Positions 1 to 64,000 of a stretch of 64,000 nucleotides of DNA are shown here, in pieces. Each line of letters begins with the position of its first letter. The stretch's first letter is position 1. The stretch spans positions 3,162,001 to 3,226,000 of the forward strand of contig NZ_CP026952.1 of NCBI RefSeq assembly GCF_003065605.1. Reading direction: 5' to 3'. The DNA comes from Aeromicrobium chenweiae (GTDB lineage: Bacteria > Actinomycetota > Actinomycetes > Propionibacteriales > Nocardioidaceae). The position numbers were made by a program, and so were the translations under genes. The notes under the pieces were generated by a model that searched no databases, was not told the origin of the DNA, and worked only from the letters and a program-made list of their open reading frames with translations.

Positions 1-1506
1 CAGGCCGAAGCCGTGCCAGAGGCCGAGGTGGGTGTCGTGCGCGCCGGCGGGGAACTGGTGGGTGTACGGCTCGAAGACGTGGGTGAGGGCCGATCCGGCG
101 AATCCGAGGGCGACCGTGAACACCGTCAGGATCACGGGCGCGATGAGGAAGCCGCGGGGGACCGGGGCGAAGAGCGTCTCGGTCGCGTCGGGCTTGGTGG
201 CGAACGCGCCCCAGAGGAAACGGACCGTGTAGGCGACCGTGAGCACCGTGCCGAGGATGACGCCGACCAGGACGAGCACAGCCGCGAGCGGGGACAGGTC
301 CGGGCGGTCGTCGGCCGCGTCGAGCAGCGAGGCGAAGACGCCCTCCTTGGCGACGAAGCCGAGCAGCGGCGGCAGTCCCGCCATCGACGCGCCGGCGACG
401 AGAGCGGTGCCGAACAGGACCGGGGCGGTCCGACCGACCCCGGACAGCATGCGCAGGTCGCGGGTCCCGGCCTGGTGGTCGACGATGCCCACCACGAGGA
501 ACAGTGTCGCCTTGAACAAGGCGTGGGCCAGCAGCATCGCCATCCCGGCGAGGGCCGCGGCCCGGGTGCCCACGCTGAACACGACAAGCAGGAACCCGAG
601 CTGGCTGACGGTGCCGTACGCCAGCAGGAGCTTGAGGTCGTACTGCCGCAGCGCCCGCCAGCCGCCCAGCAGCATCGTGCCGACGCCGAGGACCAGCACC
701 ACCTCGTGCCACCCCGGGGTGCCCGCGAACGCGGGAGCGAGCAGGGCCACGAGGTACACGCCGGCCTTCACCATCGACGCCGCGTGCAGGTAGGCGCTGA
801 CCGGGGTGGGCGCGGCCATCGCGCCCGGGAGCCAGAAGTGGAACGGGACCAGGGCGGACTTGCTGAGCGCTCCGACCAGGATCAGCACCACTGCCACTGC
901 GGTGGCCGTTCCCGTCGGCGGGTCGGCGAGGATCTCGCTGATGCGGTGCGTCCCGGCCTCCTGGCCGAGCACGAGCATGCCCACGAGCATCGCCAGTCCG
1001 CCCAGCGTGGTCACGATGAGCGCCTGCATCGCGGCCTGGCGGCTGGCCCGCTTGGCGGGGTCGCTGCCGATCAGCAGGTAGGAGAAGACCGTGGTCAGCT
1101 CCCAGAAGACGTAGAGGATCAGCAGGTCGTCACACAGGACGAGACCCAGCATCGAGCCCGCAAAGGCGACGAAGCTCCCCGCGAAGGCCGGGAGGGCCGG
1201 GTCGTCGTCGGAGAAGTACCAGGCGCAGTAGGCGAGCACCAGGGTGCCGATGCCGGTCACGATCAGCGTCATCAACCACTGCAGCGCCCCCATGCGGAAC
1301 GCCAGGTCGACACCCAGGCTCGGAATCCAGCTGACCACGTCGCTCGTGGCCTTGCCGTCCCGGATGTCGGCGGTGTGGCTGAGCGCCCAGCCGAAGCTGA
1401 CCAGGGGCACCGCTGCCAGGACCAGGAAGGCGCGGCTGCGAAGCGCGGAGACGAGCCAGGGCGCCATCGCCGCAGCCAGGAAGTGCGCGGCGATCAGCGG
1501 GATCAA
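1..1506 (-). CDS. mrpA: Mrp-type Na+/H+ antiporter subunit A, N-terminal part (cut by window edge)
   Basis: About 502 residues are visible; the C-terminal half lies outside the window. It is a hydrophobic multi-spanning protein of the proton-translocating NuoL/MrpA family. The motif KSALVPFHFWLPGAMAAPTP and the following SAYLHAASMVKAGVY are the conserved Lys/His channel region, and the remark WELTTVFSYLLIGSD is typical of MrpA. The start is TTG at 1506, chosen because GGAGGA sits 7 nt upstream and the protein begins with a membrane helix. It lies 31 nt behind the SpoIIE-type gene on the same strand, so the two may be cotranscribed. MrpA forms the large subunit of the multi-subunit antiporter in the plasma membrane, so mrpC-G genes are expected beyond the left edge. 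NuoL is an alternative, but the context and sequence favour MrpA. Confidence 0.88.
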   Translation of the reverse strand, partial: MIPLIAAHFLAAAMAPWLVSALRSRAFLVLAAVPLVSFGWALSHTADIRDGKATSDVVSWIPSLGVDLAFRMGALQWLMTLIVTGIGTLVLAYCAWYFSDDDPALPAFAGSFVAFAGSMLGLVLCDDLLILYVFWELTTVFSYLLIGSDPAKRASRQAAMQALIVTTLGGLAMLVGMLVLGQEAGTHRISEILADPPTGTATAVAVVLILVGALSKSALVPFHFWLPGAMAAPTPVSAYLHAASMVKAGVYLVALLAPAFAGTPGWHEVVLVLGVGTMLLGGWRALRQYDLKLLLAYGTVSQLGFLLVVFSVGTRAAALAGMAMLLAHALFKATLFLVVGIVDHQAGTRDLRMLSGVGRTAPVLFGTALVAGASMAGLPPLLGFVAKEGVFASLLDAADDRPDLSPLAAVLVLVGVILGTVLTVAYTVRFLWGAFATKPDATETLFAPVPRGFLIAPVILTVFTVALGFAGSALTHVFEPYTHQFPAGAHDTHLGLWHGFGL

Positions 1507-1537
1507 CGAGTGCTCCTCCAGAGGGGGCCGGGGGGTC

Positions 1538-4500
1538 TCAGTCTAATGGTCGCCTCAGCTCGGCCGTCACCCGCAGTCCCTGCTGGTCGTCGACCGTCCA
1601 CGCGTCGCACAGCTGGTCCACGATGGCCAGTCCCCTGCCGCGCACCCCCGCGCGCGTGAGCTCCAGCGCCTGCAGCTCGGCGGACTTCCCGCCGTCGCAG
1701 ACGCTGATGCGCAGCACGTCGTCGGCGATGCACCAGGAGACGTCGAGGGTGTCGTCGCCGCTCGGCCGGCCGTGCTCCAGTCCGTTGGCGGCGAGCTCCC
1801 CGAGCACGAGCTCGGCGTCGATGACGAAGGACTCGCCGAAGCCGAGACCCTCGAGCTCGTCCACCAGCCGGCGTCGCGCGACCCCGGCGCTCGTGGCGTC
1901 GAACGGCAGCCGCAGGCTCGTGCGGGGGTCGTCGTCGGCATGCGTGTGGGGTGCGGGCACCGAGCACGCCTGCTCGACGACGTTGTCCGGGACGCTCTCC
2001 GGTCCGGCGGCCGCAGGGCGCGGCCGGTCCTGGGGGTGCAGCCGGACGGCGACGAGCGCGACGTCGTCCTCCGGCTGCTCGGGGAGCATCCGGGCGAGCA
2101 GCTGGTCGCACAGCTCGTCCTGGTCCAGGCCTGCGGCGATGAGCTCGGCGAGGACGGCCTGGAGCTGGGCCACCCCGTCGTCCAGGCTCTGGCCGCGGCG
2201 CTCGACCAGGCCGTCGGTGTAGAGCAGGACCGTGCAGCCTCGGGAGAGCTCCAGCACCGACTCGGTGCGTGACGTCTCCGGCACCAGACCGAGCAGCAGG
2301 TCGGCCCGGTCCGGCCACAGCGCCGTGACCGTCACGTCGCGGGGATCGACCGACGTCACGCGGTCCGTGGTCTCCGGGGTCTCCGGCGCCTCGGGATGCA
2401 CCGCGATGAGCGGCGGCGGATGACCTGCGTTGGACCACCGGAGCCTGGTCACACCGGCGTCCCGCTCCTCGGGGGTCTGCTCCAGGCGCGCGACGACGGC
2501 GGTCGCCATGGTCTCGATCTGCAGGGTCTGCACGGCCTCGTCCACCCGTTGCAGGACCTCCGCCGGGCCGGCACCGGTCGTCACGGCGATCCCCCGGAGC
2601 AGACCACGGACCTGCCCCATCGCGGCCGCCGCGGCCGTGTCATGACCCACGACGTCACCGATGACGATGTTGGTGGCGCCGTCGGTCTGCAGGAACGCGT
2701 CGTACCAGTCGCCGCCGACCTGGGCCACCTCCGCCGACGGCTCGTACCGGACCGACACGTGCAGGTGGTCCGGCTCCGGCGGCGCGGTCATGAGGCTGCG
2801 CTGCAGGCCCTCGGCGAGGTCGCGCTGCTCGGCGTACAGCCGGACGTTGTCCAGGGCCACCCCGGCCCGGCTCGCGACGTCGACGAGATCGGCGATGTCG
2901 GCGCCCGTGAAGCCGATGCTGCCCGCGCCGCGGAAAACCGTCAGCAGGCCGATCGTGCGTTCGCGGCCACGCAGCGGCAGGACGAGCGTCGACGTGGGGT
3001 CGAGCCGCTGGAAGACCTCCCGCGCCTCGCCCGGCTCCAGGACCGCGGAGATCGCGCGCGCCGCGTCCTGGTCGACGAAGACCGGACGGTTGTCCCGGAC
3101 GGCCTGGGCCAGGAACGAGTCGTCGCTGAGCGAGGGGATGCGCAGCTCGAGGTACCGGTCGACCAGCGGACGGTACGCGGGGTCCGCGTGCCAGCCGGCG
3201 ACGTCGCGCAGCCCGCGGCGCCAGACGTCGCGGCCCTCGGCCGACCCCGTCCCGGCAGACACGTGCGGAGTCGAGTAGTCGATCAGCGTGACGGCACTCC
3301 AGTCCGCCCACGGACCCACCACGACCTCCGCGAGGTGGGCCACGGCGAGCTCCTCGTCGAGGGTGCCGGTCAGGACGTCCGTGATGCTCGACAGCAGCCT
3401 CGCCCGTTCGGCGGCGCTCTCGGCCCGTTCCTGCGCACGCCGGCGCTCGGTCACGTCGACGAAGTAGACGGCCAGCCCGTCCGGCGCGGGCCATCCCCGC
3501 ACCTCGTACCAGCGGTCGAGCGGGGGCGGGTAGTACGCCTCGAACTCGACCGGCTCGCCCGTCTCGACCGCTCCGCGGTAGTGCGCCTCGAAGTCGCTGT
3601 CGACCGCGTCGGGGAACAGGTCCCAGATCACGTCGCCGACGATCGGCGAGCCGATGCCGCCGAGCAGCCGGTGCGCCTCGGAGTTGAGGAACGTGAAGCG
3701 CCACTGGGGGTCGAGCTGGAAGAACGCCATGGGCATGGCCTCCAGCAGCCGGGCGACGCGGGCCTCCCCCTCCTGGACCGCCGTCGTGTCGTACGCCGCC
3801 CCGAGCAGGCGCACCGCCGCACCGTGCGGACCCGCCAGAGCACGGCCACGGGCGGTCACCCACCGGACGACGCCGTCGGGCAGCACGACCCGGTACTCGG
3901 CGGCGTACGTGCCGCAGGTCTCGACGGCCGTCGTGAGCGCGTCCGCCACGCGGGCACTGTCGTCGGGGTGGACCAGCTGGTGGAAGGACTCGACGTCGGC
4001 CCCGAAGACCTCGTCGCCCAGGCCGAAGAGCTCGCGGATCCGGTCGTCCCACCGCACCTCACCGGTGCCGATGCTCCAGTCGAACGCGCCGACGCCGGCC
4101 GCGTCGACCGCGAGCTGCCAGACCAGCCGCTCGTCCTCGTGCTCGTCGGAGAGCACCGCGAGCTGCAGCTCGGTGACCGCGGACGTCCCGAGCTGTTCCA
4201 ACAGCTGCAGGTCCTGGTCGGACCACTCGCGCGGACCCGGGCCGTAGACGCACAGCACGCCGACCGGCTGGTCCCGCACCACGAGCGGCACGCCGAGGTA
4301 GGAACGCAGGTTGCCGGCCCGCACCGCGGCGAGGTCGCGCAGCCGGTCGTCGTCCAGCGCGTCGAAGACCATCATCGGGACTCCGCCGCCGGCGGTGACG
4401 GCGCACACCGCGCCGTCCGCCGGGGTCTCCACACCGACGTCGTCGAGCGAGGCCCCCACGCCGCCGACGATGGTCTGCACGTCCGAGATCAGCGACACGT

Positions 4501-4657
4501 GCGCCGACGGCGTGTCGAGCAGCCGGGCCGCGAGCGCCGCCACCTGGGCCAGGGCGGTCTGGTCGCCCGCCGCAGCCGTCAGCTGACGGACGAGGTCGTC
4601 CCTCGCGCCGGTGTCGCCGCGCAGCCCCGCGAACGGGTTGGCGCTGTCGGTGGTCAC
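1538..4657 (-). CDS. GAF-PAS-PAS-GAF-SpoIIE phosphatase with C-terminal HATPase
   Basis: A 1039-residue multidomain signalling protein. In order: GAF (about 30-165), two PAS domains (about 175-290 and 300-410), a second GAF (about 430-590), a PP2C/SpoIIE phosphatase domain with VGGDWYDAF, DVVGHD and LLYTDGLVERR (about 610-840), and a C-terminal histidine-kinase-like ATPase domain with ELVLGELAANGLEHG and GRGLAIVDQLCDAW (about 900-1035). Such proteins usually dephosphorylate anti-anti-sigma factors, and the HATPase resembles RsbW-type anti-sigma kinases, so one protein may carry both opposing activities. No membrane segment is seen, so it is probably cytosolic. The GTG start (VTTDSANPF) is preferred because the upstream in-frame extension has shadow-like composition and GGGGG precedes the GTG. 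The sensed signal and target sigma factor are unknown. Confidence 0.88.
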   Translation of the reverse strand: MTTDSANPFAGLRGDTGARDDLVRQLTAAAGDQTALAQVAALAARLLDTPSAHVSLISDVQTIVGGVGASLDDVGVETPADGAVCAVTAGGGVPMMVFDALDDDRLRDLAAVRAGNLRSYLGVPLVVRDQPVGVLCVYGPGPREWSDQDLQLLEQLGTSAVTELQLAVLSDEHEDERLVWQLAVDAAGVGAFDWSIGTGEVRWDDRIRELFGLGDEVFGADVESFHQLVHPDDSARVADALTTAVETCGTYAAEYRVVLPDGVVRWVTARGRALAGPHGAAVRLLGAAYDTTAVQEGEARVARLLEAMPMAFFQLDPQWRFTFLNSEAHRLLGGIGSPIVGDVIWDLFPDAVDSDFEAHYRGAVETGEPVEFEAYYPPPLDRWYEVRGWPAPDGLAVYFVDVTERRRAQERAESAAERARLLSSITDVLTGTLDEELAVAHLAEVVVGPWADWSAVTLIDYSTPHVSAGTGSAEGRDVWRRGLRDVAGWHADPAYRPLVDRYLELRIPSLSDDSFLAQAVRDNRPVFVDQDAARAISAVLEPGEAREVFQRLDPTSTLVLPLRGRERTIGLLTVFRGAGSIGFTGADIADLVDVASRAGVALDNVRLYAEQRDLAEGLQRSLMTAPPEPDHLHVSVRYEPSAEVAQVGGDWYDAFLQTDGATNIVIGDVVGHDTAAAAAMGQVRGLLRGIAVTTGAGPAEVLQRVDEAVQTLQIETMATAVVARLEQTPEERDAGVTRLRWSNAGHPPPLIAVHPEAPETPETTDRVTSVDPRDVTVTALWPDRADLLLGLVPETSRTESVLELSRGCTVLLYTDGLVERRGQSLDDGVAQLQAVLAELIAAGLDQDELCDQLLARMLPEQPEDDVALVAVRLHPQDRPRPAAAGPESVPDNVVEQACSVPAPHTHADDDPRTSLRLPFDATSAGVARRRLVDELEGLGFGESFVIDAELVLGELAANGLEHGRPSGDDTLDVSWCIADDVLRISVCDGGKSAELQALELTRAGVRGRGLAIVDQLCDAWTVDDQQGLRVTAELRRPLD

Positions 4658-4784
4658 CGGAGCACCCCCGCTGCGGTCTCGTACGACGCCGCGATCTCCA
4701 CCCACATGCCGCTCACCTTTCACAGCTCTTGCCCGGAGCGACACATGCGGCTCAAGTCCCCAGAATCCTAACGCCCCCCGCGGC

Positions 4785-6323
4785 TCATGAGTCGCCGAGG
4801 ACCATGCCGCCGGCGATCCAGCCCACGGCGGTGACCGGCGCCGCGGAGCTGCCGGACAGCTGCCGCGGCAGGACCGAGGCGTCGACCACCCGGAGCCCGT
4901 CCGTCCCCCGGACGCGCAACCGGTGGTCGACGACGTCGTCGTCCGCCGGGCCCATCGCGCACGAGCCGACCGCGTGGTAGATCCCGCCCCCGGATCGCAG
5001 CGCATAGCCGACGACGTCCTCGGGCGTCGCCACCGTGGGGCCGGGGAACACCTCGTCCGCCACGAGGTCGGCGAGCGGTCCCGTGGCCACGACGCGGCGA
5101 GCGTGCTCGAGGATCGAGCCGGTCGCGGCCCGCTCCGCCTCGTGCTCGAGATAACGCGGCGCGACCACCGGGACGGCGTCTGCGCCCAGGTGGACGCTCG
5201 AGGGGGTGGTCGGCCGCACTGCGTAGCCGGTGAACAACATCCCCGAGTACGGCGCCAGCTGCATGCGCGCAGACGTCTCGTCGAGCGCCATGGGCACCCA
5301 GACGCCCTGGACGTCGGGGCGGTCCACGGCGGGCGAGGACCGGAACACGCTCACCACGTCGTACCCGCTGGTCGCCACCGGTCCGCGACGGGTGGCCAGG
5401 TAGCGGGCGCCCTCGACCAGCTGCTTCGGCCGGGTGTTGAGCCGCTCGGTCGGACCGCGGCGATCGCGGAAGCGGACCTGCATGCTCACGGCGCGCTGCT
5501 CGATCATCCGCTCGCCCACGTTCGAGCTCTCGACCACCGGCGTCACCCCGGCTGCCGTGAGGACGTCCGGGCGACCGATCCCGGAGCGCTCGAGCAGCAA
5601 CGGGCTCTCGACCGCGCCGGCTGCCACGAGCACCTCCCGCCGGGCACGCACCTCGATCATGCGACCGCGCCGTTCGACGAGCACGCCCACGGCGCGGGTC
5701 CCGTCGAGCAGCACCCGGTCGACCCGGGCACGGGTCAGGACCGTCAGGCTGCCCTGGCGGCCGGACGGGCGGAGGAGCGCGGCCGCGGTGACGCGGCGGC
5801 CGTCCCGGATCGTGGCCGGCGTGAAGCCGATGCGCTCGTCGTCGGCAGCGTTGACGTCGTCGGTGCGTCGCAGCCCGAGCGAGGCGGCGGACGAGAAGAG
5901 CGCCTCGGTCACGTCGTCGCCCTCTGTCGGGACCGAGACCCCCAGCCGCCGCTCGAGCGATGCGTACGCGTCCGCGAACGCCCGCGCGTCCCAGCCCGGG
6001 TTGCCCGCCGCCGCCAGCGCGTCGGCGTCGGCCCGGGAGCCACGGACCCACATCATCCCGTTGACCAGCGTCGAGCCGCCGACCCCGCGTCCGCGCATCC
6101 AGACCTCGGCGTCGCCACCCGCGACGGCCCGCGTCGGGTACCGGTGGGTGTAGGTCTTCGAGCGGAGCGTGACGTAGAAGGCGCGAGGGACGGCGATCAG
6201 CGGGTTGCGCGCCGGTCCGCCGTGCTCGACCAGCAGGACCGACACCCCCGGCTCCGCCGCCAGGCGGCCCGCCAGCGCGCAGCCGGCGGCGCCGGCCCCC
6301 ACGACCAGGTAGTCCGCGATCAC
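4785..6323 (-). CDS. mftG: Mycofactocin-associated GMC oxidoreductase MftG
   Basis: A 512-residue FAD-dependent GMC-family oxidoreductase. The N-terminus has the dinucleotide-binding motif VVGAGAAG, then GGSTLVNGMMWVRG; near the C-terminus, YHAVGSCAMG carries the expected active-site histidine. MftG proteins are reported to reoxidise mycofactocinol and pass electrons towards the respiratory chain. The GTG start at 6323 overlaps the mftF stop by 4 nt (GTGA), which fixes the start and indicates translational coupling. It is the last gene of the mft operon; 127 bp separate it from the SpoIIE-type gene. Confidence 0.93.
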   Translation of the reverse strand: MIADYLVVGAGAAGCALAGRLAAEPGVSVLLVEHGGPARNPLIAVPRAFYVTLRSKTYTHRYPTRAVAGGDAEVWMRGRGVGGSTLVNGMMWVRGSRADADALAAAGNPGWDARAFADAYASLERRLGVSVPTEGDDVTEALFSSAASLGLRRTDDVNAADDERIGFTPATIRDGRRVTAAALLRPSGRQGSLTVLTRARVDRVLLDGTRAVGVLVERRGRMIEVRARREVLVAAGAVESPLLLERSGIGRPDVLTAAGVTPVVESSNVGERMIEQRAVSMQVRFRDRRGPTERLNTRPKQLVEGARYLATRRGPVATSGYDVVSVFRSSPAVDRPDVQGVWVPMALDETSARMQLAPYSGMLFTGYAVRPTTPSSVHLGADAVPVVAPRYLEHEAERAATGSILEHARRVVATGPLADLVADEVFPGPTVATPEDVVGYALRSGGGIYHAVGSCAMGPADDDVVDHRLRVRGTDGLRVVDASVLPRQLSGSSAAPVTAVGWIAGGMVLGDS

Positions 6324-7717
6324 CTGCCAGGACCTCCACGGACGACGGAGTCCCGACGCGGCAGCAGGCACGCCACCGAGCGCTCACGCACGGCCCCCCA
6401 CCACACGCCCGCACCGTAGGCCAGGTCGTCGGCGCGCCGGGCCAGCGTGAACCGCAGGACGTCCAGGTCCGTCCCCGACGACCGGTGGGTGGCCACCCCG
6501 TCGGCGAGCACCATCACGGCGACCGCGCGGCGGGCACGCGGCGAGACGACGGCCAGGACGGCCGTGACCGGCCACCAGTGCCGCAGGGCAAGACCCGACG
6601 CCTGCTTCGCCAGGGCGACGTCCGCGGTGCGCGCGAGGCCGAGACGCTGCTGGAAGGAGAGCTCGGGGAGCCGCCGGCCGGCGTCGTGGAGGGTCCACGC
6701 GCTGAGCCCGGCGGCGATCGCCCACGACCACCGGCGCTGCAGCAGGACGCCGGCGACCGTCAGGGTGCTGGTCGGGGACAGGATCGCGGGCGCCACCTTG
6801 TCACCGTGCCGCTGCGCCAGCAGGGCGGCGGACGTGCCGTAGAAGGCCTTGCGGCCGAGCCAGCTCCTCACGGTGCGCCGCACCTCGTGGCCCACCTCGA
6901 CCTCCGCGACGTAGCGGACCCGGTGCCCGGCGTCGTGCAGCCGCCAGACGAGATCCACGTCCTCGCCGCAGCGCAGCCGCGGGTCGAATCCGTCGCCGAG
7001 CAGCTCGACCCTCGCGACCAGGCACGCGCTGGGGACGTACGCGACGGGCGACCACGGGCGGACGGTCGCGGACCGGGGACCGAGATCGAGCGACCCCATG
7101 GCGTCGTCGTACCGCTCGAACCACCGCGTGCCACCGTGCGACCGGATGCGCGGCGCGGCAGCGGCCAGGCCAGGATCGGCGAAGTGGGCGGCCAGCTGCC
7201 CGAGCGCCGACGGCGCGACCTCCACGTCGGAGTCGACGAAGGCGACCAACGGCGTCCGGACCGAGCGCAGCCCGGCGTCCCGTGCGGCGGCGGGGCCCAC
7301 GTTGCGGTCCAGCCGCACCAGCGCTGCACCGTGCCGCTCCACCACCTGGGCCAGGGCCCGCGGATCGGCCGACCCGTCGTCGACGACGACACACGCGACG
7401 TGCCCCGACAGCGACGTCAGCAGGCGGTCCACACCCCTGGCGTTGTCCTTGACGGGCACCACCACCGTCACCGAGTCCGGGCCCGGCGCAGCGCCGACGT
7501 CCGGCACCGGGTCCGCCAGGTCGAGGTCGAGCAGGCGCGCCGCGAGCATCGCGGTGACCGGCGAGGAGACCACCAGCGAGCGGTCGGCCAGCAGCGACCG
7601 GGCCGTGGCGGACAGCCGCAGGAAGCGCCAGCCGGCCGGCACCACCGGGCCCAGCTCGACGTCGTCGTGGAGACGGACGGCGAACCCGTCGGGCAGCGCG
7701 GTGGCGCCGGGCGTCAC
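6320..7717 (-). CDS. mftF: Mycofactocin glycosyltransferase MftF
   Basis: A 465-residue GT2-family glycosyltransferase. The motifs are VVVPVKDN, VVDDGSAD and FVDSDVEVAP (nucleotide-sugar and DXD-type metal binding, about residues 90-190), then CGEDVDLVWRLHDAG. The N-terminal part resembles a mycofactocin-specific accessory domain and the C-terminus holds hydrophobic segments. The family attaches a glucan chain to premycofactocin. The GTG start at 7717 overlaps the mftE stop as GTGA, and the stop overlaps mftG. Confidence 0.92.
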   Translation of the reverse strand: MTPGATALPDGFAVRLHDDVELGPVVPAGWRFLRLSATARSLLADRSLVVSSPVTAMLAARLLDLDLADPVPDVGAAPGPDSVTVVVPVKDNARGVDRLLTSLSGHVACVVVDDGSADPRALAQVVERHGAALVRLDRNVGPAAARDAGLRSVRTPLVAFVDSDVEVAPSALGQLAAHFADPGLAAAAPRIRSHGGTRWFERYDDAMGSLDLGPRSATVRPWSPVAYVPSACLVARVELLGDGFDPRLRCGEDVDLVWRLHDAGHRVRYVAEVEVGHEVRRTVRSWLGRKAFYGTSAALLAQRHGDKVAPAILSPTSTLTVAGVLLQRRWSWAIAAGLSAWTLHDAGRRLPELSFQQRLGLARTADVALAKQASGLALRHWWPVTAVLAVVSPRARRAVAVMVLADGVATHRSSGTDLDVLRFTLARRADDLAYGAGVWWGAVRERSVACLLPRRDSVVRGGPGR

Positions 7718-8436
7718 CGCGCTGGGGCGGTCGAGGGCTGGAGCAGCATGCCGCGCGCGTTCGTCTCGGCGTGGCGGATCCGCTGGACGATGTCGTCCAT
7801 CATCACCGCCAACGTCGCCGCGCCCTGCTCGGCCGAGGCTCCGGCCGGGTCGCCCAGCACGCCGTTCGGCGAGACGGCGCCGATGCCGCCGGCCATCATG
7901 AGCGGCAGGATGTCGGCCAGGGGGCGGGTCTCCCCCGCCTCCGCCCGGTCCAGCCGCACCGAGCCCGGACGAAGGTGCAGCATCAGCGACGTCTCGGTGA
8001 TGCCCGCGTGGAGGTCGACCTCCTCCGTCGCGCACGGGACCCAGGCGACGTCGTGCTCCTCGGCGATCATCTGGAACGTCGCCTTCGCGAGCGAGGAGAC
8101 GTTGCCGCCGTGCGCGTTGACGAACACGATCCGTCCCGCCCAGGTGCTCATGGACCGGACCAGCTCGATGACGAAGCCGTGCAGCGCCTCGGAGCCGATC
8201 GAGCAGGTCCCGGCGAAGGACTGGTGCTCGCCGCTGGCCCCGTACGAGACGGGCGGAGCGACGAGCACGTCACCTCCGAGGGCGTCCGCCACCGCGTCGG
8301 ACACCGCCACCGCGATGGCGGTGTCCGTGTCGAGCGGCAGGTGCGGCCCGTGCTGCTCGATCGACCCGACCGGGACGAGCACGAGCGGTGCCGGACCGAT
8401 CTCGGTCCAGGTCGCATCGGCGAGCGGTGCACTCAT
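7714..8436 (-). CDS. mftE: Mycofactocin precursor peptidase MftE (creatininase family)
   Basis: 240 residues. VGSIEQHGPHLPLDTDTAIA and FVNAHGGN are the metal-binding signatures of the creatininase family. MftE releases the C-terminal dipeptide-derived core (AHDP) from the MftC-modified MftA peptide. It has an ATG start and lies one base from the mftD stop side of the operon, with a 4-nt overlap with mftF. It is an ordinary length for the family. Confidence 0.94.
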   Translation of the reverse strand: MSAPLADATWTEIGPAPLVLVPVGSIEQHGPHLPLDTDTAIAVAVSDAVADALGGDVLVAPPVSYGASGEHQSFAGTCSIGSEALHGFVIELVRSMSTWAGRIVFVNAHGGNVSSLAKATFQMIAEEHDVAWVPCATEEVDLHAGITETSLMLHLRPGSVRLDRAEAGETRPLADILPLMMAGGIGAVSPNGVLGDPAGASAEQGAATLAVMMDDIVQRIRHAETNARGMLLQPSTAPAR

Positions 8437-8437
8437 G

Positions 8438-9685
8438 TCAGGCCGTCGCCTGGGACGCGACGTCGGACGCCACGGCGGCCGGTCCGGCCGAGCCGAGGCG
8501 GCGCTCGAAGCCGTCCGGGATGACGAGGTGGTCGCGGCTGAGCTCGTCGATCGACGACAGACCCATGCCCAGCAGGGCGGAGTCGACGCCGCCGCGCAGG
8601 ATGTCGATGACGTTGCCGACGCCCTGCTCGCCGTTGGCCGCGAGGCCCCAGAGGTACGCGCGCCCGATCATCACCGCGCGGGCGCCCATCGCGACCGCCT
8701 TCACCACGTCGCTGCCGCGGCGGATGCCGCCGTCGAGGAGGACCTCGATCTCGTCACCGACCGCGTCGGCGATCGCCGGCAGCGTGCGGATCGGGGCCGG
8801 CGTGCCGTCGAGGTTGTTGCCGCCGTGGTTGGACACCGAGATCGCCGTGACCCCTGCGTCCACCGCGCGCCGGGCGTCGTCCACGCGGCAGACGCCCTTG
8901 AGCATGAACGGCTTGCCGCTGAGCTGGTGCCACTGCTCGCGCATCCACTCCACGTCGTCCCACGTCGGGGGCGGCGTGGTCATCCACTCGTAGTAGGCAC
9001 CGAAGAACGTGGGGCCCTTCTGCTCGCCGGGCGCGGCCAGGTTGGGCGCGGTCAGGTCGGGCAGGTTGGTCGCGAACGACTTCAGCCAGCGCGGCTTGCG
9101 GACGACCTGCGGGGCGAACTTGAGGGCGGTCTTGAAGTCGACCTTCTCGGGGATCTCGGGGCTGCCCCAGTCGCGGCCCATCGAGAACGACCAGTCGAGG
9201 GTCGCGATGAGTCCGACCGCTCCGGCGGCGTGCGCACGCTGCATGCGCTGGATCATGACGTCGCGGTCACCGGTCCAGTACATCTGGAAGAAGGTGCTGG
9301 GCGCGACCGCCGTGACCTCCTCGATCGACTTGCTCGCGAAGTTGGACAGGCTCATGACCGTCCCGCGGGACGCCGCGGCCTTGGCGACGGCGACCTCTCC
9401 CTCGGGGTGGACGGCCTGGACGCCCGTGGGCGAGATGATGACGGGCAGGGAGACGTCCTGACCCATCACGGTCGTGCTCATCGAGCGCTCGGGACGGTGC
9501 CCCGCGACGTGCGGGGCGAAGCCGAGCTCCATGAACGCGGCCTCGTTGTCGGCGGTGGACTGGCCGCGCTCGGAGCCGGCGACGAGGGCGCCGTACACCG
9601 AGGACGGCAGACGCTTCTTGGCGCGACGCTGGGCGACGGCGACGGACTCGAACCAGGGGTTCTGGGCCCAGGGATTCTTCGACAT
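8438..9685 (-). CDS. mftD: Mycofactocin system FMN-dependent dehydrogenase MftD
   Basis: 415 residues of the alpha-hydroxy-acid dehydrogenase (LldD-like) family. An FMN-binding TIM barrel is visible, with SVSNHGGNNLDG holding the catalytic His and LLDGGIRRGSDVVKA the phosphate loop. In the pathway it oxidatively deaminates AHDP to premycofactocin, giving the redox-active alpha-keto amide. The ATG at 9685 (MSKNPWAQNPW) is chosen over upstream in-frame codons because it gives the family N-terminus, and the 19-nt gap to mftC leaves room for a ribosome site. Confidence 0.94.
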   Translation of the reverse strand: MSKNPWAQNPWFESVAVAQRRAKKRLPSSVYGALVAGSERGQSTADNEAAFMELGFAPHVAGHRPERSMSTTVMGQDVSLPVIISPTGVQAVHPEGEVAVAKAAASRGTVMSLSNFASKSIEEVTAVAPSTFFQMYWTGDRDVMIQRMQRAHAAGAVGLIATLDWSFSMGRDWGSPEIPEKVDFKTALKFAPQVVRKPRWLKSFATNLPDLTAPNLAAPGEQKGPTFFGAYYEWMTTPPPTWDDVEWMREQWHQLSGKPFMLKGVCRVDDARRAVDAGVTAISVSNHGGNNLDGTPAPIRTLPAIADAVGDEIEVLLDGGIRRGSDVVKAVAMGARAVMIGRAYLWGLAANGEQGVGNVIDILRGGVDSALLGMGLSSIDELSRDHLVIPDGFERRLGSAGPAAVASDVASQATA

Positions 9686-9704
9686 GGTGCAGGTTCTCGT
9701 TTCG

Positions 9705-10955
9705 TCAGAGGGTGAAGCCGGCGAGGGGGTTCTCGGCGCAGGCCGAGACCGGCGGCGCCTGGAGATCGTCCCGGCGGGACAGCGTGAGCATGACGGGCTG
9801 GTTGCGCGTCGGGTTCTTCTTGGAGTGGTCCTGGCCCTGGAGCGGGATGATCCGCTCCCCCGACGCCAGCGCCGTCTCGCCGTAGCCCTGGACGCACTCG
9901 GGGTCGGGTCCGTCGAGCGGCAGGCCGGTGAAGAACTTCGCGGCCATGCAGCCGCCGCGGCAGGCGTCGAAGAACGCGCACTTGGTGCACGCGCCCGAGG
10001 TCTGCGGCGCGCGCAGGTCGTTGAACAGCTCGGACATCTGCCACACGTTCTCGAAGCCACCGTCGGCCAGGATGTTGCCGGCCAGGAAGTTCTCGTGGAT
10101 CGCGAACGGGCACGCGTACACGTCGCCGATCGGGTCGATCAGGCACACCACCCGGCCGGCACCGCACAGGTTGAGGCCGGGCAGGGCGCCGCCGCCGTCA
10201 GCCTCGCCGAACGCCGACAGGTGGAAGAACGAGTCGCCGGTCAGCACCTTCTCGCCGTTGGCCATCAGCCAGTCGTAGAGCTCGCGCTGCTGCTCGGGCA
10301 GCGGGTGCAGCTCGTCCCAGACGTCGGCGCCGCGGCCCGAGGGACGCAGCCGCGTCAGGCGCAGCGTCGCGCCGTACTGGTCGGCGATGGCCTTGAACTC
10401 GTCGAGCTGGCCGATGTTCTGTCGCGTGCAGACGACCGAGATCTTGGCGTCCTTGAAGCCGGCGTCCTGCAGGTTCTTCAGCGCGGTGATCGCGGTGTCG
10501 TACGAGCCGGGGCCGCGGACGTAGTCGTTCACCTCGGCGGTCGCGCCGTCGAGCGAGATCTGCACGTCGACGTAGTCGGTGCTCGCGAGGAAGCGGGCGC
10601 GCTCGGGGTTGAGCCGGACGCCGTTGGTCGAGAACTTCACGCCGACGTCGTGCGAGACGGCGTAGTCGAGCAGCTCCCAGAAGTCAGGACGGATCGTGGG
10701 CTCGCCACCACCGATGTTGACGTAGAACACCTGCATGCGCTGCAGCTCGTCGATGACGGCCTTGCACTGCTCGGTGGTCAGCTCGCGCGGGTCGCGGCGG
10801 CCCGAGGACGACAGGCAGTGCGCGCACTCCAGGTTGCAGGCGTAGGTGAGCTCCCAGGTCAGGCAGATCGGCGCGTCGAGACCCAGCTCGAACTGCTCGA
10901 TCAACGTGCCGCCCTCGGGGCGGGCGACGACAGGACGGGTTTCCAGGATGGTCAT
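9705..10955 (-). CDS. mftC: Mycofactocin radical SAM maturase MftC
   Basis: 416 residues. The radical SAM motif CX3CX2C is C40-C44-C47 (ACNLECAHC). The C-terminal SPASM region has the cysteines CGAGRVVC, DVYACPF, and CTKCAFFDACRGGC with a final PECVQGYG, which bind auxiliary clusters. MftC decarboxylates and cross-links the C-terminal Val-Tyr of MftA. The ATG start overlaps the mftB stop (ATGA). It is slightly longer than usual because of an N-terminal leader and a C-terminal tail after the SPASM domain. Confidence 0.96.
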   Translation of the reverse strand: MTILETRPVVARPEGGTLIEQFELGLDAPICLTWELTYACNLECAHCLSSSGRRDPRELTTEQCKAVIDELQRMQVFYVNIGGGEPTIRPDFWELLDYAVSHDVGVKFSTNGVRLNPERARFLASTDYVDVQISLDGATAEVNDYVRGPGSYDTAITALKNLQDAGFKDAKISVVCTRQNIGQLDEFKAIADQYGATLRLTRLRPSGRGADVWDELHPLPEQQRELYDWLMANGEKVLTGDSFFHLSAFGEADGGGALPGLNLCGAGRVVCLIDPIGDVYACPFAIHENFLAGNILADGGFENVWQMSELFNDLRAPQTSGACTKCAFFDACRGGCMAAKFFTGLPLDGPDPECVQGYGETALASGERIIPLQGQDHSKKNPTRNQPVMLTLSRRDDLQAPPVSACAENPLAGFTL

Positions 10956-11242
10956 GCGACGGCCTCTGTGCTCGTGGTGCGGGGGCGGATCATGTCGGTG
11001 GCGGCGAGGCCCCGCAGGGCGTCGACGTACCCGGGCCACTGCGACTCGGGCACGCCGACGACCTGCAGGGTCGACCGGACGTCGGGCTGGCCGGCGAGGC
11101 CGCGAACGACCTCGACGAGCTGCATGCGCTTGAGGAAGGTCAGCTTGCGGTTGCCGAAGTGGTACGCCATCGCGCCGAAGGGCTCAGGCCGCAGCGCGAC
11201 GGCCGGTGACAGGTTCCACGCCTCGTCCAACATCTCGGTCAT
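10952..11242 (-). CDS. mftB: Mycofactocin precursor chaperone MftB
   Basis: 96 residues, a small PqqD-like RiPP recognition element that binds MftA and presents it to MftC. Recognisable stretches are PEPFGAMAYHFGNRKLTFLK and the C-terminal helical part. It lies 12 nt after the mftA stop and overlaps mftC by 4 nt, the invariant order of this pathway. Confidence 0.94.
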   Translation of the reverse strand: MTEMLDEAWNLSPAVALRPEPFGAMAYHFGNRKLTFLKRMQLVEVVRGLAGQPDVRSTLQVVGVPESQWPGYVDALRGLAATDMIRPRTTSTEAVA

Positions 11243-11254
11243 CTGTCGCTCGAC

Positions 11255-11362
11255 TCAGTAGACGCCGCACATGCCGTCGATCGAGACTTCCTCGATGAGC
11301 GACTCGGCGGTGACGGGCGTGGCCTCGGTGTCGACGACGTCGACGGTCGGGGTCTGGTCCAT
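11255..11362 (-). CDS. mftA: Mycofactocin precursor peptide MftA
   Basis: 35 residues ending IDGMCGVY, the near-invariant core of mycofactocin precursors; the terminal Val-Tyr pair becomes the cofactor. The leader is acidic (for example ESLIEEVS), which suits recognition by MftB. The ATG at 11362 is preceded by AGGAGG (11367-11372). It is the first gene of the operon, behind an elaborate hairpin described separately. It is shorter than most annotated bacterial genes and easily missed. Confidence 0.96.
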   Translation of the reverse strand: MDQTPTVDVVDTEATPVTAESLIEEVSIDGMCGVY

Positions 11363-11370
11363 GGTTCCTC

Positions 11371-11411
11371 CTGTGGTCGGGGTCACAGCCTCCTGTGACG
11401 TGAGACCACAG
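11371..11411. promoter_or_regulatory. Nested-dyad hairpin between mftA and mftR (candidate MftR operator / 5'UTR element)
   Basis: Plus strand: CTGTGGTC (11371-11378), GTCACAG (11382-11388), CTGTGAC (11393-11399) and GACCACAG (11404-11411). The four half-sites begin every 11 bp and alternate in direction. They form a perfect 7-bp inner stem with a 4-nt loop inside a perfect 8-bp outer stem. In the mftA direction the sequence CACAGGAGG occurs twice, 22 nt apart: once across the hairpin loop and once as the mftA Shine-Dalgarno. That it binds MftR is inference. Confidence 0.75.
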
Positions 11412-11470
11412 TAATGGCACTCAACGCCAAAAAGAAAGGGTGTTGACAAAACTGCTACGTTCCTCGCGTC

Positions 11471-12079
11471 ATGACAGCCAGTTCTGCGCGCGCCCAGGGT
11501 CGCCCCTCGGCCACCGACCACGCGGCGATCGAGCGCGCGGCGTTCGCACTGTTCGCCGAGCAGGGCTTCGACGAGACGACGATGGAGGACATCGCCCGCG
11601 CCGTGGGGGTCGGACGCCGGACCCTCTTTCGCTACTTCCCCTCCAAGAACGACATCCCGTGGGGGCAGTTCGACGAGAGCCTCGAGTACTTCCGCCGCCA
11701 GCTCGCCGCGGTCCCTGCGGACGTCCCGCTCGCCGACGCCGTCCACGACGGCGTGGTCGCGTTCAACAGGTTCGACGACGCCGCGCTCGACCAGCACCGC
11801 TTCCGCATGCGCCTCATCCTCACGACGCCGGCCCTCCAGGCCCACTCGGCCATCAAGTACGAGGCCTGGCGCCGCGTGATCGCCGAGTTCGTGGCGCAGC
11901 GGCTCTCGTTGGAGCCGGACGGCCAGCTCCCGCGCCTCGTCGGCCACGTCAGCCTCGCGCTGTCCGTCGCGGCGTACGAGCAGTGGCTCGACGAGCCGGC
12001 CAGCTCGCTGACCGACCTGCTCGACCAGGGGCTGAGCCTGCTGCGGACGTACGCCGGGAGCGAACGACTCAGGCCCTGA
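11471..12079 (+). CDS. mftR: TetR-family regulator MftR
   Basis: 202 residues. The N-terminal TetR HTH covers AIERAAFALFAEQGFDETTM to RTLFRYFPSKNDI (about 18-65), followed by an all-helical ligand domain. Its divergent position 108 bp from mftA and its sequence match the regulator typical of mycofactocin clusters; mycobacterial MftR is reported to respond to acyl-CoAs. A -10-like TACGTT (11456-11461) lies 9 nt before the ATG and no clear ribosome site is seen. The stop lies inside the long terminator hairpin. Confidence 0.92.
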   Translation: MTASSARAQGRPSATDHAAIERAAFALFAEQGFDETTMEDIARAVGVGRRTLFRYFPSKNDIPWGQFDESLEYFRRQLAAVPADVPLADAVHDGVVAFNRFDDAALDQHRFRMRLILTTPALQAHSAIKYEAWRRVIAEFVAQRLSLEPDGQLPRLVGHVSLALSVAAYEQWLDEPASSLTDLLDQGLSLLRTYAGSERLRP

Positions 12080-12110
12080 CCGGCACGTCTGTGCTGGTCA
12101 GGGCCTGAGT
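12067..12110. terminator. Bidirectional terminator hairpin between mftR and tRNA-Tyr
   Basis: A perfect 15-bp inverted repeat (12067-12081 with 12096-12110), extended by a G.T pair and four further pairs (GCAC/GTGC) to a GTCT loop: about 20 bp in total. It contains the mftR stop codon and ends 9 bp before the tRNA 3' end. The U-tract on the plus side is only TTT, so termination would rely on the stem. Confidence 0.75.
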
Positions 12111-12119
12111 TTCGTGCTG

Positions 12120-12201
12120 TGGCAGGTAGAGGGTTCGAACCTCTGTAGGCTGAGCCGTCTGATTTACAGTCAGATCCCTTTGGCCACTCGGGCAACCTGC
12201 C
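12120..12201 (-). tRNA. tRNA-Tyr (GTA)
   Basis: Acceptor stem GGCAGGT/ACCTGCC (12195-12201 with 12121-12127) with discriminator A at 12120. The anticodon arm is CTGACTGTAAATCAGA with anticodon GTA, there is a long class II variable arm, and the T arm is GAGGTTCGAACCCTC. The 3' CCA is not encoded. It is transcribed leftwards towards the convergent mftR. Confidence 0.95.
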
Positions 12202-12291
12202 GGGGTGTTGCCGGGGCAACGACAAGCAACACTATCGCAGGCGTTTAGTCTGAGAGAAATCAGACCCGCCGCAACGCCTCAGGAGCACCCC

Positions 12292-12783
12292 ATGGCCGAC
12301 TCGTCCTTCGACATCGTGAGCAAGATCGACCGGCAGGAAGCGGACAACGCGCTCAACCAGGCGGTCAAGGAGATCGCGACCCGGTACGACTTCAAGGGCA
12401 CGGGCGCCGAGATCAAGTGGAGCGGCGAGTGGGGCATCGAGATCACCGCGAACGCCGACGAGCGAGCGCTCGCCGTGCTCGACGTGTTCAAGGACAAGCT
12501 CATCAAGCGCGGCATCTCGCTCAAGGCGCTGGAGGAGGGTGAGCCCCGCCAGTCGGGCAAGGACGTCAAGATCAACTGCGACCTCGGCGAGGGCATCAGC
12601 CAGGAGCAGGCCAAGAAGGTCTCCAAGCTCATCCGCGACGAGGGACCCAAGGGCGTGAAGGTCCAGATCCAGGGCGACGAGCTGCGGGTCACCAGCAAGA
12701 AGCGCGACGACCTCCAGGAGGTCCAGCAGCTCCTCAAGGGCGCCGACCTCGACTTCGCCGTGCAGTTCACGAACTACCGCTGA
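12292..12783 (+). CDS. YajQ-family nucleotide-binding protein
   Basis: 163 residues, the full length of the YajQ/UPF0234 family, beginning [20 protein letters not shown] and including [14 protein letters not shown]. Members bind nucleic acid or, in some bacteria, cyclic-di-GMP; the role in actinobacteria is not settled. AGGAG (12281-12285) precedes the ATG. The stop codon sits in a hairpin (CTGAGC-N4-GCTCAG, about 12780-12795) that also contains the nuoN stop of the opposing operon. Confidence 0.92.
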
Positions 12784-12791
12784 GCCCACGC

Positions 12792-14195
12792 TCAGGGCAG
12801 GTGGCGCAGCAGGAGGTCGGGCCAGGCGCTGAGGACCAGCAGCGCCGCGGTGCCCAGCAGCACCGTCGACTTGGCGAAGCGCACCGACACCGGCGGGGAC
12901 GGGCTGACGTACGGCTCGCCGTCGGGTCGGTCGCAGAGCCGCACGACCAGGCGCAGGTAGTACGCGAGACCCAGCATCACGTTGATGCCCATGACGACCG
13001 CGAGCCAGACGTGCTCTGACTCGACGACCGGCCGGATCACGACGTACTTGGTCACGACGCCGATGACCGCGGGCGGGAAGCCGGCCAGCACCAGCGTCGC
13101 GACGACCAGCGGGATGCCCATCCACGGGTCGGTGCGCGCCAGGCCCTTGAGCTCGTCGAGCCGGGTGCTCCCCCGCAGCCGCAGCACGACCGACAACGCG
13201 GCGAACGCGACGAGGTTGGCCAGGGCGTAGACCGCGAGGTACTGCACCGGCGCGCTGAGCCCCTCGAGGGTGAGGACCGCGACCGACGGGGCGACCAGGA
13301 ACCCGGCCTGGGCGATCGACGACCAGGCCAGGAGGCCGACCGCGTCGCTCTGGCGCAGGGCGCCCAGGTTGCCGATCGTCATCGTCGCGGCGGCCACGAC
13401 GGCCAGCACCGGCTGCCACGTCTCGTACGCGACCGGGAGCGCCACGTTGACCAGGATCAGCAGCGAGCCGACCGCGGCGGCCTTCGAGACCGTCGAGAGG
13501 AAGCCCGCGACCATGACGGACGCCCCGCCGTACGCGTCGGGGACCCACGCGTGGAACGGCACCGCGCCGAGCTTGAACAGCAGCCCGACGAGCGTCAGGA
13601 CGACCGCCACCGCGACGACGCCCTCCGGCACGTCGGGCTGCGCCAGCGCGCCGCGGATCGCGTCGTAGTCGAGGGACCCGGTCACGCCGTACAGCAACGA
13701 GATGCCCATGAGCGTGATGGCCGTCGAGACGACCGAGGCAAGGAAGAACGTCCACGCCGACCGGATCGCGACCCGGTCCCCCTGGCGCAGGCCCACCAGG
13801 GCGATCGAGGGCAGGGACAGCAGCTCCAGCGAGACGACGAGGGTCACGAGGTCGCGCGCGGTCACCATCAGCACCGCTCCCGCGGCAGCGCTCATCAGGA
13901 GGAAGTGGAACTCCCCCGGTGGCATCGCGGTCTCGAAGTTCATGATGTTCGAGGCCACGAGCACGAACAGCGTGCCCACCAGGATGATCGCCGTCAGCGC
14001 GAACGTGTACCTGCCCGTGTCGTCGCGGTACGTGTGCGCGAGCACCCCGGCACCGATGAGCGCGACCCCTGCCGGCAGCTCCGGGCCGTTCCAGGTGCGC
14101 CGCGGGTAGAACGCGTCGACGAGCAGCGCCACGAGGGCACCGGCCATGACGACCACGGCGGGGGCGACGAGATTCCAGTCGACAGGGATGTTCAT
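12792..14195 (-). CDS. nuoN: NDH-1 subunit N, incomplete operon copy
   Basis: 467 residues, an antiporter-like membrane subunit. KLGAVPFHAWVPDAYGGASVMVAG and the preceding transmembrane glutamate/lysine helices are the proton-channel signature. It is the last gene of the operon, and its ATG overlaps the nuoM stop (ATGA). It ends 8 bp from the convergent yajQ-family stop, leaving no room for a conventional terminator. It diverges clearly from the NuoN at 24586-26205, so the two are ancient paralogues rather than a recent duplication. Confidence 0.92.
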   Translation of the reverse strand: MNIPVDWNLVAPAVVVMAGALVALLVDAFYPRRTWNGPELPAGVALIGAGVLAHTYRDDTGRYTFALTAIILVGTLFVLVASNIMNFETAMPPGEFHFLLMSAAAGAVLMVTARDLVTLVVSLELLSLPSIALVGLRQGDRVAIRSAWTFFLASVVSTAITLMGISLLYGVTGSLDYDAIRGALAQPDVPEGVVAVAVVLTLVGLLFKLGAVPFHAWVPDAYGGASVMVAGFLSTVSKAAAVGSLLILVNVALPVAYETWQPVLAVVAAATMTIGNLGALRQSDAVGLLAWSSIAQAGFLVAPSVAVLTLEGLSAPVQYLAVYALANLVAFAALSVVLRLRGSTRLDELKGLARTDPWMGIPLVVATLVLAGFPPAVIGVVTKYVVIRPVVESEHVWLAVVMGINVMLGLAYYLRLVVRLCDRPDGEPYVSPSPPVSVRFAKSTVLLGTAALLVLSAWPDLLLRHLP

Positions 14196-15619
14196 CGGGC
14201 GAAGGACCTCGTGAGGGGATCGAACAGGTCAAGGACGGGATCGGGCCACAGGCCCAGCACCAGCGCGGCGACGACGAGCGTGCCGAGCACGACGAGCTCC
14301 CGCCGGTCGAGGTCGCGGTCGCCGGCGTGCGGCACGGGCTCGCCCTGTGCCAGCAGCCGGACGGCCCGCACGAAGTAGGCGGTCGTCAGCGCGATGCCCA
14401 GCACCGCCAGGCCCAGGGCCGTCCACGCGACCGGCCTGGTCAGCACGTCGCCGATCTCGTACGCCGCGCGCAGCGACAGCACCTCGCCCCAGAACGCGGC
14501 GAGACCCGGCAGGCCGAGACCGGCCACGGCGGCGAGGACGAAGGTGACCGCGAGCCACGGCGTGCGCGCGTAGAGCCCACGGCCGATCGCGGCCATCGAC
14601 GCGGTTCCGAACCGGTCCTTCAGCGACCCGGCCGTGAAGAACAGCAGCGCGCTGATCACGCCGTGAGCGACCGAGCCGATCACCGCAGCCGCGAGACCGA
14701 CCCGGCTCTGCGTCGAGATCGCGATCACCACGAATCCCATGTGACCGATGCTGGAGTACGCGATCAGGCGCTTGAGGTCGTCCTGCGCGTAGCAGGCCAG
14801 CGCGGCCCAGACCACGCCGATCGCACCGGCGACCGCGAGGTAGGGCGCGACGTCGGCGAACCGCGTCAGCAGCGGGCTGAACAGGATCAGTCCGTACGTC
14901 CCGAGCTTGAGGAACACGCCGGCGAGCAGCACCGAGCCGACGGTGGGCGCCGCGCTGTGGGCGTCCGGCAGCCAGGTGTGCAGGGGGACGACCGGCGTCT
15001 TGACGGCGAAGCCGATGGTCACCAGCACAGCCGCTGCCAGCGAGCCCGACATCGCCTCGTCGACCTGCAGCGAACCGCCGTCGAGGCCGATGACGACGAT
15101 GCCGACCAGGATGAGCCCCGAGCCGGACACCGTGAAGAGCAGGAACCGCGTCGCCGCCGTCTGCGCCCCGTGGGTCACGTCCCCCCACCAGGCGATGACG
15201 AACCACATCGGGACGAGCGCGAGCTCGAAGAAGACGAAGAACACCAGCAGGTCGAGGGAGCTGAACACCCCGAGGGACGACGCGCTGATCACCAGGACGA
15301 GACCGACGAGCGCAGGTGCGGAGTCGCGGGCGACCAGCCACAGGCAGCACAGCACGCCGAGCCCGGCGGTCATGAGCAGGAACGGCCACGAGATCGCGGT
15401 GACGCCGAGGTGCAGGCGCGCGCCGATGGGCTCGATCCACGGCTCGTCGACCTCGCCCGACACCACGTCGCGCCCCTCCCACACGAGGGCGTACAGGACC
15501 AATGACACGGTCATCGCGGCCGCGCCGAGCCACGCCGCGACGGGGCCGGAGACCCGTGCGCGGCCGATCAGCAGCGCGAGGCCGACGACGGCGGGGACGA
15601 GGAGGGCGGCGACGATCAT
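14192..15619 (-). CDS. nuoM: NDH-1 subunit M, incomplete operon copy
   Basis: 475 residues with about 14 membrane helices. FFELALVPMWFVIAWWG holds the helix-5 glutamate, and KTPVVPLHTWLPDAHSAAPT the channel lysine and histidine of NuoM. The ATG at 15619 overlaps the nuoL stop (ATGA); the longer upstream in-frame extension is a shadow of nuoL. It is an inner proton-pumping module of the membrane arm. Confidence 0.93.
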   Translation of the reverse strand: MIVAALLVPAVVGLALLIGRARVSGPVAAWLGAAAMTVSLVLYALVWEGRDVVSGEVDEPWIEPIGARLHLGVTAISWPFLLMTAGLGVLCCLWLVARDSAPALVGLVLVISASSLGVFSSLDLLVFFVFFELALVPMWFVIAWWGDVTHGAQTAATRFLLFTVSGSGLILVGIVVIGLDGGSLQVDEAMSGSLAAAVLVTIGFAVKTPVVPLHTWLPDAHSAAPTVGSVLLAGVFLKLGTYGLILFSPLLTRFADVAPYLAVAGAIGVVWAALACYAQDDLKRLIAYSSIGHMGFVVIAISTQSRVGLAAAVIGSVAHGVISALLFFTAGSLKDRFGTASMAAIGRGLYARTPWLAVTFVLAAVAGLGLPGLAAFWGEVLSLRAAYEIGDVLTRPVAWTALGLAVLGIALTTAYFVRAVRLLAQGEPVPHAGDRDLDRRELVVLGTLVVAALVLGLWPDPVLDLFDPLTRSFAR

Positions 15620-17334
15620 GCCCGGCTCACCCCGATCACCACGAGGAGGAGCACTCCGGCGGTCATGAGCGTCGCGTAGCGCTGCACGTTGCGCGACTGG
15701 GCGAGCTCGAGCAGACGGGACGTGCCGGCCGCCAGTCGCGTCCCGGCCCGGGGGTACGCGTCGAGCGCCTCGTCGTCCAGGTCGACGACGGTCCGGGAGA
15801 CGCCCCGGACCGCGGCGGGGATCCAGCGCGAGAAGGGCCGGTCCAGCCCGAGCTCCGCGGTGAGCGGCCGGACGTCGAGGTCGAGGGACGATCCGCGGCG
15901 CCACAGCAGCACCACGAGGCCGATGCCTGCGGCGGCGATCGCCGTGCTGAGCAGGCCCATGCCGAGGTGGACGGGCTGCCCGATCGAGAGCGCGAACGTC
16001 GCGGCGGCGAGCACGACCAGCGGGCCGATCATCGCGCGCGGCGCCTCGCCCTTCGCGTGCCCCTCGGGAGCGCTGCCGAAGAACGCCGTGAGCCACAGCC
16101 GGGTCGCGTACGCCGCGGTGAGGAAGGCCGTCACGAGTGCGACGGCCAGCAGCCCGTACGCGGTGCCGTCGGCGAGGCCGCCGTCCCGGCCGGTCGCCCG
16201 GTCGATCGCGTGCAGCACCGAGTCCTTGGTGAAGAAGCCGGCCGTCGGGACGACGCCGGCGAGGGCCGCGAAGCCGATCGTCATCGTCCAGAAGGTGACC
16301 GGCATCGAGGCCCGCAGGCCGCCCATGGCCGCGAGGGCGCTCGAGCCGACCGCGGCCATCAGGCAGCCGCACCCGAGGAACAGCAGCGCCTTGAACGCGC
16401 CGTGCGAGACGAGGTGGCTGATGCCGGCGTCCGGGTCACCTGCCGCGACGGCCGCGAGCATGAGGGCGAGCTGGCTGACGGTCGACCACGCGAGCGCCCG
16501 CTTGAGATCGGTCTGCACGAGGGCCATCAGTGCCCCGAGGAGCATCGTGATGCCCGCGACGACCGCCATCGTGGTGAGGACGACCGTCGAGTCCGCGTAG
16601 AGGAAGAACAGCCGGCCCGCGAGGTAGACGCCCGCGGCGACCATGGTCGCGGCGTGGATCAGGGCCGTGATCGGCGTGGGGCCGGGCATCGCGTCGGGCA
16701 GCCAGCTGTGCAGCGGGAACTGCGCGGACTTGCCGATCACCGCGACCAGGAGCAGCAGGCCGATCGCGGTCGCGTTCTGCGTGCCCGCGGCGGCGGCCAC
16801 CTGCGCGCCCAGGATGTCGTACGTCCCGTAGGTCTGCCCGATCACCAGGATCGCCAGCACCAGCCCGAGATCCGCGGTGCGGGTCATCAAGAACGCCTTC
16901 GCGGCCCCGGCGCGGGCCTCGGCGCTCTGCCATTCGTGCCCGATCAGCAGGTAGGAGCACAGGCCCATCACCTCCCAGCCCACCAGCAGCACCCACAGGT
17001 TCGTCGTGCCGACGACCGCGAGCATCGCGACCAGGAACAGGACGATGACCAGCGCGTACGAGCGGTACCGGGGATGATGGCCGAGAAACGCCGTCGAGTA
17101 GATCTGCACCAGCAGGCCGATGCCGACGGCCAGCAGGACCAGCTGGGCGCTGGTGGGGAGCAGGAACAGGTCCGGGGACAGCGAGGGCAGCGGGGGCCCG
17201 TCCGGACGCGGCTCCGCGACCCACGCGAAGAATCCGCTGTCGCCCACGTGCGGGACCGCCCAGACCGCGGCGGCGATCGCGAGCGCAGCGGTCAGCGCGA
17301 CGTACGCCCAGTGGCGTCCCACGACCCGGCTCAT
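15616..17334 (-). CDS. nuoL: NDH-1 subunit L, incomplete operon copy
   Basis: 572 residues. [17 protein letters not shown] and [20 protein letters not shown] are NuoL signatures. The C-terminal 90 residues contain a charged amphipathic stretch and a last membrane helix, as needed for the lateral helix, though the protein is about 50 residues shorter than its paralogue in the complete operon. Both ends overlap neighbours by 4 nt. Confidence 0.93.
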
Positions 17335-17627
17335 CGGCCCACCTCGTCGACGTCGACAGTGCGCAGCGCGCGGAAGAGGGCCAGCACGATCGCCAGCCCG
17401 AGACCGATCTCCGCCGCCGCGATCGTGATGGTGAACAGCGTCAGCACCTGCCCCGAGTGCAGCGCGTCGGCGAACCAGGCGTCGAAGGCGACGAGGTTGA
17501 GGTTGACGGCGTTGAGCATCAGCTCGACCCCGAGCAGCATGAGGACGGCGTTGCGGCGGGCCAGCACCCCGTACAGGCCGATCCCGAAGAGGGCGGACGC
17601 CAGCACCAGCGGATACAGCAGCGGCAT
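17331..17627 (-). CDS. nuoK: NDH-1 subunit K, incomplete operon copy
   Basis: 98 residues, three membrane helices, with [16 protein letters not shown] carrying the conserved transmembrane glutamate and [12 protein letters not shown] the second. The ATG shares one base with the nuoJ stop (TGATG) and the stop overlaps nuoL. Confidence 0.93.
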
Positions 17628-18127
17628 CAGCGATCAGAGCCTGACCGGGAGATCACGATCGCCCCGATCAGCGCGGCCAGGAGCACCCCGCTGAGGATCT
17701 CGAACGGCAGGACCCAGTCGTTGAACAACGCGTCCCCGATCGAGCCCGCCGTGCCGATGCGGCGTCCCTCGATCTCCTCGCCGCGGAACCCCGCGACCAT
17801 CGTGGCACCGAGGCCGACGGCCGCGACCAGGCCCACGAGGGCGGCGATCCAGCGGTTGCCCGTCACCTCCGCGGAGCGGGAGCCGCTGGGCTGGCGCGTC
17901 AGCATCAGGGCGAAGATGACCAGGACGACGACCGAGCCGACGTACACCAGCACCTGCACCCAGGCGACGAACTCGGCGGTCATCAGCACGAAGCAGCCCG
18001 CGACGGCGCCCAGCGTCACCACGAGCCACAGGGCGGAGTGCACCAGCTGGCCACTGGTCATGGACAGCAGCGCCGAGCCGACCGCGACGACGGCCAGCAC
18101 GAGGAAGACGATCTCGGACAGGCTCAT
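17627..18127 (-). CDS. nuoJ: NDH-1 subunit J, incomplete operon copy
   Basis: 166 residues with five predicted helices; [19 protein letters not shown] contains the TM3 region of NuoJ. It is shorter than the complete-operon paralogue (262 residues) because it lacks the long hydrophilic tail. The ATG overlaps the nuoI stop (ATGA). Confidence 0.9.
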
Positions 18128-18648
18128 GCGTCCTCCTGCGGCAGCGACGCCCGGTACGCGTCGAGCTCCTTGCCCTGCTCCGCGCCGGGATCGAGGGGCT
18201 GCGGCGGCGGGACGCTGTCCATCCAGGTGCGCAGGCGATTCATGTCGTGGGTGAGGTCCTTCAAGTCCCCCTCGGCGTACGCGAACTCCGGCGACCAGTG
18301 CAGCGCGTCGAACGGGCAGACCTCGACGCAGATCGAGCAGTACATGCAGATCGAGTAGTCGATGTCGAAGCGGTCGAGGACGTTCTGGCTGCGGTCGCGC
18401 CCGCCGGGAGTGGTGGCCGGGACGGTCTCGGTGTGCGAGTCGATCGTGATGCACCACGACGGGCACTCGCGGGCGCACAGCATGCACGACGTGCAGTTCT
18501 CCTCCTGCAACGCGATCACGCCGCGGCTGCGCGGCGGCAGCTCCGGCTCGACGTCGGGGTAGTGCGCCGTGACGCTGCGGTGCGTCAGGTTGCGCCAGGT
18601 GACGGCGAGCCCCTGCAGCAGTCCGCCGCCCCAGAACCGGCCGGTCAT
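18124..18648 (-). CDS. nuoI: NDH-1 subunit I (2x[4Fe-4S]), incomplete operon copy
   Basis: 174 residues. Two intact CX2CX2CX3CP motifs, [12 protein letters not shown] and [12 protein letters not shown], bind clusters N6a and N6b. The chain of clusters therefore survives in this operon although the NADH-oxidising subunits are absent, so an electron donor must dock on or near it. The ATG overlaps nuoH by 4 nt. Confidence 0.93.
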
Positions 18649-19613
18649 GCGACCACCACCACGGTCGTGAGCGTGATCTGCGCGAGGGCCACCGGCACCA
18701 GCACCTTCCAGGCGAGGACGTTGACCTGGTCCTCGCGCAGGCGCGGGTACGCCACACGGGCCCAGATCACGAGGAACGAGACGGCGACGACCTTGAGGAG
18801 GGTCCAGATCCAGCCGAGCTGGTCCGACCACGGACCGGCCCAGCCGCCCAGGAACAGCACGGTCGTCAGAGCTGCCAGCACGACGATGCCGGCGTACTCG
18901 GCGAGCAGGAACATCGCGAACCGCATGCCGCCGTACTCCGTCAACGGACCCATCACGAGCTCCGCGTCGGCCACCGGTGCGTCGAACGGCGGACGTTGCA
19001 GCTCGGCGAGCCCCGCGACGAAGAAGACCACGAGACCCGGCAGCTGCAGCAGGAGCCACCACGGCTCCCAGGCGTCCGCGATGCCGATCAGCGACAGCGT
19101 CCCGGCCGCCATCGCGACGCTCGCCGCCGCCAGCACCATCGGCAGCTCGTACGACATGAGCTGGGCGGCCACCCGCAGGGCGCCGAGATAGGAGTACTTG
19201 TTGCCGCTGCCGAGACCGCCCATCAGGGTGCCCAGCACGCCCACGCTCATCGCGGCGAGGACGAAGAACAGCCCCAGGTCGAGGTCCTGGCCGATCAGGT
19301 TGCCCTGGCCGAAGAACGGGCCGAGCGGGATGGCCAGCAGCGCCACGAGGTACGGCACGAGCGCCACCGCCGGGGCCAGCTCGAACACGCGACGGTCGGC
19401 GGCGGCCGGCGTGATGCTCTCCTTCTGGGCGAACTTGATGCCGTCCGCCACGAGCTGGGCCCAGCCGTGGAAGCCGCCGGCCGCCATCGGGCCGACGCGG
19501 CTCTGCATGTGCGCCATCGCCTTGTGCTCCATCTGCCCCACCAGCAGCGGCAACGTCAGGAACGCTCCCAGCACGAGCAGGCAGCGCAGGACGGCGTCGA
19601 GGAGCTCACTCAC
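18645..19613 (-). CDS. nuoH: NDH-1 subunit H, incomplete operon copy
   Basis: 322 residues with eight helices. [20 protein letters not shown] and [15 protein letters not shown] are the quinone-chamber signatures, and [20 protein letters not shown] the charged loop. The GTG start at 19613 overlaps nuoC by 8 nt. Here nuoC is followed directly by nuoH; a complete operon has nuoD-E-F-G between them. Confidence 0.92.
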
Positions 19614-20157
19614 GTGGCCCCCACTCCCCCGGCTCCGGCACGCCCGGAGGCTTGACCCGCCGGCGGCTCCGCCTGCGCGTGGAGTCCGCGGCGCTCTCCC
19701 CGGGCTCCTTGGCGCCCGGCCACGGCTTCGCGACGCGGGACGCGAGGACGAACTCCTTGCGCAGCGGGTGCCCCTCGAAGCCGTCCGGCAGCAGCAGGGG
19801 CGCGGTGCTGGCCGGCTCGGCGTCGGCGGTCAGGAAGGTGATGCCGAACATCTCGTGGGTCTCGCGCTCGTGCCACGAGGCGCCGGCGAACACGTCCGCG
19901 ACCGAGGCGACCGTCGGCTCCTCGCGGTCGAGGTACGTCACGAGGAGCAGGTGGTCCAAGGGGTGCGCGCCCTCGCCGAAGGTCGGGACCCGCGCGAGGT
20001 GGACCACGAGCCGGAACCCGTCGGGCAGCTCGTCGACCGCGGAGAGCCAGTCGAAGAAGGTGTAGCCGTCCTGCTTCAGGCCCGCGACGGCGTCGTGCCA
20101 GGCGCCGGTCTCCACGACGCGGTGCGGAGGGCCGAAGGCATTGAGCTCGATCGTCAC
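19606..20157 (-). CDS. nuoC: NDH-1 subunit C, incomplete operon copy
   Basis: 183 residues. [15 protein letters not shown] and [11 protein letters not shown] are the NuoC signatures. The GTG start overlaps the nuoB stop (GTGA). The C-terminal 30 residues are very basic (a run of Arg-rich residues) and proline-rich, which is unlike the paralogue at 38468-39217. There is no fusion to a NuoD domain. Confidence 0.9.
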
Positions 20158-20729
20158 TGATCGACCACCGGCGGAGCCGGGACCCGCGGGCTCAGCAACG
20201 ACGTGGTCGACCGGGTGTAGCGCTGCGAGAGGTCCTCGCCGGCGATCTTCTCCTGCAGCGTGACGATGCCGTTGAGCAGGGCCTCGGGCCGGGGCGGGCA
20301 GCCGGGGACGTACACGTCCACCGGGATGATCTGGTCGACGCCCTTCGTGACGCAGTACGAGTCCCAGTAGGGCCCGCCGGAGTTGGCGCACGAGCCGAAG
20401 CTGATGACGTACTTGGGCTCGGGCATCTGGTCGTACAGGCGCTTGATGGCCGGCGCCATCTTGTCCGTGACGGTGCCCGAGACGACCATGAGGTCGGCCT
20501 GCCGGGGACCCGGGGCGAACGGGATGACGCCGAGCCGGATGAAGTCGTGGCGCGACATCGAGGTCGCGATGAACTCGATGGCGCAGCAGGCGAGACCGAA
20601 GTTGAAGACCCACAGGGAGTACTTGCGGCCCCAGTTGAGCAGGTAGCGCGCGGGCTTCGGGGCGATCTGCGAGCCGATGCCGAGGCCGGGCGCGGCGACG
20701 GTGGGCATCGGGAGGTTCACGGGGTCCAC
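20154..20729 (-). CDS. nuoB: NDH-1 subunit B (N2 cluster), incomplete operon copy
   Basis: 191 residues. The four N2 ligands are C48, C49 (GLACCAIE), C114 (FGSCANSGG) and C144 (VPGCPPRPE), all present, so the terminal cluster should form. The GTG at 20729 is favoured over the ATG at 20708 because it restores an N-terminus typical of this NuoB subtype and has a G-rich site upstream; it overlaps the nuoA end by 13 nt. NuoB normally shapes the quinone site together with NuoD, which is missing here. Confidence 0.92.
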
Positions 20730-21085
20730 GACAGCACCCCCTTGCGCCAGGCGTACGCGAGGCCGACGACCAGGATGCCGACGAAGATCGCCATCTCGGC
20801 CGCGGCAGCCCGGCCGATGTCCTCCAGGACGACCGCCCACGGGAAGAGGAAGACCGCGTCCACCGCGAAGATCACGTAGAGGAACGCGTACACGTAGTAG
20901 CGGACGGTCGACTGCGACCAGCCCTCGCCGACGGGGTCGACGCCCGACTCGTACGTCATCGTCTTGTCCCGCTGCGCGACCCGCGGACGCAGGAGCCGGT
21001 TGACTCCCAGCATCGCGGTCGCGAGCACGATGCCGACGAGGATGATCACACCGACTGCGGCGTAGTCGTCCAGGTAGGCGCGCAT
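20717..21085 (-). CDS. nuoA: NDH-1 subunit A, incomplete operon copy
   Basis: 122 residues, three helices, with [25 protein letters not shown] split across the conserved loop and [11 protein letters not shown] in helix 2. It is the first gene of the 10-gene operon. The ATG at 21085 is preceded by TAGAGT (21092-21097) only 6 nt away and by no ribosome site, so the mRNA is probably leaderless. Confidence 0.93.
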
Positions 21086-21091
21086 GCCACC

Positions 21092-21097
21092 ACTCTA
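21092..21097 (-). promoter_or_regulatory. -10 element of the incomplete nuo operon (leaderless)
   Basis: TAGAGT on the minus strand, six bases before the nuoA ATG. This matches TANNNT followed at 6-8 nt by a start codon, the arrangement expected for leaderless transcripts. No convincing -35 box is visible. Confidence 0.55.
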
Positions 21098-21125
21098 GGC
21101 CGTTCGGCCCCCGGGCGGCTGCAGG

Positions 21126-21959
21126 CTACTCCTCGCCCTGGGCGAGCTCGGAGACGTGGTTCCACTTCTCCCAGGTCTCGATGCGCTTCTCGTAGTCCGC
21201 CTTCGCGATGCCCAGCGGCGCGGTGCCGAAGAAGACCCGCAGCGGCGGCTCCTGCGCGTCGACGATCTCGAGGATCGCGGCGGCGGACGCCTTGGGGTCG
21301 CCGGGCTTGGCGTTGCGGGTGGCGCGGCCCTGCATGGTCTTCTCGCGGAACGCCTCGTACGCCGGGTTCTGCTCGGAGTGCGAGGCCGAGTCGCCGCTCC
21401 AGTCGGTGGAGAAGCCACCGGGCTCCACGAGCGTGACGTGGATGCCGAAGTCCGCGACCTCCTGGGCCAGCGCCTGCGAGAAGCCCTCGAGGCCCCACTT
21501 CGATGCGTGGTAGATGCCGACGAGCGGGAACGCCGAGATGCCGCCGATCGACGAGACCTGGATGATGTGCCCGCTCCCCTGCTCCCGCAGGAACGGCAGC
21601 GCCGCCTGGGTGACCCAGAGGGCGCCGAACAGGTTCGTCTCGATCTGGGCACGGGCCTCTGCCTCGGTCAGCTCCTCGACGAAGCCGAAGTGGCCGTAGC
21701 CGGCGTTGTTGATGACGACGTCGAGGCGGCCGAAGTGCTCGTGCGCCTGCGCGACCGCGGCGAAGTCCGCGTCGTGGTCGGTGACGTCGAGCTGCAGCGG
21801 GAGGATCGCGTCCCCGAACCGCTCGACGAGGTCGTCGAGGGTGGAGGTGTCGCGTGCCGTGGCAGCGACCTTGTCGCCGCGCTCGAGTGCGGCGATGGCC
21901 CACTCCCGGCCGAAGCCGCGGGAGGCACCAGTGATGAACCAGGTCTTGGGTGAGGTCAT
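21126..21959 (-). CDS. Short-chain dehydrogenase/reductase
   Basis: 277 residues, a classical SDR. It shows TGASRGFG (cofactor loop, residues about 10-17), NNAG, a catalytic Ser in QVSSIGG, and YHASK (YxxxK). The substrate is unknown; the sequence resembles generic oxidoreductases. The ATG at 21959 (MTSPKTW) is chosen over an upstream in-frame codon because a -10 element lies 7 nt before it. A perfect 16-bp palindrome covers the promoter spacer, so a repressor encoded elsewhere probably controls it. Confidence 0.87.
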   Translation of the reverse strand: MTSPKTWFITGASRGFGREWAIAALERGDKVAATARDTSTLDDLVERFGDAILPLQLDVTDHDADFAAVAQAHEHFGRLDVVINNAGYGHFGFVEELTEAEARAQIETNLFGALWVTQAALPFLREQGSGHIIQVSSIGGISAFPLVGIYHASKWGLEGFSQALAQEVADFGIHVTLVEPGGFSTDWSGDSASHSEQNPAYEAFREKTMQGRATRNAKPGDPKASAAAILEIVDAQEPPLRVFFGTAPLGIAKADYEKRIETWEKWNHVSELAQGEE

Positions 21960-21966
21960 GGACCCG

Positions 21967-21992
21967 ACGTTACGACCTGGAGCGCGCTCCAG
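21967..21992 (-). promoter_or_regulatory. -10 element and 16-bp palindromic operator of the SDR gene
   Basis: TAACGT on the minus strand (21967-21972) lies 7 nt before the SDR ATG. Just upstream is the perfect palindrome CTGGAGCGCGCTCCAG (21977-21992), within the -10/-35 spacer. Sites of this kind are often bound by TetR-family repressors. No regulator gene adjoins it. Confidence 0.65.
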
Positions 21993-22016
21993 CACAACTG
22001 GAGACGGATGTGAGGC

Positions 22017-22604
22017 TCACGGCACCCGCAAGAACGTCACGGCGAAGTCGGCGTCCTCGGTCCACGGCACGAGGTCCCACGTCGCGAACCGCTGCTCGTG
22101 CACGAGCCCGGCCGCCGCGACGTCGGCGTCGAACGCCTCCAGCGCGTACTCACGGTCGGTCGCGAAGCCGACGACGACCCGGCCGCCGGGACGCACGGCG
22201 GCGCGCACCGAGGACAGGACGGACCGCTCGGAGTCCGGTGCGACGAACACCATGACGTTGCCGGCCATGACCGCCAGGTCGAACGGCTCCTCGTCCAGCG
22301 CCAGCGTCGCGAGGTCGGCGACGACCCAGCGCGGACCGGGATGGTCCTGGTCGGCGGCGGCGACGAGGACCGGATCGGCGTCGACGCCGACGACCGTGTG
22401 TCCACGGGCGTACAGCTCGGCGCCGACCCGTCCGGGACCACACCCGGCATCCAGGATGCGGGATCCGGGGGCCGCAGCCGCGTCGATCAGCCGGGCCTCG
22501 CCGGCCAGGTCGGCACCCTCTGCGGCCATGGTCCGGAAGCGCTCGACGTACCACTCGGAGTGGCCGTCCTTGGTGTCGGTGAACCAGCGGGGGCGATCGG
22601 TCAT
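22017..22604 (-). CDS. Class I SAM-dependent methyltransferase
   Basis: 195 residues. Motif I is RILDAGCGPGRVG, followed by VVGVDADP (acidic ribose ligand) and DLAVMAGNVMVF. The Rossmann fold is complete. The substrate cannot be told. The ATG at 22604 is preceded by a weak GAAGG. It lies 45 bp from the divergent RarD-like gene. Confidence 0.82.
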   Translation of the reverse strand: MTDRPRWFTDTKDGHSEWYVERFRTMAAEGADLAGEARLIDAAAAPGSRILDAGCGPGRVGAELYARGHTVVGVDADPVLVAAADQDHPGPRWVVADLATLALDEEPFDLAVMAGNVMVFVAPDSERSVLSSVRAAVRPGGRVVVGFATDREYALEAFDADVAAAGLVHEQRFATWDLVPWTEDADFAVTFLRVP

Positions 22605-22637
22605 GCCTTCATCGTCGCCCACGGCCCCCTGCGGGCG

Positions 22638-22643
22638 TACCCT
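22638..22643 (+). promoter_or_regulatory. -10 element of rarD-like gene (leaderless)
   Basis: TACCCT followed by six bases and the GTG start at 22650; no ribosome site is present. Confidence 0.5.
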
Positions 22644-22649
22644 CGGCTG

Positions 22650-23558
22650 GTGAACGACACTCAGCGCGGTGCCGCCTTCGGCGTCGCCGCGTATCTCTGC
22701 TGGGGGTTCTTCCCCCTCTACTGGCCACTGCTCGAGCCCGCGGGATCGCTGGAGATCCTCGCGCACCGCTTCGTGTGGTCGATGGTGTTCGTCCTCGTGG
22801 CGATCACCGCGATGGGCAAGTGGCGCACCTTCCTGGCGATCGCGCACGACCGGCGGATGATGCTGATCCTGGCCGCGGCCTCCGTGGTCATCGCCGGCAA
22901 CTGGGGTGGCTTCATCTACGGCGTCACCAACGGGCACGTCATCGAGACGTCGCTCGGCTACTTCATCAACCCCCTCGTGACGGTGATGCTCGGCGTCTTC
23001 GTGCTGAAGGAGACGATGCGTCCGGCGCAGTGGGTGGCCGTCGCGATCGGCACCATCGCCGTCGTGGTCCTGACCGTGGACTACGGCCGCCTGCCCTGGG
23101 TCGCGCTCCTCGTGGCCTTCTCCTTCGCGGCCTACGGGTTCTTGAAGAAGAAGGCGGACCTCGGCGCGTTCGAGGGCCTCGGCATGGAGACGGCGATCCT
23201 GTTCCCCGTCGCGCTGGCCTTCCTCGTCTTCCTGCAGGTGCGGGGAGACCTGGCCTTCGGCCACGAGGGCGCGGGCAACGTCGCCCTCCTCGTCGGCACC
23301 GGTGTCGTCACCGCGATCCCGCTCCTGCTCTTCGGCGCGGCGGCCACGCGGCTGTCGCTGACGACGATCGGCCTGCTGCAGTACCTCGGCCCCATCATCC
23401 AGTTCATCGCCGGCCTGACGATCTTCGACGAGGACATGACCGGTGCGCGGTGGGTCGGCTTCGTCCTGGTCTGGACGGCGCTCGTGGTGTTCACCGCCGA
23501 CGCGGTCCTCAGCAGGCGCCGGACGCTGCACCACACCGCGGAGTCCGCCGCGCTGTAG
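22650..23558 (+). CDS. rarD: RarD-type EamA transporter
   Basis: 302 residues with ten predicted helices in the DMT/EamA fold. CWGFFPLYWPLL, FVWSMVFV and GYFINPLVTVMLG are characteristic of the RarD subfamily. The physiological substrate of RarD is not established. The GTG start begins directly after a -10 element. Its stop is 3 bp from the stop of the convergent polyprenyl synthase gene. Confidence 0.9.
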   Translation: MNDTQRGAAFGVAAYLCWGFFPLYWPLLEPAGSLEILAHRFVWSMVFVLVAITAMGKWRTFLAIAHDRRMMLILAAASVVIAGNWGGFIYGVTNGHVIETSLGYFINPLVTVMLGVFVLKETMRPAQWVAVAIGTIAVVVLTVDYGRLPWVALLVAFSFAAYGFLKKKADLGAFEGLGMETAILFPVALAFLVFLQVRGDLAFGHEGAGNVALLVGTGVVTAIPLLLFGAAATRLSLTTIGLLQYLGPIIQFIAGLTIFDEDMTGARWVGFVLVWTALVVFTADAVLSRRRTLHHTAESAAL

Positions 23559-23561
23559 GCC

Positions 23562-24551
23562 TCAGCCGACGCGGGTCACCACGGTGTCGCAGAGCTCCTG
23601 CAGCGCCGAGCGGGCCGACGAGTCGGGCAGCTTGGCGAGCAGGACGCCGGCGGCGTCCGCCTCGGCGCGCACGTACGAGCGGGCCTCCGCCATCGCCGGG
23701 TGGTCGCGCAGCAGCGCGAGCGCCTCGGCGTGCTCGGCGTCGTCGGTGAGGGGCCGGCCGAGGAGCGTCCGCAGGCGCTCGCTCCCGGGATCGGTCGAGC
23801 GCAGCGCGATGAGCGTGGGCAGGGTGGGGACCCCCTCGCGGAGGTCGGTGCCCGGCGTCTTGCCCGAGTCGCCGGTCTCGCTGGCCACGTCGATGATGTC
23901 GTCCGCGAGCTGGAACGCCGCACCGATGCGCTCGCCGAACTCGGTCAGCGTCTCCTGGACGTCGGTCGGCGCGCCGGCCATCTTCGAGCCGAACAGTGCC
24001 GCGGTGGCGATGAGGGACCCGGTCTTGTCCGCGACGACCGCGAGGTAGTGGCCCAGTGCGTCCTCGTCGTCAGCGGGGCCGATCGTCTCGCGGATCTGGC
24101 CCTGGACCAGTCGCGAGAACGTGCGTGCCTGGATGCGGACGGCGTCCGTCCCCAGGTCGGAGACCAGGTCGGACGCCTGCGCGAACAGGTAGTCCCCGAC
24201 GAGGATCGCGACCGAGTTGCCCCAGCGGGAGTTCGCGCTCGGGGCACCCCGCCGCACGTCGGCCTCGTCCATCACGTCGTCGTGGTACAGCGTCGCGAGG
24301 TGGGTCAGCTCGACGACCACCGCGGAGCGGGCCACGTCCGCCGCGACCGGGTCACCGAACTCGGCAGCCAGCATCACCAGCAGCGGACGGAAGCGCTTGC
24401 CACCGGCGTTCAGCAGGTGCGTGGCCGCCTCGGCGACCAGCCGGTCGGGGCTGTCGACCGCGGCCGCAAGCTGTCGTTCGACCTCCTCGACGCCCGCGAG
24501 CACACGGGCTTCCAGGGCGGTGTCGGTGAACGAGACACCCAGAGTGGACAC
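23562..24551 (-). CDS. Long-chain polyprenyl diphosphate synthase (menaquinone side chain)
   Basis: 329 residues of the trans-isoprenyl diphosphate synthase family. The first Asp-rich motif is LYHDDVMDEADVRRG, the second is FQLADDIIDV; GGKRFRPLL binds substrate. Long-chain (C35-C50) enzymes of this type supply the menaquinone tail used by MenA, which is encoded at 54552-55436. The GTG start is preceded by AGGAG. It lies 34 bp downstream of nuoN of the complete operon, so operon read-through is possible. Confidence 0.9.
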   Translation of the reverse strand: MSTLGVSFTDTALEARVLAGVEEVERQLAAAVDSPDRLVAEAATHLLNAGGKRFRPLLVMLAAEFGDPVAADVARSAVVVELTHLATLYHDDVMDEADVRRGAPSANSRWGNSVAILVGDYLFAQASDLVSDLGTDAVRIQARTFSRLVQGQIRETIGPADDEDALGHYLAVVADKTGSLIATAALFGSKMAGAPTDVQETLTEFGERIGAAFQLADDIIDVASETGDSGKTPGTDLREGVPTLPTLIALRSTDPGSERLRTLLGRPLTDDAEHAEALALLRDHPAMAEARSYVRAEADAAGVLLAKLPDSSARSALQELCDTVVTRVG

Positions 24552-24585
24552 GCGAAGCTCCTAGCACAACAGTCCCGCGAAGTGG

Positions 24586-26204
24586 TCAACGCACGAAGGC
24601 GCCCGCATGCTGCGCAAGATCCAGCACCGGTCCCGGAATGATACCGAGTCCCACCGTCGCCACCGTAGCCACGATGATCACGGCGCTCGTCAGCGCGCTC
24701 GGAACGGCCACCGTGGGGCCGTCTCCGACCGGGTCGGTGAAGAACATGAGCACGATGACCCGGACGTAGAAGTACGCGGCCAGGGCGCTCACCAGCACAC
24801 CGATCACGACCAGCCACCAGAACCCGCCGGCGTACGCGGCGCTGAACACCGCCCACTTGCCGATGAAGCCTCCGGTGAGCGGGATGCCGGCGAACGACAG
24901 CATGAACAGCGCGAACGAGCCCGCGAGCCACGGCGACGTCCGCCCGAGCCCGGCCCACTTGGACAGGTGCGTCGTCTCGCCGCCGGAGTCACGCACGAGC
25001 GTCACGACCGCGAACGCGCCGATCGACGAGACGCCGTACACCGCGAGGTAGAACAGCACGCTCGACACCGACGTGATCCGGTCGGACGAGGCGACGCCCG
25101 CGTAGGCACCGACGAAGCCGACCAGCAGGAACCCCGCGTGGGCGATCGACGAGTACGCCAGCATGCGCTTGACGTCGGTCTGCGAGATCGACACGACCGC
25201 ACCGAGGAACATCGTGATGATCGCGATCGCCACGATCGTCGGACGCCAGTCCCACTGCGAGCCGCCGAAGGCCACGAAGAAGACGCGCAGGAGGGCGAGG
25301 AACGCCGCGGCCTTGGTGCCGGCAGCCATGAAGGCGGTGACCGGCGTCGGGGCGCCCTGGTAGACGTCGGGCGTCCAGGTGTGGAACGGAGCCGCGCCGA
25401 TCTTGAACAGCAGGCCGACCGCGATGAGGGCGGTCGCGGCCAGGAGCATGTTCTCGTCGCCGTCACGCGCGGACACCGCGGTGTCGATCGCGGACAGGTC
25501 GAAGCTGCCGGCGTAGCCGTACGCCAGGGCGATGCCGTAGAGGAAGAACACCGACGAGAACGCGCCGAGCAGGAAGTACTTGAGCGCGGCCTCCTGGCTG
25601 AGCAGCCGACGACGGCGGGCCAGCCCGCACAAGAGGTACAGCGGCAGCGACAGCACCTCGAGCGCCACGAACATGGTCAGCAGGTCGTTCGACGTCGCGA
25701 ACAGCATCATGCCCACCAGGGCGAACAGCGCCAGCGGGAAGACCTCGGTGTGCTCGACCTTCAGCTTGACCGCCTCGGCCTCGGCGGCCGAGCCGGGGGC
25801 GTCCGCGGCACGACCCGTGAACGCGCTGAGCCCGCCCTCGAGCCGGCGCTCGGCGAACAGCAGCATGCTCAGCAGCCCGAAGACCAGCAGGATGCCCCAG
25901 GCGAAGACGCCGGGACCGTCGATCGACAGGGCACCCTCGGCGGCGATCTTGCCGCGGGCGACGAGATCGGCGTCGACGGTGTCGAGGTCGGTGTAGACCC
26001 AGACCGTGTCGGCGAGCGCCGCGACGATGCCGACGACCGCCAGCACGACCTGTGTCCGGAAGCGGGACGCGCGGGGCCAGAAGGACTCGACCAGGACGCC
26101 CAGGACGGCCGTGCCGGCGATGATGAACAGCGGTCCCAGCAGGGCGTACTCGATGTCGGGCGACGAGATCGGGGGCAGGTCCGTCGCGGTGATGAGGTTC
26201 CGCA

Positions 26205-26205
<1 letters not shown>
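24586..26205 (-). CDS. nuoN: NADH-quinone oxidoreductase subunit N
   Basis: 539 residues, the last gene of the complete operon. FKIGAAPFHTWTPDVYQGAPTPVTA is the NuoN channel signature, and LLTMFVALEVLSLPLYLLCG contains the helix-5 glutamate. Compared with typical NuoN it has an extra hydrophilic segment of about 40 residues around positions 125-165. The ATG shares one base with the nuoM stop (TGATG). Confidence 0.95.
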
Positions 26206-27745
<1,540 letters not shown>

Positions 27746-27749
<4 letters not shown>

Positions 27750-29623
27750 GCGAGGGTCACCGCCAGGAGGCACAGGACGAGGACGGCGACGCCGCCGAAC
27801 ATCGTGAGGGCATAGGAACGGACGTAGCCGGTCTGCGGCTTGCGCAGGAACTGCGAGGTGTCGCCCAGCCGGTCGGCCAGGCCGGTGACGAAGCCGTCGA
27901 TGCCCCGACCGTCGAACCAGACCAGGAACCGGGTGAGGTAGCGGGTCGGCCGGACGACGACCGCGTCGTTGACCTCGTTGCCGTAGAGCTCGTGGCGGCC
28001 CGCGCGGGTGAGGACCGACACCTCGCGATCGGGTGGGGCCTCGGCCGCGATGGGCCGGCGCCCGTACGTCAGGAAGCCCAGCGCGACGCCGGACGCCGCG
28101 ACCAGCGTGATGATCGCGGTCAGCGCGATCGCGGGGATCGCGAGCTCGTGGTGCTCACCGTGCCCGACGACCGGCTCCAGCCAGTCGACGATCCAGTCGC
28201 CGAGCAGCAGCAGGCCACCGAGCAGCGACAGGGCGCCGAGGGCGATGAGCGGGAAGGTCATGACCCGTGGCGACTCGTGCGGGTGGATGTCGTCCTTCCA
28301 GCGCTTGTCGCCGAAGAAGGTCATCATCATGAGTCGCGTCATGTAGAACGCCGTGACGCCGGCGCCGAGCAGCGCGCCCAGGCCGACCCAGAAGTTCTCG
28401 CCGAACGCGGTCTCGATGATCTTGTCCTTGGACCAGAAGCCCGAGAACCCCGGGAAGCCGATGATCGCGAGGTAGCCGAGCGCGAACGTCGCGAACGTGA
28501 TCGGCATGGCCTTGCGCAGGGCGCCGTAGTGCCGCATGTCGACGTCGTCGTCCATGCCGTGCATGACCGAGCCGGCGCCGAGGAACATGTTGGCCTTGAA
28601 GAAGCCGTGCGTGATGAGGTGGAAGATCGCGAAGGCGTACCCGGCCGGGCCGAGGCCTGCCGCGAGCATCATGTAGCCGATCTGGCTCATGGTGGAGCCA
28701 GCGAGCGCCTTCTTGATGTCGTCCTTGGCGCAGCCGATCCAGGCGCCTGCGAGCAGGGTGACCAGGCCGACGATCATCACCGCGGTGCGTGCCACCTCGG
28801 AGGAGTCGAACACTCCCCCGCTGCGGACCACCAGGTAGACGCCGGCGGTGACCATGGTCGCCGCGTGGATCAGGGCCGAGACGGGGGTGGGGCCCTCCAT
28901 CGCGTCGAGCAGCCAGCTCTGCAGCGGCACCTGCGCGGACTTGCCGCACGCGCCGAGCAGGAGCAGGAGACCGAGGGCGGTCGCGACCCCGTCCCCGGCA
29001 CCCGGCGCGGCGGCGTTGACCGCGTGGATCGCCGTCGTGCCGAACTGGGCGAACATCAGCATGATCGCCAGCGCCATGCCGATGTCACCCACGCGGTTGA
29101 CCACGAACGCCTTCTTGGCCGCGGCGGCCGCGGACGGCTTGTGCTGCCAGAAGCCGATGAGCAGGTACGAGGCGAGGCCCACGCCCTCCCAGCCGAGGAA
29201 CAGCACCAGGTAGTCGCTGGCGAGCACGAGCGTGAGCATCGCCGCGATGAAGAGATTGAGGTACGCGAAGAACCGGCGGCGTCGCAGGTCGTGCTCCATG
29301 TAGCCGATCGAGTAGATGTGGATCAGCGTGCCCACGCCGGTGATCAGCAGGACGAACAGGCCCGAGAGCTGGTCGAACGTGAAGCCCATCTCGACGTGGA
29401 ACGTCCCCGTGTCGATCCAGGTGAACAGGGACGTGGACTGCGAGCGGTCGTCGGCGTCCTTGCCCAGCAGGGACGCGAAGAGCACGACACCGAGCAGGAA
29501 GGACGCGGCCGATGCCGCGGTCCCGATGAGGTGGCCGAACCGGTCGGACTCCTTGCCCCAGACCAGGAGCACGGCGCTGCTGGCCAGTGGAATGGCAATG
29601 AGCAGCCACTGAAGATCGAACAT
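27746..29623 (-). CDS. nuoL: NADH-quinone oxidoreductase subunit L
   Basis: 625 residues. [16 protein letters not shown] and [20 protein letters not shown] are the NuoL signatures, and the long C-terminal region supplies the lateral helix and final membrane anchor. The ATG at 29623 begins [12 protein letters not shown]; upstream in-frame sequence is a shadow of nuoK. An 11-nt gap to nuoK is one of the few non-overlapping junctions in the operon. Confidence 0.95.
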
Positions 29624-29634
29624 GCGTGCTCCCC

Positions 29635-29928
29635 CTACGACTTCAGCAGGCTCGCGTCGTCGACCGAGGTCGTGCGGCGCGCGCGGTAGATGGACACGAT
29701 GATGGACAGCCCGACGACGACCTCGGCGGCGGCGACGACCATCACGAAGAAGGCGGCCACCTGGCCGTCGAGGTTGCCGTGCTGGCGCGAGAAGGTCACG
29801 AAGGCGAGGTTCGTGGCGTTGAGCATGAGCTCGATGCACATGAACACGATGATCGCGTTGCGCCGGATGAGGACGCCGACCGCGCCGATCGTGAAGAGGA
29901 TCAGCGACAAGGTGATGTACTCGTTCAC
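29635..29928 (-). CDS. nuoK: NADH-quinone oxidoreductase subunit K
   Basis: 97 residues, three helices; [17 protein letters not shown] and [14 protein letters not shown] hold the two buried glutamates. The GTG start overlaps the nuoJ stop (GTGA). Confidence 0.94.
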
Positions 29929-30713
29929 TTCGGTCCTCCCATCCCGGGAGCGGAGGAGTCGGGGTCGTCCTCGTGCTCGAGCTGCTCGGCCGTCCGGGCC
30001 ACGTTGTCCTCGAAGCCGCTGCGGATCTGGCCACGCTCGGCGATCGTCGGGGAGACCGAGGACTCCACCGGTGTGCCGTCCGGGAGCAGCGCCGGGGTGT
30101 CGACCGCGTTGTGCCGTGCGAACACGCCGGGCGTCGGGGCGTTGCCGGGGTGCCGGCCGGACTCGGCGTACTCGCGCATGCGGCGGGCCGCGATGTCGGC
30201 CTGGGTGTGGCGCTTGGTCAGGCGCTCCTTGTGGGCCAGCACCATCGCGCCGAGCGCGGCGGTGATGAGCAGGGCGCTGGTGAACTCGAAGGCCACGACG
30301 TACTTGCCGAACAAGAGCTTCGCCAGGCCGTACGGGTTGCCGTTCGCATTGGCCGAGTCGAGCCCCACGACCGCGCCGGTCACGGTCTGCCCGATCGCCA
30401 GGACGGCGGTCACGCCGAAGAGCAGACCGATGAGGATCGCGGCGGCGCGCTGGCCGGAGATCGTCTCGCGGATGGCCTCGGACGTCTCGACGCCCACCAG
30501 CATGAGGACGAACAGGAACAGCATCATGATCGCGCCGGTGTAGACGATGATCTGCACCGCGAACAGGAACGGTGCACCCTGGGCGGCGTACAGGACCGCG
30601 AGGCTGATCATCACGACCGCCAGCGCGAGCGCCGCGTGCACGGCCTTGCGGGCGAACAGCAGCCCCAGCGCGGCGATCACCATGATCGGCGCCAGCAACC
30701 AGAAGGTGGTCAC
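29925..30713 (-). CDS. nuoJ: NADH-quinone oxidoreductase subunit J
   Basis: 262 residues. Five helices in the first 165 residues include [20 protein letters not shown], the region of the TM3 pi-bulge. The last 95 residues are hydrophilic and charged, an extension common in actinobacterial NuoJ. The GTG start overlaps nuoI by 4 nt. Confidence 0.94.
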
Positions 30714-31282
30714 GCCGTGGCCTCCCCGTTCTCGCCGGCCGAGCCCGTCGAGACCTCGACGATCGGCAGCGTCTTGCCACGGTAGTAGTCGTGCTGGTCG
30801 TCGCTGATCATCATCTCGTGCGGCGGCTCGACCATGCCCGGCAGCAGCGGGGCGAGCAGGTCGTTCTTCTCGTAGATGAGCGCCTCACGGTTGTTGTCGG
30901 CCAGCTCGTACTCGTTGGTCATCGTGAGCGCCCGGGTCGGGCACGCCTCGATGCACAGCCCGCAGAGGATGCAGCGCAGGTAGTTGATCTGGTAGACGCG
31001 CCCGTACCGCTCGCCGGGGCTGTGCCGGTCGCCCTCGGTGTTCGAGGCGCCCTCGACGTAGATCGCGTCCGCCGGGCACGCCCAGGCGCACAGCTCGCAG
31101 CCGATGCACTTCTCCAGCCCGTCCGGCCAGCGGTTGAGCTGGTGGCGACCGTGGAAGCGCGGTGCGGTGGGCACCTTCTCGAACGGGTACTGCTCGGTGA
31201 CCGTCTTCTTGAACATGGTCCGGAACGTCACGCCGAAGCCGGCGATCGGGTCCCAGAGCGTCTCTTTGATCGGTGAGCTCAT
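30710..31282 (-). CDS. nuoI: NADH-quinone oxidoreductase subunit I
   Basis: 190 residues. [12 protein letters not shown] and [12 protein letters not shown] bind clusters N6a and N6b. The ATG overlaps the nuoH stop (ATGA). The C-terminal tail is longer than in the copy at 18124-18648. Confidence 0.95.
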
Positions 31283-32529
31283 GACGAGGTCCTCTCGGTC
31301 GGAGCCGCGGTGGTGTCGGTGTCCTGGCCGGGCATGGGCGGGACGGGGTAGCCGCCGGCGAAGGCGTCCCACTCCTCGGGCTCCGGCTCGGGGTCGGGCT
31401 TGCCCTCGGGGATGAACATCGACAGGACGATGACCACGCCCGCGACGGCGGCGACGATCAGCAGGGTGCGCTGGTCGAGCATGTCCTCGCTCTTGAGCTT
31501 GCGGATGAACGCGACCGCGACGATCCACGCCAGCGAGACCGGGATGAGGATCTTCCAGCCGAAGTTCATGAACTGGTCGTAGCGCATGCGCGGCAGGGTG
31601 CCCCGCAGCCAGACGAACAAGAAGATGAAGAACAGTGTCTTGCCGAAGAACCACAGCAGCGGCCAGTAGCCGGTGTTGAAGTAGCCGTCGTTGATCTGCC
31701 CGATGCCGAACGGTGCGCGCCAGCCGCCGAGGAACAGGGTCGTCGCCAGTGCGGAGACCGTGACCATGTTGACGTACTCGGCGAGGAAGAACAGGGCGAA
31801 CTTCAGCGACGAGTACTCGGTGTGGAAGCCACCGACCAGCTCGCCCTCGGCCTCCGGGAGGTCGAACGGTGCACGGTTGGTCTCACCGACCATCGCGATG
31901 CAGTAGATGACGAAGGACGGGAAGAGCGGGATGAAGTACCAGAGGTCGTCCTGGGCAGCGACGATCTCCGAGGTGGACATCGAGCCGGCGTACATGAACA
32001 CCGAGACGAACGACAGGCCCATCGCCACCTCGTAGGAGATGACCTGGGCGCTCGAGCGCAGGCCGCCGAGCAGTGCGTAGATCGAGCCGGACGCCCAGCC
32101 GGCGAGCACGATGCCGTAGACGCCGATCGACGTGACCGCCAGGACGTACAGGACCGCCACAGGGAGGTCGGTGAGCTGCAGCACCGTCTTGGTGTCGGTG
32201 AACGGGATCGTCACCTCGGGACCGAACGGGATGACCGCCCAGGCCAGGAACGCGGGGATCGTGGCGAGGATCGGCGCCAGGATGTAGACGACCTTGTCGG
32301 CCGACTTGACGACGATGTCCTCCTTGAGCGCGAGCTTGACGCCGTCGGCGAGGCTCTGCAGCAGGCCGAACGGGCCGTTGACGTTGGGGCCGATGCGGTG
32401 CTGCATCTTGGCCACGACCCGGCGCTCGAACCAGATGTTGAACAGCGTGTAGAGCAGCAGGAAGACGAAGATGAGCACCGACTTGAGCGCGATCACCCAG
32501 AACGGCTCGTTCCCGAACAGGTCGCTCAT
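31279..32529 (-). CDS. nuoH: NADH-quinone oxidoreductase subunit H
   Basis: 416 residues. [17 protein letters not shown] and [16 protein letters not shown] line the quinone chamber, and [19 protein letters not shown] is the conserved acidic loop. The C-terminus has an extra Pro/Glu-rich tail after an additional helix. The ATG overlaps the nuoG stop. Confidence 0.95.
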
Positions 32530-34925
32530 GACGTGACTCCGCTCAGCGTGACCCGGTCGGTGTAGCCCGCACCGAGTGCGGCGCGCAGGCTCACACCGGA
32601 GTTCGACGGCGCCCAGACGACACCGTCGGGGAGGTCCGCGACCTGGGTCGGGAAGGTGACGCTGCCGACCGGGGTGGACAGTGTCGCCGGCTCGCCCGGT
32701 TCGACGTCGAAGGCCTTGAGGGTGGCCTCGCTCGCCCGCAGCACGGGTGGCCGCGCGGTCGCCTTGAACTTCTCCTGGCCGTCCTGACCGCGTGCGTCGT
32801 CGACGAGCAGTCGCCACGTGTCGAGCACGACGGTGCGCCGGTCGGCCGCCGACCGGGTCGGCTCCACGGTGGGAGCAGCGGCGCGGGTGCCGTCCCAGGG
32901 CCCGAGCTCGGTCATGGCCTGTCGGGCGGCCGAGACCGTCCGGAACCCCAGGGGCCGGCCCATCTCCTCGGCGATGCCGGCCAGCACCCGGATGTCGGTC
33001 AGCGAGCCCGGCTCGTGCAGGACCGCGTCGAACGGACGGACGCGGCCCTCCCAGTTCACGAACATGCCGGGGCGCTCCACCATCGGGGCGACCGGCAGCA
33101 CGACGTCGGCCACGGCCGTCACGTCGCTGTGCCGGACCTCCAGGCTCACCACGAAGTCCGCGGCGGCGAGTCCCGCGCGGGCCGCGGCCGGGTCGGGCAG
33201 GTCGTCGATCTCGACGCCCCCGACCAGGAGTGCGCGGACCGCGCCGCTCTGCGCGTCGGCGAGCATCTGCGTCAGGTCCCGTCCGGTCGCGGCGGGGACC
33301 GTGGGGACCCCCCACGCGACGGCGAGGTCGGTGCGCGCCTCGGCGTCCTCGAGCGGGCGCCCTCCGGGCAGCAGGTTGGGCAGGCAACCGGTCTCCACCG
33401 CGCCGCGGTCGCCCGCGCGGCGAGGGATCCACGCCAGGCGTGCGCCGGTGCGTCCGGCCGCGGCGACCGCGGCGGAGAAGCCGCCGGGCACCGAGGCGAG
33501 GCGCTCGCCGGCGAGGATGATCGCTCCCTCGGGCAGGTCGAGCGCCGCGAGGGCCGCGGGCTCGTCGCCGGGGACCGTGCGGATGAGCTCGCCGGACATC
33601 TTCGCGAGCCCTCGCGTCGTGTGGCTCGCGATCGAGACGACCTTGACGCCGTGGGCGCGGGCCCCCTTGCGCAGCCGCAGGAACACGCTGCCGTTCTCGT
33701 CCTCGGGCTCGAAGCCGACCAGGACGACCGTGGACGCCCGTTCGAGGTCCGCGAACCGGACGACCAGCTGCGTGGCCGCGACGTGCGACGCGAGGAAGGC
33801 GGCTTCCTCGGCGGAGTGGGCCCGGGCGCGGAAGTCGATGTCGTTGGTACCGAGGACGGTCCGGGCGAACTTGCTGTACGCGAAGGCGTCCTCCGCGGTC
33901 AGCCGGCCACCGGGCAGCACGCCCACGCGGCCGACGGCGGCCTGCAGGCCGCGGGCGGCGATCGCCAGGGCCGCGGGCCACGACGCCGGCTCGAGCTCCC
34001 CGTCCGCGCCGCGGACGAGCGGCGTCGTGAGCCGGTCGCCCTGCGTGGCGTACGTGAACGCGAAGCGGTCCTTGTCGGTGATCCACTCCTCGTTGACCTC
34101 GGGATCGTCGCCCGCGAGGCGGCGCATGACCTTGCCGCGGCGGAAGTCGACGCGGATCGCGGACCCGCTGGCGTCGTGCTCGGCGACCGACGGGGTCGAG
34201 ACGAGGTCGAACGGACGCGAGCGGAAGCGGTAGTCCGCGCTGGTGAGGGCCCCGACGGGGCAGATCTGGATCGTGTTGCCCGAGAAGTAGGAGCTGAACG
34301 GCTCCTCCTCGTAGATGCCGACCTGCTGGCGGGCGCCCCGCTCGATCAGCGCGATGAACGGATCACCGGCGATCTGCTCGGAGAACCGGGTGCAGCGGGC
34401 GCACAGGACGCAGCGCTCGCGGTCGAGCAGCACCTGCTCGGACACCTTGACCGGCTTGGGGAACGTCCGCTTGGTCTCGGTGAAGCGGGACTCGCCCTGG
34501 CCGTGCGTCATCGCCTGGTTCTGCAGGGGGCACTCGCCGCCCTTGTCGCAGACCGGGCAGTCCAGCGGGTGGTTGATGAGCAGGAACTCCATCGTGCCGC
34601 GCTGCGCCTTCTCGGCGACCGGCGACGTGACCTGCGTCTTGACGACCATGCCCGCGGCGACCTCGATCGTGCACGAGGCCTGCGGCTTGGGGAAGCCACG
34701 CCCGTTGCCGGCGTCGGTGATGTCGACCAGGCACTGCCGGCAGGCGCCGATCGGGTCGAGCAGCGGGTGGTCGCAGAACCGCGGGATCTCGGTGCCGATC
34801 AGCTCGGCGGCCCGGATCACCAGCGTGCCCTTGGGGACGCTGACCTCGACGTCGTCGATCGTCAGCGTGACCAGCTCGACCGGGGTCTCGCCGGCCGAGC
34901 CTGTCGGGACCTCTTGGACGGTCAT
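32526..34925 (-). CDS. nuoG: NADH-quinone oxidoreductase subunit G, lacking the N7 cluster site
   Basis: 799 residues. N1b ligands are C51, C62, C65 and C85. N5 ligands are H119, C123, C126 and C132. N4 ligands are C172, C175, C178 and C222. The optional N7 site, normally CX2CX3C...C, reads A248-X2-D251-X3-S255...T283, so all four cysteines are replaced while the surrounding sequence ([20 protein letters not shown]) is kept. The molybdopterin-like domain follows. N7 lies off the main electron path, so activity should not depend on it. The ATG overlaps the nuoF stop. Confidence 0.95.
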
Positions 34926-36247
34926 GCCGTCACCTCCTGCGGGAACAGGGTCGATGCCGCCGGCGGGAACAGCTCGCGCGACGGCGTGTGCATGCCGGCC
35001 TCGAACTCGTCCCGGAAGTGCTGGATGGCGGACGTGATGGGGCTCGTCGCACCGTCGCCGAGGGCGCAGAACGAGCGGCCGAGGATGTTGTCGCACAGGT
35101 CCAGGAGCAGCTCGATGTCGCCGGGCCGGCCCTGTCCCTCGTCGAGACGCTGCAGTGTCTGGACGAGCCACCAGGTGCCCTCGCGGCACGGCGTGCACTT
35201 GCCGCAGGACTCGTGCTTGTAGAACTCGGTCCAGCGCAGGACGCACCGCACCACCGAGGTCGTCTGGTCGAACACCTGCAGCGCGCGGGTGCCGAGCATC
35301 GACCCCGCGGCGCTGACCGACTCGTAGTCCAGCGGCATGTCGAGGTGCTCGGCGGTCAGCAGCGGTGTCGACGAGCCACCGGGCGTCCAGAACTTCAGCT
35401 CGCTCCCCTCGCGCATCCCGCCGCCGAGCTCGATCAGCTCGCGCAGCGTGATGCCGAGCGGGGCCTCGTACTGGCCGGGCTTCTTGACGTGCCCGGACAG
35501 CGAGTAGATGACGTAGCCCTTGGACTTCTCGGTGCCCATCGAGGCGAACCACTCGTGGCCGCCCCGGATGATCGACGGCACCGAGGCGATCGACTCGACG
35601 TTGTTGATCACGGTCGGGCTGGCGTACAGGCCCTCGACCGCGGGGAAGGGCGGACGCAGGCGAGGCTGGCCGCGACGTCCCTCGAGCGAGTCCAGCAGCG
35701 CCGTCTCCTCGCCGCAGATGTACGCGCCCGCGCCGGCGTGGATGACCAGGTCGACGTCGATCCCGCTGCCGAGGATGTCCCGGCCGAGGTAGCCGGCCTC
35801 GTACGCCTCGCGGCACGCGGCACGTAGACGGCGGATGACGTGCAGGACCTCGCCCCGGACGTAGATGAAGGCCTGCTTGGCGTTGATCGCGTGGGCCGCG
35901 ATGATGACGCCCTCGATGAGGGTGTGCGGCGTCGCCATCATGAACGGGATGTCCTTGCAGGTGCCCGGCTCGGACTCGTCCGCGTTGACCACGAGGTACT
36001 TGGGCTTTCCCCCTCCCGGTGACTCAGGGTCCTGCGGGATGAAGCTCCACTTCATGCCCGTCGGGAAGCCGGCACCGCCGCGGCCGCGGAGGCCGGACTC
36101 CTTGACCATCTCGACGACCTCGGCGGGCGCCATCTTCAGGGCCTTGTCGAGCGCCTGGTAGCCGCCGGCGCTGCGGTACGCGTCGAGCGTCCAGGCGCGG
36201 TCGGTGTCCCAGTCGGCCGTGAGCACCGGTGTGAGCGGGTCAGTCAT
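34922..36247 (-). CDS. nuoF: NADH-quinone oxidoreductase subunit F
   Basis: 441 residues. [16 protein letters not shown] binds [26 protein letters not shown] is the second nucleotide loop, and [12 protein letters not shown] with a later FCALGDGA cysteine binds N3. This is the NADH-oxidising subunit that the other nuo operon lacks. The ATG at 36247 overlaps the nuoE stop by 8 nt. Confidence 0.96.
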
Positions 36248-37016
36248 CGTTGCCCTCCTCTGCGGTGTCGGCGGGTGATTGCTCGATGAGCGTCTCGGTC
36301 TCGGCGCGCGAGGTGTCGGCCTGCTCCGCGGCGCCTTCCTTCGTCCCGGCCGTGCCGTCGGACCCGGCGGACGCATCGAGCGGAGGGGCCGTCCAGCCGT
36401 TGGCCCTGGCGATCTCGAGGCCGGCGAGCGACGCCCCGGCCGCGGTCGGGCCCTCGTCGACGAGTCCGTCCTCATAGCCGGCGATGACCCGCTCGGCGGC
36501 CCGCCAGCTCGTGATCGTCGCGCCGCGCGTGGCCTGGACTGTCTCACCGGACCGCAGCCGGTCGACGAGCTGCACCGCGGACTCGGGCGTCTGGTTGTCG
36601 AAGAACTCCCAGTTCACGGTGACGACCGGCGCGAAGTCGCACGCAGCGTTGCACTCGATGTGCTCGAGGGTCACCAAGCCGTCGTCGGTGGTCTCGTCGT
36701 TGCCGACGTCGAGATGTCCCTTGAGCCGCTCGAAGATCAGGTCGCCGCCCATCACCGCGCACAGCGTGTTGGTGCAGACGCCGACGTGGTGCTCGCCCAT
36801 CGGGCGCCGCTTGTACATCGTGTAGAACGTCGCGACGCCCGAGACCTCGGCGGCGCTGATGCCCAGGATCTGCGCGCAGACCTCGATGCCCTCGTTGGTG
36901 ACGCTGCCCTCGGCCGACTGGACCAGGTGCAGCATCGGCAGCAGGGCGCTGCGCGCCTGCGGATACCGAGCCCCCAGCTCCCGCAGCTCACCCAGAGTGG
37001 TGTCAGAAAGACTCAT
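36240..37016 (-). CDS. nuoE: NADH-quinone oxidoreductase subunit E
   Basis: 258 residues. The thioredoxin-like [2Fe-2S] subunit with N1a ligands in VCTNTLCAV and CNAACDFAP. The last 80 residues are a low-complexity acidic extension, as in other actinobacteria. GAGGAGG (37023-37029) precedes the ATG. It is the only gene of the operon with a large upstream gap (126 bp), which holds the hairpin-rich repeat. Confidence 0.95.
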   Translation of the reverse strand: MSLSDTTLGELRELGARYPQARSALLPMLHLVQSAEGSVTNEGIEVCAQILGISAAEVSGVATFYTMYKRRPMGEHHVGVCTNTLCAVMGGDLIFERLKGHLDVGNDETTDDGLVTLEHIECNAACDFAPVVTVNWEFFDNQTPESAVQLVDRLRSGETVQATRGATITSWRAAERVIAGYEDGLVDEGPTAAGASLAGLEIARANGWTAPPLDASAGSDGTAGTKEGAAEQADTSRAETETLIEQSPADTAEEGNDD

Positions 37017-37029
37017 GGAGAACCTCCTC

Positions 37030-37142
37030 GATCGAACGCGACCACGGCCCGAGCGCAGCGAGGGTAGGGGTCTGCGCGAAGCGCAGGCGCGACGGAGTCG
37101 CGCAGGCGACCGGTGAGCCGAGGGAGCGCAGCGACTGGGGGC
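37030..37142. repeat. Hairpin-rich REP-like element between nuoD and nuoE
   Basis: It contains the direct repeat GAGCGCAGCGA (37051-37061 and 37124-37134) flanking two perfect hairpins: CTGCGC-GAA-GCGCAG (37072-37086) and GCGCGAC-GGA-GTCGCGC (37087-37103). No coding signal is seen. Its placement inside an otherwise overlapping operon suggests an inserted repeat or an RNA processing/attenuation element. Confidence 0.7.
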
Positions 37143-38471
37143 TCAACGGTCGACACCCCCCATGACCGGGTCGATGCTGGCGATCGCCACGATGACGTCC
37201 GAGAGCATGCCGCCCTCGCTCATCACCGAGGTGGCCTGCAGGTTGACGAACGAGGGGTCGCGGAAGTGCGCGCGGTACGGTCGCGTCCCGCCGTCGGAGA
37301 CCAGGTGGCAGCCGATCTCGCCGCGCGGCGCCTCGATGGTGGCGAACGCCTGGCCGGCCGGCACCCGGAAGCCCTCGGTCACGATCTTGAAGTGGTGGAT
37401 GAGCGCTTCCATCGACTCGCCCATGATGTGCTTGATGTGCTCGGCGGAGTTGCCCTGGCCGTCGGCGCCGACGCTGAGCTGCGCGGGCCACGCGATCTTC
37501 TTGTCGGCGACCATGACCGGCATGCCCTCCATGCCGGCGAGCCGGTCGATGGCCTGGTCGACGATCTTGAGGCTCTCCCACATCTCGTCGAGACGGATGC
37601 GGAACCGGCCGTACGCATCGGGCTCGTTGCGGGTGACGACCTCGAAGTCGTACGTGTCGTAGCCCCAGTAGGGCTGCTTCTTGCGCAGGTCCCAGTCGTA
37701 CCCGGTCGCGCGCAGCGCCGGGCCCGTGATGCCGAGGGCCAGGCAGCCGGCGAGCTCGAGGTGGCCGACGCCCTTGAGGCGTCCCTTGAAGATCGGGTTG
37801 GCGTTGCACAGCGCGGCGTACTCGGGCAGCCGCTTGCGCAGCAGCTGCACGGTCGAGCGGAGCTTCTCGATCGCCCCGTCGGGGAGGTCCTGCGCGACGC
37901 CGCCGGGGCGGAAGAACGCGTGGTTCATGCGCAGGCCGGTGATCATCTCGAACAGGTCGAGGATCAGCTCGCGGTCCCGGAAGCCGCAGGTCATGACCGT
38001 CAGCGCGCCGATCTCCATGCCGCCGGTCGCGAGGCACACCAGGTGCGACGAGATCCGGTTCAGCTCGAGCAGCAGGACGCGCATCACCTGCGCCTTCTCC
38101 GGCGCCTCGATGCCGAGCAGGCGCTCGACCGCCATCACGTAGGCCGCCTCGTTGGAGAACGGCGCGACGTAGTCCATGCGGGTGCAGAACGTCACGCCCT
38201 GCGTCCAGGTGCGGTACTCCATGTTCTTCTCGATGCCGGTGTGCAGGTAGCCGATGCCGGCGCGGGCGTCGCGCACCGTCTCGCCGTCGATCTCCAGGAT
38301 CAGGCGGAGCACCCCGTGCGTCGAGGGGTGCTGCGGGCCCATGTTGATGACGAGGTGGTCGCCCTCCACCGTCGAGGCGTCGATCGTGTCCCAGTCCTGG
38401 CCGGTGACGGTGAAGACCGGACCCTCGGCGGACTCGGTGGTGCCGGCGTACGGGTCGGTGGTCGTGCTCAT
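37143..38471 (-). CDS. nuoD: NADH-quinone oxidoreductase subunit D
   Basis: 442 residues. [15 protein letters not shown] is the signature of the 49-kDa subunit and includes the quinone-site histidine region; [12 protein letters not shown] and DPSFVNLQ are further family blocks. It is the only nuoD in the window and so the only possible partner for both NuoB copies here. The ATG overlaps the nuoC stop (ATGA). Confidence 0.96.
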
Positions 38472-39217
38472 GAGTAGTTCCTCCGCTGGTCCGGGGGCGG
38501 CACGGTCCCGCCCTTGTACTCGACCGGGATCCCTCCGAGGGGGTAGTCCTTGCGCTGCGGGTGGCCGGGCCAGTCGTCCGGCATGAGGATGCGGGTCAGT
38601 GCCGGGTGGCCGTCGAAGATGATCCCGAACATGTCCCAGGTCTCGCGCTCCTGCCAGTCCGCCGTGGGGTAGATGCCGACGACGCTCGGGACGTGCGGAT
38701 CGGCCTCGGGGGCGGTGACCTCGAGCCGGATCCGGCGGTTGTGGGTCATCGAGAGCAGGTGGTACGCCACGTGCATCTCGCGCCCGGTCTCGTGGGGGAA
38801 GTGCACCCCCGAGACGCTGGAGCAGAACTCGAAGCGGAGCACCGGGTCGTTGCGCAGGTGGGTCACCGCCTCCAGCAGCAGCTGGCGGCGGACGTGGAAC
38901 GTGATCTCGCCGCGGTCGACGACGACCTTCTCGATCGCGTCCCCGAGACCGGTACCGCCCTCGAAACGGTCCGCGACCTCGTCGAACCAGCCGCCGTACG
39001 GCTTCTGGCTCGCGCCGGGCATCACGACCGGGCGGGTCAGCCCGCCGAAGCCACTGGTGTCGCCGGTGCCGTGGGCCCCGAACGCACCCTCACGGATCTC
39101 GACGACCTCGAGCTCGGTCGTGCCGGCACGGACCAGCTCGTCGCGGGTCTCGTGCGAGCCGTCCTGGGTCCGGGTGCCCGCGTCGCGGGCGTCCCGGTCC
39201 CCCTTGGGATCGGTCAT
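38468..39217 (-). CDS. nuoC: NADH-quinone oxidoreductase subunit C
   Basis: 249 residues. [17 protein letters not shown] and [16 protein letters not shown] are the NuoC blocks. The first 60 residues are a hydrophilic extension. The ATG shares one base with the nuoB stop (TGATG). Confidence 0.94.
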
Positions 39218-39771
39218 CAGCGCATCAGGCCCTTCATCGCGGAGGTCGGCGTGGCGAGCAGCGCGGTGCGCTCCTCGTCCTTGATCTCGGCGAGACGGTG
39301 GGCACCGAGCTTCTGGTGCTGGATCTGGTCGTGCAGCTTGAGGATCGCGTCGATCAGCATCTCGGGGCGCGGCGGGCAGCCCGGCAGGTACATGTCGACC
39401 GGGACGACGTGGTCGACGCCCTGGACGATCGCGTAGTTGTTGAACATGCCGCCCGAGCTCGCGCAGACGCCCATCGCCAGGACGTACTTGGGACCGGCCA
39501 TCTGGTCGTAGATCTGTCGCAGGACGGGCGCCATCTTGTTGCTGACGCGCCCGGCCACGATCATCAGGTCGGCCTGGCGCGGCGAGGGGCGGAAGACCTC
39601 CATGCCGAAGCGGGCCGAGTCGAACCGCGGCGCGCCGAACGTCATCATCTCGATCGCGCAGCACGCGAGGCCGAACGTCGCGGGCCAGAACGACGCCTTG
39701 CGCATGTAGCCGGCCAGTCCCTCGACGGTCGAGAGCAGGACCCCCGACGGCAGCTTCTCTTCTAGTCCCAT
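39217..39771 (-). CDS. nuoB: NADH-quinone oxidoreductase subunit B
   Basis: 184 residues beginning [10 protein letters not shown]. The N2 ligands are in [19 protein letters not shown] and LPGCPPRPE. It overlaps nuoA by 10 nt. Confidence 0.96.
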
Positions 39772-40121
39772 TCCAGACCTCCACGGCGCCAGACGTAGGC
39801 GTAGGCGATGAACACCGTCGCCATGAACAGGAACATCTCGATCAGTCCGAACCAGCCGAGCGAGTCGAAGGCCACGGCGAACGGGTAGAGGAAGATGATC
39901 TCGATGTCGAAGATGATGAACAGCATCGCGATGATGAAGTAGCGGATCGACACCTTGCCGCCGCCCTCGGGCAGCGGACTGGGCTCGATGCCCGACTCGT
40001 AGCGATCGAGCTTCGCGCGGTTGTAGCGCTTCGGGCCGGTCAGCGGCGCGATCGCCACACTGCCGACGGCGAAGAGGGCGGCGAGCCCACCCAGCACGAG
40101 GATCGGCGTGTAAGCCGTCAC
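39762..40121 (-). CDS. nuoA: NADH-quinone oxidoreductase subunit A
   Basis: 119 residues, three helices, with [16 protein letters not shown] in the conserved loop and [15 protein letters not shown] in helix 2. It is the first gene of the 14-gene operon. The GTG start at 40121 is preceded by GGGAGG, so this operon has a leader of about 70 nt, unlike the incomplete copy. Confidence 0.95.
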
Positions 40122-40164
40122 GACACCTCCCGGAGCTCAGCTGAGAATCTTCCTGATCGCGCGC

Positions 40165-40182
40165 TTGTGAATTGCTTCACAA
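40165..40182. promoter_or_regulatory. Rex-type redox operator of the complete nuo operon
   Basis: TTGTGAATTGCTTCACAA, two perfect 7-bp arms around TTGC. This matches the Rex (NADH/NAD+-sensing repressor) consensus TTGTGAAN4TTCACAA; in Streptomyces Rex represses nuo. It also fits the Crp/GlxR pattern TGTGA-N6-TCACA. It lies about 10-27 bases downstream of the predicted transcription start, a position suited to repression. Confidence 0.75.
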
Positions 40183-40197
40183 CGTGATCAGGGTCTC

Positions 40198-40226
40198 ACC
40201 CTACGCCCGGCGAATGTCAGTTGTAA
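40198..40226 (-). promoter_or_regulatory. Promoter of the complete nuo operon
   Basis: On the minus strand, TTACAA (40221-40226) and TAGGGT (40198-40203) are 17 bp apart. Predicted start of transcription is near 40191, just upstream of the Rex-type operator. Confidence 0.6.
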
Positions 40227-40259
40227 CTAAGGTCACACTAAGTCGGTGACCGGGGGTCC

Positions 40260-40952
40260 TCAGGGCTTGACGGAGTGGTGCAGCGCGACGATGCCGCCCG
40301 ACAGGTTCTGCCACTCGACCCGGCCCCAGCCGGCCTCGACCATGCGCAGGGCGAGGCCCTTCTGGTCCGGCCACGCACGGATCGACTCGGCCAGGTAGAC
40401 GTACGACTCGGGGTTCGACGAGACCGCGCGTGCCACGGCGGGCAGCGCCCGCATCAGGTAGTTGGTGTAGATCGCGTCGAAGGGTCCCCACGTGGGGGTG
40501 CTGAACTCGCAGATCACGATCCGGCCGCCGGGGCGGGTGACGCGCAGCAGCTCGCGCAGTCCCGCCACGGGATCGACGATGTTGCGCAGGCCGAACGAGA
40601 TCGTGACGGCGTCGAAGGTCTCGTCCCCGAACGGCAGCAGCATGCCGTCGCCCGCGGTGAAGGGCAGCTCCGGGCGGGCCTGCTTGCCCACCTCGAGCAT
40701 GCCGAACGAGAAGTCGCACGGGACGACGGTGGCCCCCGCGTCGGCGAACGGCTGGCTCGACGTGCCGGTGCCGGCGGCGAGGTCGAGGATGATCTCGCCG
40801 GGCCGCGGCGCGACGAGGTCGACGACGCGTTTGCGCCAGCGGCGGTCCTGCCCCATCGACAGCACGTCGTTGGTCAGGTCGTACTTCTCAGCCACCTTGT
40901 CGAACATCTTCGCGACGTCGTGGGGCTCCTTGTCCAGACCGGCTCGGCTCAC
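40260..40952 (-). CDS. menG: Demethylmenaquinone methyltransferase
   Basis: 230 residues of the UbiE/MenG family. [22 protein letters not shown] and [13 protein letters not shown] are signatures; [19 protein letters not shown] is the C-terminal family block. It methylates demethylmenaquinone as the last step of menaquinone synthesis. In an organism with men genes and no ubi genes nearby, MenG is the better name than UbiE. GTG start at 40952. It is 33 bp from the divergent menF and lies upstream of nuo on the same strand. Confidence 0.93.
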
Positions 40953-40971
40953 CTGCCCACCATCCCACGAG

Positions 40972-40977
40972 TACGCT
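40972..40977 (+). promoter_or_regulatory. -10 element of the isochorismate synthase gene (leaderless)
   Basis: TACGCT followed by eight bases and the GTG start at 40986; no ribosome site is visible. Confidence 0.45.
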
Positions 40978-40985
40978 CATGGACT

Positions 40986-42239
40986 GTGAGCAACCCCGTT
41001 CTGGCCGACGCGATCGAACCCCTGGTGGTCCGATCGGCGCCGATCGCCGACCCCGGCGAGCTCCTCTCGCTGCTTCCCGAGGACGACGCGTTCGCGTGGG
41101 TCCACGCCGGTGACGGACTCGTGGGCTGGGGTCGGGCGGCGGAGCTCCGCCTGTCCGGCAGCGACCGGTTCACCGATGCCGCCCAGTGGTGGCGTGAGCT
41201 CGCGTCGCACGCGGTCGTGCGCGACGACGTCGACGTCCCGGGGTCGGGTCTGGTCGCGTTCGGCTCCTTCGCGTTCACCGACGAGGCGCCCGGCAGCGTG
41301 CTCGTCGTGCCGGAGGTCGTCGTGGGCCGCCGAGACGGCGTCGCCTGGGTCACCGTCGCGGGCACGGGCATCGCCGCGCCGCCGGAACTGGCGCGGGCGG
41401 GCAGCCCGCGCGAACCCAGCGGGACGGCGTTCGCCGACGGTCCGGTCGACAGCCTGACCTGGCAGGGTCTCGTGGCCGAGGCCGTGCGGCGCATCTCCGC
41501 GGGCGACCTGGACAAGGTCGTCCTCGCCCGTGACCTGATCGCGACGGTCGACGAGCCGCTCGACGTCCGCTCCCCGCTCAGCCGGCTCGCGGCCCAGTAC
41601 CCCAGCTGCTGGACGTTCCACGTCGACGGCTTCTTCGGCTCCACCCCGGAGATGCTCGTCCGGCTCGAGCGCGGCCTGGTGACCTCACGGGTGCTGGCCG
41701 GCACGATCCGCCGCACCGGCGACGACGCCCAGGACAACGCGCTCGCCGGATCCCTCGCCCGGTCGAGCAAGGACCTGGAGGAGCACGAGTACGCCGTGCG
41801 GTCGGTCGCCGACGCGCTCGCCCCGCACTGCACGAGCATGAACGTGCCGGAGACGCCCTTCGTCCTGCACCTGCCCAACGTCATGCACCTGGCCACCGAC
41901 GTCACCGGCGTCATGAAGAACGGTGCCAGCGCACTGACCCTCGCGGCGTCGCTGCACCCCTCTGCGGCCGTCGGTGGCACCCCGAAGGACGCGGCCGTGC
42001 GGCTCATCAAGGAGATCGAGTTGCTCGACCGCGGCCGCTACGCCGGGCCGGTCGGCTGGATCGATGCACGCGGGGACGGCGAGTGGGGCATCGGGCTGCG
42101 CTCCGCCCAGGTCGAGGGCGACGGGCGGACGGTCCGGCTGTTCGCCGGCTGCGGCATCGTGGCGGACTCGGTGCCGGCCGATGAGCTGGCCGAGTCCAAC
42201 GCCAAGCTCATCCCCGTCCGGGACGCCCTCACCCCCTGA
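40986..42239 (+). CDS. menF: Isochorismate synthase
   Basis: 417 residues of the chorismate-binding family. The C-terminal half has SAGDLDKVVLARDL, FFGSTPEMLVRLERG, HLATDVTG and FAGCGIVADSVPADELAESNAKL, the conserved active site. It converts chorismate to isochorismate, the first step to menaquinone. A siderophore role (EntC/DhbC) is possible on sequence alone, but the men genes around it favour MenF. GTG start at 40986 with a -10 element 8 nt away. Confidence 0.87.
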   Translation: MSNPVLADAIEPLVVRSAPIADPGELLSLLPEDDAFAWVHAGDGLVGWGRAAELRLSGSDRFTDAAQWWRELASHAVVRDDVDVPGSGLVAFGSFAFTDEAPGSVLVVPEVVVGRRDGVAWVTVAGTGIAAPPELARAGSPREPSGTAFADGPVDSLTWQGLVAEAVRRISAGDLDKVVLARDLIATVDEPLDVRSPLSRLAAQYPSCWTFHVDGFFGSTPEMLVRLERGLVTSRVLAGTIRRTGDDAQDNALAGSLARSSKDLEEHEYAVRSVADALAPHCTSMNVPETPFVLHLPNVMHLATDVTGVMKNGASALTLAASLHPSAAVGGTPKDAAVRLIKEIELLDRGRYAGPVGWIDARGDGEWGIGLRSAQVEGDGRTVRLFAGCGIVADSVPADELAESNAKLIPVRDALTP

Positions 42240-42257
42240 GACCGCGGCGCCTGACGG

Positions 42258-42686
42258 TCAGCGCCACACCTTGGCGTCCAGCGACTGCCCCATGATGCGC
42301 GCGGCCAGCAGGCGGTGGAGGCCGTCGAGATGCCACCAGCCCTGCCCCTCCCCCACGTCGTAGACCCGGGCGGGCTTGATGCTCTCGCCCTCGTTCAGCT
42401 GGGTCAGGTAGTAGTTGACCTTCGCGACGCCCACGAGCTGCTGCGGCGTCATCACCACGGTGTGGGGCCGCAGCTCGATGGTCTCCCCGCTGGACCGCGG
42501 CCGGCTGTCGTCCTTGAGCTTCAACGGGCCGGAGAACACCACGGCCAGCCAGAGCAGCCGCCGTGTGCTGACCACCTTCTCGTCGGCGGTCATGCGGATG
42601 AAGTGCTCCAGGCGCTCCATCGAGTCGTCGTCGAGGTCCGTCGGTACGGCGGCCAGCTTCGGGCCGAGACGCGGCAGACGGACCAT
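42258..42686 (-). CDS. Uncharacterised protein with ParB-like C-terminal motif
   Basis: 142 residues, no membrane segment. The C-terminus, WWHLDGLHRLLAARIMGQS, resembles the 'DGxHRLxAA' nucleotide-binding box of ParB/sulfiredoxin-fold proteins; the N-terminal half is not recognised. The ATG at 42686 is 7 bp after the stop of the SGNH gene upstream, so the two are likely cotranscribed. Function unknown. Confidence 0.7.
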   Translation of the reverse strand: MVRLPRLGPKLAAVPTDLDDDSMERLEHFIRMTADEKVVSTRRLLWLAVVFSGPLKLKDDSRPRSSGETIELRPHTVVMTPQQLVGVAKVNYYLTQLNEGESIKPARVYDVGEGQGWWHLDGLHRLLAARIMGQSLDAKVWR

Positions 42687-42693
42687 GACGGGC

Positions 42694-43455
42694 TCAGCCG
42701 GCCGCGACCGGGGCGAGCGTGGGCCGGCGAGGGCTCAGGTTGTCACCCGACGACCTGCCGGTGATGCGGCGCTTCACCCACGGCGCTGCGTGCGCGGTGG
42801 CCCACTCGAGGTTCGCGGCACGACGCTGCCGGGCGGTGAGCACCGGACGCTCGTCGAGGGCCAGCGGCTGCAGGTCGTGCTCGACCCCGAGGGCGTCGAG
42901 CACGGCCATCGCCATGCGCTGGTGACCGGCGCTCGACATGTGCATGCGGTCGATGTCCCACAGCCGGTCGTCGCGGTAGTCCCGCAGCCGCCAGAAGTCG
43001 ACCAGCACGGCGCCGTGACGCTCCGCGATCTCCCGGACGAGCTCGTTGTAGATCGCGAACCGGCCCCGCAGCGCGCCGAACACCGGGGCGCCCCCCGGGT
43101 CGTACGCCGTGAACATCACGACGCGGGCGCCGGAGGCGGTGAGCCGGCTGATCGCGACGTCGTACGCCGCCATGAGCGCGTCGATGTCGACGCGGGGACG
43201 CAGGACGTCGTTGGCGCCGGCGTAGATCGTGACCAGGTCGGGCCGCATCTCGAGCGCCGGCTCGATCTGCTCGGCCAGGATCGGCAGCAGCTTGCGGCCG
43301 CGGATCGCGAGGTTGGCGTAGGCGAAGTCGTCGTACGCCAGCACGGCGGCGACCCGGTCGGCCCACCCCCGCACGCCGTTGGGACGGGTCTGGTCGGCGT
43401 CGCCGACCCCTTCGGTGAACGAGTCGCCGAGGGCGACGTAGCGGTGAAAGGTCAC
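42694..43455 (-). CDS. SGNH/GDSL hydrolase
   Basis: 253 residues. YVALGDSFTEGVGD (block I, nucleophile Ser), a Gly block near ANLAIRG, IYAGANDVL (block III, Asn) and DIDRMHMSSAGHQRMA (block V, Asp-His) give a complete SGNH set. No signal peptide is seen, so it is probably cytosolic. The ester or acyl substrate is unknown. GTG start at 43455. Confidence 0.9.
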   Translation of the reverse strand: MTFHRYVALGDSFTEGVGDADQTRPNGVRGWADRVAAVLAYDDFAYANLAIRGRKLLPILAEQIEPALEMRPDLVTIYAGANDVLRPRVDIDALMAAYDVAISRLTASGARVVMFTAYDPGGAPVFGALRGRFAIYNELVREIAERHGAVLVDFWRLRDYRDDRLWDIDRMHMSSAGHQRMAMAVLDALGVEHDLQPLALDERPVLTARQRRAANLEWATAHAAPWVKRRITGRSSGDNLSPRRPTLAPVAAG

Positions 43456-43498
43456 GGGCTCAGGATACGACGCGGGCGGGGACGGCCACGGCACCCGC

Positions 43499-46393
43499 TC
43501 AGTCGTCCAGCAGGCCCTTGCGACGGGCGATCGCGGCCGCCTCGGTCCGTCCGGCGGCACCCAGCTTGGCGAGGATGTTCGACACGTGGACCGAGACGGT
43601 CTTGGTGCTGATGAACAACCTGGCGCCGATCTCGCCGTTGCTCCGCCCCGCGGCGACCTGGTGCAGCACCTCCAGCTCGCGCGGTGTCAGCTCGACGTCG
43701 GACCGCGACGCCGGGCCGGTGAGGCCGGCGATCTCGGCCAGCAGCGGCCGGGCGCCGAGCGACCGGGCGGTCTCGCGTGCCGAGGCGAGGAGCGAGCGCG
43801 CCTCCTCGTCGCGCCCGGTCGCCAGCAGCACGGCGGCCAGGCGGGTGGCCGACCTCGCCTCCTCGAACGGCTGACCGAACCCCGTGAAGGCCGCGACCGT
43901 GTCGCGCCAGACCTGCTCGAGCTCGGCGGCGGGCGGGGCGTCGACCCCGGCGATCCAGCGCAGGCGCGCCCCCTCAGCGGCGAGACGCAGGCACCAGGCA
44001 TGGCCCTCGGGCCCCATCATGGAGTGGGCTGCCACGATCTCCGCGGCCAGGTCCGTCAGGCGCTGCGCCTCCTCCAGCAGGTCCGCGTGCTCCGCGCGCG
44101 CCAGGCGACCGGCGGCAGAGGCCAGCTGTCCGACGACGAGACCCGCCAGCCGCACGTGACCCGGGAACAGCCGGCCGTCCCAGACCTTCTCGATGACCTC
44201 CGCGACGTCCCGGCGCACGGCTCGCGCTCCGTCGAGATCGCCGCTGTCACCGTGCAGGTCGATCAGCGCGGCGCTGCTGTGCACGGCCATCGCGATGTCG
44301 CGCTCCCACATCGCCCTGAGGCGGGGCTCCTCGGCCAGCGCGTCGACCTCCCCGCGTCCGGCCGCCACCATCAGCCGGCCGCCCGTGAGGATCGCCTCGG
44401 CCAGCAGCGGCGCCTCCGGCGGCGCGGTCTGCAGTGCGAGGGCGTCGTCCCAGCGGCCGCGGATGTAGCAGATCACGGCGGAGAACGCCCGCCCCTCGAA
44501 GCCGTAGGGCGCCCAGGTGCGGCCCGTCGCCCGCGCGCGCTCCATCGCCGCCCGGAAGGCCGCCTCGGCGTCGTCGAGCTCGCCGGCGTTGAACAGGACG
44601 AACGCGAGGTTGTCCAGGCCGCGCAGCTCACCGAGGACGTTGCCGTCCCGGCGGGAGCTCTCGATGAGCTCGTCGTAGCGCTGCCGCGACTTGTCGAGGT
44701 CGCCGCCGCCGGTGCGTGACAGCACCCGCGCCAACGTCACGGTGACCTCGGCCACCACCTCGGGGGCGCCGACCTCCTCGGCCATCGCGAGCGCGTGCTC
44801 GCCGAGCTCGAGCGCCTCCTCGTCGCGCCACGCGTCGGACAGGACAGCCGTGCGCAGGGCCTCGGCCCGGGCCCGCAGGACGGTGCGCTGCGGACCGAGG
44901 ACCTGCAGCACCTGCTCGCTGACCCGCGCCGCCTCCGCGTCGCGCTCGGCGAGGAACGCCATCATGCCGATGGGGATCATCAGCCGGGCGCGGTCCTCGG
45001 CCGAGGCGTCCACGGGCAGGCCGTCGAGGTGCTCGTTGAGCAGCGCGAGCGCCCGCAGCAGGTGTCCGGCCGTCGTCCAGGCGTCCGCCGCCGCGACGAG
45101 CAGCCCGATGACATCGGTGTCCGGCGGCGCCGAGGAGAGCAGCTCGAGCGCCTGCTCGTAGTGTCGGGCGGCCTCGTCGTAGCCGGACAGCCGGACTGCG
45201 GACTCGCCGGCCTCCACGCTCGCGACGAAGGCCCGCGACAGCTGGCCGGCCGCCGCTGCGTGCATCGAGATCTCCGCGGCCGAGCCGTGGGCGCCGTCGG
45301 CGGTGAGGACGTCCAAGTACGCGTGGTTGACGCGCCGGCGCTCGCCCGGCAGCAGGTCGTCGTGCACCGCCTCGGCGAGCAGCGCGTGGCGGAACGCATA
45401 GGAGTCGCCGTCGACCTGGGTCATGATCTTGTGGTCGATCGCCGAGCGGATCGCCTCGTCGAAGACCGGGCTCGGCAGCCCGACGACCTGCGACAGCACC
45501 CGGTCGCTGACCCGGCCGCCCGAGCACGACGCGGCCCGGACGACCTGCCGCGCGTCGTCGTCGAGCCGGTCGAGACGGATCAGCAGCAGGTCGGCGAGGG
45601 TCTCGGGCAGCATCGCCCGGGTGTCGGCGAGGCCGGCGTCGAGCAGCTCCTCGGCGAAGAACGCGTTGCCGGCAGCCCGCTGCACGACCGCGGTCAGGCC
45701 GTCGCCGGCGAGGCCGGACGCGCCTCGTGCACGCACGAGGTCGGCGACGGCGGCGTCGTCCAGCGGGCTGAGCTCGATGCGACGGACGCCCGGCAGCCGG
45801 GCCCACTCGGCGATCGCCTGGCGCAGCGGATGGCGGCGGTGCAGGTCGTCGGCCCGGTAGCTCACGACCAGGTGCACGGGATGCGTGAACAGGTAGGCCA
45901 GGACGTACCGGATCAGGTGGCGGGTCGAGGCGTCGGCCCAGTGGGCGTCCTCGATGACGAGCAGCAGCGGCTGCTTCGAGGCCAGCAGGTCGAGGCCCGC
46001 GACGACCGACGCGAACAGCTCGGACCGGTCGACCCCGGCGGACTGCTCGGCACTCGGCCACGGCAGGAGCGGCGCAAGGGCCGGGAACCGGGCCGCCAGC
46101 TCGTCGCGCTCGGCGTCGTCGACACCCGCAAAGGCCTCGGCGAACGGCTGGTAGGGCATCGCGCTGTCGCCCAGGTCGAGGCAGTGCCCCGCGACGACAC
46201 GGTGGCCGGCCTCGCGGGTCCGCTCGGCGAGCTCGCGCAGCAGCCGGGTCTTGCCGATGCCGGCGTCACCGCCGAGCAGCACGGCCGCGGGGTCCCCGTC
46301 GCGCGCGCCGCACGCGACCAGCAACTGCTCGAGCTCGGCGGTGCGGCCGAACAGCGGCGTCGAGGGGATGCGGTCGGTCGCCATGGTGTCCAT
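43499..46393 (-). CDS. LAL-type LuxR-family transcriptional regulator
   Basis: 964 residues. Walker A GGDAGIGKT (41-49) and Walker B LLLVIEDAHWAD define a STAND-type ATPase. A long helical TPR-like middle follows, and the C-terminal LuxR HTH runs from LTPRELEVLHQVAAGRSN to TVSVHVSNILAKLGAAGR. Such MalT-like regulators use a small inducer and ATP. ATG at 46393 or 46384 (three residues later) are both possible; neither has a ribosome site. The neighbours do not reveal the target. Confidence 0.88.
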   Translation of the reverse strand: MDTMATDRIPSTPLFGRTAELEQLLVACGARDGDPAAVLLGGDAGIGKTRLLRELAERTREAGHRVVAGHCLDLGDSAMPYQPFAEAFAGVDDAERDELAARFPALAPLLPWPSAEQSAGVDRSELFASVVAGLDLLASKQPLLLVIEDAHWADASTRHLIRYVLAYLFTHPVHLVVSYRADDLHRRHPLRQAIAEWARLPGVRRIELSPLDDAAVADLVRARGASGLAGDGLTAVVQRAAGNAFFAEELLDAGLADTRAMLPETLADLLLIRLDRLDDDARQVVRAASCSGGRVSDRVLSQVVGLPSPVFDEAIRSAIDHKIMTQVDGDSYAFRHALLAEAVHDDLLPGERRRVNHAYLDVLTADGAHGSAAEISMHAAAAGQLSRAFVASVEAGESAVRLSGYDEAARHYEQALELLSSAPPDTDVIGLLVAAADAWTTAGHLLRALALLNEHLDGLPVDASAEDRARLMIPIGMMAFLAERDAEAARVSEQVLQVLGPQRTVLRARAEALRTAVLSDAWRDEEALELGEHALAMAEEVGAPEVVAEVTVTLARVLSRTGGGDLDKSRQRYDELIESSRRDGNVLGELRGLDNLAFVLFNAGELDDAEAAFRAAMERARATGRTWAPYGFEGRAFSAVICYIRGRWDDALALQTAPPEAPLLAEAILTGGRLMVAAGRGEVDALAEEPRLRAMWERDIAMAVHSSAALIDLHGDSGDLDGARAVRRDVAEVIEKVWDGRLFPGHVRLAGLVVGQLASAAGRLARAEHADLLEEAQRLTDLAAEIVAAHSMMGPEGHAWCLRLAAEGARLRWIAGVDAPPAAELEQVWRDTVAAFTGFGQPFEEARSATRLAAVLLATGRDEEARSLLASARETARSLGARPLLAEIAGLTGPASRSDVELTPRELEVLHQVAAGRSNGEIGARLFISTKTVSVHVSNILAKLGAAGRTEAAAIARRKGLLDD

Positions 46394-46437
46394 GATGGCC
46401 GATGCGGCAGACGTTTCGGCCGTGATGCGGACGAACG

Positions 46438-46477
46438 ATGAGGGTCTCGGGCACCCGGCGCTGCCCCAGACCCTCAT
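46438..46477 (-). terminator. Hairpin downstream of the aldehyde dehydrogenase gene
   Basis: Perfect 10-bp arms ATGAGGGTCT (46438-46447) and AGACCCTCAT (46468-46477), with an inner GGGC/GCCC stem. There is no U-run, so termination is plausible but not assured. It also lies just upstream of the LuxR-type gene start. Confidence 0.55.
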
Positions 46478-46501
46478 CCCGGGTCCTCCCCCGGGCCTCG
46501 C

Positions 46502-48019
46502 TTACTTGATCGTCTTCTTGCCCCCGTGCAGCAGGGTGATGAGCTGCGCGGCGCGGCCGTCGGTCTTGGCGTCGCGCGCGAACGTCGTCAGCAGCATCGG
46601 CGGCTTGAACCGCTGGCGCGTGATGGACTTGGCGTAGGTGAACTCCTTGAGCCCTTCGGGGCCGTGGATGCGGCCGAAGCCGGACTCCCCGACGCCGCCG
46701 AACGGCAGCGACGGGACGCCGGCGAACGCGATGATCGAGTTGACCGACGTCATGCCCGAGCGCACCTGCTTGGCGATCTCGAGGCCGCGCTTCTTGGAGA
46801 ACACGGCACCCGCGAGGCCGTACGACGTGGCGTTCGTCCGCCGGATCGCCTCGTCCATGTCCTTGACCGGGTTGATCGCGAGCGTTGGTCCGAACGTCTC
46901 CTCGGTCATCGCGGTGGAGTCCTCGGGCACGTGCGTGAGGATCGTCGGCTGCACGAACCGCTCGCCGATCGCGTCGGGTCCGCCCAGCGCGACGTGGGCG
47001 CCCTTGGCCACGGCGTCCTCGACGTGGCTGCGGATGACGTCCAGCTGCGAGGGCATCGTGATCGGGCCGATCTTGGCGCCCGCGTCCGATCCGGCGCGCA
47101 GGTCCTTGGCCTGGTCGAGGATCTCGGCCACGAACCGGTCGAAGACCCGCTCGTGCACGTAGACCCGCTCGGTGCCGATGCAGGTCTGGCCGGCGTTCGA
47201 CATGCCGCCCCAGAGCGCGGCCTCGGCGGCCTTGGGGATGTCGGCGTCCTCGTCGACGATGAACGAGTCCTTGCCGCCGGCCTCGATGATGACCGGCGTG
47301 AGGTTCTCGGCGCACGCGGCCATGACCTTCTTGCCGGTGCGGCCCGAGCCGGTGAACGCGAGCTTGTCGACACCGGACGTGCACAGCGCGTTGCCGGTCT
47401 CCCCGAGCCCCGTGACGACCTGCAGGACGGGCCGGCCGTGGACGACCTCGCTGAAGGTGTCCGCGAGCCAGCGACCCACCCCGGGGGTGTACTCGCTCGG
47501 CTTGAAGACCACGGTGTTGCCCGCCGCCAGGGCGTACGCGATCGAGCCCATCGGCGTGAACACCGGGTAGTTCCACGGACCGATGACGCCGACCACGCCG
47601 AGCTGGCGGTACTCGACCGTCGCGGCCTGGTTGGCCATCAGCAGGCCGGGCGCGACGCGGTGCGGGCCGAGGACCTTCTTGGCGTGCTTGGCGGCCCACG
47701 TGATGTGGTCGATCGCCAGGACGATCTCGAGCTGCGCGTCGCTGTGGGGCTTGCCGGTCTCGCGGTTCGACAGGTCTGCGAGCTGGGCGATGCGACGGGT
47801 GATGACGCTGCGCCAGGTGAGCAGGAACTCGCCACGCTCGTCGAAGGACAGGTTCCCCCACCAGTCGGCCGTCTCACGTGCGACGGCGACGGCGGCGTCG
47901 ACCTCGGCCTTGGTCGCGATCGGGTGCGTGCCGACGAGGTCGCCGTTGGCCGGGTTGAGCGAGTCGAACGTCGCGGCGGGCGCGTCGCTCGTCGTGGTGG
48001 GCTCGAGTGTTGCGGTCAT
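46502..48019 (-). CDS. NAD(P)-dependent aldehyde dehydrogenase
   Basis: 505 residues, full-length ALDH superfamily. VIGPWNYPVF, FTGSGRTGKKV and IIEAGGKDSF (general-base Glu) are present, with the catalytic Cys in NAGQTCIGTERVYV. The closest-looking subfamily is succinate-semialdehyde dehydrogenase-like, but substrate cannot be assigned. The ATG overlaps the GMC oxidoreductase stop (ATGA), so alcohol and aldehyde oxidation are coupled in one operon. Confidence 0.92.
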   Translation of the reverse strand: MTATLEPTTTSDAPAATFDSLNPANGDLVGTHPIATKAEVDAAVAVARETADWWGNLSFDERGEFLLTWRSVITRRIAQLADLSNRETGKPHSDAQLEIVLAIDHITWAAKHAKKVLGPHRVAPGLLMANQAATVEYRQLGVVGVIGPWNYPVFTPMGSIAYALAAGNTVVFKPSEYTPGVGRWLADTFSEVVHGRPVLQVVTGLGETGNALCTSGVDKLAFTGSGRTGKKVMAACAENLTPVIIEAGGKDSFIVDEDADIPKAAEAALWGGMSNAGQTCIGTERVYVHERVFDRFVAEILDQAKDLRAGSDAGAKIGPITMPSQLDVIRSHVEDAVAKGAHVALGGPDAIGERFVQPTILTHVPEDSTAMTEETFGPTLAINPVKDMDEAIRRTNATSYGLAGAVFSKKRGLEIAKQVRSGMTSVNSIIAFAGVPSLPFGGVGESGFGRIHGPEGLKEFTYAKSITRQRFKPPMLLTTFARDAKTDGRAAQLITLLHGGKKTIK

Positions 48020-49599
48020 CGGTTCTCCTTGATGAGATCGGCGCACTTCTCGCCGATCATGATGGTGGGGGCGTTGGTGTTGCCACGCGGGACCCGCGGC
48101 ATCACCGAGGCGTCGGCGACCCGCAGGCCCTCGACGCCGTGGACCTTCAGGTCGGGGCCGACGACGCTGCCCTCGATCGTGCCCATCGCGCACGTGGCGA
48201 CCGGGTGGTACAGCGTCTGCCCGAGCGCGCCGATCGTCTCGACGATCTCGTCGTCGGTCGGCTCGGCGGACGCCGGGAGCCACGGCTCGTCGACGTACTT
48301 GGCGATCGGTCCCTCGCGCAGGATGGCCAGGGCGGTCCGGTAGCCGCTGATGATCGCGTCGAGATCGGCGCGGTCGTCGAAGTAGCCGGGGTCGATCTCG
48401 GGGTGCCAGGTCGGGTCGGTGGACCGCAGCTTGACGTGTCCCTTGCTCTGCACGTTGACGAGCGTCACCGCGGTGGTGAGCGCCCGGCGCACCGGCTCGT
48501 GCATGCCGTTGTCGTAGAAGCCCGTCGGCGCCACGTGGAGCTGCAGGTCGGGCAGGTCGAGGTCGTCGCGGGAGGAGAAGAACGCGCCCGTCTCGGCCAC
48601 GTTGGAGCTGAGCGGGCCCTTGCCGGTGGCCTTCCACTTCACGAGGTTGCCGAGGCCGAGCATCTCGGCGACGTCGGTCGTGTCCTTGGTGTAGGTCAGG
48701 ATCCCCGACACCGGGTGGTCCTGGAGGTTCTGGCCGACGCCGGACGACTCCACGACCACGTCGATGCCCAGCGACCGCAGGTGGGCGCCGGGCCCGATGC
48801 CCGAGAGCATGAGGAGCTGGGGGCTGTTGATCGCGCCGCCGCTGAGCACGACCTCGGCGTCGGCGCGGGCCACGTGGGACCGGCCGTCGCGGGTGTACGC
48901 GACGCCCACGGCCCGGGTGCCCTCGAGGACGATGCGGGTCACGAACGCCTCGGTGCGCACCGTCAAGTTGGGCCGGCCGGCGGCCGGGTGGATGTACCCG
49001 TCCGCGACCGACCAGCGGCGGCCCTTCTTGCAGGTGACCTGGTACGGCCCGATGCCCTCCTGCTCGGCCCCGTTGAAGTCGTCGTTGCGCTTCAGCCCGG
49101 CCGAGACGCCGGCCTCGATGAACGCGGTGCTGAGCTCGTGGTCGTAGGTGCGGTCCTCGACGTGCAGCGGTCCGCCCCGGCCGTGGAACGGGTCACCCAG
49201 ACGGGTGTTGTCCTCGGCCTTCTTGAAGTACGGCAGGACGTCCTCGAACCCCCAACCGGTCGCGCCGTACGCGTCACGCCACTCGTCGTAGTCGGCGTGG
49301 TTGCCGCGGATGTAGATCATCGCGTTCATCGACGAGCAGCCGCCGAGCGCCTTCATGCGCGGCCAGTACGCCCGCCGGCCCGCGAGGTGCTTCTGCGGGG
49401 TCGTCTCGTAGTTCCAGTCCCAGCGGGTCTTGAACAGCGTCGAGAAGCCGAGCGGCACGTGGATCATGTCGTCGTCGTCCGCCGGGCCCGCCTCGAGCAG
49501 GAGCACGGTGACATGGGGGTCCTCGGTCAGCCGGGTCGCGACGACGCCTCCGGCGCTGCCGGAGCCGATCACGATGTAGTCGTACCGCTCGTCGGCCAT
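48016..49599 (-). CDS. GMC-family FAD-dependent oxidoreductase (choline dehydrogenase-like)
   Basis: 527 residues. VIGSGSAGGVVATRLTED binds FAD, MKALGGCSSMNAMIYIRGN is the GMC signature, and YHPVATCAMG holds the active-site histidine. Together with the aldehyde dehydrogenase it would convert an alcohol to an acid. It is a distant paralogue of MftG but has no mft gene next to it. ATG start at 49599. Confidence 0.92.
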   Translation of the reverse strand: MADERYDYIVIGSGSAGGVVATRLTEDPHVTVLLLEAGPADDDDMIHVPLGFSTLFKTRWDWNYETTPQKHLAGRRAYWPRMKALGGCSSMNAMIYIRGNHADYDEWRDAYGATGWGFEDVLPYFKKAEDNTRLGDPFHGRGGPLHVEDRTYDHELSTAFIEAGVSAGLKRNDDFNGAEQEGIGPYQVTCKKGRRWSVADGYIHPAAGRPNLTVRTEAFVTRIVLEGTRAVGVAYTRDGRSHVARADAEVVLSGGAINSPQLLMLSGIGPGAHLRSLGIDVVVESSGVGQNLQDHPVSGILTYTKDTTDVAEMLGLGNLVKWKATGKGPLSSNVAETGAFFSSRDDLDLPDLQLHVAPTGFYDNGMHEPVRRALTTAVTLVNVQSKGHVKLRSTDPTWHPEIDPGYFDDRADLDAIISGYRTALAILREGPIAKYVDEPWLPASAEPTDDEIVETIGALGQTLYHPVATCAMGTIEGSVVGPDLKVHGVEGLRVADASVMPRVPRGNTNAPTIMIGEKCADLIKENR

Positions 49600-49648
49600 G
49601 GTTCCCTCTTGTCGCCCAGTGACGTGGGACACAAACCTACTGCGGGTA

Positions 49649-49659
49649 TGTCAATGACA
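49649..49659. promoter_or_regulatory. TGTCA-A-TGACA palindrome upstream of the GMC/ALDH operon
   Basis: A perfect 11-bp palindrome between menD and the GMC gene. On the minus strand it overlaps TTGACA (a possible -35). It may be an operator for this operon; the regulator is unknown. Confidence 0.4.
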
Positions 49660-49668
49660 CAACTACTG

Positions 49669-51234
49669 TCACGGTTTCAGTGCCGCGCGGACCGCCTGCG
49701 CGATGCGGTCTCCCAGGTCCCGCCGGCCCTCTCGGTCGACCGGCACCTCGAGCACGCGAATGCCGTCGCCGTCCTCGGCCAGCGCGTCCGCGAGGTCGGC
49801 CGGACGGACCAGGCGGTGCGGCACCCGGTACCCCGCGCACAGCGCGCCGATGTCGGCGCCGGTCGGGGTCGCGTAGATCCGCTCGAACGACGCGGCGTAC
49901 TCGGGACCGCCCTGCTCCAGGGTGGAGAAGATGCTGCCACCGTCGTCGGACGCCACGACGATCGTCAGGTCGGGCCGCGGCTCCTCCGGACCGATCAGCA
50001 GGCCGTTGCTGCCGTGCAGGAACGTCAGGTCCCCGACGTACGCGATCGCGCGGGTCGAGGGACGCGCCAGCGCGGCGCCGATCGCGGTCGACAGCGTGCC
50101 GTCGATGCCGGCGAGGCCACGGTTGGCGATGACGAGCCGTTTCTCGCCGACCGGGTAGGGCCGGGCCACCAGGTCCAGGTCGCGGATCGGGCTGGAGGAT
50201 CCCACGAACAGCAGACCGCCCGGCGGGACGGCGGCATTGACCGCCTTCGCGACGTCGTACGGCGTGGAGCCGTCGAGCTGGCCGTCGATCGCGGCGGTCG
50301 CGGCCCGGTCGGCGTCCTTCCACTCGCCGAGCCAGTCCCGCGGGCCCGGGCCGGCCACCTGCACCTCGTGCGTGAACGTCACGTTCTCGCCCGCCGGGAC
50401 CGGGAAGGTCGACTGGTCGCCGACGTGGACGATCTCGATGTCGGTGCGGGCCAGGAGCCGCGACACCGGGCGGCTGAGGGTCGCGTGCCCGAAGCTGACG
50501 ACCCGCTCGACCCGGTCCGCGAGCGGCGCGTGGGCCAGCAGGAGGCGGTACGCCACGATCGCCTCGTCACCGTTGCGCGATCCCGAGCTCGGCTCGGCCA
50601 GCAGGGGCCAGCCGCCGTCCAGCGCCGCGATGCGAGCGGGCTGGCGGGCGTCGTCCCCTGCGACCACGACGGTGCGGGGACCCGGGTCGAGGACGTGTGG
50701 GTCGGCGGCAGCGCTGCCCCGCAACCGGGTCCCGGCGGCGCCGAAGTCCCAGTCCTGGACCGGCTCGATGAGAGGCTCGTCGAGCTCGAGGTTGAGGTGG
50801 GCGGGCCCGCCCGTCACCTGCTTCACGCGCTCGACGAACGGCACGCCCGGGAAGATCTCGCGCTGGTCGGTGGTCTGGTTCGCTCCGGTGCCGCGCAGGC
50901 GTCCGGGCCGGTCAGCCGTGATCGCCAGCACGGGCACGTCACTGTGGACGGCCTCGAGCATCGCAGGGTGCAGGTTGGCGACGGCGGTGCCCGACGTCGT
51001 GACGACCGGGACGAGCCGCCGCGAGGCCTTGGCCATGCCCAGCGCCAGGAAGGCCGCCTCCCGCTCGTCGACCCGGACGTGCAGACGGATCAGCCCCTGC
51101 TCGTCGGCTGCGGCCAGCGCGAGCGCGAGGGGTCCGGAGCGCGAGCCGGGCGCCAGGACGGCGTCCGTGACCCCGAGCCCGAGCAGGTGCATCGCCAGCC
51201 TGCGGGCCACACCCACCGAGTGCTGCTCGCTCAT
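49669..51234 (-). CDS. menD: 2-Succinyl-5-enolpyruvyl-6-hydroxy-3-cyclohexene-1-carboxylate synthase
   Basis: 521 residues of the ThDP family. DAVLAPGSRSGPLALA is the MenD N-terminal block, DEREAAFLALG holds the ThDP-activating Glu, and YVGDLTFLHGSNGL with VASDDGGSIFSTL forms the ThDP/Mg site. It joins 2-oxoglutarate to isochorismate. The ATG overlaps the menC stop (ATGA). Confidence 0.95.
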   Translation of the reverse strand: MSEQHSVGVARRLAMHLLGLGVTDAVLAPGSRSGPLALALAAADEQGLIRLHVRVDEREAAFLALGMAKASRRLVPVVTTSGTAVANLHPAMLEAVHSDVPVLAITADRPGRLRGTGANQTTDQREIFPGVPFVERVKQVTGGPAHLNLELDEPLIEPVQDWDFGAAGTRLRGSAAADPHVLDPGPRTVVVAGDDARQPARIAALDGGWPLLAEPSSGSRNGDEAIVAYRLLLAHAPLADRVERVVSFGHATLSRPVSRLLARTDIEIVHVGDQSTFPVPAGENVTFTHEVQVAGPGPRDWLGEWKDADRAATAAIDGQLDGSTPYDVAKAVNAAVPPGGLLFVGSSSPIRDLDLVARPYPVGEKRLVIANRGLAGIDGTLSTAIGAALARPSTRAIAYVGDLTFLHGSNGLLIGPEEPRPDLTIVVASDDGGSIFSTLEQGGPEYAASFERIYATPTGADIGALCAGYRVPHRLVRPADLADALAEDGDGIRVLEVPVDREGRRDLGDRIAQAVRAALKP

Positions 51235-52175
51235 GCCAGGACCGCCCGGACCGCGGAGAGTCGGGCCTGCCACCGGGCGTCGGTCTCGCCGTCGGCGGCG
51301 ACCTGCTCGTACGCGGCGAGGTCCAGCGACGGGCGCCCGACGGGCAGGAAGCCGTCGACCGGGACGAGGGGTGACGCGACCACGTCGCCGTCGAGCAGGG
51401 AGGTGGTGCCCAGCCCGCACGCGTACGGCAGCTCGGGCAGGGCCGAGGCGAGCGCGAGCCCGGCGGCGAGGCCGATCGAGGTCTCGACCGCGCTGGAGAC
51501 GACGACGGGCAGGCCGATCTGCTCCGCGATGCGCAGGCACGCGTGCACGCCGCCGAGGGGCGCCACCTTCAGCACGGCGATGTCCGCGGCCTCGAGCTCG
51601 ACCACGCGGAACGGGTCCTCCGCGCGCCGGATCGACTCGTCGGCCGCGATCGGCACGTCGACCCGGCGGCGCACGGCGGCCAGCCCCTCGACCGACGCGC
51701 AGGGCTGCTCGACGTACTCCAGCCCCCCGGCAGCGAGGTCCAGGGCCGCGATGGCACCGAACGCGTCGTCGACGGACCAGCCGCCGTTGGCGTCGACCCG
51801 GACCCGGCCACCGGGACCGATCGCGTCGCGCACCGCCTCGACCCGCTCGATGTCGTCCGCCAGCGACTGGCCCTTCTCGGCCACCTTGACCTTGGCCGTG
51901 CTGCACCCGCTGCGGCGCACGATCGCGGCGGCCTGCTCCGCGCCGACCGCGGGCACGGTGCAGTTGACCGGGATCCGGTCGCGCCGGGCCTCGGGCCACT
52001 CCCGCTCCGCGGAGTCGATCGCGGCGGCGAGCCACGGGGCGCTCTCGCGGGCGTCGTAGTCCAGGAACGGGCTGAACTCCGCCCACCCGGCGGGCCCCTC
52101 GATCAGCATGCCCTCGCGGCGCGTGATGCCGCGAAATCGGACGGGCATGGGGATCGCGAAGGTACGAGGCTGCAC
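51231..52175 (-). CDS. menC: o-Succinylbenzoate synthase
   Basis: 314 residues of the enolase superfamily. TAKVKVAE has the KxK catalytic lysine, and VRVDANGGW, YVEQP and IAADES give the three metal ligands; AVLKVAPLGG has the second lysine. The GTG at 52175 (VQPRTFAIPMPVRF) is chosen because it supplies the family N-terminus and lies 7 nt behind a -10 element. Operon with menD. Confidence 0.93.
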   Translation of the reverse strand: MQPRTFAIPMPVRFRGITRREGMLIEGPAGWAEFSPFLDYDARESAPWLAAAIDSAEREWPEARRDRIPVNCTVPAVGAEQAAAIVRRSGCSTAKVKVAEKGQSLADDIERVEAVRDAIGPGGRVRVDANGGWSVDDAFGAIAALDLAAGGLEYVEQPCASVEGLAAVRRRVDVPIAADESIRRAEDPFRVVELEAADIAVLKVAPLGGVHACLRIAEQIGLPVVVSSAVETSIGLAAGLALASALPELPYACGLGTTSLLDGDVVASPLVPVDGFLPVGRPSLDLAAYEQVAADGETDARWQARLSAVRAVLA

Positions 52176-52212
52176 GACTGGCAACTTACCGCCACGTGCG
52201 TACCGTCGAGTC
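52176..52212. promoter_or_regulatory. 37-bp divergent leaderless promoter, menC / NAD(P)-binding gene
   Basis: Minus strand TAAGTT (52183-52188) lies 7 nt before the menC GTG. Plus strand TACCGT (52201-52206) lies 6 nt before the ATG at 52213. Neither gene has a ribosome site, and each -35 region falls inside the other promoter or gene. Confidence 0.6.
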
Positions 52213-52869
52213 ATGAGCCGAATTGCGATAGTCGGAGGCCACGGCAAGATCGCCCGCCTCCTGATCCCCCTTCTCGTCGACGGCGGGCACGTCCCCGTCG
52301 CCCTGATCCGCAACCCCGACCACACCGCCGAGCTGGAGACGGCCGGCGCCGAGGTCACCCTGCTGGACATCGAGTCGTCCGACACCGACGACTTCGCCCG
52401 GGCCTTCGAAGGCGCGGACGCCGTGGTGTTCGCCGCCGGCGGTGGCGCCGACGGCAACATCGAGCGCAAGAAGACCGTCGACCTCGGCGGCTCCCTGAAG
52501 TCGATCGACGGTGCCACCCGCGCCGGGGTCAGCCGCTTCGTGCAGATCTCGGCCATGGGCGTCGACGAGCCGCTGGCGGACGACACCGAGGACACCTGGG
52601 TCGCGTACGTCGAGGCCAAGCGCGACGCCGACGTCGCCCTGCGCGACAGCAGCCTGGACTGGACGATCGTGCGACCCGGCGGCCTGACCGACGACCCGGG
52701 CACCGGCTCGATCACGCTGGCCGAGAAGGTCGATCGCGGCCAGATCCCCCGCGCCGACGTGGCTGCCCTCATCGCGACGGTCCTGCCGGACCGCTCGACG
52801 TACGGCAAGCAGTGGGAGGTCATCGGCGGTCCCACCCCGATCCCCGAGGCGATCGCCGCCGCGACCTGA
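52213..52869 (+). CDS. NAD(P)H-binding protein (atypical SDR)
   Basis: 218 residues. IAIVGGHGKIARLL is an atypical Rossmann loop of the NAD(P)H-binding (NmrA/SDR_a5-like) group, and VSRFVQISAMGVDEP plus WTIVRPGGLTDDPG are family blocks. The true substrate is unknown. Leaderless ATG start. Ends 12 bp from the convergent menE. Confidence 0.87.
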   Translation: MSRIAIVGGHGKIARLLIPLLVDGGHVPVALIRNPDHTAELETAGAEVTLLDIESSDTDDFARAFEGADAVVFAAGGGADGNIERKKTVDLGGSLKSIDGATRAGVSRFVQISAMGVDEPLADDTEDTWVAYVEAKRDADVALRDSSLDWTIVRPGGLTDDPGTGSITLAEKVDRGQIPRADVAALIATVLPDRSTYGKQWEVIGGPTPIPEAIAAAT

Positions 52870-52881
52870 GCCGGACCGGCC

Positions 52882-53916
52882 TCAGGCCGCAGGACCCTGC
52901 AGTGCCCGGCGGTCGATCTTGCCGCCGGGCAGCAGGGGCAACGCGTCCAGCAGCACGACCTCCCGCGGGGCCCAGGTCCGCGGCAGGCCGCGCTCCTCGA
53001 CCGCGTCCCGGAGCGCGTCGAGCCGCAGCCCGTCGAGGCACACGGCGTCGGCCGGGACGACGTACGCGACGACCCGCGAGCCCCACTCCTCGTCCGGCAC
53101 GCCCAGCGCGATCGCGTCACGGACGCCCTCCAGGCCCCGCAGCGCCTGGGTCACCGCCGGCAGCGGGATGTTGACGCCGCCGCTGATGACCACGTCGTCC
53201 GAGCGGCCGGTGATGCGCAGGCGACCGTCGACCATCTCGCCGAGATCGGCCGTGGCGAACCAGCCGTCCCGCAGGACCGCGGCGGTCGCGACCGGGTCGG
53301 CGTAGCCGTCGAACAGGACCGGACCGGACAGCAGCACCTGGCCGGACTCGTCGATCCGCACCTCGACGCCGTCGAGCGGCACCCCGTCGTAGACGCAGCC
53401 GCCGCACGTCTCGCTCATGCCGTACGTCCGCACGACGGTGACGCCTTCGAGGGCGTCGAGCATGTCCGGCGGCACCGCTGCGCCCCCGATCAGGAGCGCG
53501 TCCAGCGAGCGGAAGAGATCGATCGAGCCGCTCTCGAGCAGGCGGTGCACCTGTGTGGGCACCAGCGAGGCGTACCGGCGGTCGCCCGGGATCGCGCGCA
53601 CCGCGTCGGCCAGCGTCGGGTGGTCCGCGGCGTAGACCGGCTCGAGCCCGGCCAGCGCCGATCGGACGAGCACCTGCAGCCCCCCGACACCCGTGACCGG
53701 CATCGCCTGGAGCCAGCCGCCGGGCCCGCCGAGCCGGTCGAGGGTCGCGCGGGCCGAGGCAAGCATCGCGGTGTGGGAGAGGATGACGTCCTTGGGCTCG
53801 CCGGTGCTGCCGGACGTGCGGATCACGACCGGCTCGCCGCCGTCGCGGACCCACTCGCGGACCAGCGCGAACACCGCGCGCGGATCGCCGGAGACCGGTC
53901 GCAGGCTCGCGCTCAC
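52882..53916 (-). CDS. menE: o-Succinylbenzoate-CoA ligase
   Basis: 344 residues of the acyl-adenylate family, shorter than typical 450-residue members, as in other actinobacteria. IRTSGSTGEPKDVILSH is the AMP loop, TYGMSETCGG the aromatic motif, GWFATADLGE the hinge Asp, and LPGGKIDRRAL the C-terminal lysine. The GTG start overlaps the HTH gene stop (GTGA), so menE is cotranscribed with it. Confidence 0.92.
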   Translation of the reverse strand: MSASLRPVSGDPRAVFALVREWVRDGGEPVVIRTSGSTGEPKDVILSHTAMLASARATLDRLGGPGGWLQAMPVTGVGGLQVLVRSALAGLEPVYAADHPTLADAVRAIPGDRRYASLVPTQVHRLLESGSIDLFRSLDALLIGGAAVPPDMLDALEGVTVVRTYGMSETCGGCVYDGVPLDGVEVRIDESGQVLLSGPVLFDGYADPVATAAVLRDGWFATADLGEMVDGRLRITGRSDDVVISGGVNIPLPAVTQALRGLEGVRDAIALGVPDEEWGSRVVAYVVPADAVCLDGLRLDALRDAVEERGLPRTWAPREVVLLDALPLLPGGKIDRRALQGPAA

Positions 53917-54473
53917 GCGGGCTCCCCGGGGACGGCCGGGACGTCCAGCGGTCGCTTCAGGTACGTCCAGGGGAACCACATCGAGCCGATGCGTTCCCAG
54001 CCCTCGGCCTCGAGGTCCTTGGCCTTGCGGCTGCCGATCACCGCACGGCAGTGCTCCCACTGGATCGGCGACTTCTCGACGTCGTGGAAGAGCGGGCCGA
54101 AGCCGACCGAGTGCCAGCCGTGCCGGCCCCACTCGTTCAGCTGGTCGATCTCGGTGAACGCCGTGAGGCCGACCAGCTGCCGGTGCTCCGCGGTGCCCGG
54201 AATGGTCGTGGGTCGCCGGCCGAAGCGCTGCTGCGCGGCCTGGCGGGACATCCCGAGCGCGGTGCCGATCGCCTCCCAGCTGTAGCCGGCCGCGCGTGCG
54301 GAGGAGACCGCGGCGATCAGCAGCTTGTTGGTCTCGGCGTGCGCACGGCGGGTGATGACGACGAGGTCCAGGTGCGCCTCGGGCTCGACGTCGAGCCGGC
54401 CCTCGAGCGTCGGGTCCAGCCGGGCGACCGCCTGCGCGATCAGGTCCTCGAACTCCGCGTCCTCGATCGTCAT
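53913..54473 (-). CDS. HTH-containing protein, candidate regulator of menE and menA
   Basis: 186 residues. Residues about 64-85 (YSWEAIGTALGMSRQAAQQRFG) form a clear helix-turn-helix preceded by a helical region; the C-terminal half (with WGRHGWHSVGFGPLFHDVEK and GSMWFPWTYLKRP) is not recognised. The ATG lies 7 nt behind TAGCGT, so the transcript is leaderless. Two identical dyads cover this promoter. Autoregulation and control of menE/menA are inference from position; family not identified. Confidence 0.8.
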   Translation of the reverse strand: MTIEDAEFEDLIAQAVARLDPTLEGRLDVEPEAHLDLVVITRRAHAETNKLLIAAVSSARAAGYSWEAIGTALGMSRQAAQQRFGRRPTTIPGTAEHRQLVGLTAFTEIDQLNEWGRHGWHSVGFGPLFHDVEKSPIQWEHCRAVIGSRKAKDLEAEGWERIGSMWFPWTYLKRPLDVPAVPGEPA

Positions 54474-54476
54474 GCC

Positions 54477-54522
54477 GTCAACGCTAGCTTGACATGGCTC
54501 ACCGCGTCAACGAGAGGTTGAC
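54477..54522. promoter_or_regulatory. Tandem GTCAA-N7-TTGAC operators and promoter in the menA/HTH intergenic region
   Basis: Dyad 1 covers 54477-54493 (GTCAACGCTAGCTTGAC) and dyad 2 covers 54506-54522 (GTCAACGAGAGGTTGAC), centres 29 bp apart. The minus-strand promoter of the HTH gene is TTGACG (54505-54510), 18 bp, TAGCGT (54481-54486): each dyad covers one promoter element. TTGACA (54518-54523) points towards menA. Confidence 0.75.
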
Positions 54523-54551
54523 AAGGTGGTCGGGTGGCAGACTGGTGCGTC

Positions 54552-55436
54552 ATGACCGCCACGCACTCCCCCGCCCAGCTCTGGATCGCCGGAGCGCGGC
54601 CCCGCACCCTTCCCGCGGCGGTGGCGCCGGTCCTGGCCGGCACGGGCGCCGCGGCGTACTCGGACTCGGTGGTCTGGTGGAAGGCCCTGCTCGCCCTCGG
54701 CGTCTCCCTCGCGCTGCAGATCGGCGTCAACTACGCGAACGACTACTCCGACGGCATCAAGGGCACCGACGACGACCGGGTCGGGCCGCTGCGTCTCGTC
54801 GGCTCGGGGCTCGTCCCGGCCCGGCGCGTCAAGGCCGCCGCGCTGCTGTTCCTCGGCATCGGCGGCGCCCTCGGCTTCGTCCTGGCCGCGACCTCCAGCT
54901 GGTGGCTGCTGCTCGTGGGCATCGCGGCCCTCGGTGCCGCGTGGACGTACACCGGGGGGCCGTCGCCCTACGGGTACCGCGCGCTCGGCGAGGTCAGCGT
55001 GTTCGTCTTCTTCGGCCTCGTCGCGGTGCTCGGCACGGCGTACGTGCAGGTCGAGGACATCACCGCGCCGGCGGTCGCGGCCGCGATCGGCATCGGCTCG
55101 CTGGCCTGCGCGATCCTCGTCGCGAACAACCTGCGCGACATCCCGACCGACTCGGTCACCGGCAAGCGGACGCTCGCGGTCGTCCTCGGCGACGCCGGCA
55201 CGCGCCGGCTCTACGGGCTGCTGATGGTCGTGGCGATCGGCGCGCTCGTGTGGGCCGCGTTCTCGACCCCGTGGGCGCTGCTCGGCCTCGTCGCCCTGCC
55301 GCTGATCGGCCGCGCGGCGAGCATCGTGGCGTCCGGCGCCCAGGGCATGGCGCTCATCCCGGTCCTGCGCGACAGCGGGCTCATCGAGCTCGTGTACGCC
55401 GCAGGGCTCGCGATCGGCCTGACGATCGGCGGCTGA
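54552..55436 (+). CDS. menA: 1,4-Dihydroxy-2-naphthoate polyprenyltransferase
   Basis: 294 residues, UbiA superfamily, about nine helices. NYANDYSDGIKGTDDDRVGP is the first Asp-rich prenyl diphosphate site and NNLRDIPTDSVTGKRTLAV the second. It attaches the polyprenyl chain in the membrane. ATG at 54552 is preferred; an in-frame GTG at 54534 is possible. It lies one base before the phosphoesterase gene. Confidence 0.94.
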   Translation: MTATHSPAQLWIAGARPRTLPAAVAPVLAGTGAAAYSDSVVWWKALLALGVSLALQIGVNYANDYSDGIKGTDDDRVGPLRLVGSGLVPARRVKAAALLFLGIGGALGFVLAATSSWWLLLVGIAALGAAWTYTGGPSPYGYRALGEVSVFVFFGLVAVLGTAYVQVEDITAPAVAAAIGIGSLACAILVANNLRDIPTDSVTGKRTLAVVLGDAGTRRLYGLLMVVAIGALVWAAFSTPWALLGLVALPLIGRAASIVASGAQGMALIPVLRDSGLIELVYAAGLAIGLTIGG

Positions 55437-55437
55437 C

Positions 55438-55932
55438 GTGCTGCGCGTCGCGGTCGTCTCCGACACCCACGCCCCCCGGTTCTGGAAGGCCATGCCGCCG
55501 GCGGTCGCCGCGCAGCTGACCGACGTCGACGTGATCCTGCACGCGGGCGACGTCTGCGTCCCGTCCGTGCTGGACGAGCTCGCGGCGTACGCACCCGTGC
55601 ACGTGGTGGCCGGCAACAACGACGGGCCGGACGTGTCCGCGTGGGGTGCGCCCGAGACGCTCGAGCTCGAGCTCGACGGCGTACGGATCGCGATGATCCA
55701 CGACTCGGGGCCCAAGCAGGGCCGAGCCGGACGCATGCGCAGGCGGTTCCCCGACGCCGACCTGGTGGTGTTCGGCCACTCGCACATCCCGTGGGACACC
55801 GAGGAGGACGGCCAGCGCCTCCTCAACCCGGGGTCGCCGACCGACAAGCGCCGTCAGCCGCGCGGCACGATGGGTCAGCTCGTCCTCGACGGGGGCCGGA
55901 TCGTCTCGGCAACGATCGTGCCGGTGACCTAG
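55438..55932 (+). CDS. YfcE/MJ0936-type metallophosphoesterase
   Basis: 164 residues. VSDTHAPRF, LHAGDVC, GNNDGPD and FGHSHIPW are the dinuclear metal motifs of small calcineurin-like phosphodiesterases. The substrate is unknown. The GTG start is one base after the menA stop, so they are likely cotranscribed; the stop overlaps the convergent VOC gene stop by 3 nt. Confidence 0.9.
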   Translation: MLRVAVVSDTHAPRFWKAMPPAVAAQLTDVDVILHAGDVCVPSVLDELAAYAPVHVVAGNNDGPDVSAWGAPETLELELDGVRIAMIHDSGPKQGRAGRMRRRFPDADLVVFGHSHIPWDTEEDGQRLLNPGSPTDKRRQPRGTMGQLVLDGGRIVSATIVPVT

Positions 55933-56318
55933 TCGAGCTCGCCCGACGACCGCAGGATGCAGAACTCGTTGCCCTCGGGGTCCGCGAACACGACCCAGCC
56001 CGAGCCTGGCCCGTACACGCCGCGGCGATCGGCCACCTCGACCGCACCCAGGGCCCGTACGCGCTCGATCTCCTCGTCGCGCGTGCCCTCGCGTGGGCGC
56101 AGGTCCAGGTGGATGCGGTTCTTGCCCGTCTTGGCCTCCGGCACCTCGAGGAACCAGATCGTGTGGCCGGTCCCGGGGTCGACGATCGCGCACTCCTCGT
56201 CACCGGGCTCGTTGGGGTCACCCTCGACGTCGACGTATCCCAGCAGGCCCTTCCACCACTGCGACAGCTCGAAAGCGTCCAAACAGTCGACCGAGGTGTG
56301 CGAGACGTAGGACGTCAT
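55929..56318 (-). CDS. Glyoxalase/VOC-family protein
   Basis: 129 residues covering two beta-alpha-beta modules, with the ends [22 protein letters not shown] and [15 protein letters not shown]. It is of the glyoxalase-like group without a clear full set of metal ligands. The ATG overlaps the upstream gene stop (ATGA). Function unknown. Confidence 0.85.
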
Positions 56319-57403
56319 GGCGACACCCCGGGCAGGACACCTGTTGCCGAGAACTCCTCGAGCGCGGCCGCGTACGGGGCGATGTCGATGCCCTTGTCGG
56401 CCAGCCACGCGTCGTCGTAGTAGGTGTGCTCGTAGCGCTCGCCGCCGTCGCACAGCAACGTGACGACGCTGCCCTCCTGGCCCTCCGTACGCATGCGCCC
56501 GATCACCTCGAGCGACGCCCACACGTTCGTGCCGGTGGACCCGCCGACGGGACGCCCGAGGATCGCAGAGACCCAGCGCATCGTGGCCAGGGAGGCCGCA
56601 TCGGGCACCCGGACCATGTCGTCGATGACCCCGCCCACGAACGACGGCTCGACCCGCATGCGGCCGATGCCCTCGATGCGCGACGGCTTCGCGGTCGTCA
56701 CGTCGGAACGATCGGACTCCCAGCCCTCGAGGAAGGCCGAGTTCTCGGGGTCCGCGACCGCGATCCGGGTCGCGAAGCGCCGGTAGCGCACGAACCGGCC
56801 GATCGTCGCGGACGTGCCGCCGGTGCCCGCACTCACCACGATCCACTCCGGGCACGGGTGCTTCTCGGCCGACATCTGCTGGAAGATCGACTCGGCGATG
56901 TTGTTGTTGCCGCGCCAGTCGGTCGCGCGCTCGGCGTACGTGAACTGGTCCATGTAGTGGCCGCCGCATGCGCTCGCCAGCTCCCGCGCGACCTCGTACA
57001 CCGTGCCGGGGTCGTCGACGAGGTGGCAGCGCCCGCCGTAGAACTCGATCAGCGCGATCTTCTCGGTGCTGGTGGACGCCGGCATCACCGCGACGAACGG
57101 CAGGCCGAGGAGCCGCGCGAAGTACGCCTCGCTGACCGCCGTTGACCCGCTCGACGCCTCGATCACGGTCGACGTCGGGCCGATCCACCCGTTGCACAGG
57201 GCGTACAGGAACAGCGACCGCGCGAGCCGGTGCTTCAGGCTGCCGGTGGGGTGGACCGACTCGTCCTTGAGGTACAGGTCGATGCCCGGCACCGGGATCG
57301 GCAGGACGTGCAGGTGGGTGTCCGCGCTGCGGTTGGCGTCGGCCTCGACGCGGCGGATCGCCTCGGCGATCCAGGCGCGGCTCTCAGTCGACGTCTTCGG
57401 CAC
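56315..57403 (-). CDS. PLP-dependent cysteine synthase-family protein (Cds1-like cysteine desulfhydrase)
   Basis: 362 residues. The PLP lysine is K57 in [21 protein letters not shown] is the asparagine/substrate loop variant, and [10 protein letters not shown] binds phosphate. Length and motifs resemble mycobacterial Cds1, which releases sulfide from cysteine, more than a biosynthetic CysK. It overlaps the DUF4229 gene by 20 nt and the VOC gene by 4 nt, so the three form an operon. Confidence 0.85.
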
Positions 57404-57650
57404 GGCGGGACTCCTCGAGACGGGACGACATGCGCTCGGCGCGTGCGTGGACGTCCTCGGCGAGCCGGGCCCTCAGGCCGGACAGCAGGAAGATCGAGAT
57501 GATCGAGGAGATGACGAGCGAGACGAGCAGCACGAAGATGTTGACGATCTCGGTGCGTTCGAAGAACAACGGCGCTGCGAGCCACACGACCGCGAACACC
57601 ACCGCCAGGACGGCGAAGCGAGCCAGGGTGTAGGTCCAGAAAGCCTTCAT
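57384..57650 (-). CDS. DUF4229 small membrane protein
   Basis: 88 residues: two adjacent helices (about 10-30 and 38-58) and a charged C-terminal helix rich in Arg/Glu. It matches the DUF4229 family, which often sits near men genes in actinobacteria. Function unknown. The ATG lies 6 nt behind TAGGCT (57657-57662), suggesting a leaderless transcript. Confidence 0.85.
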
Positions 57651-57656
57651 GCTTCC

Positions 57657-57713
57657 AGCCTAATCGGTTGGACCACCGTTCCATCCTGCCGGTTGTGCAC
57701 ACCCCGATACGGT
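57657..57713. promoter_or_regulatory. Divergent leaderless -10 elements, DUF4229 / PLDc_N genes
   Basis: Minus strand TAGGCT (57657-57662), six bases before the ATG at 57650. Plus strand TACGGT (57708-57713), six bases before the ATG at 57720. Confidence 0.55.
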
Positions 57714-57719
57714 GGTCCC

Positions 57720-57989
57720 ATGGGCAAGGCAGTTCTGGTCGTCATCGGCATCGTCCTGTTCGTGTACGCCGTGTTCGACCTGGTGGCCACTCCCAAGGCG
57801 CGGGTCAAGCTGCTGCCGAAGGTCGTCTGGCTCGTGATCCTGCTCGTGCCCGTCGCCGGACCGCTGCTGTGGATCCTCTGGGGCCACATCAAGGACGCCC
57901 CGCCGAGGACCCGTGGCACGGGCGGCTGGACCCCGCCGTCGGGCCCGCGCGGCCCCGACGACGACCCGGACTACCTGCGCGGCCTCTGA
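57720..57989 (+). CDS. PLDc_N-domain small membrane protein
   Basis: 89 residues: two membrane helices (about 4-20 and 33-53) ending VAGPLLWILWGH, the PLDc_N domain, then a Pro/Gly/Asp-rich tail. Such proteins are short membrane anchors of unknown role. The start codon spans 57720-57722. Confidence 0.85.
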   Translation: MGKAVLVVIGIVLFVYAVFDLVATPKARVKLLPKVVWLVILLVPVAGPLLWILWGHIKDAPPRTRGTGGWTPPSGPRGPDDDPDYLRGL

Positions 57990-58018
57990 CGTCCGCGGCT
58001 GCACGGGTCACGCCACGG

Positions 58019-58864
58019 TCACGGCGTCGTGAGCGGCGTCGAGCCGACGACGTCGAGCAGATGCAGCTTGTCGGCCGTGGTCGATCCCGGTGCGGCGGTG
58101 AACACCAGCAACGCCTGGGCCCGATCCTCGGTGGCGAGGCGCTGGCAGAACAGCTCGAGCTCGCCGAGCTGCGGGTGGATCATCGTCTTGAGATCGTGGT
58201 GCCGGTGGTGCACGTCGTGACGTGCCCAGGCCTCACGGAACTCGGCGCTGCGCTCGAGCAGGGTCGCGACCATCTCCCGCGTGCGGTCGTCCTCCCCACC
58301 CTGGGCGATCGACGTCCGCAGGTGGGCTGCGTGGCTCGCGGTGGTGCTCTCGAGCTGCCCGGGCGGGCACATCGCCCGGTCGTGGGGGTCCTGCATGAAC
58401 CAGCGGTAGATCGAGCTGCGCTCGAGACCTGAGTACGCCGACTGGTCGCCGAGCAGGGCGGTCGCCATCCGGTTCTGGGCCAGCACGTCGCCCAGGTCCG
58501 ACACGACGGCGGCCGGGGTGTCGTCGAGCTGGTCGAGCACGCGCAGCAGCGCCGGGGCGACGTGGTCGGTGCGCCGGGAGCGGGGAGGCACCGGGTGTCC
58601 CGCCAGACGGAACACGTGGTCGCGCTCGTCGAGGTCGAGGCGCAGCGCCCGGGCCACCGCTCCCAGCACCTGCTCGGACGGGACCGGTCCTCTCGCCTGC
58701 TCGATCCGCACGTAGTAGTCGGTCGACATGCCGGCCAGGAACGCGACGTCCTCGCGCCGGAGACCGGGCGTGCGTCGACCCGAGCGGGTCGCGAGACCCA
58801 CCTCATCGGGCTGGAGCACCTCGCGGCGCCGCCGGAGGAAGGCACCGAGCGCGTCGCGGTCCAT
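58019..58864 (-). CDS. XRE-family regulator with MmyB-like ligand domain
   Basis: 281 residues. The N-terminal HTH (about 8-75) includes LRREDVAFLAGMSTDYYVRIEQARG; the rest (DPHDRAMCPPGQLESTTASHAAHLRT, HHDLKTMIHPQLGELEL) is the MmyB-type ligand-binding domain. These regulators commonly control a divergent SDR gene, as here. ATG at 58864 with GAGGA upstream. Confidence 0.9.
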   Translation of the reverse strand: MDRDALGAFLRRRREVLQPDEVGLATRSGRRTPGLRREDVAFLAGMSTDYYVRIEQARGPVPSEQVLGAVARALRLDLDERDHVFRLAGHPVPPRSRRTDHVAPALLRVLDQLDDTPAAVVSDLGDVLAQNRMATALLGDQSAYSGLERSSIYRWFMQDPHDRAMCPPGQLESTTASHAAHLRTSIAQGGEDDRTREMVATLLERSAEFREAWARHDVHHRHHDLKTMIHPQLGELELFCQRLATEDRAQALLVFTAAPGSTTADKLHLLDVVGSTPLTTP

Positions 58865-58939
58865 GTCCTCATTGTGCGTGGGCATCCCAGCCGGGGACAA
58901 GCCGTCCCAGGATGATCTGACCCTCCTGCGTGACGTCCG

Positions 58940-58953
58940 GAGCCTGCAGGCTC
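58940..58953. promoter_or_regulatory. 14-bp palindrome between XRE regulator and SDR
   Basis: GAGCCTGCAGGCTC, perfectly palindromic, in the 136-bp divergent region. It is a candidate operator for the XRE regulator. Confidence 0.5.
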
Positions 58954-59000
58954 GTAGGTGACGGTGCCCGAGCACCGACACGACAGAAAGAAGGACAACC

Positions 59001-59759
59001 ATGGACATCACCTCACGGACCGTGCTCATCGCGGGTGGGACCGCCGGCATCGGCCTCGAGATGGCCCGGCGCCTCACGGCGGCCGGCAGCTCGGTGGTCG
59101 TCGGCGGACGCCGCGTCGACCGGCTCACCGACATCGCGGCCGAAGGCATCGGCACGGTCGAGCTCGACGTCAGCGATCCGGCATCGGTCGAGCGCGCTCG
59201 CGACTCGGTGCTGGCGTCGTTCCCCGACCTGGACACCGTCGTCACGATGGCCGGCGTCCAGCTGATCGAGGACGTGCGCGACCCGGGCCACATCGCCACC
59301 GCCGAGCAGATCGTCCAGACCAATCTGCTGGGCACGATCCGCGTGATCGACGCCTTCACGCCGCACCTCCTGGCGCGGGGCACCGGCACCTTCGTCACCG
59401 TCAGCTCCGGGATCGGCTTCCTGCCCTTCCCGCTGATGCCCACGTACGGGGCGTCGAAGGCCGCCGTGCACGCGTACTCCGAGTCGTTGCGGGCCCAGCT
59501 GGACGGCACCGGCGTGGACGTCGTGGAGCTGGTCCCACCGGCCGTCGCCACCAGCGAGGACCAGAGGCGGGCCAACCCGGCCGCGCTCGACGTCGGCGAC
59601 TTCGTCGAGGAGGTGCTGACCCTGCTGGCCGCCGATCCCACCCCGCACGAGCTGCTGGTCGGCAGCGTCCAGACGCACCGGTGGGCGGAGCGGGACGGTA
59701 CCTACGACGAGCTGGTGGCACAGCGCTCGAAGGCCCTGGCGTCGCTGCCGGGCCGCTAG
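59001..59759 (+). CDS. Short-chain dehydrogenase/reductase (DltE-like)
   Basis: 252 residues. AGGTAGIGLEMARRL is the cofactor loop, TVSSGIGFLPF has the catalytic Ser and YGASK the Tyr/Lys pair. AAGGA precedes the ATG. It lies opposite its probable XRE regulator. The substrate is unknown. Confidence 0.9.
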   Translation: MDITSRTVLIAGGTAGIGLEMARRLTAAGSSVVVGGRRVDRLTDIAAEGIGTVELDVSDPASVERARDSVLASFPDLDTVVTMAGVQLIEDVRDPGHIATAEQIVQTNLLGTIRVIDAFTPHLLARGTGTFVTVSSGIGFLPFPLMPTYGASKAAVHAYSESLRAQLDGTGVDVVELVPPAVATSEDQRRANPAALDVGDFVEEVLTLLAADPTPHELLVGSVQTHRWAERDGTYDELVAQRSKALASLPGR

Positions 59760-59789
59760 GGCGTCCGTCGCGGAGAGACAGGCTGCCGG

Positions 59790-60848
59790 TCAGTCGTCCC
59801 AGCGGAACAGCCGCGCCGCGACCGCGGTGACGACGACCGCGAAGCCGAGCAGGATCGCGATCGGGGCGAGGGCCGCTGACGGCCCCTCACCGCGCACCAT
59901 CGTGTCCAGCATCCCGTCGTTCAGGTGCTTCAGCGGCAGCACCTTGCTCACGGCCGTGACGTACGCGGGCGCCCCGTCGAGCGGGAAGAACGAGCCGGAC
60001 AGGAAGGCCATCGGCAGCACCACGAAGTTCGCGATCCCGACCGCGGCCTCCTCGGTGCGCGCCACCGCACCCGCGAGGAGCCCGATCGCCATGAACGCCA
60101 ACGTGCCGCAGATCAGGAGCGGGATGATCATCGGCCACGACCCGGTGAGCCGCAGCCCGAACAGCACCATCCCGACCCCGATGAAGATCGCCGCCTGGAC
60201 GATCGCGATGGCGATCGACACCGCGACCCGCGCGGTGACGACCGAGCTCGTCGGGACGGGCGCCAGGCGCAGGCGGCGCAGCAGCCCGTTGCGCCGCCAG
60301 ACGACGAGGTTCGTCGCCGCACCGAACGTCGCGCCGGAGGCGATCGCCCAGCCCATCAGGCCCGGCGTGTAGTACTGGATCGGCTTGAGCGAGTCGTCCT
60401 CGACCTGGTCGGTCCGCAGGCTGAACTTCGGTGGCTGGCCCGTCGCGGCGAGGTTCGCCGACTGCACGATCGACTGGAACGTGCCCTGCAGCGTCGCGGC
60501 CTTGACCTGGTCGGCCCGCGAGTACCGCAGCACCAACCGGTCGCCGTCCTGGCTGATCACCGCGTCGGCGTCGCCCTTGCGCACCTGCTCGATCGCGTCC
60601 TTCTCGTCGGACGACCGGGTGACCTTCAGGCTCTCGTCGAGGTAGCCCTTGAGCTGCTTCGGGGTGTCGTCGAGGACGGCCACCGGGCCCACCTGGATGA
60701 TCTCGGCGCGTGACGTGCCGCCGTCGGTGAAGATGCCACCGAACAGCACCAGGAACATCAGCGGGAAGATCACCGCGAAGAAGACCGCCATGCGATCGCG
60801 GAAGAAGCCCTTGAGCATCGCCCGGGCCAGGCTGCGGAACGCGGTCAT
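59790..60848 (-). CDS. ABC-2 type transporter permease
   Basis: 352 residues: one N-terminal helix (about 18-40), an extracytoplasmic loop of about 130 residues, then five or six helices. GLRLTGSWPMIIPLLICGTL and VVLPMAFLSGSFFPLDGAP are typical of ABC-2 exporters. The ATG overlaps the ATPase stop (ATGA). Confidence 0.92.
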   Translation of the reverse strand: MTAFRSLARAMLKGFFRDRMAVFFAVIFPLMFLVLFGGIFTDGGTSRAEIIQVGPVAVLDDTPKQLKGYLDESLKVTRSSDEKDAIEQVRKGDADAVISQDGDRLVLRYSRADQVKAATLQGTFQSIVQSANLAATGQPPKFSLRTDQVEDDSLKPIQYYTPGLMGWAIASGATFGAATNLVVWRRNGLLRRLRLAPVPTSSVVTARVAVSIAIAIVQAAIFIGVGMVLFGLRLTGSWPMIIPLLICGTLAFMAIGLLAGAVARTEEAAVGIANFVVLPMAFLSGSFFPLDGAPAYVTAVSKVLPLKHLNDGMLDTMVRGEGPSAALAPIAILLGFAVVVTAVAARLFRWDD

Positions 60849-61747
60849 GCGCGGTACTGCCGTCCGGTGAGGTCGAGGAACACGTCCTCGAGCGAGGCGC
60901 CCTTCACGCTGAGGCCCCCGAGCGCGTCGCGGGCGGCCAGGTCGCTGAGCACGCGGGCCGCGTCCCGGGTCGTGATCGTGGTGCCCGGGTCATCGACGTC
61001 GACCGCATCGCTGCCCGCCACGGCACGGGCGTCGGCGAGGGACAGCGTGCCGGGGGCCAGGCTGATCCGCACCGGCGCGTCGAGGCCCCGGACCAGCGCC
61101 GCCGGTGTGTCCATCTCCAGGATCCGGCCGGCGTCCATGATCGCGACCCGGTCGCAGAGCGCCTCGGCCTCGTCCATGTAGTGCGTCGTCAGGATCACGG
61201 TCCGCCCGGAATGGTTGATCGTGCGCAGGACGTCCCAGAGGTTGTGCCGGGCCTGCGGGTCGAGCGCCGCCGTCGGCTCGTCCAGGAAGACGACCTCGGG
61301 GTCGTGGATCAGGGCGCACGCGATCGACAGCCGCTGCTTCTGACCGCCGGACAGGTCCTCGGTGCGGACGTCGGCCTTGTCGACCAGGCCGACCTGCTCG
61401 AGCATCTGGTCGGTGCGTCCCGCCGCGACGCCGTAGAGCGCACCGAACGTGTCGAGCTGCTCGCGAGCGGTCAGCCGCTCGAAGAACGAGGACGCCTGCA
61501 GCTGCACCCCCATGCGGCGCTGCAGCTCGGGCTCGCGGTTCCACGGGTCGTGCCCGTCGATCCGCACCGTCCCGGCCATGGGCCGGCGCAGTCCCTCGAT
61601 CATCTCCAGCGCCGTGGTCTTGCCCGCCCCGTTGGGGCCGAGCAGCCCGAAGAACTCCCCCGGCGCGACCGTGAAGCTCACCCCGTCCACGGCCCGCACG
61701 TCCCCGTACGTCATGACGAGCCCCTCGGCCCGGATCTCCACTCCCAT
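60845..61747 (-). CDS. ABC transporter ATP-binding protein
   Basis: 300 residues. Walker A LLGPNGAGKTT (about 36-45), signature LSGGQKQRLSIA, Walker B VVFLDEPTAALD, switch LTTHYMDEAE, and a C-terminal regulatory extension. With the permease it forms a DrrAB-type exporter of unknown cargo. The ATG lies 7 nt behind TAGGGT (61755-61760), a leaderless arrangement. Confidence 0.94.
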   Translation of the reverse strand: MGVEIRAEGLVMTYGDVRAVDGVSFTVAPGEFFGLLGPNGAGKTTALEMIEGLRRPMAGTVRIDGHDPWNREPELQRRMGVQLQASSFFERLTAREQLDTFGALYGVAAGRTDQMLEQVGLVDKADVRTEDLSGGQKQRLSIACALIHDPEVVFLDEPTAALDPQARHNLWDVLRTINHSGRTVILTTHYMDEAEALCDRVAIMDAGRILEMDTPAALVRGLDAPVRISLAPGTLSLADARAVAGSDAVDVDDPGTTITTRDAARVLSDLAARDALGGLSVKGASLEDVFLDLTGRQYRA

Positions 61748-61754
61748 GCGATCG

Positions 61755-61760
61755 ACCCTA
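61755..61760 (-). promoter_or_regulatory. -10 element of the ABC exporter operon (leaderless)
   Basis: TAGGGT on the minus strand, 7 nt before the ATG at 61747. The upstream flank runs straight into the left repeat at 61784. Confidence 0.5.
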
Positions 61761-61783
61761 AAGCAGCCCCGCCCCGCCCGCGG

Positions 61784-61867
61784 GGTGTCGGTTTCCCACG
61801 GGACCGTGGGGTTTGTGCACTCCCCTCGCGTCTCAGCACGCGGGGAGTGCACAAGACGCGAGGGGAG
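61784..61867 (+). repeat. Left copy of an ~80-bp inverted repeat flanking the AbiEi-like gene
   Basis: The first 27 bp (61784-61810) recur perfectly, inverted, at 63008-63034. Inside are CCCACGG/CCGTGGG and an arm at about 61820-61833 (CTCCCCTCGCGTCT) that can pair with either 61838-61852 or 61854-61867, two mutually exclusive hairpins. The rest of 61748-61960 shows no gene. Confidence 0.8.
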
Positions 61868-61960
61868 CTGCCCGTCCACAGGACGTCACCGCGTGCCCGG
61901 CCGTCCACAGGCGGTCCGCGCAGCCCCTTCCGGTCGATCCCGCTCGACGAGCATCGCGGG

Positions 61961-62946
61961 ATGAACCTCGTCGACCTCATCACCACCGGCCGCGGGTACG
62001 TGACCCGCGGGCAGTTCCTCGACTGCGGATACTCCGACCGCGACATCCGGGCGGCGGTCCGCTCCGGCCTGCTGCGACGCCGTCGGCAAGGCGTGTACGT
62101 GCACGCCGCGACCTTCGACGTCCTCTCGCCCGAGCAGCAGCACGTCGTCGACGTCCGGTCGGTGGCCGACAAGCTCGGGCCGGCCGTTGCCGTCAGCCAC
62201 CAGTCGGCCTGCGCCATCCACGGCGCCGCGATGTACGGGACGAGGCTCGATCGCATCCACGTGACCCGTCTGGACGGCGCGGCCGGGCGCACCGCCCACG
62301 GCATCGTGCACCACGAGGGACAGGTCGTCCGCGACGACGACCTCGAGGAGATCGACGGCATGCTGGTGGTCAAGGCACCGCGGTCGATCTTCGAGCTCGG
62401 CACGACGGGCTCGGTCGAGTCGGCCATCGTCGTGATGGACTCGGGTCTGCACCTCGCCCTCACCACCCCGAGGACCTCGAGGAGCTCGGTCGCCGGTTCG
62501 AGAGCTGGCCGGGCGCGCGCCGGGCGCGGTACGCCGCGTCCCTCGCGGACGGACGCGCGGAGTCGCCGGGCGAGTCGCGCTCCCGCTACCTCTTCCGCCG
62601 GTACAACCTCCCGGTGCCCGAGCTCCAGGTCGCCATCCACGACGAGTCGGGCGAGCTGATCGGCTTCACCGACTTCGGCTGGACCGAGTACCGGCACCTC
62701 GGCGAGTTCGACGGCAAGGTCAAGTACGGCGGGCTCGTCGGCGACCCACGGACCCCGCAGGAGATCGCGTTCGCGGAGAAGAAGCGCGAGGACCGGCTGC
62801 GCCGCCAGCTGTTCGGGATCAGCCGCTGGACCTGGCACGAGATCGCCCCGTCCCAGGAGGCCGCGACGGTCCGCCGCATCGAGGGCGAGCTGCACCAGTC
62901 ACGCCGGCTCTACACCCGCAACCGGCTCATCATCCCGCTCAGCTGA
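61961..62946 (+). pseudogene. Frameshifted AbiEi-antitoxin-domain / DUF559-like gene
   Basis: It starts ATG 61961 (MNLVDLITTGRGYVTRGQFL) with an AbiEi-like winged-helix region and runs in one frame to about 62465, then continues in the -1 frame as EDLEELGRRFESWPG to HQSRRLYTRNRLIIPLS at 62946. A fifth C in the run at 62466-62469 would restore one 328-residue protein reading TTPEDLEELG. The C-terminal part (IGFTDFGWTEYRHLGEFDGKVKYGG) has the D...E...K pattern of the DUF559/Vsr nuclease-like fold. It could be a true pseudogene, a slipping homopolymer or a sequencing error. It lies between inverted repeats. Confidence 0.8.
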
Positions 62947-62959
62947 GCCACTCCCCGCG

Positions 62960-63034
62960 CGTTCTTGTCACTCCCCTCGTGTCGTGACGCGAGGGGAGCG
63001 ACGAAATCCCACGGTCCCGTGGGAAACCGACACC
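62960..63034 (-). repeat. Right copy of the inverted repeat flanking the AbiEi-like gene
   Basis: Perfect 27-bp match (63008-63034) to the inverted left copy, followed inwards by a related hairpin with arms CTCCCCTCGTGTC and GACGCGAGGGGAG (about 62971-62998). It sits between convergent genes and could also end transcription. Confidence 0.78.
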
Positions 63035-63050
63035 AGCCCGGGAGCGGGGG

Positions 63051-63986
63051 CTACTTGGCGTAGGAGTGCAGGCCGCCGACGAAGAGGTTGACGCCGACGA
63101 AGTTGAAGACGAAGGTCACGAAGCCGATCAGGGCGAGGATCGCGGCGGCCTTGCCCTTCCAGCCCGCGGTGGCCCGGGCGTGCAGGTAGCCCGCGTAGAC
63201 GACCCAGGTGATGAACGCCCAGACCTCCTTGGGGTCCCAGCCCCAGTAGCGGCCCCACGCGTACTGCGCCCAGATCGGCCCGGCGATCAGGGCCGCGAAG
63301 GTCCAGATCGGGAACGCGAACGCGTGCACCCGGTACGCGAGCTGGTCGATCTTGGCCGCGGTGGGGATGCGCCAGAGGAACCCGGTCCGCTCCCCCTCCG
63401 GCGTCGTTCGCTCGGCCTTGGCCTTGATCAGGTAGAGCACCGAGGCGGCGGCGCCGACGAGGAACGCGGCTCCCGAGATCATCGCGCCCAGGACGTGGAT
63501 CACGAGCCAGTACGAGTGCAGCGCCGGGACGAGGGGTCCCGCCGGCACGAAGACGAGCGCGGAGGCGCCGAGGACGACCGTCGCGAAGCCGGTGATGATC
63601 GGCCCGACCCAGTCGATGTCCCAGATCCGCACCAGCACGATGTATCCGATGATCGCGGACAGCGCGGCCGCGCACCCGAACTCGTACATGTTGCCCCACG
63701 GCACCCGCTCGGCGGAGAGCCCGCGGGCGACGACGCCTGCGAGGAGCACGACCGCGGCGAGCTGCGTGAGGGAGAAGCCGATGCTGCCGGCGACGTTGCT
63801 GCGCTGGACGGGGTCGGCCGTCCCGGACGCGGCGGGCTCGCCGTCGGGGAGGACGAGCTCACGGTCCGGCGCCACCCCGCGCGCGAGGCTCCATTGCAGG
63901 ACGTATGCCACGAAGGCCAGCGCCAGGATGCCAGTCGCCGATGCGACCGCGTAGTTGGAGAACTGTTCGTACTGCGCGAGCGTCAT
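63051..63986 (-). CDS. ccsB: Cytochrome c biogenesis protein CcsB (ResC/CcsA type)
   Basis: 311 residues with eight or more helices. YAWGRYWGWDPKEVWAFITW is the heme-handling Trp-rich motif, and HVLGAMISGAAF and HAFAFPIW carry the conserved histidines. It is the haem-exporting half of system II cytochrome c maturation; a resB-type partner and a CcdA are expected just beyond the right edge. ATG at 63986. Confidence 0.94.
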   Translation of the reverse strand: MTLAQYEQFSNYAVASATGILALAFVAYVLQWSLARGVAPDRELVLPDGEPAASGTADPVQRSNVAGSIGFSLTQLAAVVLLAGVVARGLSAERVPWGNMYEFGCAAALSAIIGYIVLVRIWDIDWVGPIITGFATVVLGASALVFVPAGPLVPALHSYWLVIHVLGAMISGAAFLVGAAASVLYLIKAKAERTTPEGERTGFLWRIPTAAKIDQLAYRVHAFAFPIWTFAALIAGPIWAQYAWGRYWGWDPKEVWAFITWVVYAGYLHARATAGWKGKAAAILALIGFVTFVFNFVGVNLFVGGLHSYAK

Positions 63987-64000
63987 GCCTGCACTCTTTC

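Follow-up and report, generated by a model that had tools for sequence, protein, structure and literature searches.

The four half-sites lying between the divergent genes mftA and mftR in the window, i.e., the whole 64-kb stretch of Aeromicrobium chenweiae DNA analysed, are probably a DNA operator, and MftR is probably the wrong protein to assign to them. According to our favoured but still tentative reading of the sequence, they would represent a further operator region, probably that of Crp, situated immediately downstream of the MftR one, from which the start of mftA could be blocked. The half-sites would form two neighbouring dyads beside the operator of MftR, and the Crp/GlxR-type protein of the genome is the candidate binder. 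The wider and more interesting result is that a second dyad is conserved at the mftA promoters of relatives.

Architecture of the Array

The mycofactocin precursor gene mftA is on the minus strand at 11255-11362 (TIGR03969, 53.6 bits, cut-off 25), with its ATG at 11362. The divergent mftR, coding for the TetR-family regulator MftR, is on the plus strand at 11471-12079 (TIGR03968, 259.8 bits, cut-off 224.9) and is directly followed by a tRNA-Tyr gene on the minus strand (12119-12201). Read on the plus strand, the half-sites are CTGTGGTC (11371-11378), GTCACAG (11382-11388), CTGTGAC (11393-11399), and GACCACAG (11404-11411), and their starts at 11371, 11382, 11393, and 11404 are separated by exact 11-bp steps. 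The outer inverted repeat (11371-11378/11404-11411) has arms of 8 bp and the inner one (11382-11388/11393-11399) arms of 7 bp, both 100% complementary. On the mftA strand, CACAGGAGG is present twice, at 11397-11389 and 11375-11367, 22 nt apart, and the outer stem has 2 nt in common with the AGGAGG of the second copy. The first-pass annotation had described all of this, namely the half-sites with their coordinates and steps, the 8-bp stem around the 7-bp stem, the doubled motif, and the 2-nt contact of the outer stem with the ribosome site, and the sequence agrees with it exactly.

In the mftA sense, the array consists of dyad A, CTGTGGTCTCACGTCACAG (TGTG-N9-CACA, 11393-11411), which is centred on the predicted transcription start and represents, in its local form, the dyad found in relatives, and dyad B, CTGTGACCCCGACCACAG (TGTG-N8-CACA, 11371-11388), which is placed in the predicted 5' UTR and touches the Shine-Dalgarno sequence. 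The 11-bp steps result from two similar dyads lying about two helical turns apart. When the 108-bp region 11363-11470 was shuffled 3000 times with dinucleotides preserved, a perfect inverted repeat of at least 8 bp with a loop of at most 25 was obtained in 75 shuffles, and a nested pair (at least 8 bp around at least 7 bp, loop of at most 8) in none. The nested pair of inverted repeats occurs once in the 64-kb window.

Loci Compared

In total, 198 mftR loci were collected. One search contributed the best 80 of 139 matches, the remaining family-level matches were added, and from a class-level search the best-scoring 30 of roughly 100 places were taken. No recognisable mftA was present in the DNA examined at 44 of the 198 loci, among them L026-L030, which are below the MftR cut-off. 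The other 154 loci gave 120 distinct mftA upstream regions, and 119 were counted after L190, whose operator was misplaced by the scan, had been left out. A count over 57 similarity clusters was added because the rows are related. Within Aeromicrobium, mftR was found in 11 of 49 genomes, at 12 loci. In the MftR tree, the window groups with L007, L033, L036, L006, and L038 in one clade with support of 100/100. Some genomes have two or three mftR copies (three mftR matches in G407), and A. ginsengisoli (G246) carries two mftR-mftA loci, L006 and L038.

Promoters of mftA and mftR

The Shine-Dalgarno sequence GGAGG of mftA (11367-11371, minus strand) is 4 nt from the ATG, and a second GGAGG (11389-11393, minus strand) spans the inner hairpin's loop; two copies were found in the window only, among the 119 regions. 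The -10 element of mftA is TACTGT (11408-11413, minus strand). A TANNNT box is present in 114 of the 119 regions, starting at position 9 from the operator centre (position 0) in 97 and at position 8 in 17, and owing to this conserved placement the mftA transcription start is predicted at about 11401. A possible -35 element, TTTCTT with a spacer of 18 (11432-11437, minus strand), was positioned from conservation; TTNNNT at -15 to -10, giving a spacer of 17-18, is present in 68 of 119 regions. A generic sigma-70 promoter scan gave no match at the mftA promoter. If both elements are valid, MftR would sit in the promoter spacer. An in-frame GTG at 11386, behind the first of the two GGAGG copies, was considered as an alternative start of mftA and rejected; its distance from GGAGG is only 2 nt, and inspection by eye showed that the frame is not kept in L036.

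For mftR, the likely -10 element is TACGTT (11456-11461, plus strand; recognised by eye), and as it lies only 9 nt before the ATG, the mRNA is probably leaderless or nearly so. By eye, a TANNNT box is located 6-9 nt before the mftR start at 11 of 12 loci inspected.

The MftR Operator Adjoins the Array

In the available sections of the Mycolicibacterium smegmatis study (PMC8728441), MftR is described as protecting a single region, a 27-bp footprint of TCCATTCTGGCACTCGATGCCATATAT, with the operator palindrome T-N2-GGCA-N5-TGCC-N2-A. The published account also has MftR of M. smegmatis leaving its operator on acyl-CoA binding. A gap-free alignment of the 119 upstream regions with the published operator places the operator core of the window, GGCGTTGAGTGCC in the mftA sense, at 11416-11428 on the minus strand, and the footprint-equivalent 27 bp at 11410-11436. 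The window copy reads TTTCTTTTTGGCGTTGAGTGCCATTACTG in the mftA sense. Of the 10 bases fixed in the palindrome it has 8, and L169, L173, and L176 have all 10. Over the 119 regions aligned on the operator, G at +4 is present in 119, C at -4 in 118, and T at +3 in 117. The MftR helix-turn-helix segment RRTLFRY is identical in the window and in L169, L173, L176, and L188, with differences in other residues nearby, and these four loci have the mycobacterial-type operator. A second GGCA-N5-TGCC palindrome was seen by eye 26-40 bp downstream of the first in L018, L050, L052, L064, and L093, and a second MftR-type palindrome upstream of the first in L066.

As the footprint-equivalent is 11410-11436, the array begins at the end of the MftR operator and shares 2 bp with it, and the palindrome T-N2-GGCA-N5-TGCC-N2-A is absent inside 11371-11411. 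The first-pass annotation had suggested as one possibility that the half-sites are the operator of a dimeric regulator, which is still the best reading of them, and had named MftR as this regulator, for which no support was found. MftR was rejected as the binder of the array because the published operator lies adjacent to it, and its predicted binding place in A. chenweiae is herewith corrected to the adjoining palindrome. The region resembles O_mft of M. smegmatis in being the same divergent mftR-mftA region with the palindrome, here at 11416-11428, but the half-sites of the window are outside the operator, of another sequence, and not part of the 27-bp footprint as given in the available text (PMC8728441). 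A genome search for the MftR operator (at most one mismatch) gave 38 forward and 34 reverse matches, compared to 22 and 26 for the reversed control, and the copy of the window was among the matches; therefore, no MftR regulon can be read from these counts.

A Dyad after the -10 Element Is Conserved in Relatives

TGTG-N8-CACA with at least 7 of 8 bases was found at positions 8-18, just after the -10 element, in 77 of 119 regions. In 300 shuffles that preserved base composition and kept the -10 element, the same range gave 2.4 regions on average and never more than 8. By similarity clusters, the dyad is present in 30 of 57, with a shuffle maximum of 4. Shuffles for the dyads kept base composition only, and the shuffled stretch ran from 15 bp past the operator centre to the ATG. 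The dyad is in register 12 in 44 regions, in register 14 in 30, and elsewhere in 3. Other spacings were also above the shuffles, i.e., N10 (45), N3 (33), N5 (31), N6 (21), and N13 (13), with N8 the strongest; in our view this excess is due to repetition of the half-sites (GTGTG, CACACCACA). With two main registers and several spacings exceeding the shuffles, the spacing of the dyad is not strict. The N8 dyad is absent in 42 of the 119 mftA upstream regions, including those of Pseudarthrobacter siccitolerans L045, Arthrobacter sp. L046, Nonomuraea L093, Microtetraspora L048, L050, and L074, and Thermocatellispora L052. At loci with the mycobacterial-type operator (e.g., L169 and L171), the dyad reads TGCGATCTCGATCACA.

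Eleven of the 12 mftA regions of Aeromicrobium have the N8 dyad 13-15 bp from the operator centre, with 7 or 8 of 8 bases in ten and 6 of 8 in one. The exception is the window, where dyad A departs from the N8 core with its N9 spacer and an exact copy, dyad B, is found farther downstream, at position 35 from the operator centre and 22 bp downstream of dyad A. An exact N8 copy beyond position 18 was found in none of the other regions among the 119, and a 7/8 copy there in three others (L016, L175, and L194). The core of dyad B (11372-11387) matches TGTG-N8-CACA in 8 of 8 bases and is one mismatch from TGTGA-N6-TCACA (9 of 10 consensus bases). The A/T expected at the fifth half-site base is present on one side only of each dyad (TGTGA...CCACA and TGTGG...TCACA). 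In the four-way alignment with L007, L033, and L036, dyad A of the window is one base short. The first-pass annotation had made its proposal dependent on conservation in relatives; in the alignment the promoter-proximal dyad recurs, but the full dyad B is not present in these three nearest relatives, which carry only its left half. As the simplest history, a 1-bp loss in the lineage of the window probably spoiled dyad A, and dyad B would have been built two turns downstream, in the predicted 5' UTR, where it may have taken over from dyad A or may add to it.

A Crp/GlxR-Type Protein as Candidate Binder

A search of the genome with one Crp helix-turn-helix model gave one strong match (L199, 246 aa) and one weak match (L200). 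The best solved relatives of L199 are 3i54 and 3d0s (E about 1e-77), which we take to be Crp of M. tuberculosis; L199 is identical to 3i54 over GASRETVNKALADF in the alignment and has the helix RETVNKALADF. L199 passes no NCBIfam cut-off, the best model being CRP with 103 bits vs. 266. Sites of TGTGA-N6-TCACA with at most one mismatch number 50 in the genome, and those with N7 and N5 spacers 14 and 11, compared to 4, 0, and 6 for the respective reversed-pattern controls; dyad B is among the 50 N6 sites and dyad A among the 14 N7 sites. Exact TGTGA/TCACA pairs occur three times with N6, once with N7, and not at all with the other spacers from 0 to 14. Several observations speak against Crp as the binder, among them the low score of L199 and the 42 regions without the N8 dyad. 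In the genome, exact TGTG-N8-CACA reaches only 24 vs. 15, and CTGTG-N6..12-CACAG was counted 8 times vs. 32 in the reversed control. Within the window, TGTGA-N6-TCACA with at most two mismatches was found six times, which is rarer than the shuffle mean of 13.1. Two such CRP-type sites, one exact and one with one mismatch (40166-40181 and 40222-40237, 40 bp apart), follow a ubiE-type gene and immediately precede nuoA (39765-40124, Pfam Oxidored_q4); control of respiratory complex I by Crp/GlxR is possible in this genome.

Compared to the CRP/GlxR site (TGTGA-N6-TCACA), dyad B is identical in spacing and agrees in 9 of the 10 bases, and a Crp-type protein is encoded in the genome, but the spacer of dyad A is one base longer and the fifth half-site base in relatives is often not A/T. 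The placement at the start fits repression as described for M. tuberculosis, where CRP bound near the start site was associated with it, and for E. coli, in the available text of PMC4117774. From the same source, the whiB1 promoter of M. tuberculosis similarly has tandem CRP-type sites in one promoter; the sites there are activating and inhibitory, whereas here both are at or after the predicted start.

The literature was searched for links of mycofactocin, or of Rv0691, to CRP or cAMP and for transcription starts. Control of mft genes by Crp is not stated in the open-access texts of PMC5741622, PMC6435705, PMC8022548, PMC5550956, PMC6851703, and PMC9214030, and no mention of CRP or cAMP was found in the accessible text of the MftR study (PMC8728441). 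In PMC5741622, as far as its open text goes, underexpression of whiB1 in M. tuberculosis raised mftE 5.2-fold and mftF 4.7-fold, and whiB1 is a CRP target according to titles cited there; hence, an indirect cAMP route to the mft genes via whiB1 is possible.

Alternative Explanations

That two MftR dimers themselves occupy the array on one face of the DNA, as first proposed, is very improbable. Operators of TetR-family proteins that take two dimers (QacR type) do have several half-sites on one DNA face, and the array is similar to them in this respect; the array also overlaps the footprint-equivalent by 2 bp, and some relatives carry the second downstream palindrome noted above, which makes an MftR site on this side conceivable in principle. 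However, MftR is the TetR member in question and already has a different palindrome adjoining the array. The second sites of relatives follow the GGCA-N5-TGCC pattern, no clear similarity is seen between CTGTG half-sites and GGCA/TGCC, and the single protected region in M. smegmatis also argues against MftR on the array. A role of the array as an RNA element, i.e., a hairpin in the 5' UTR that protects the mRNA or presents a decoy or standby ribosome site, seems improbable too, and the RNA reading is mostly unsupported. Transcription from about 11401 would leave the outer stem's 5' arm (11411-11404) upstream of the start and outside the mRNA, and only the inner inverted repeat (11382-11399, minus strand) is expected in the transcript. 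This inner stem, wholly downstream of 11401, has counterparts in four of the six clade members (the window, L007, L033, and L036) and pairs in 23 of 24 cells over these four Aeromicrobium sequences, with one double change, and L007 folded from its predicted start gives z = -2.2, the best case. Against the RNA element, covariation of the inner stem does not exceed shuffles (246/500), the stem is absent in L006 and L038 of the same clade, and for the window folded from 11401, z is +0.9 when 30 nt of coding sequence are included and -0.4 when 12 nt are. For the full hairpin, the folding energy is -29.1 kcal/mol (z = -0.6) if the fold takes in 30 nt of coding sequence and -24.7 kcal/mol (z = -1.7) if it takes in 12 nt (dinucleotide shuffles in both cases), and with these z values its energy is unexceptional for GC-rich DNA. 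The standby ribosome site suggested in the first-pass annotation found no support, as covariation shows no excess, the outer stem pairs in only 15 of 32 cells over the four sequences, and among the 119 regions doubled CACAGGAGG or doubled GGAGG occurs in one, the window, so that a conserved Shine-Dalgarno-like loop with a paired outer stem was not found. A short 5' hairpin stabilising the mRNA is possible.

Two further explanations concern the dyads as DNA. The array could be a second operator of another dimeric regulator reading about GTG[GT]-N6-[CT]CAC, which on the sequences compared is unlikely. Among the 77 N8 dyads, the fifth half-site base is A on the left in only 14 and T on the right in 31; the left half-site prefers G/T there and the right half-site C/T, and in 53 the sixth left base is C. 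These preferences are unlike a plain CRP site, and the dyad is locked to the -10 element. Arguing against this regulator, there is no candidate gene for it, N8 is the CRP spacing, and both a Crp-type protein and enriched sites are present in the genome. It is also conceivable, though rather doubtful, that dyad B arose by chance or is the functionless remnant of a short tandem duplication that doubled CTGTG...CACAGGAGG, and that the shared dyad alone matters. The left half alone in L007, L033, and L036 is consistent with this, and so are the halves of the array, which are 22-23-bp units with identical ends; against it, the nested arrangement was not reached in any of the 3000 shuffles, and the exact N8 form missing from dyad A is found in dyad B. 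A functionless dyad B is compatible with Crp as well as with another regulator at the shared dyad, and the probabilities given to these explanations do not sum to one.

Implications for Control of Mycofactocin Biosynthesis

If the second operator region belongs to Crp, the protein, sitting on +1 or immediately past it, would prevent initiation or hinder early elongation. The promoter would then carry two locks, with MftR placed before the -10 element and the second protein on the start and, in the window, also on the early transcribed region. Because the second protein at +1 would block transcription, mftA would be off unless MftR, bound by acyl-CoA, and the second protein have both left. The broader claim, that cAMP-Crp/GlxR directly controls mycofactocin biosynthesis at the start site in several actinobacterial families including mycobacteria, with the site moving downstream in the window, is possible but put forward with considerable reserve. 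If it is true, the mycofactocin redox cofactor would be under a gate requiring both acyl-CoA and cAMP, and the genome of the window would present a start-site operator caught shifting two helical turns downstream. In the literature as available to us, one direct regulator (MftR) and one signal class (long-chain acyl-CoA) are described so far; a second conserved operator, plausibly that of Crp, predicts a second signal for switching mycofactocin on.
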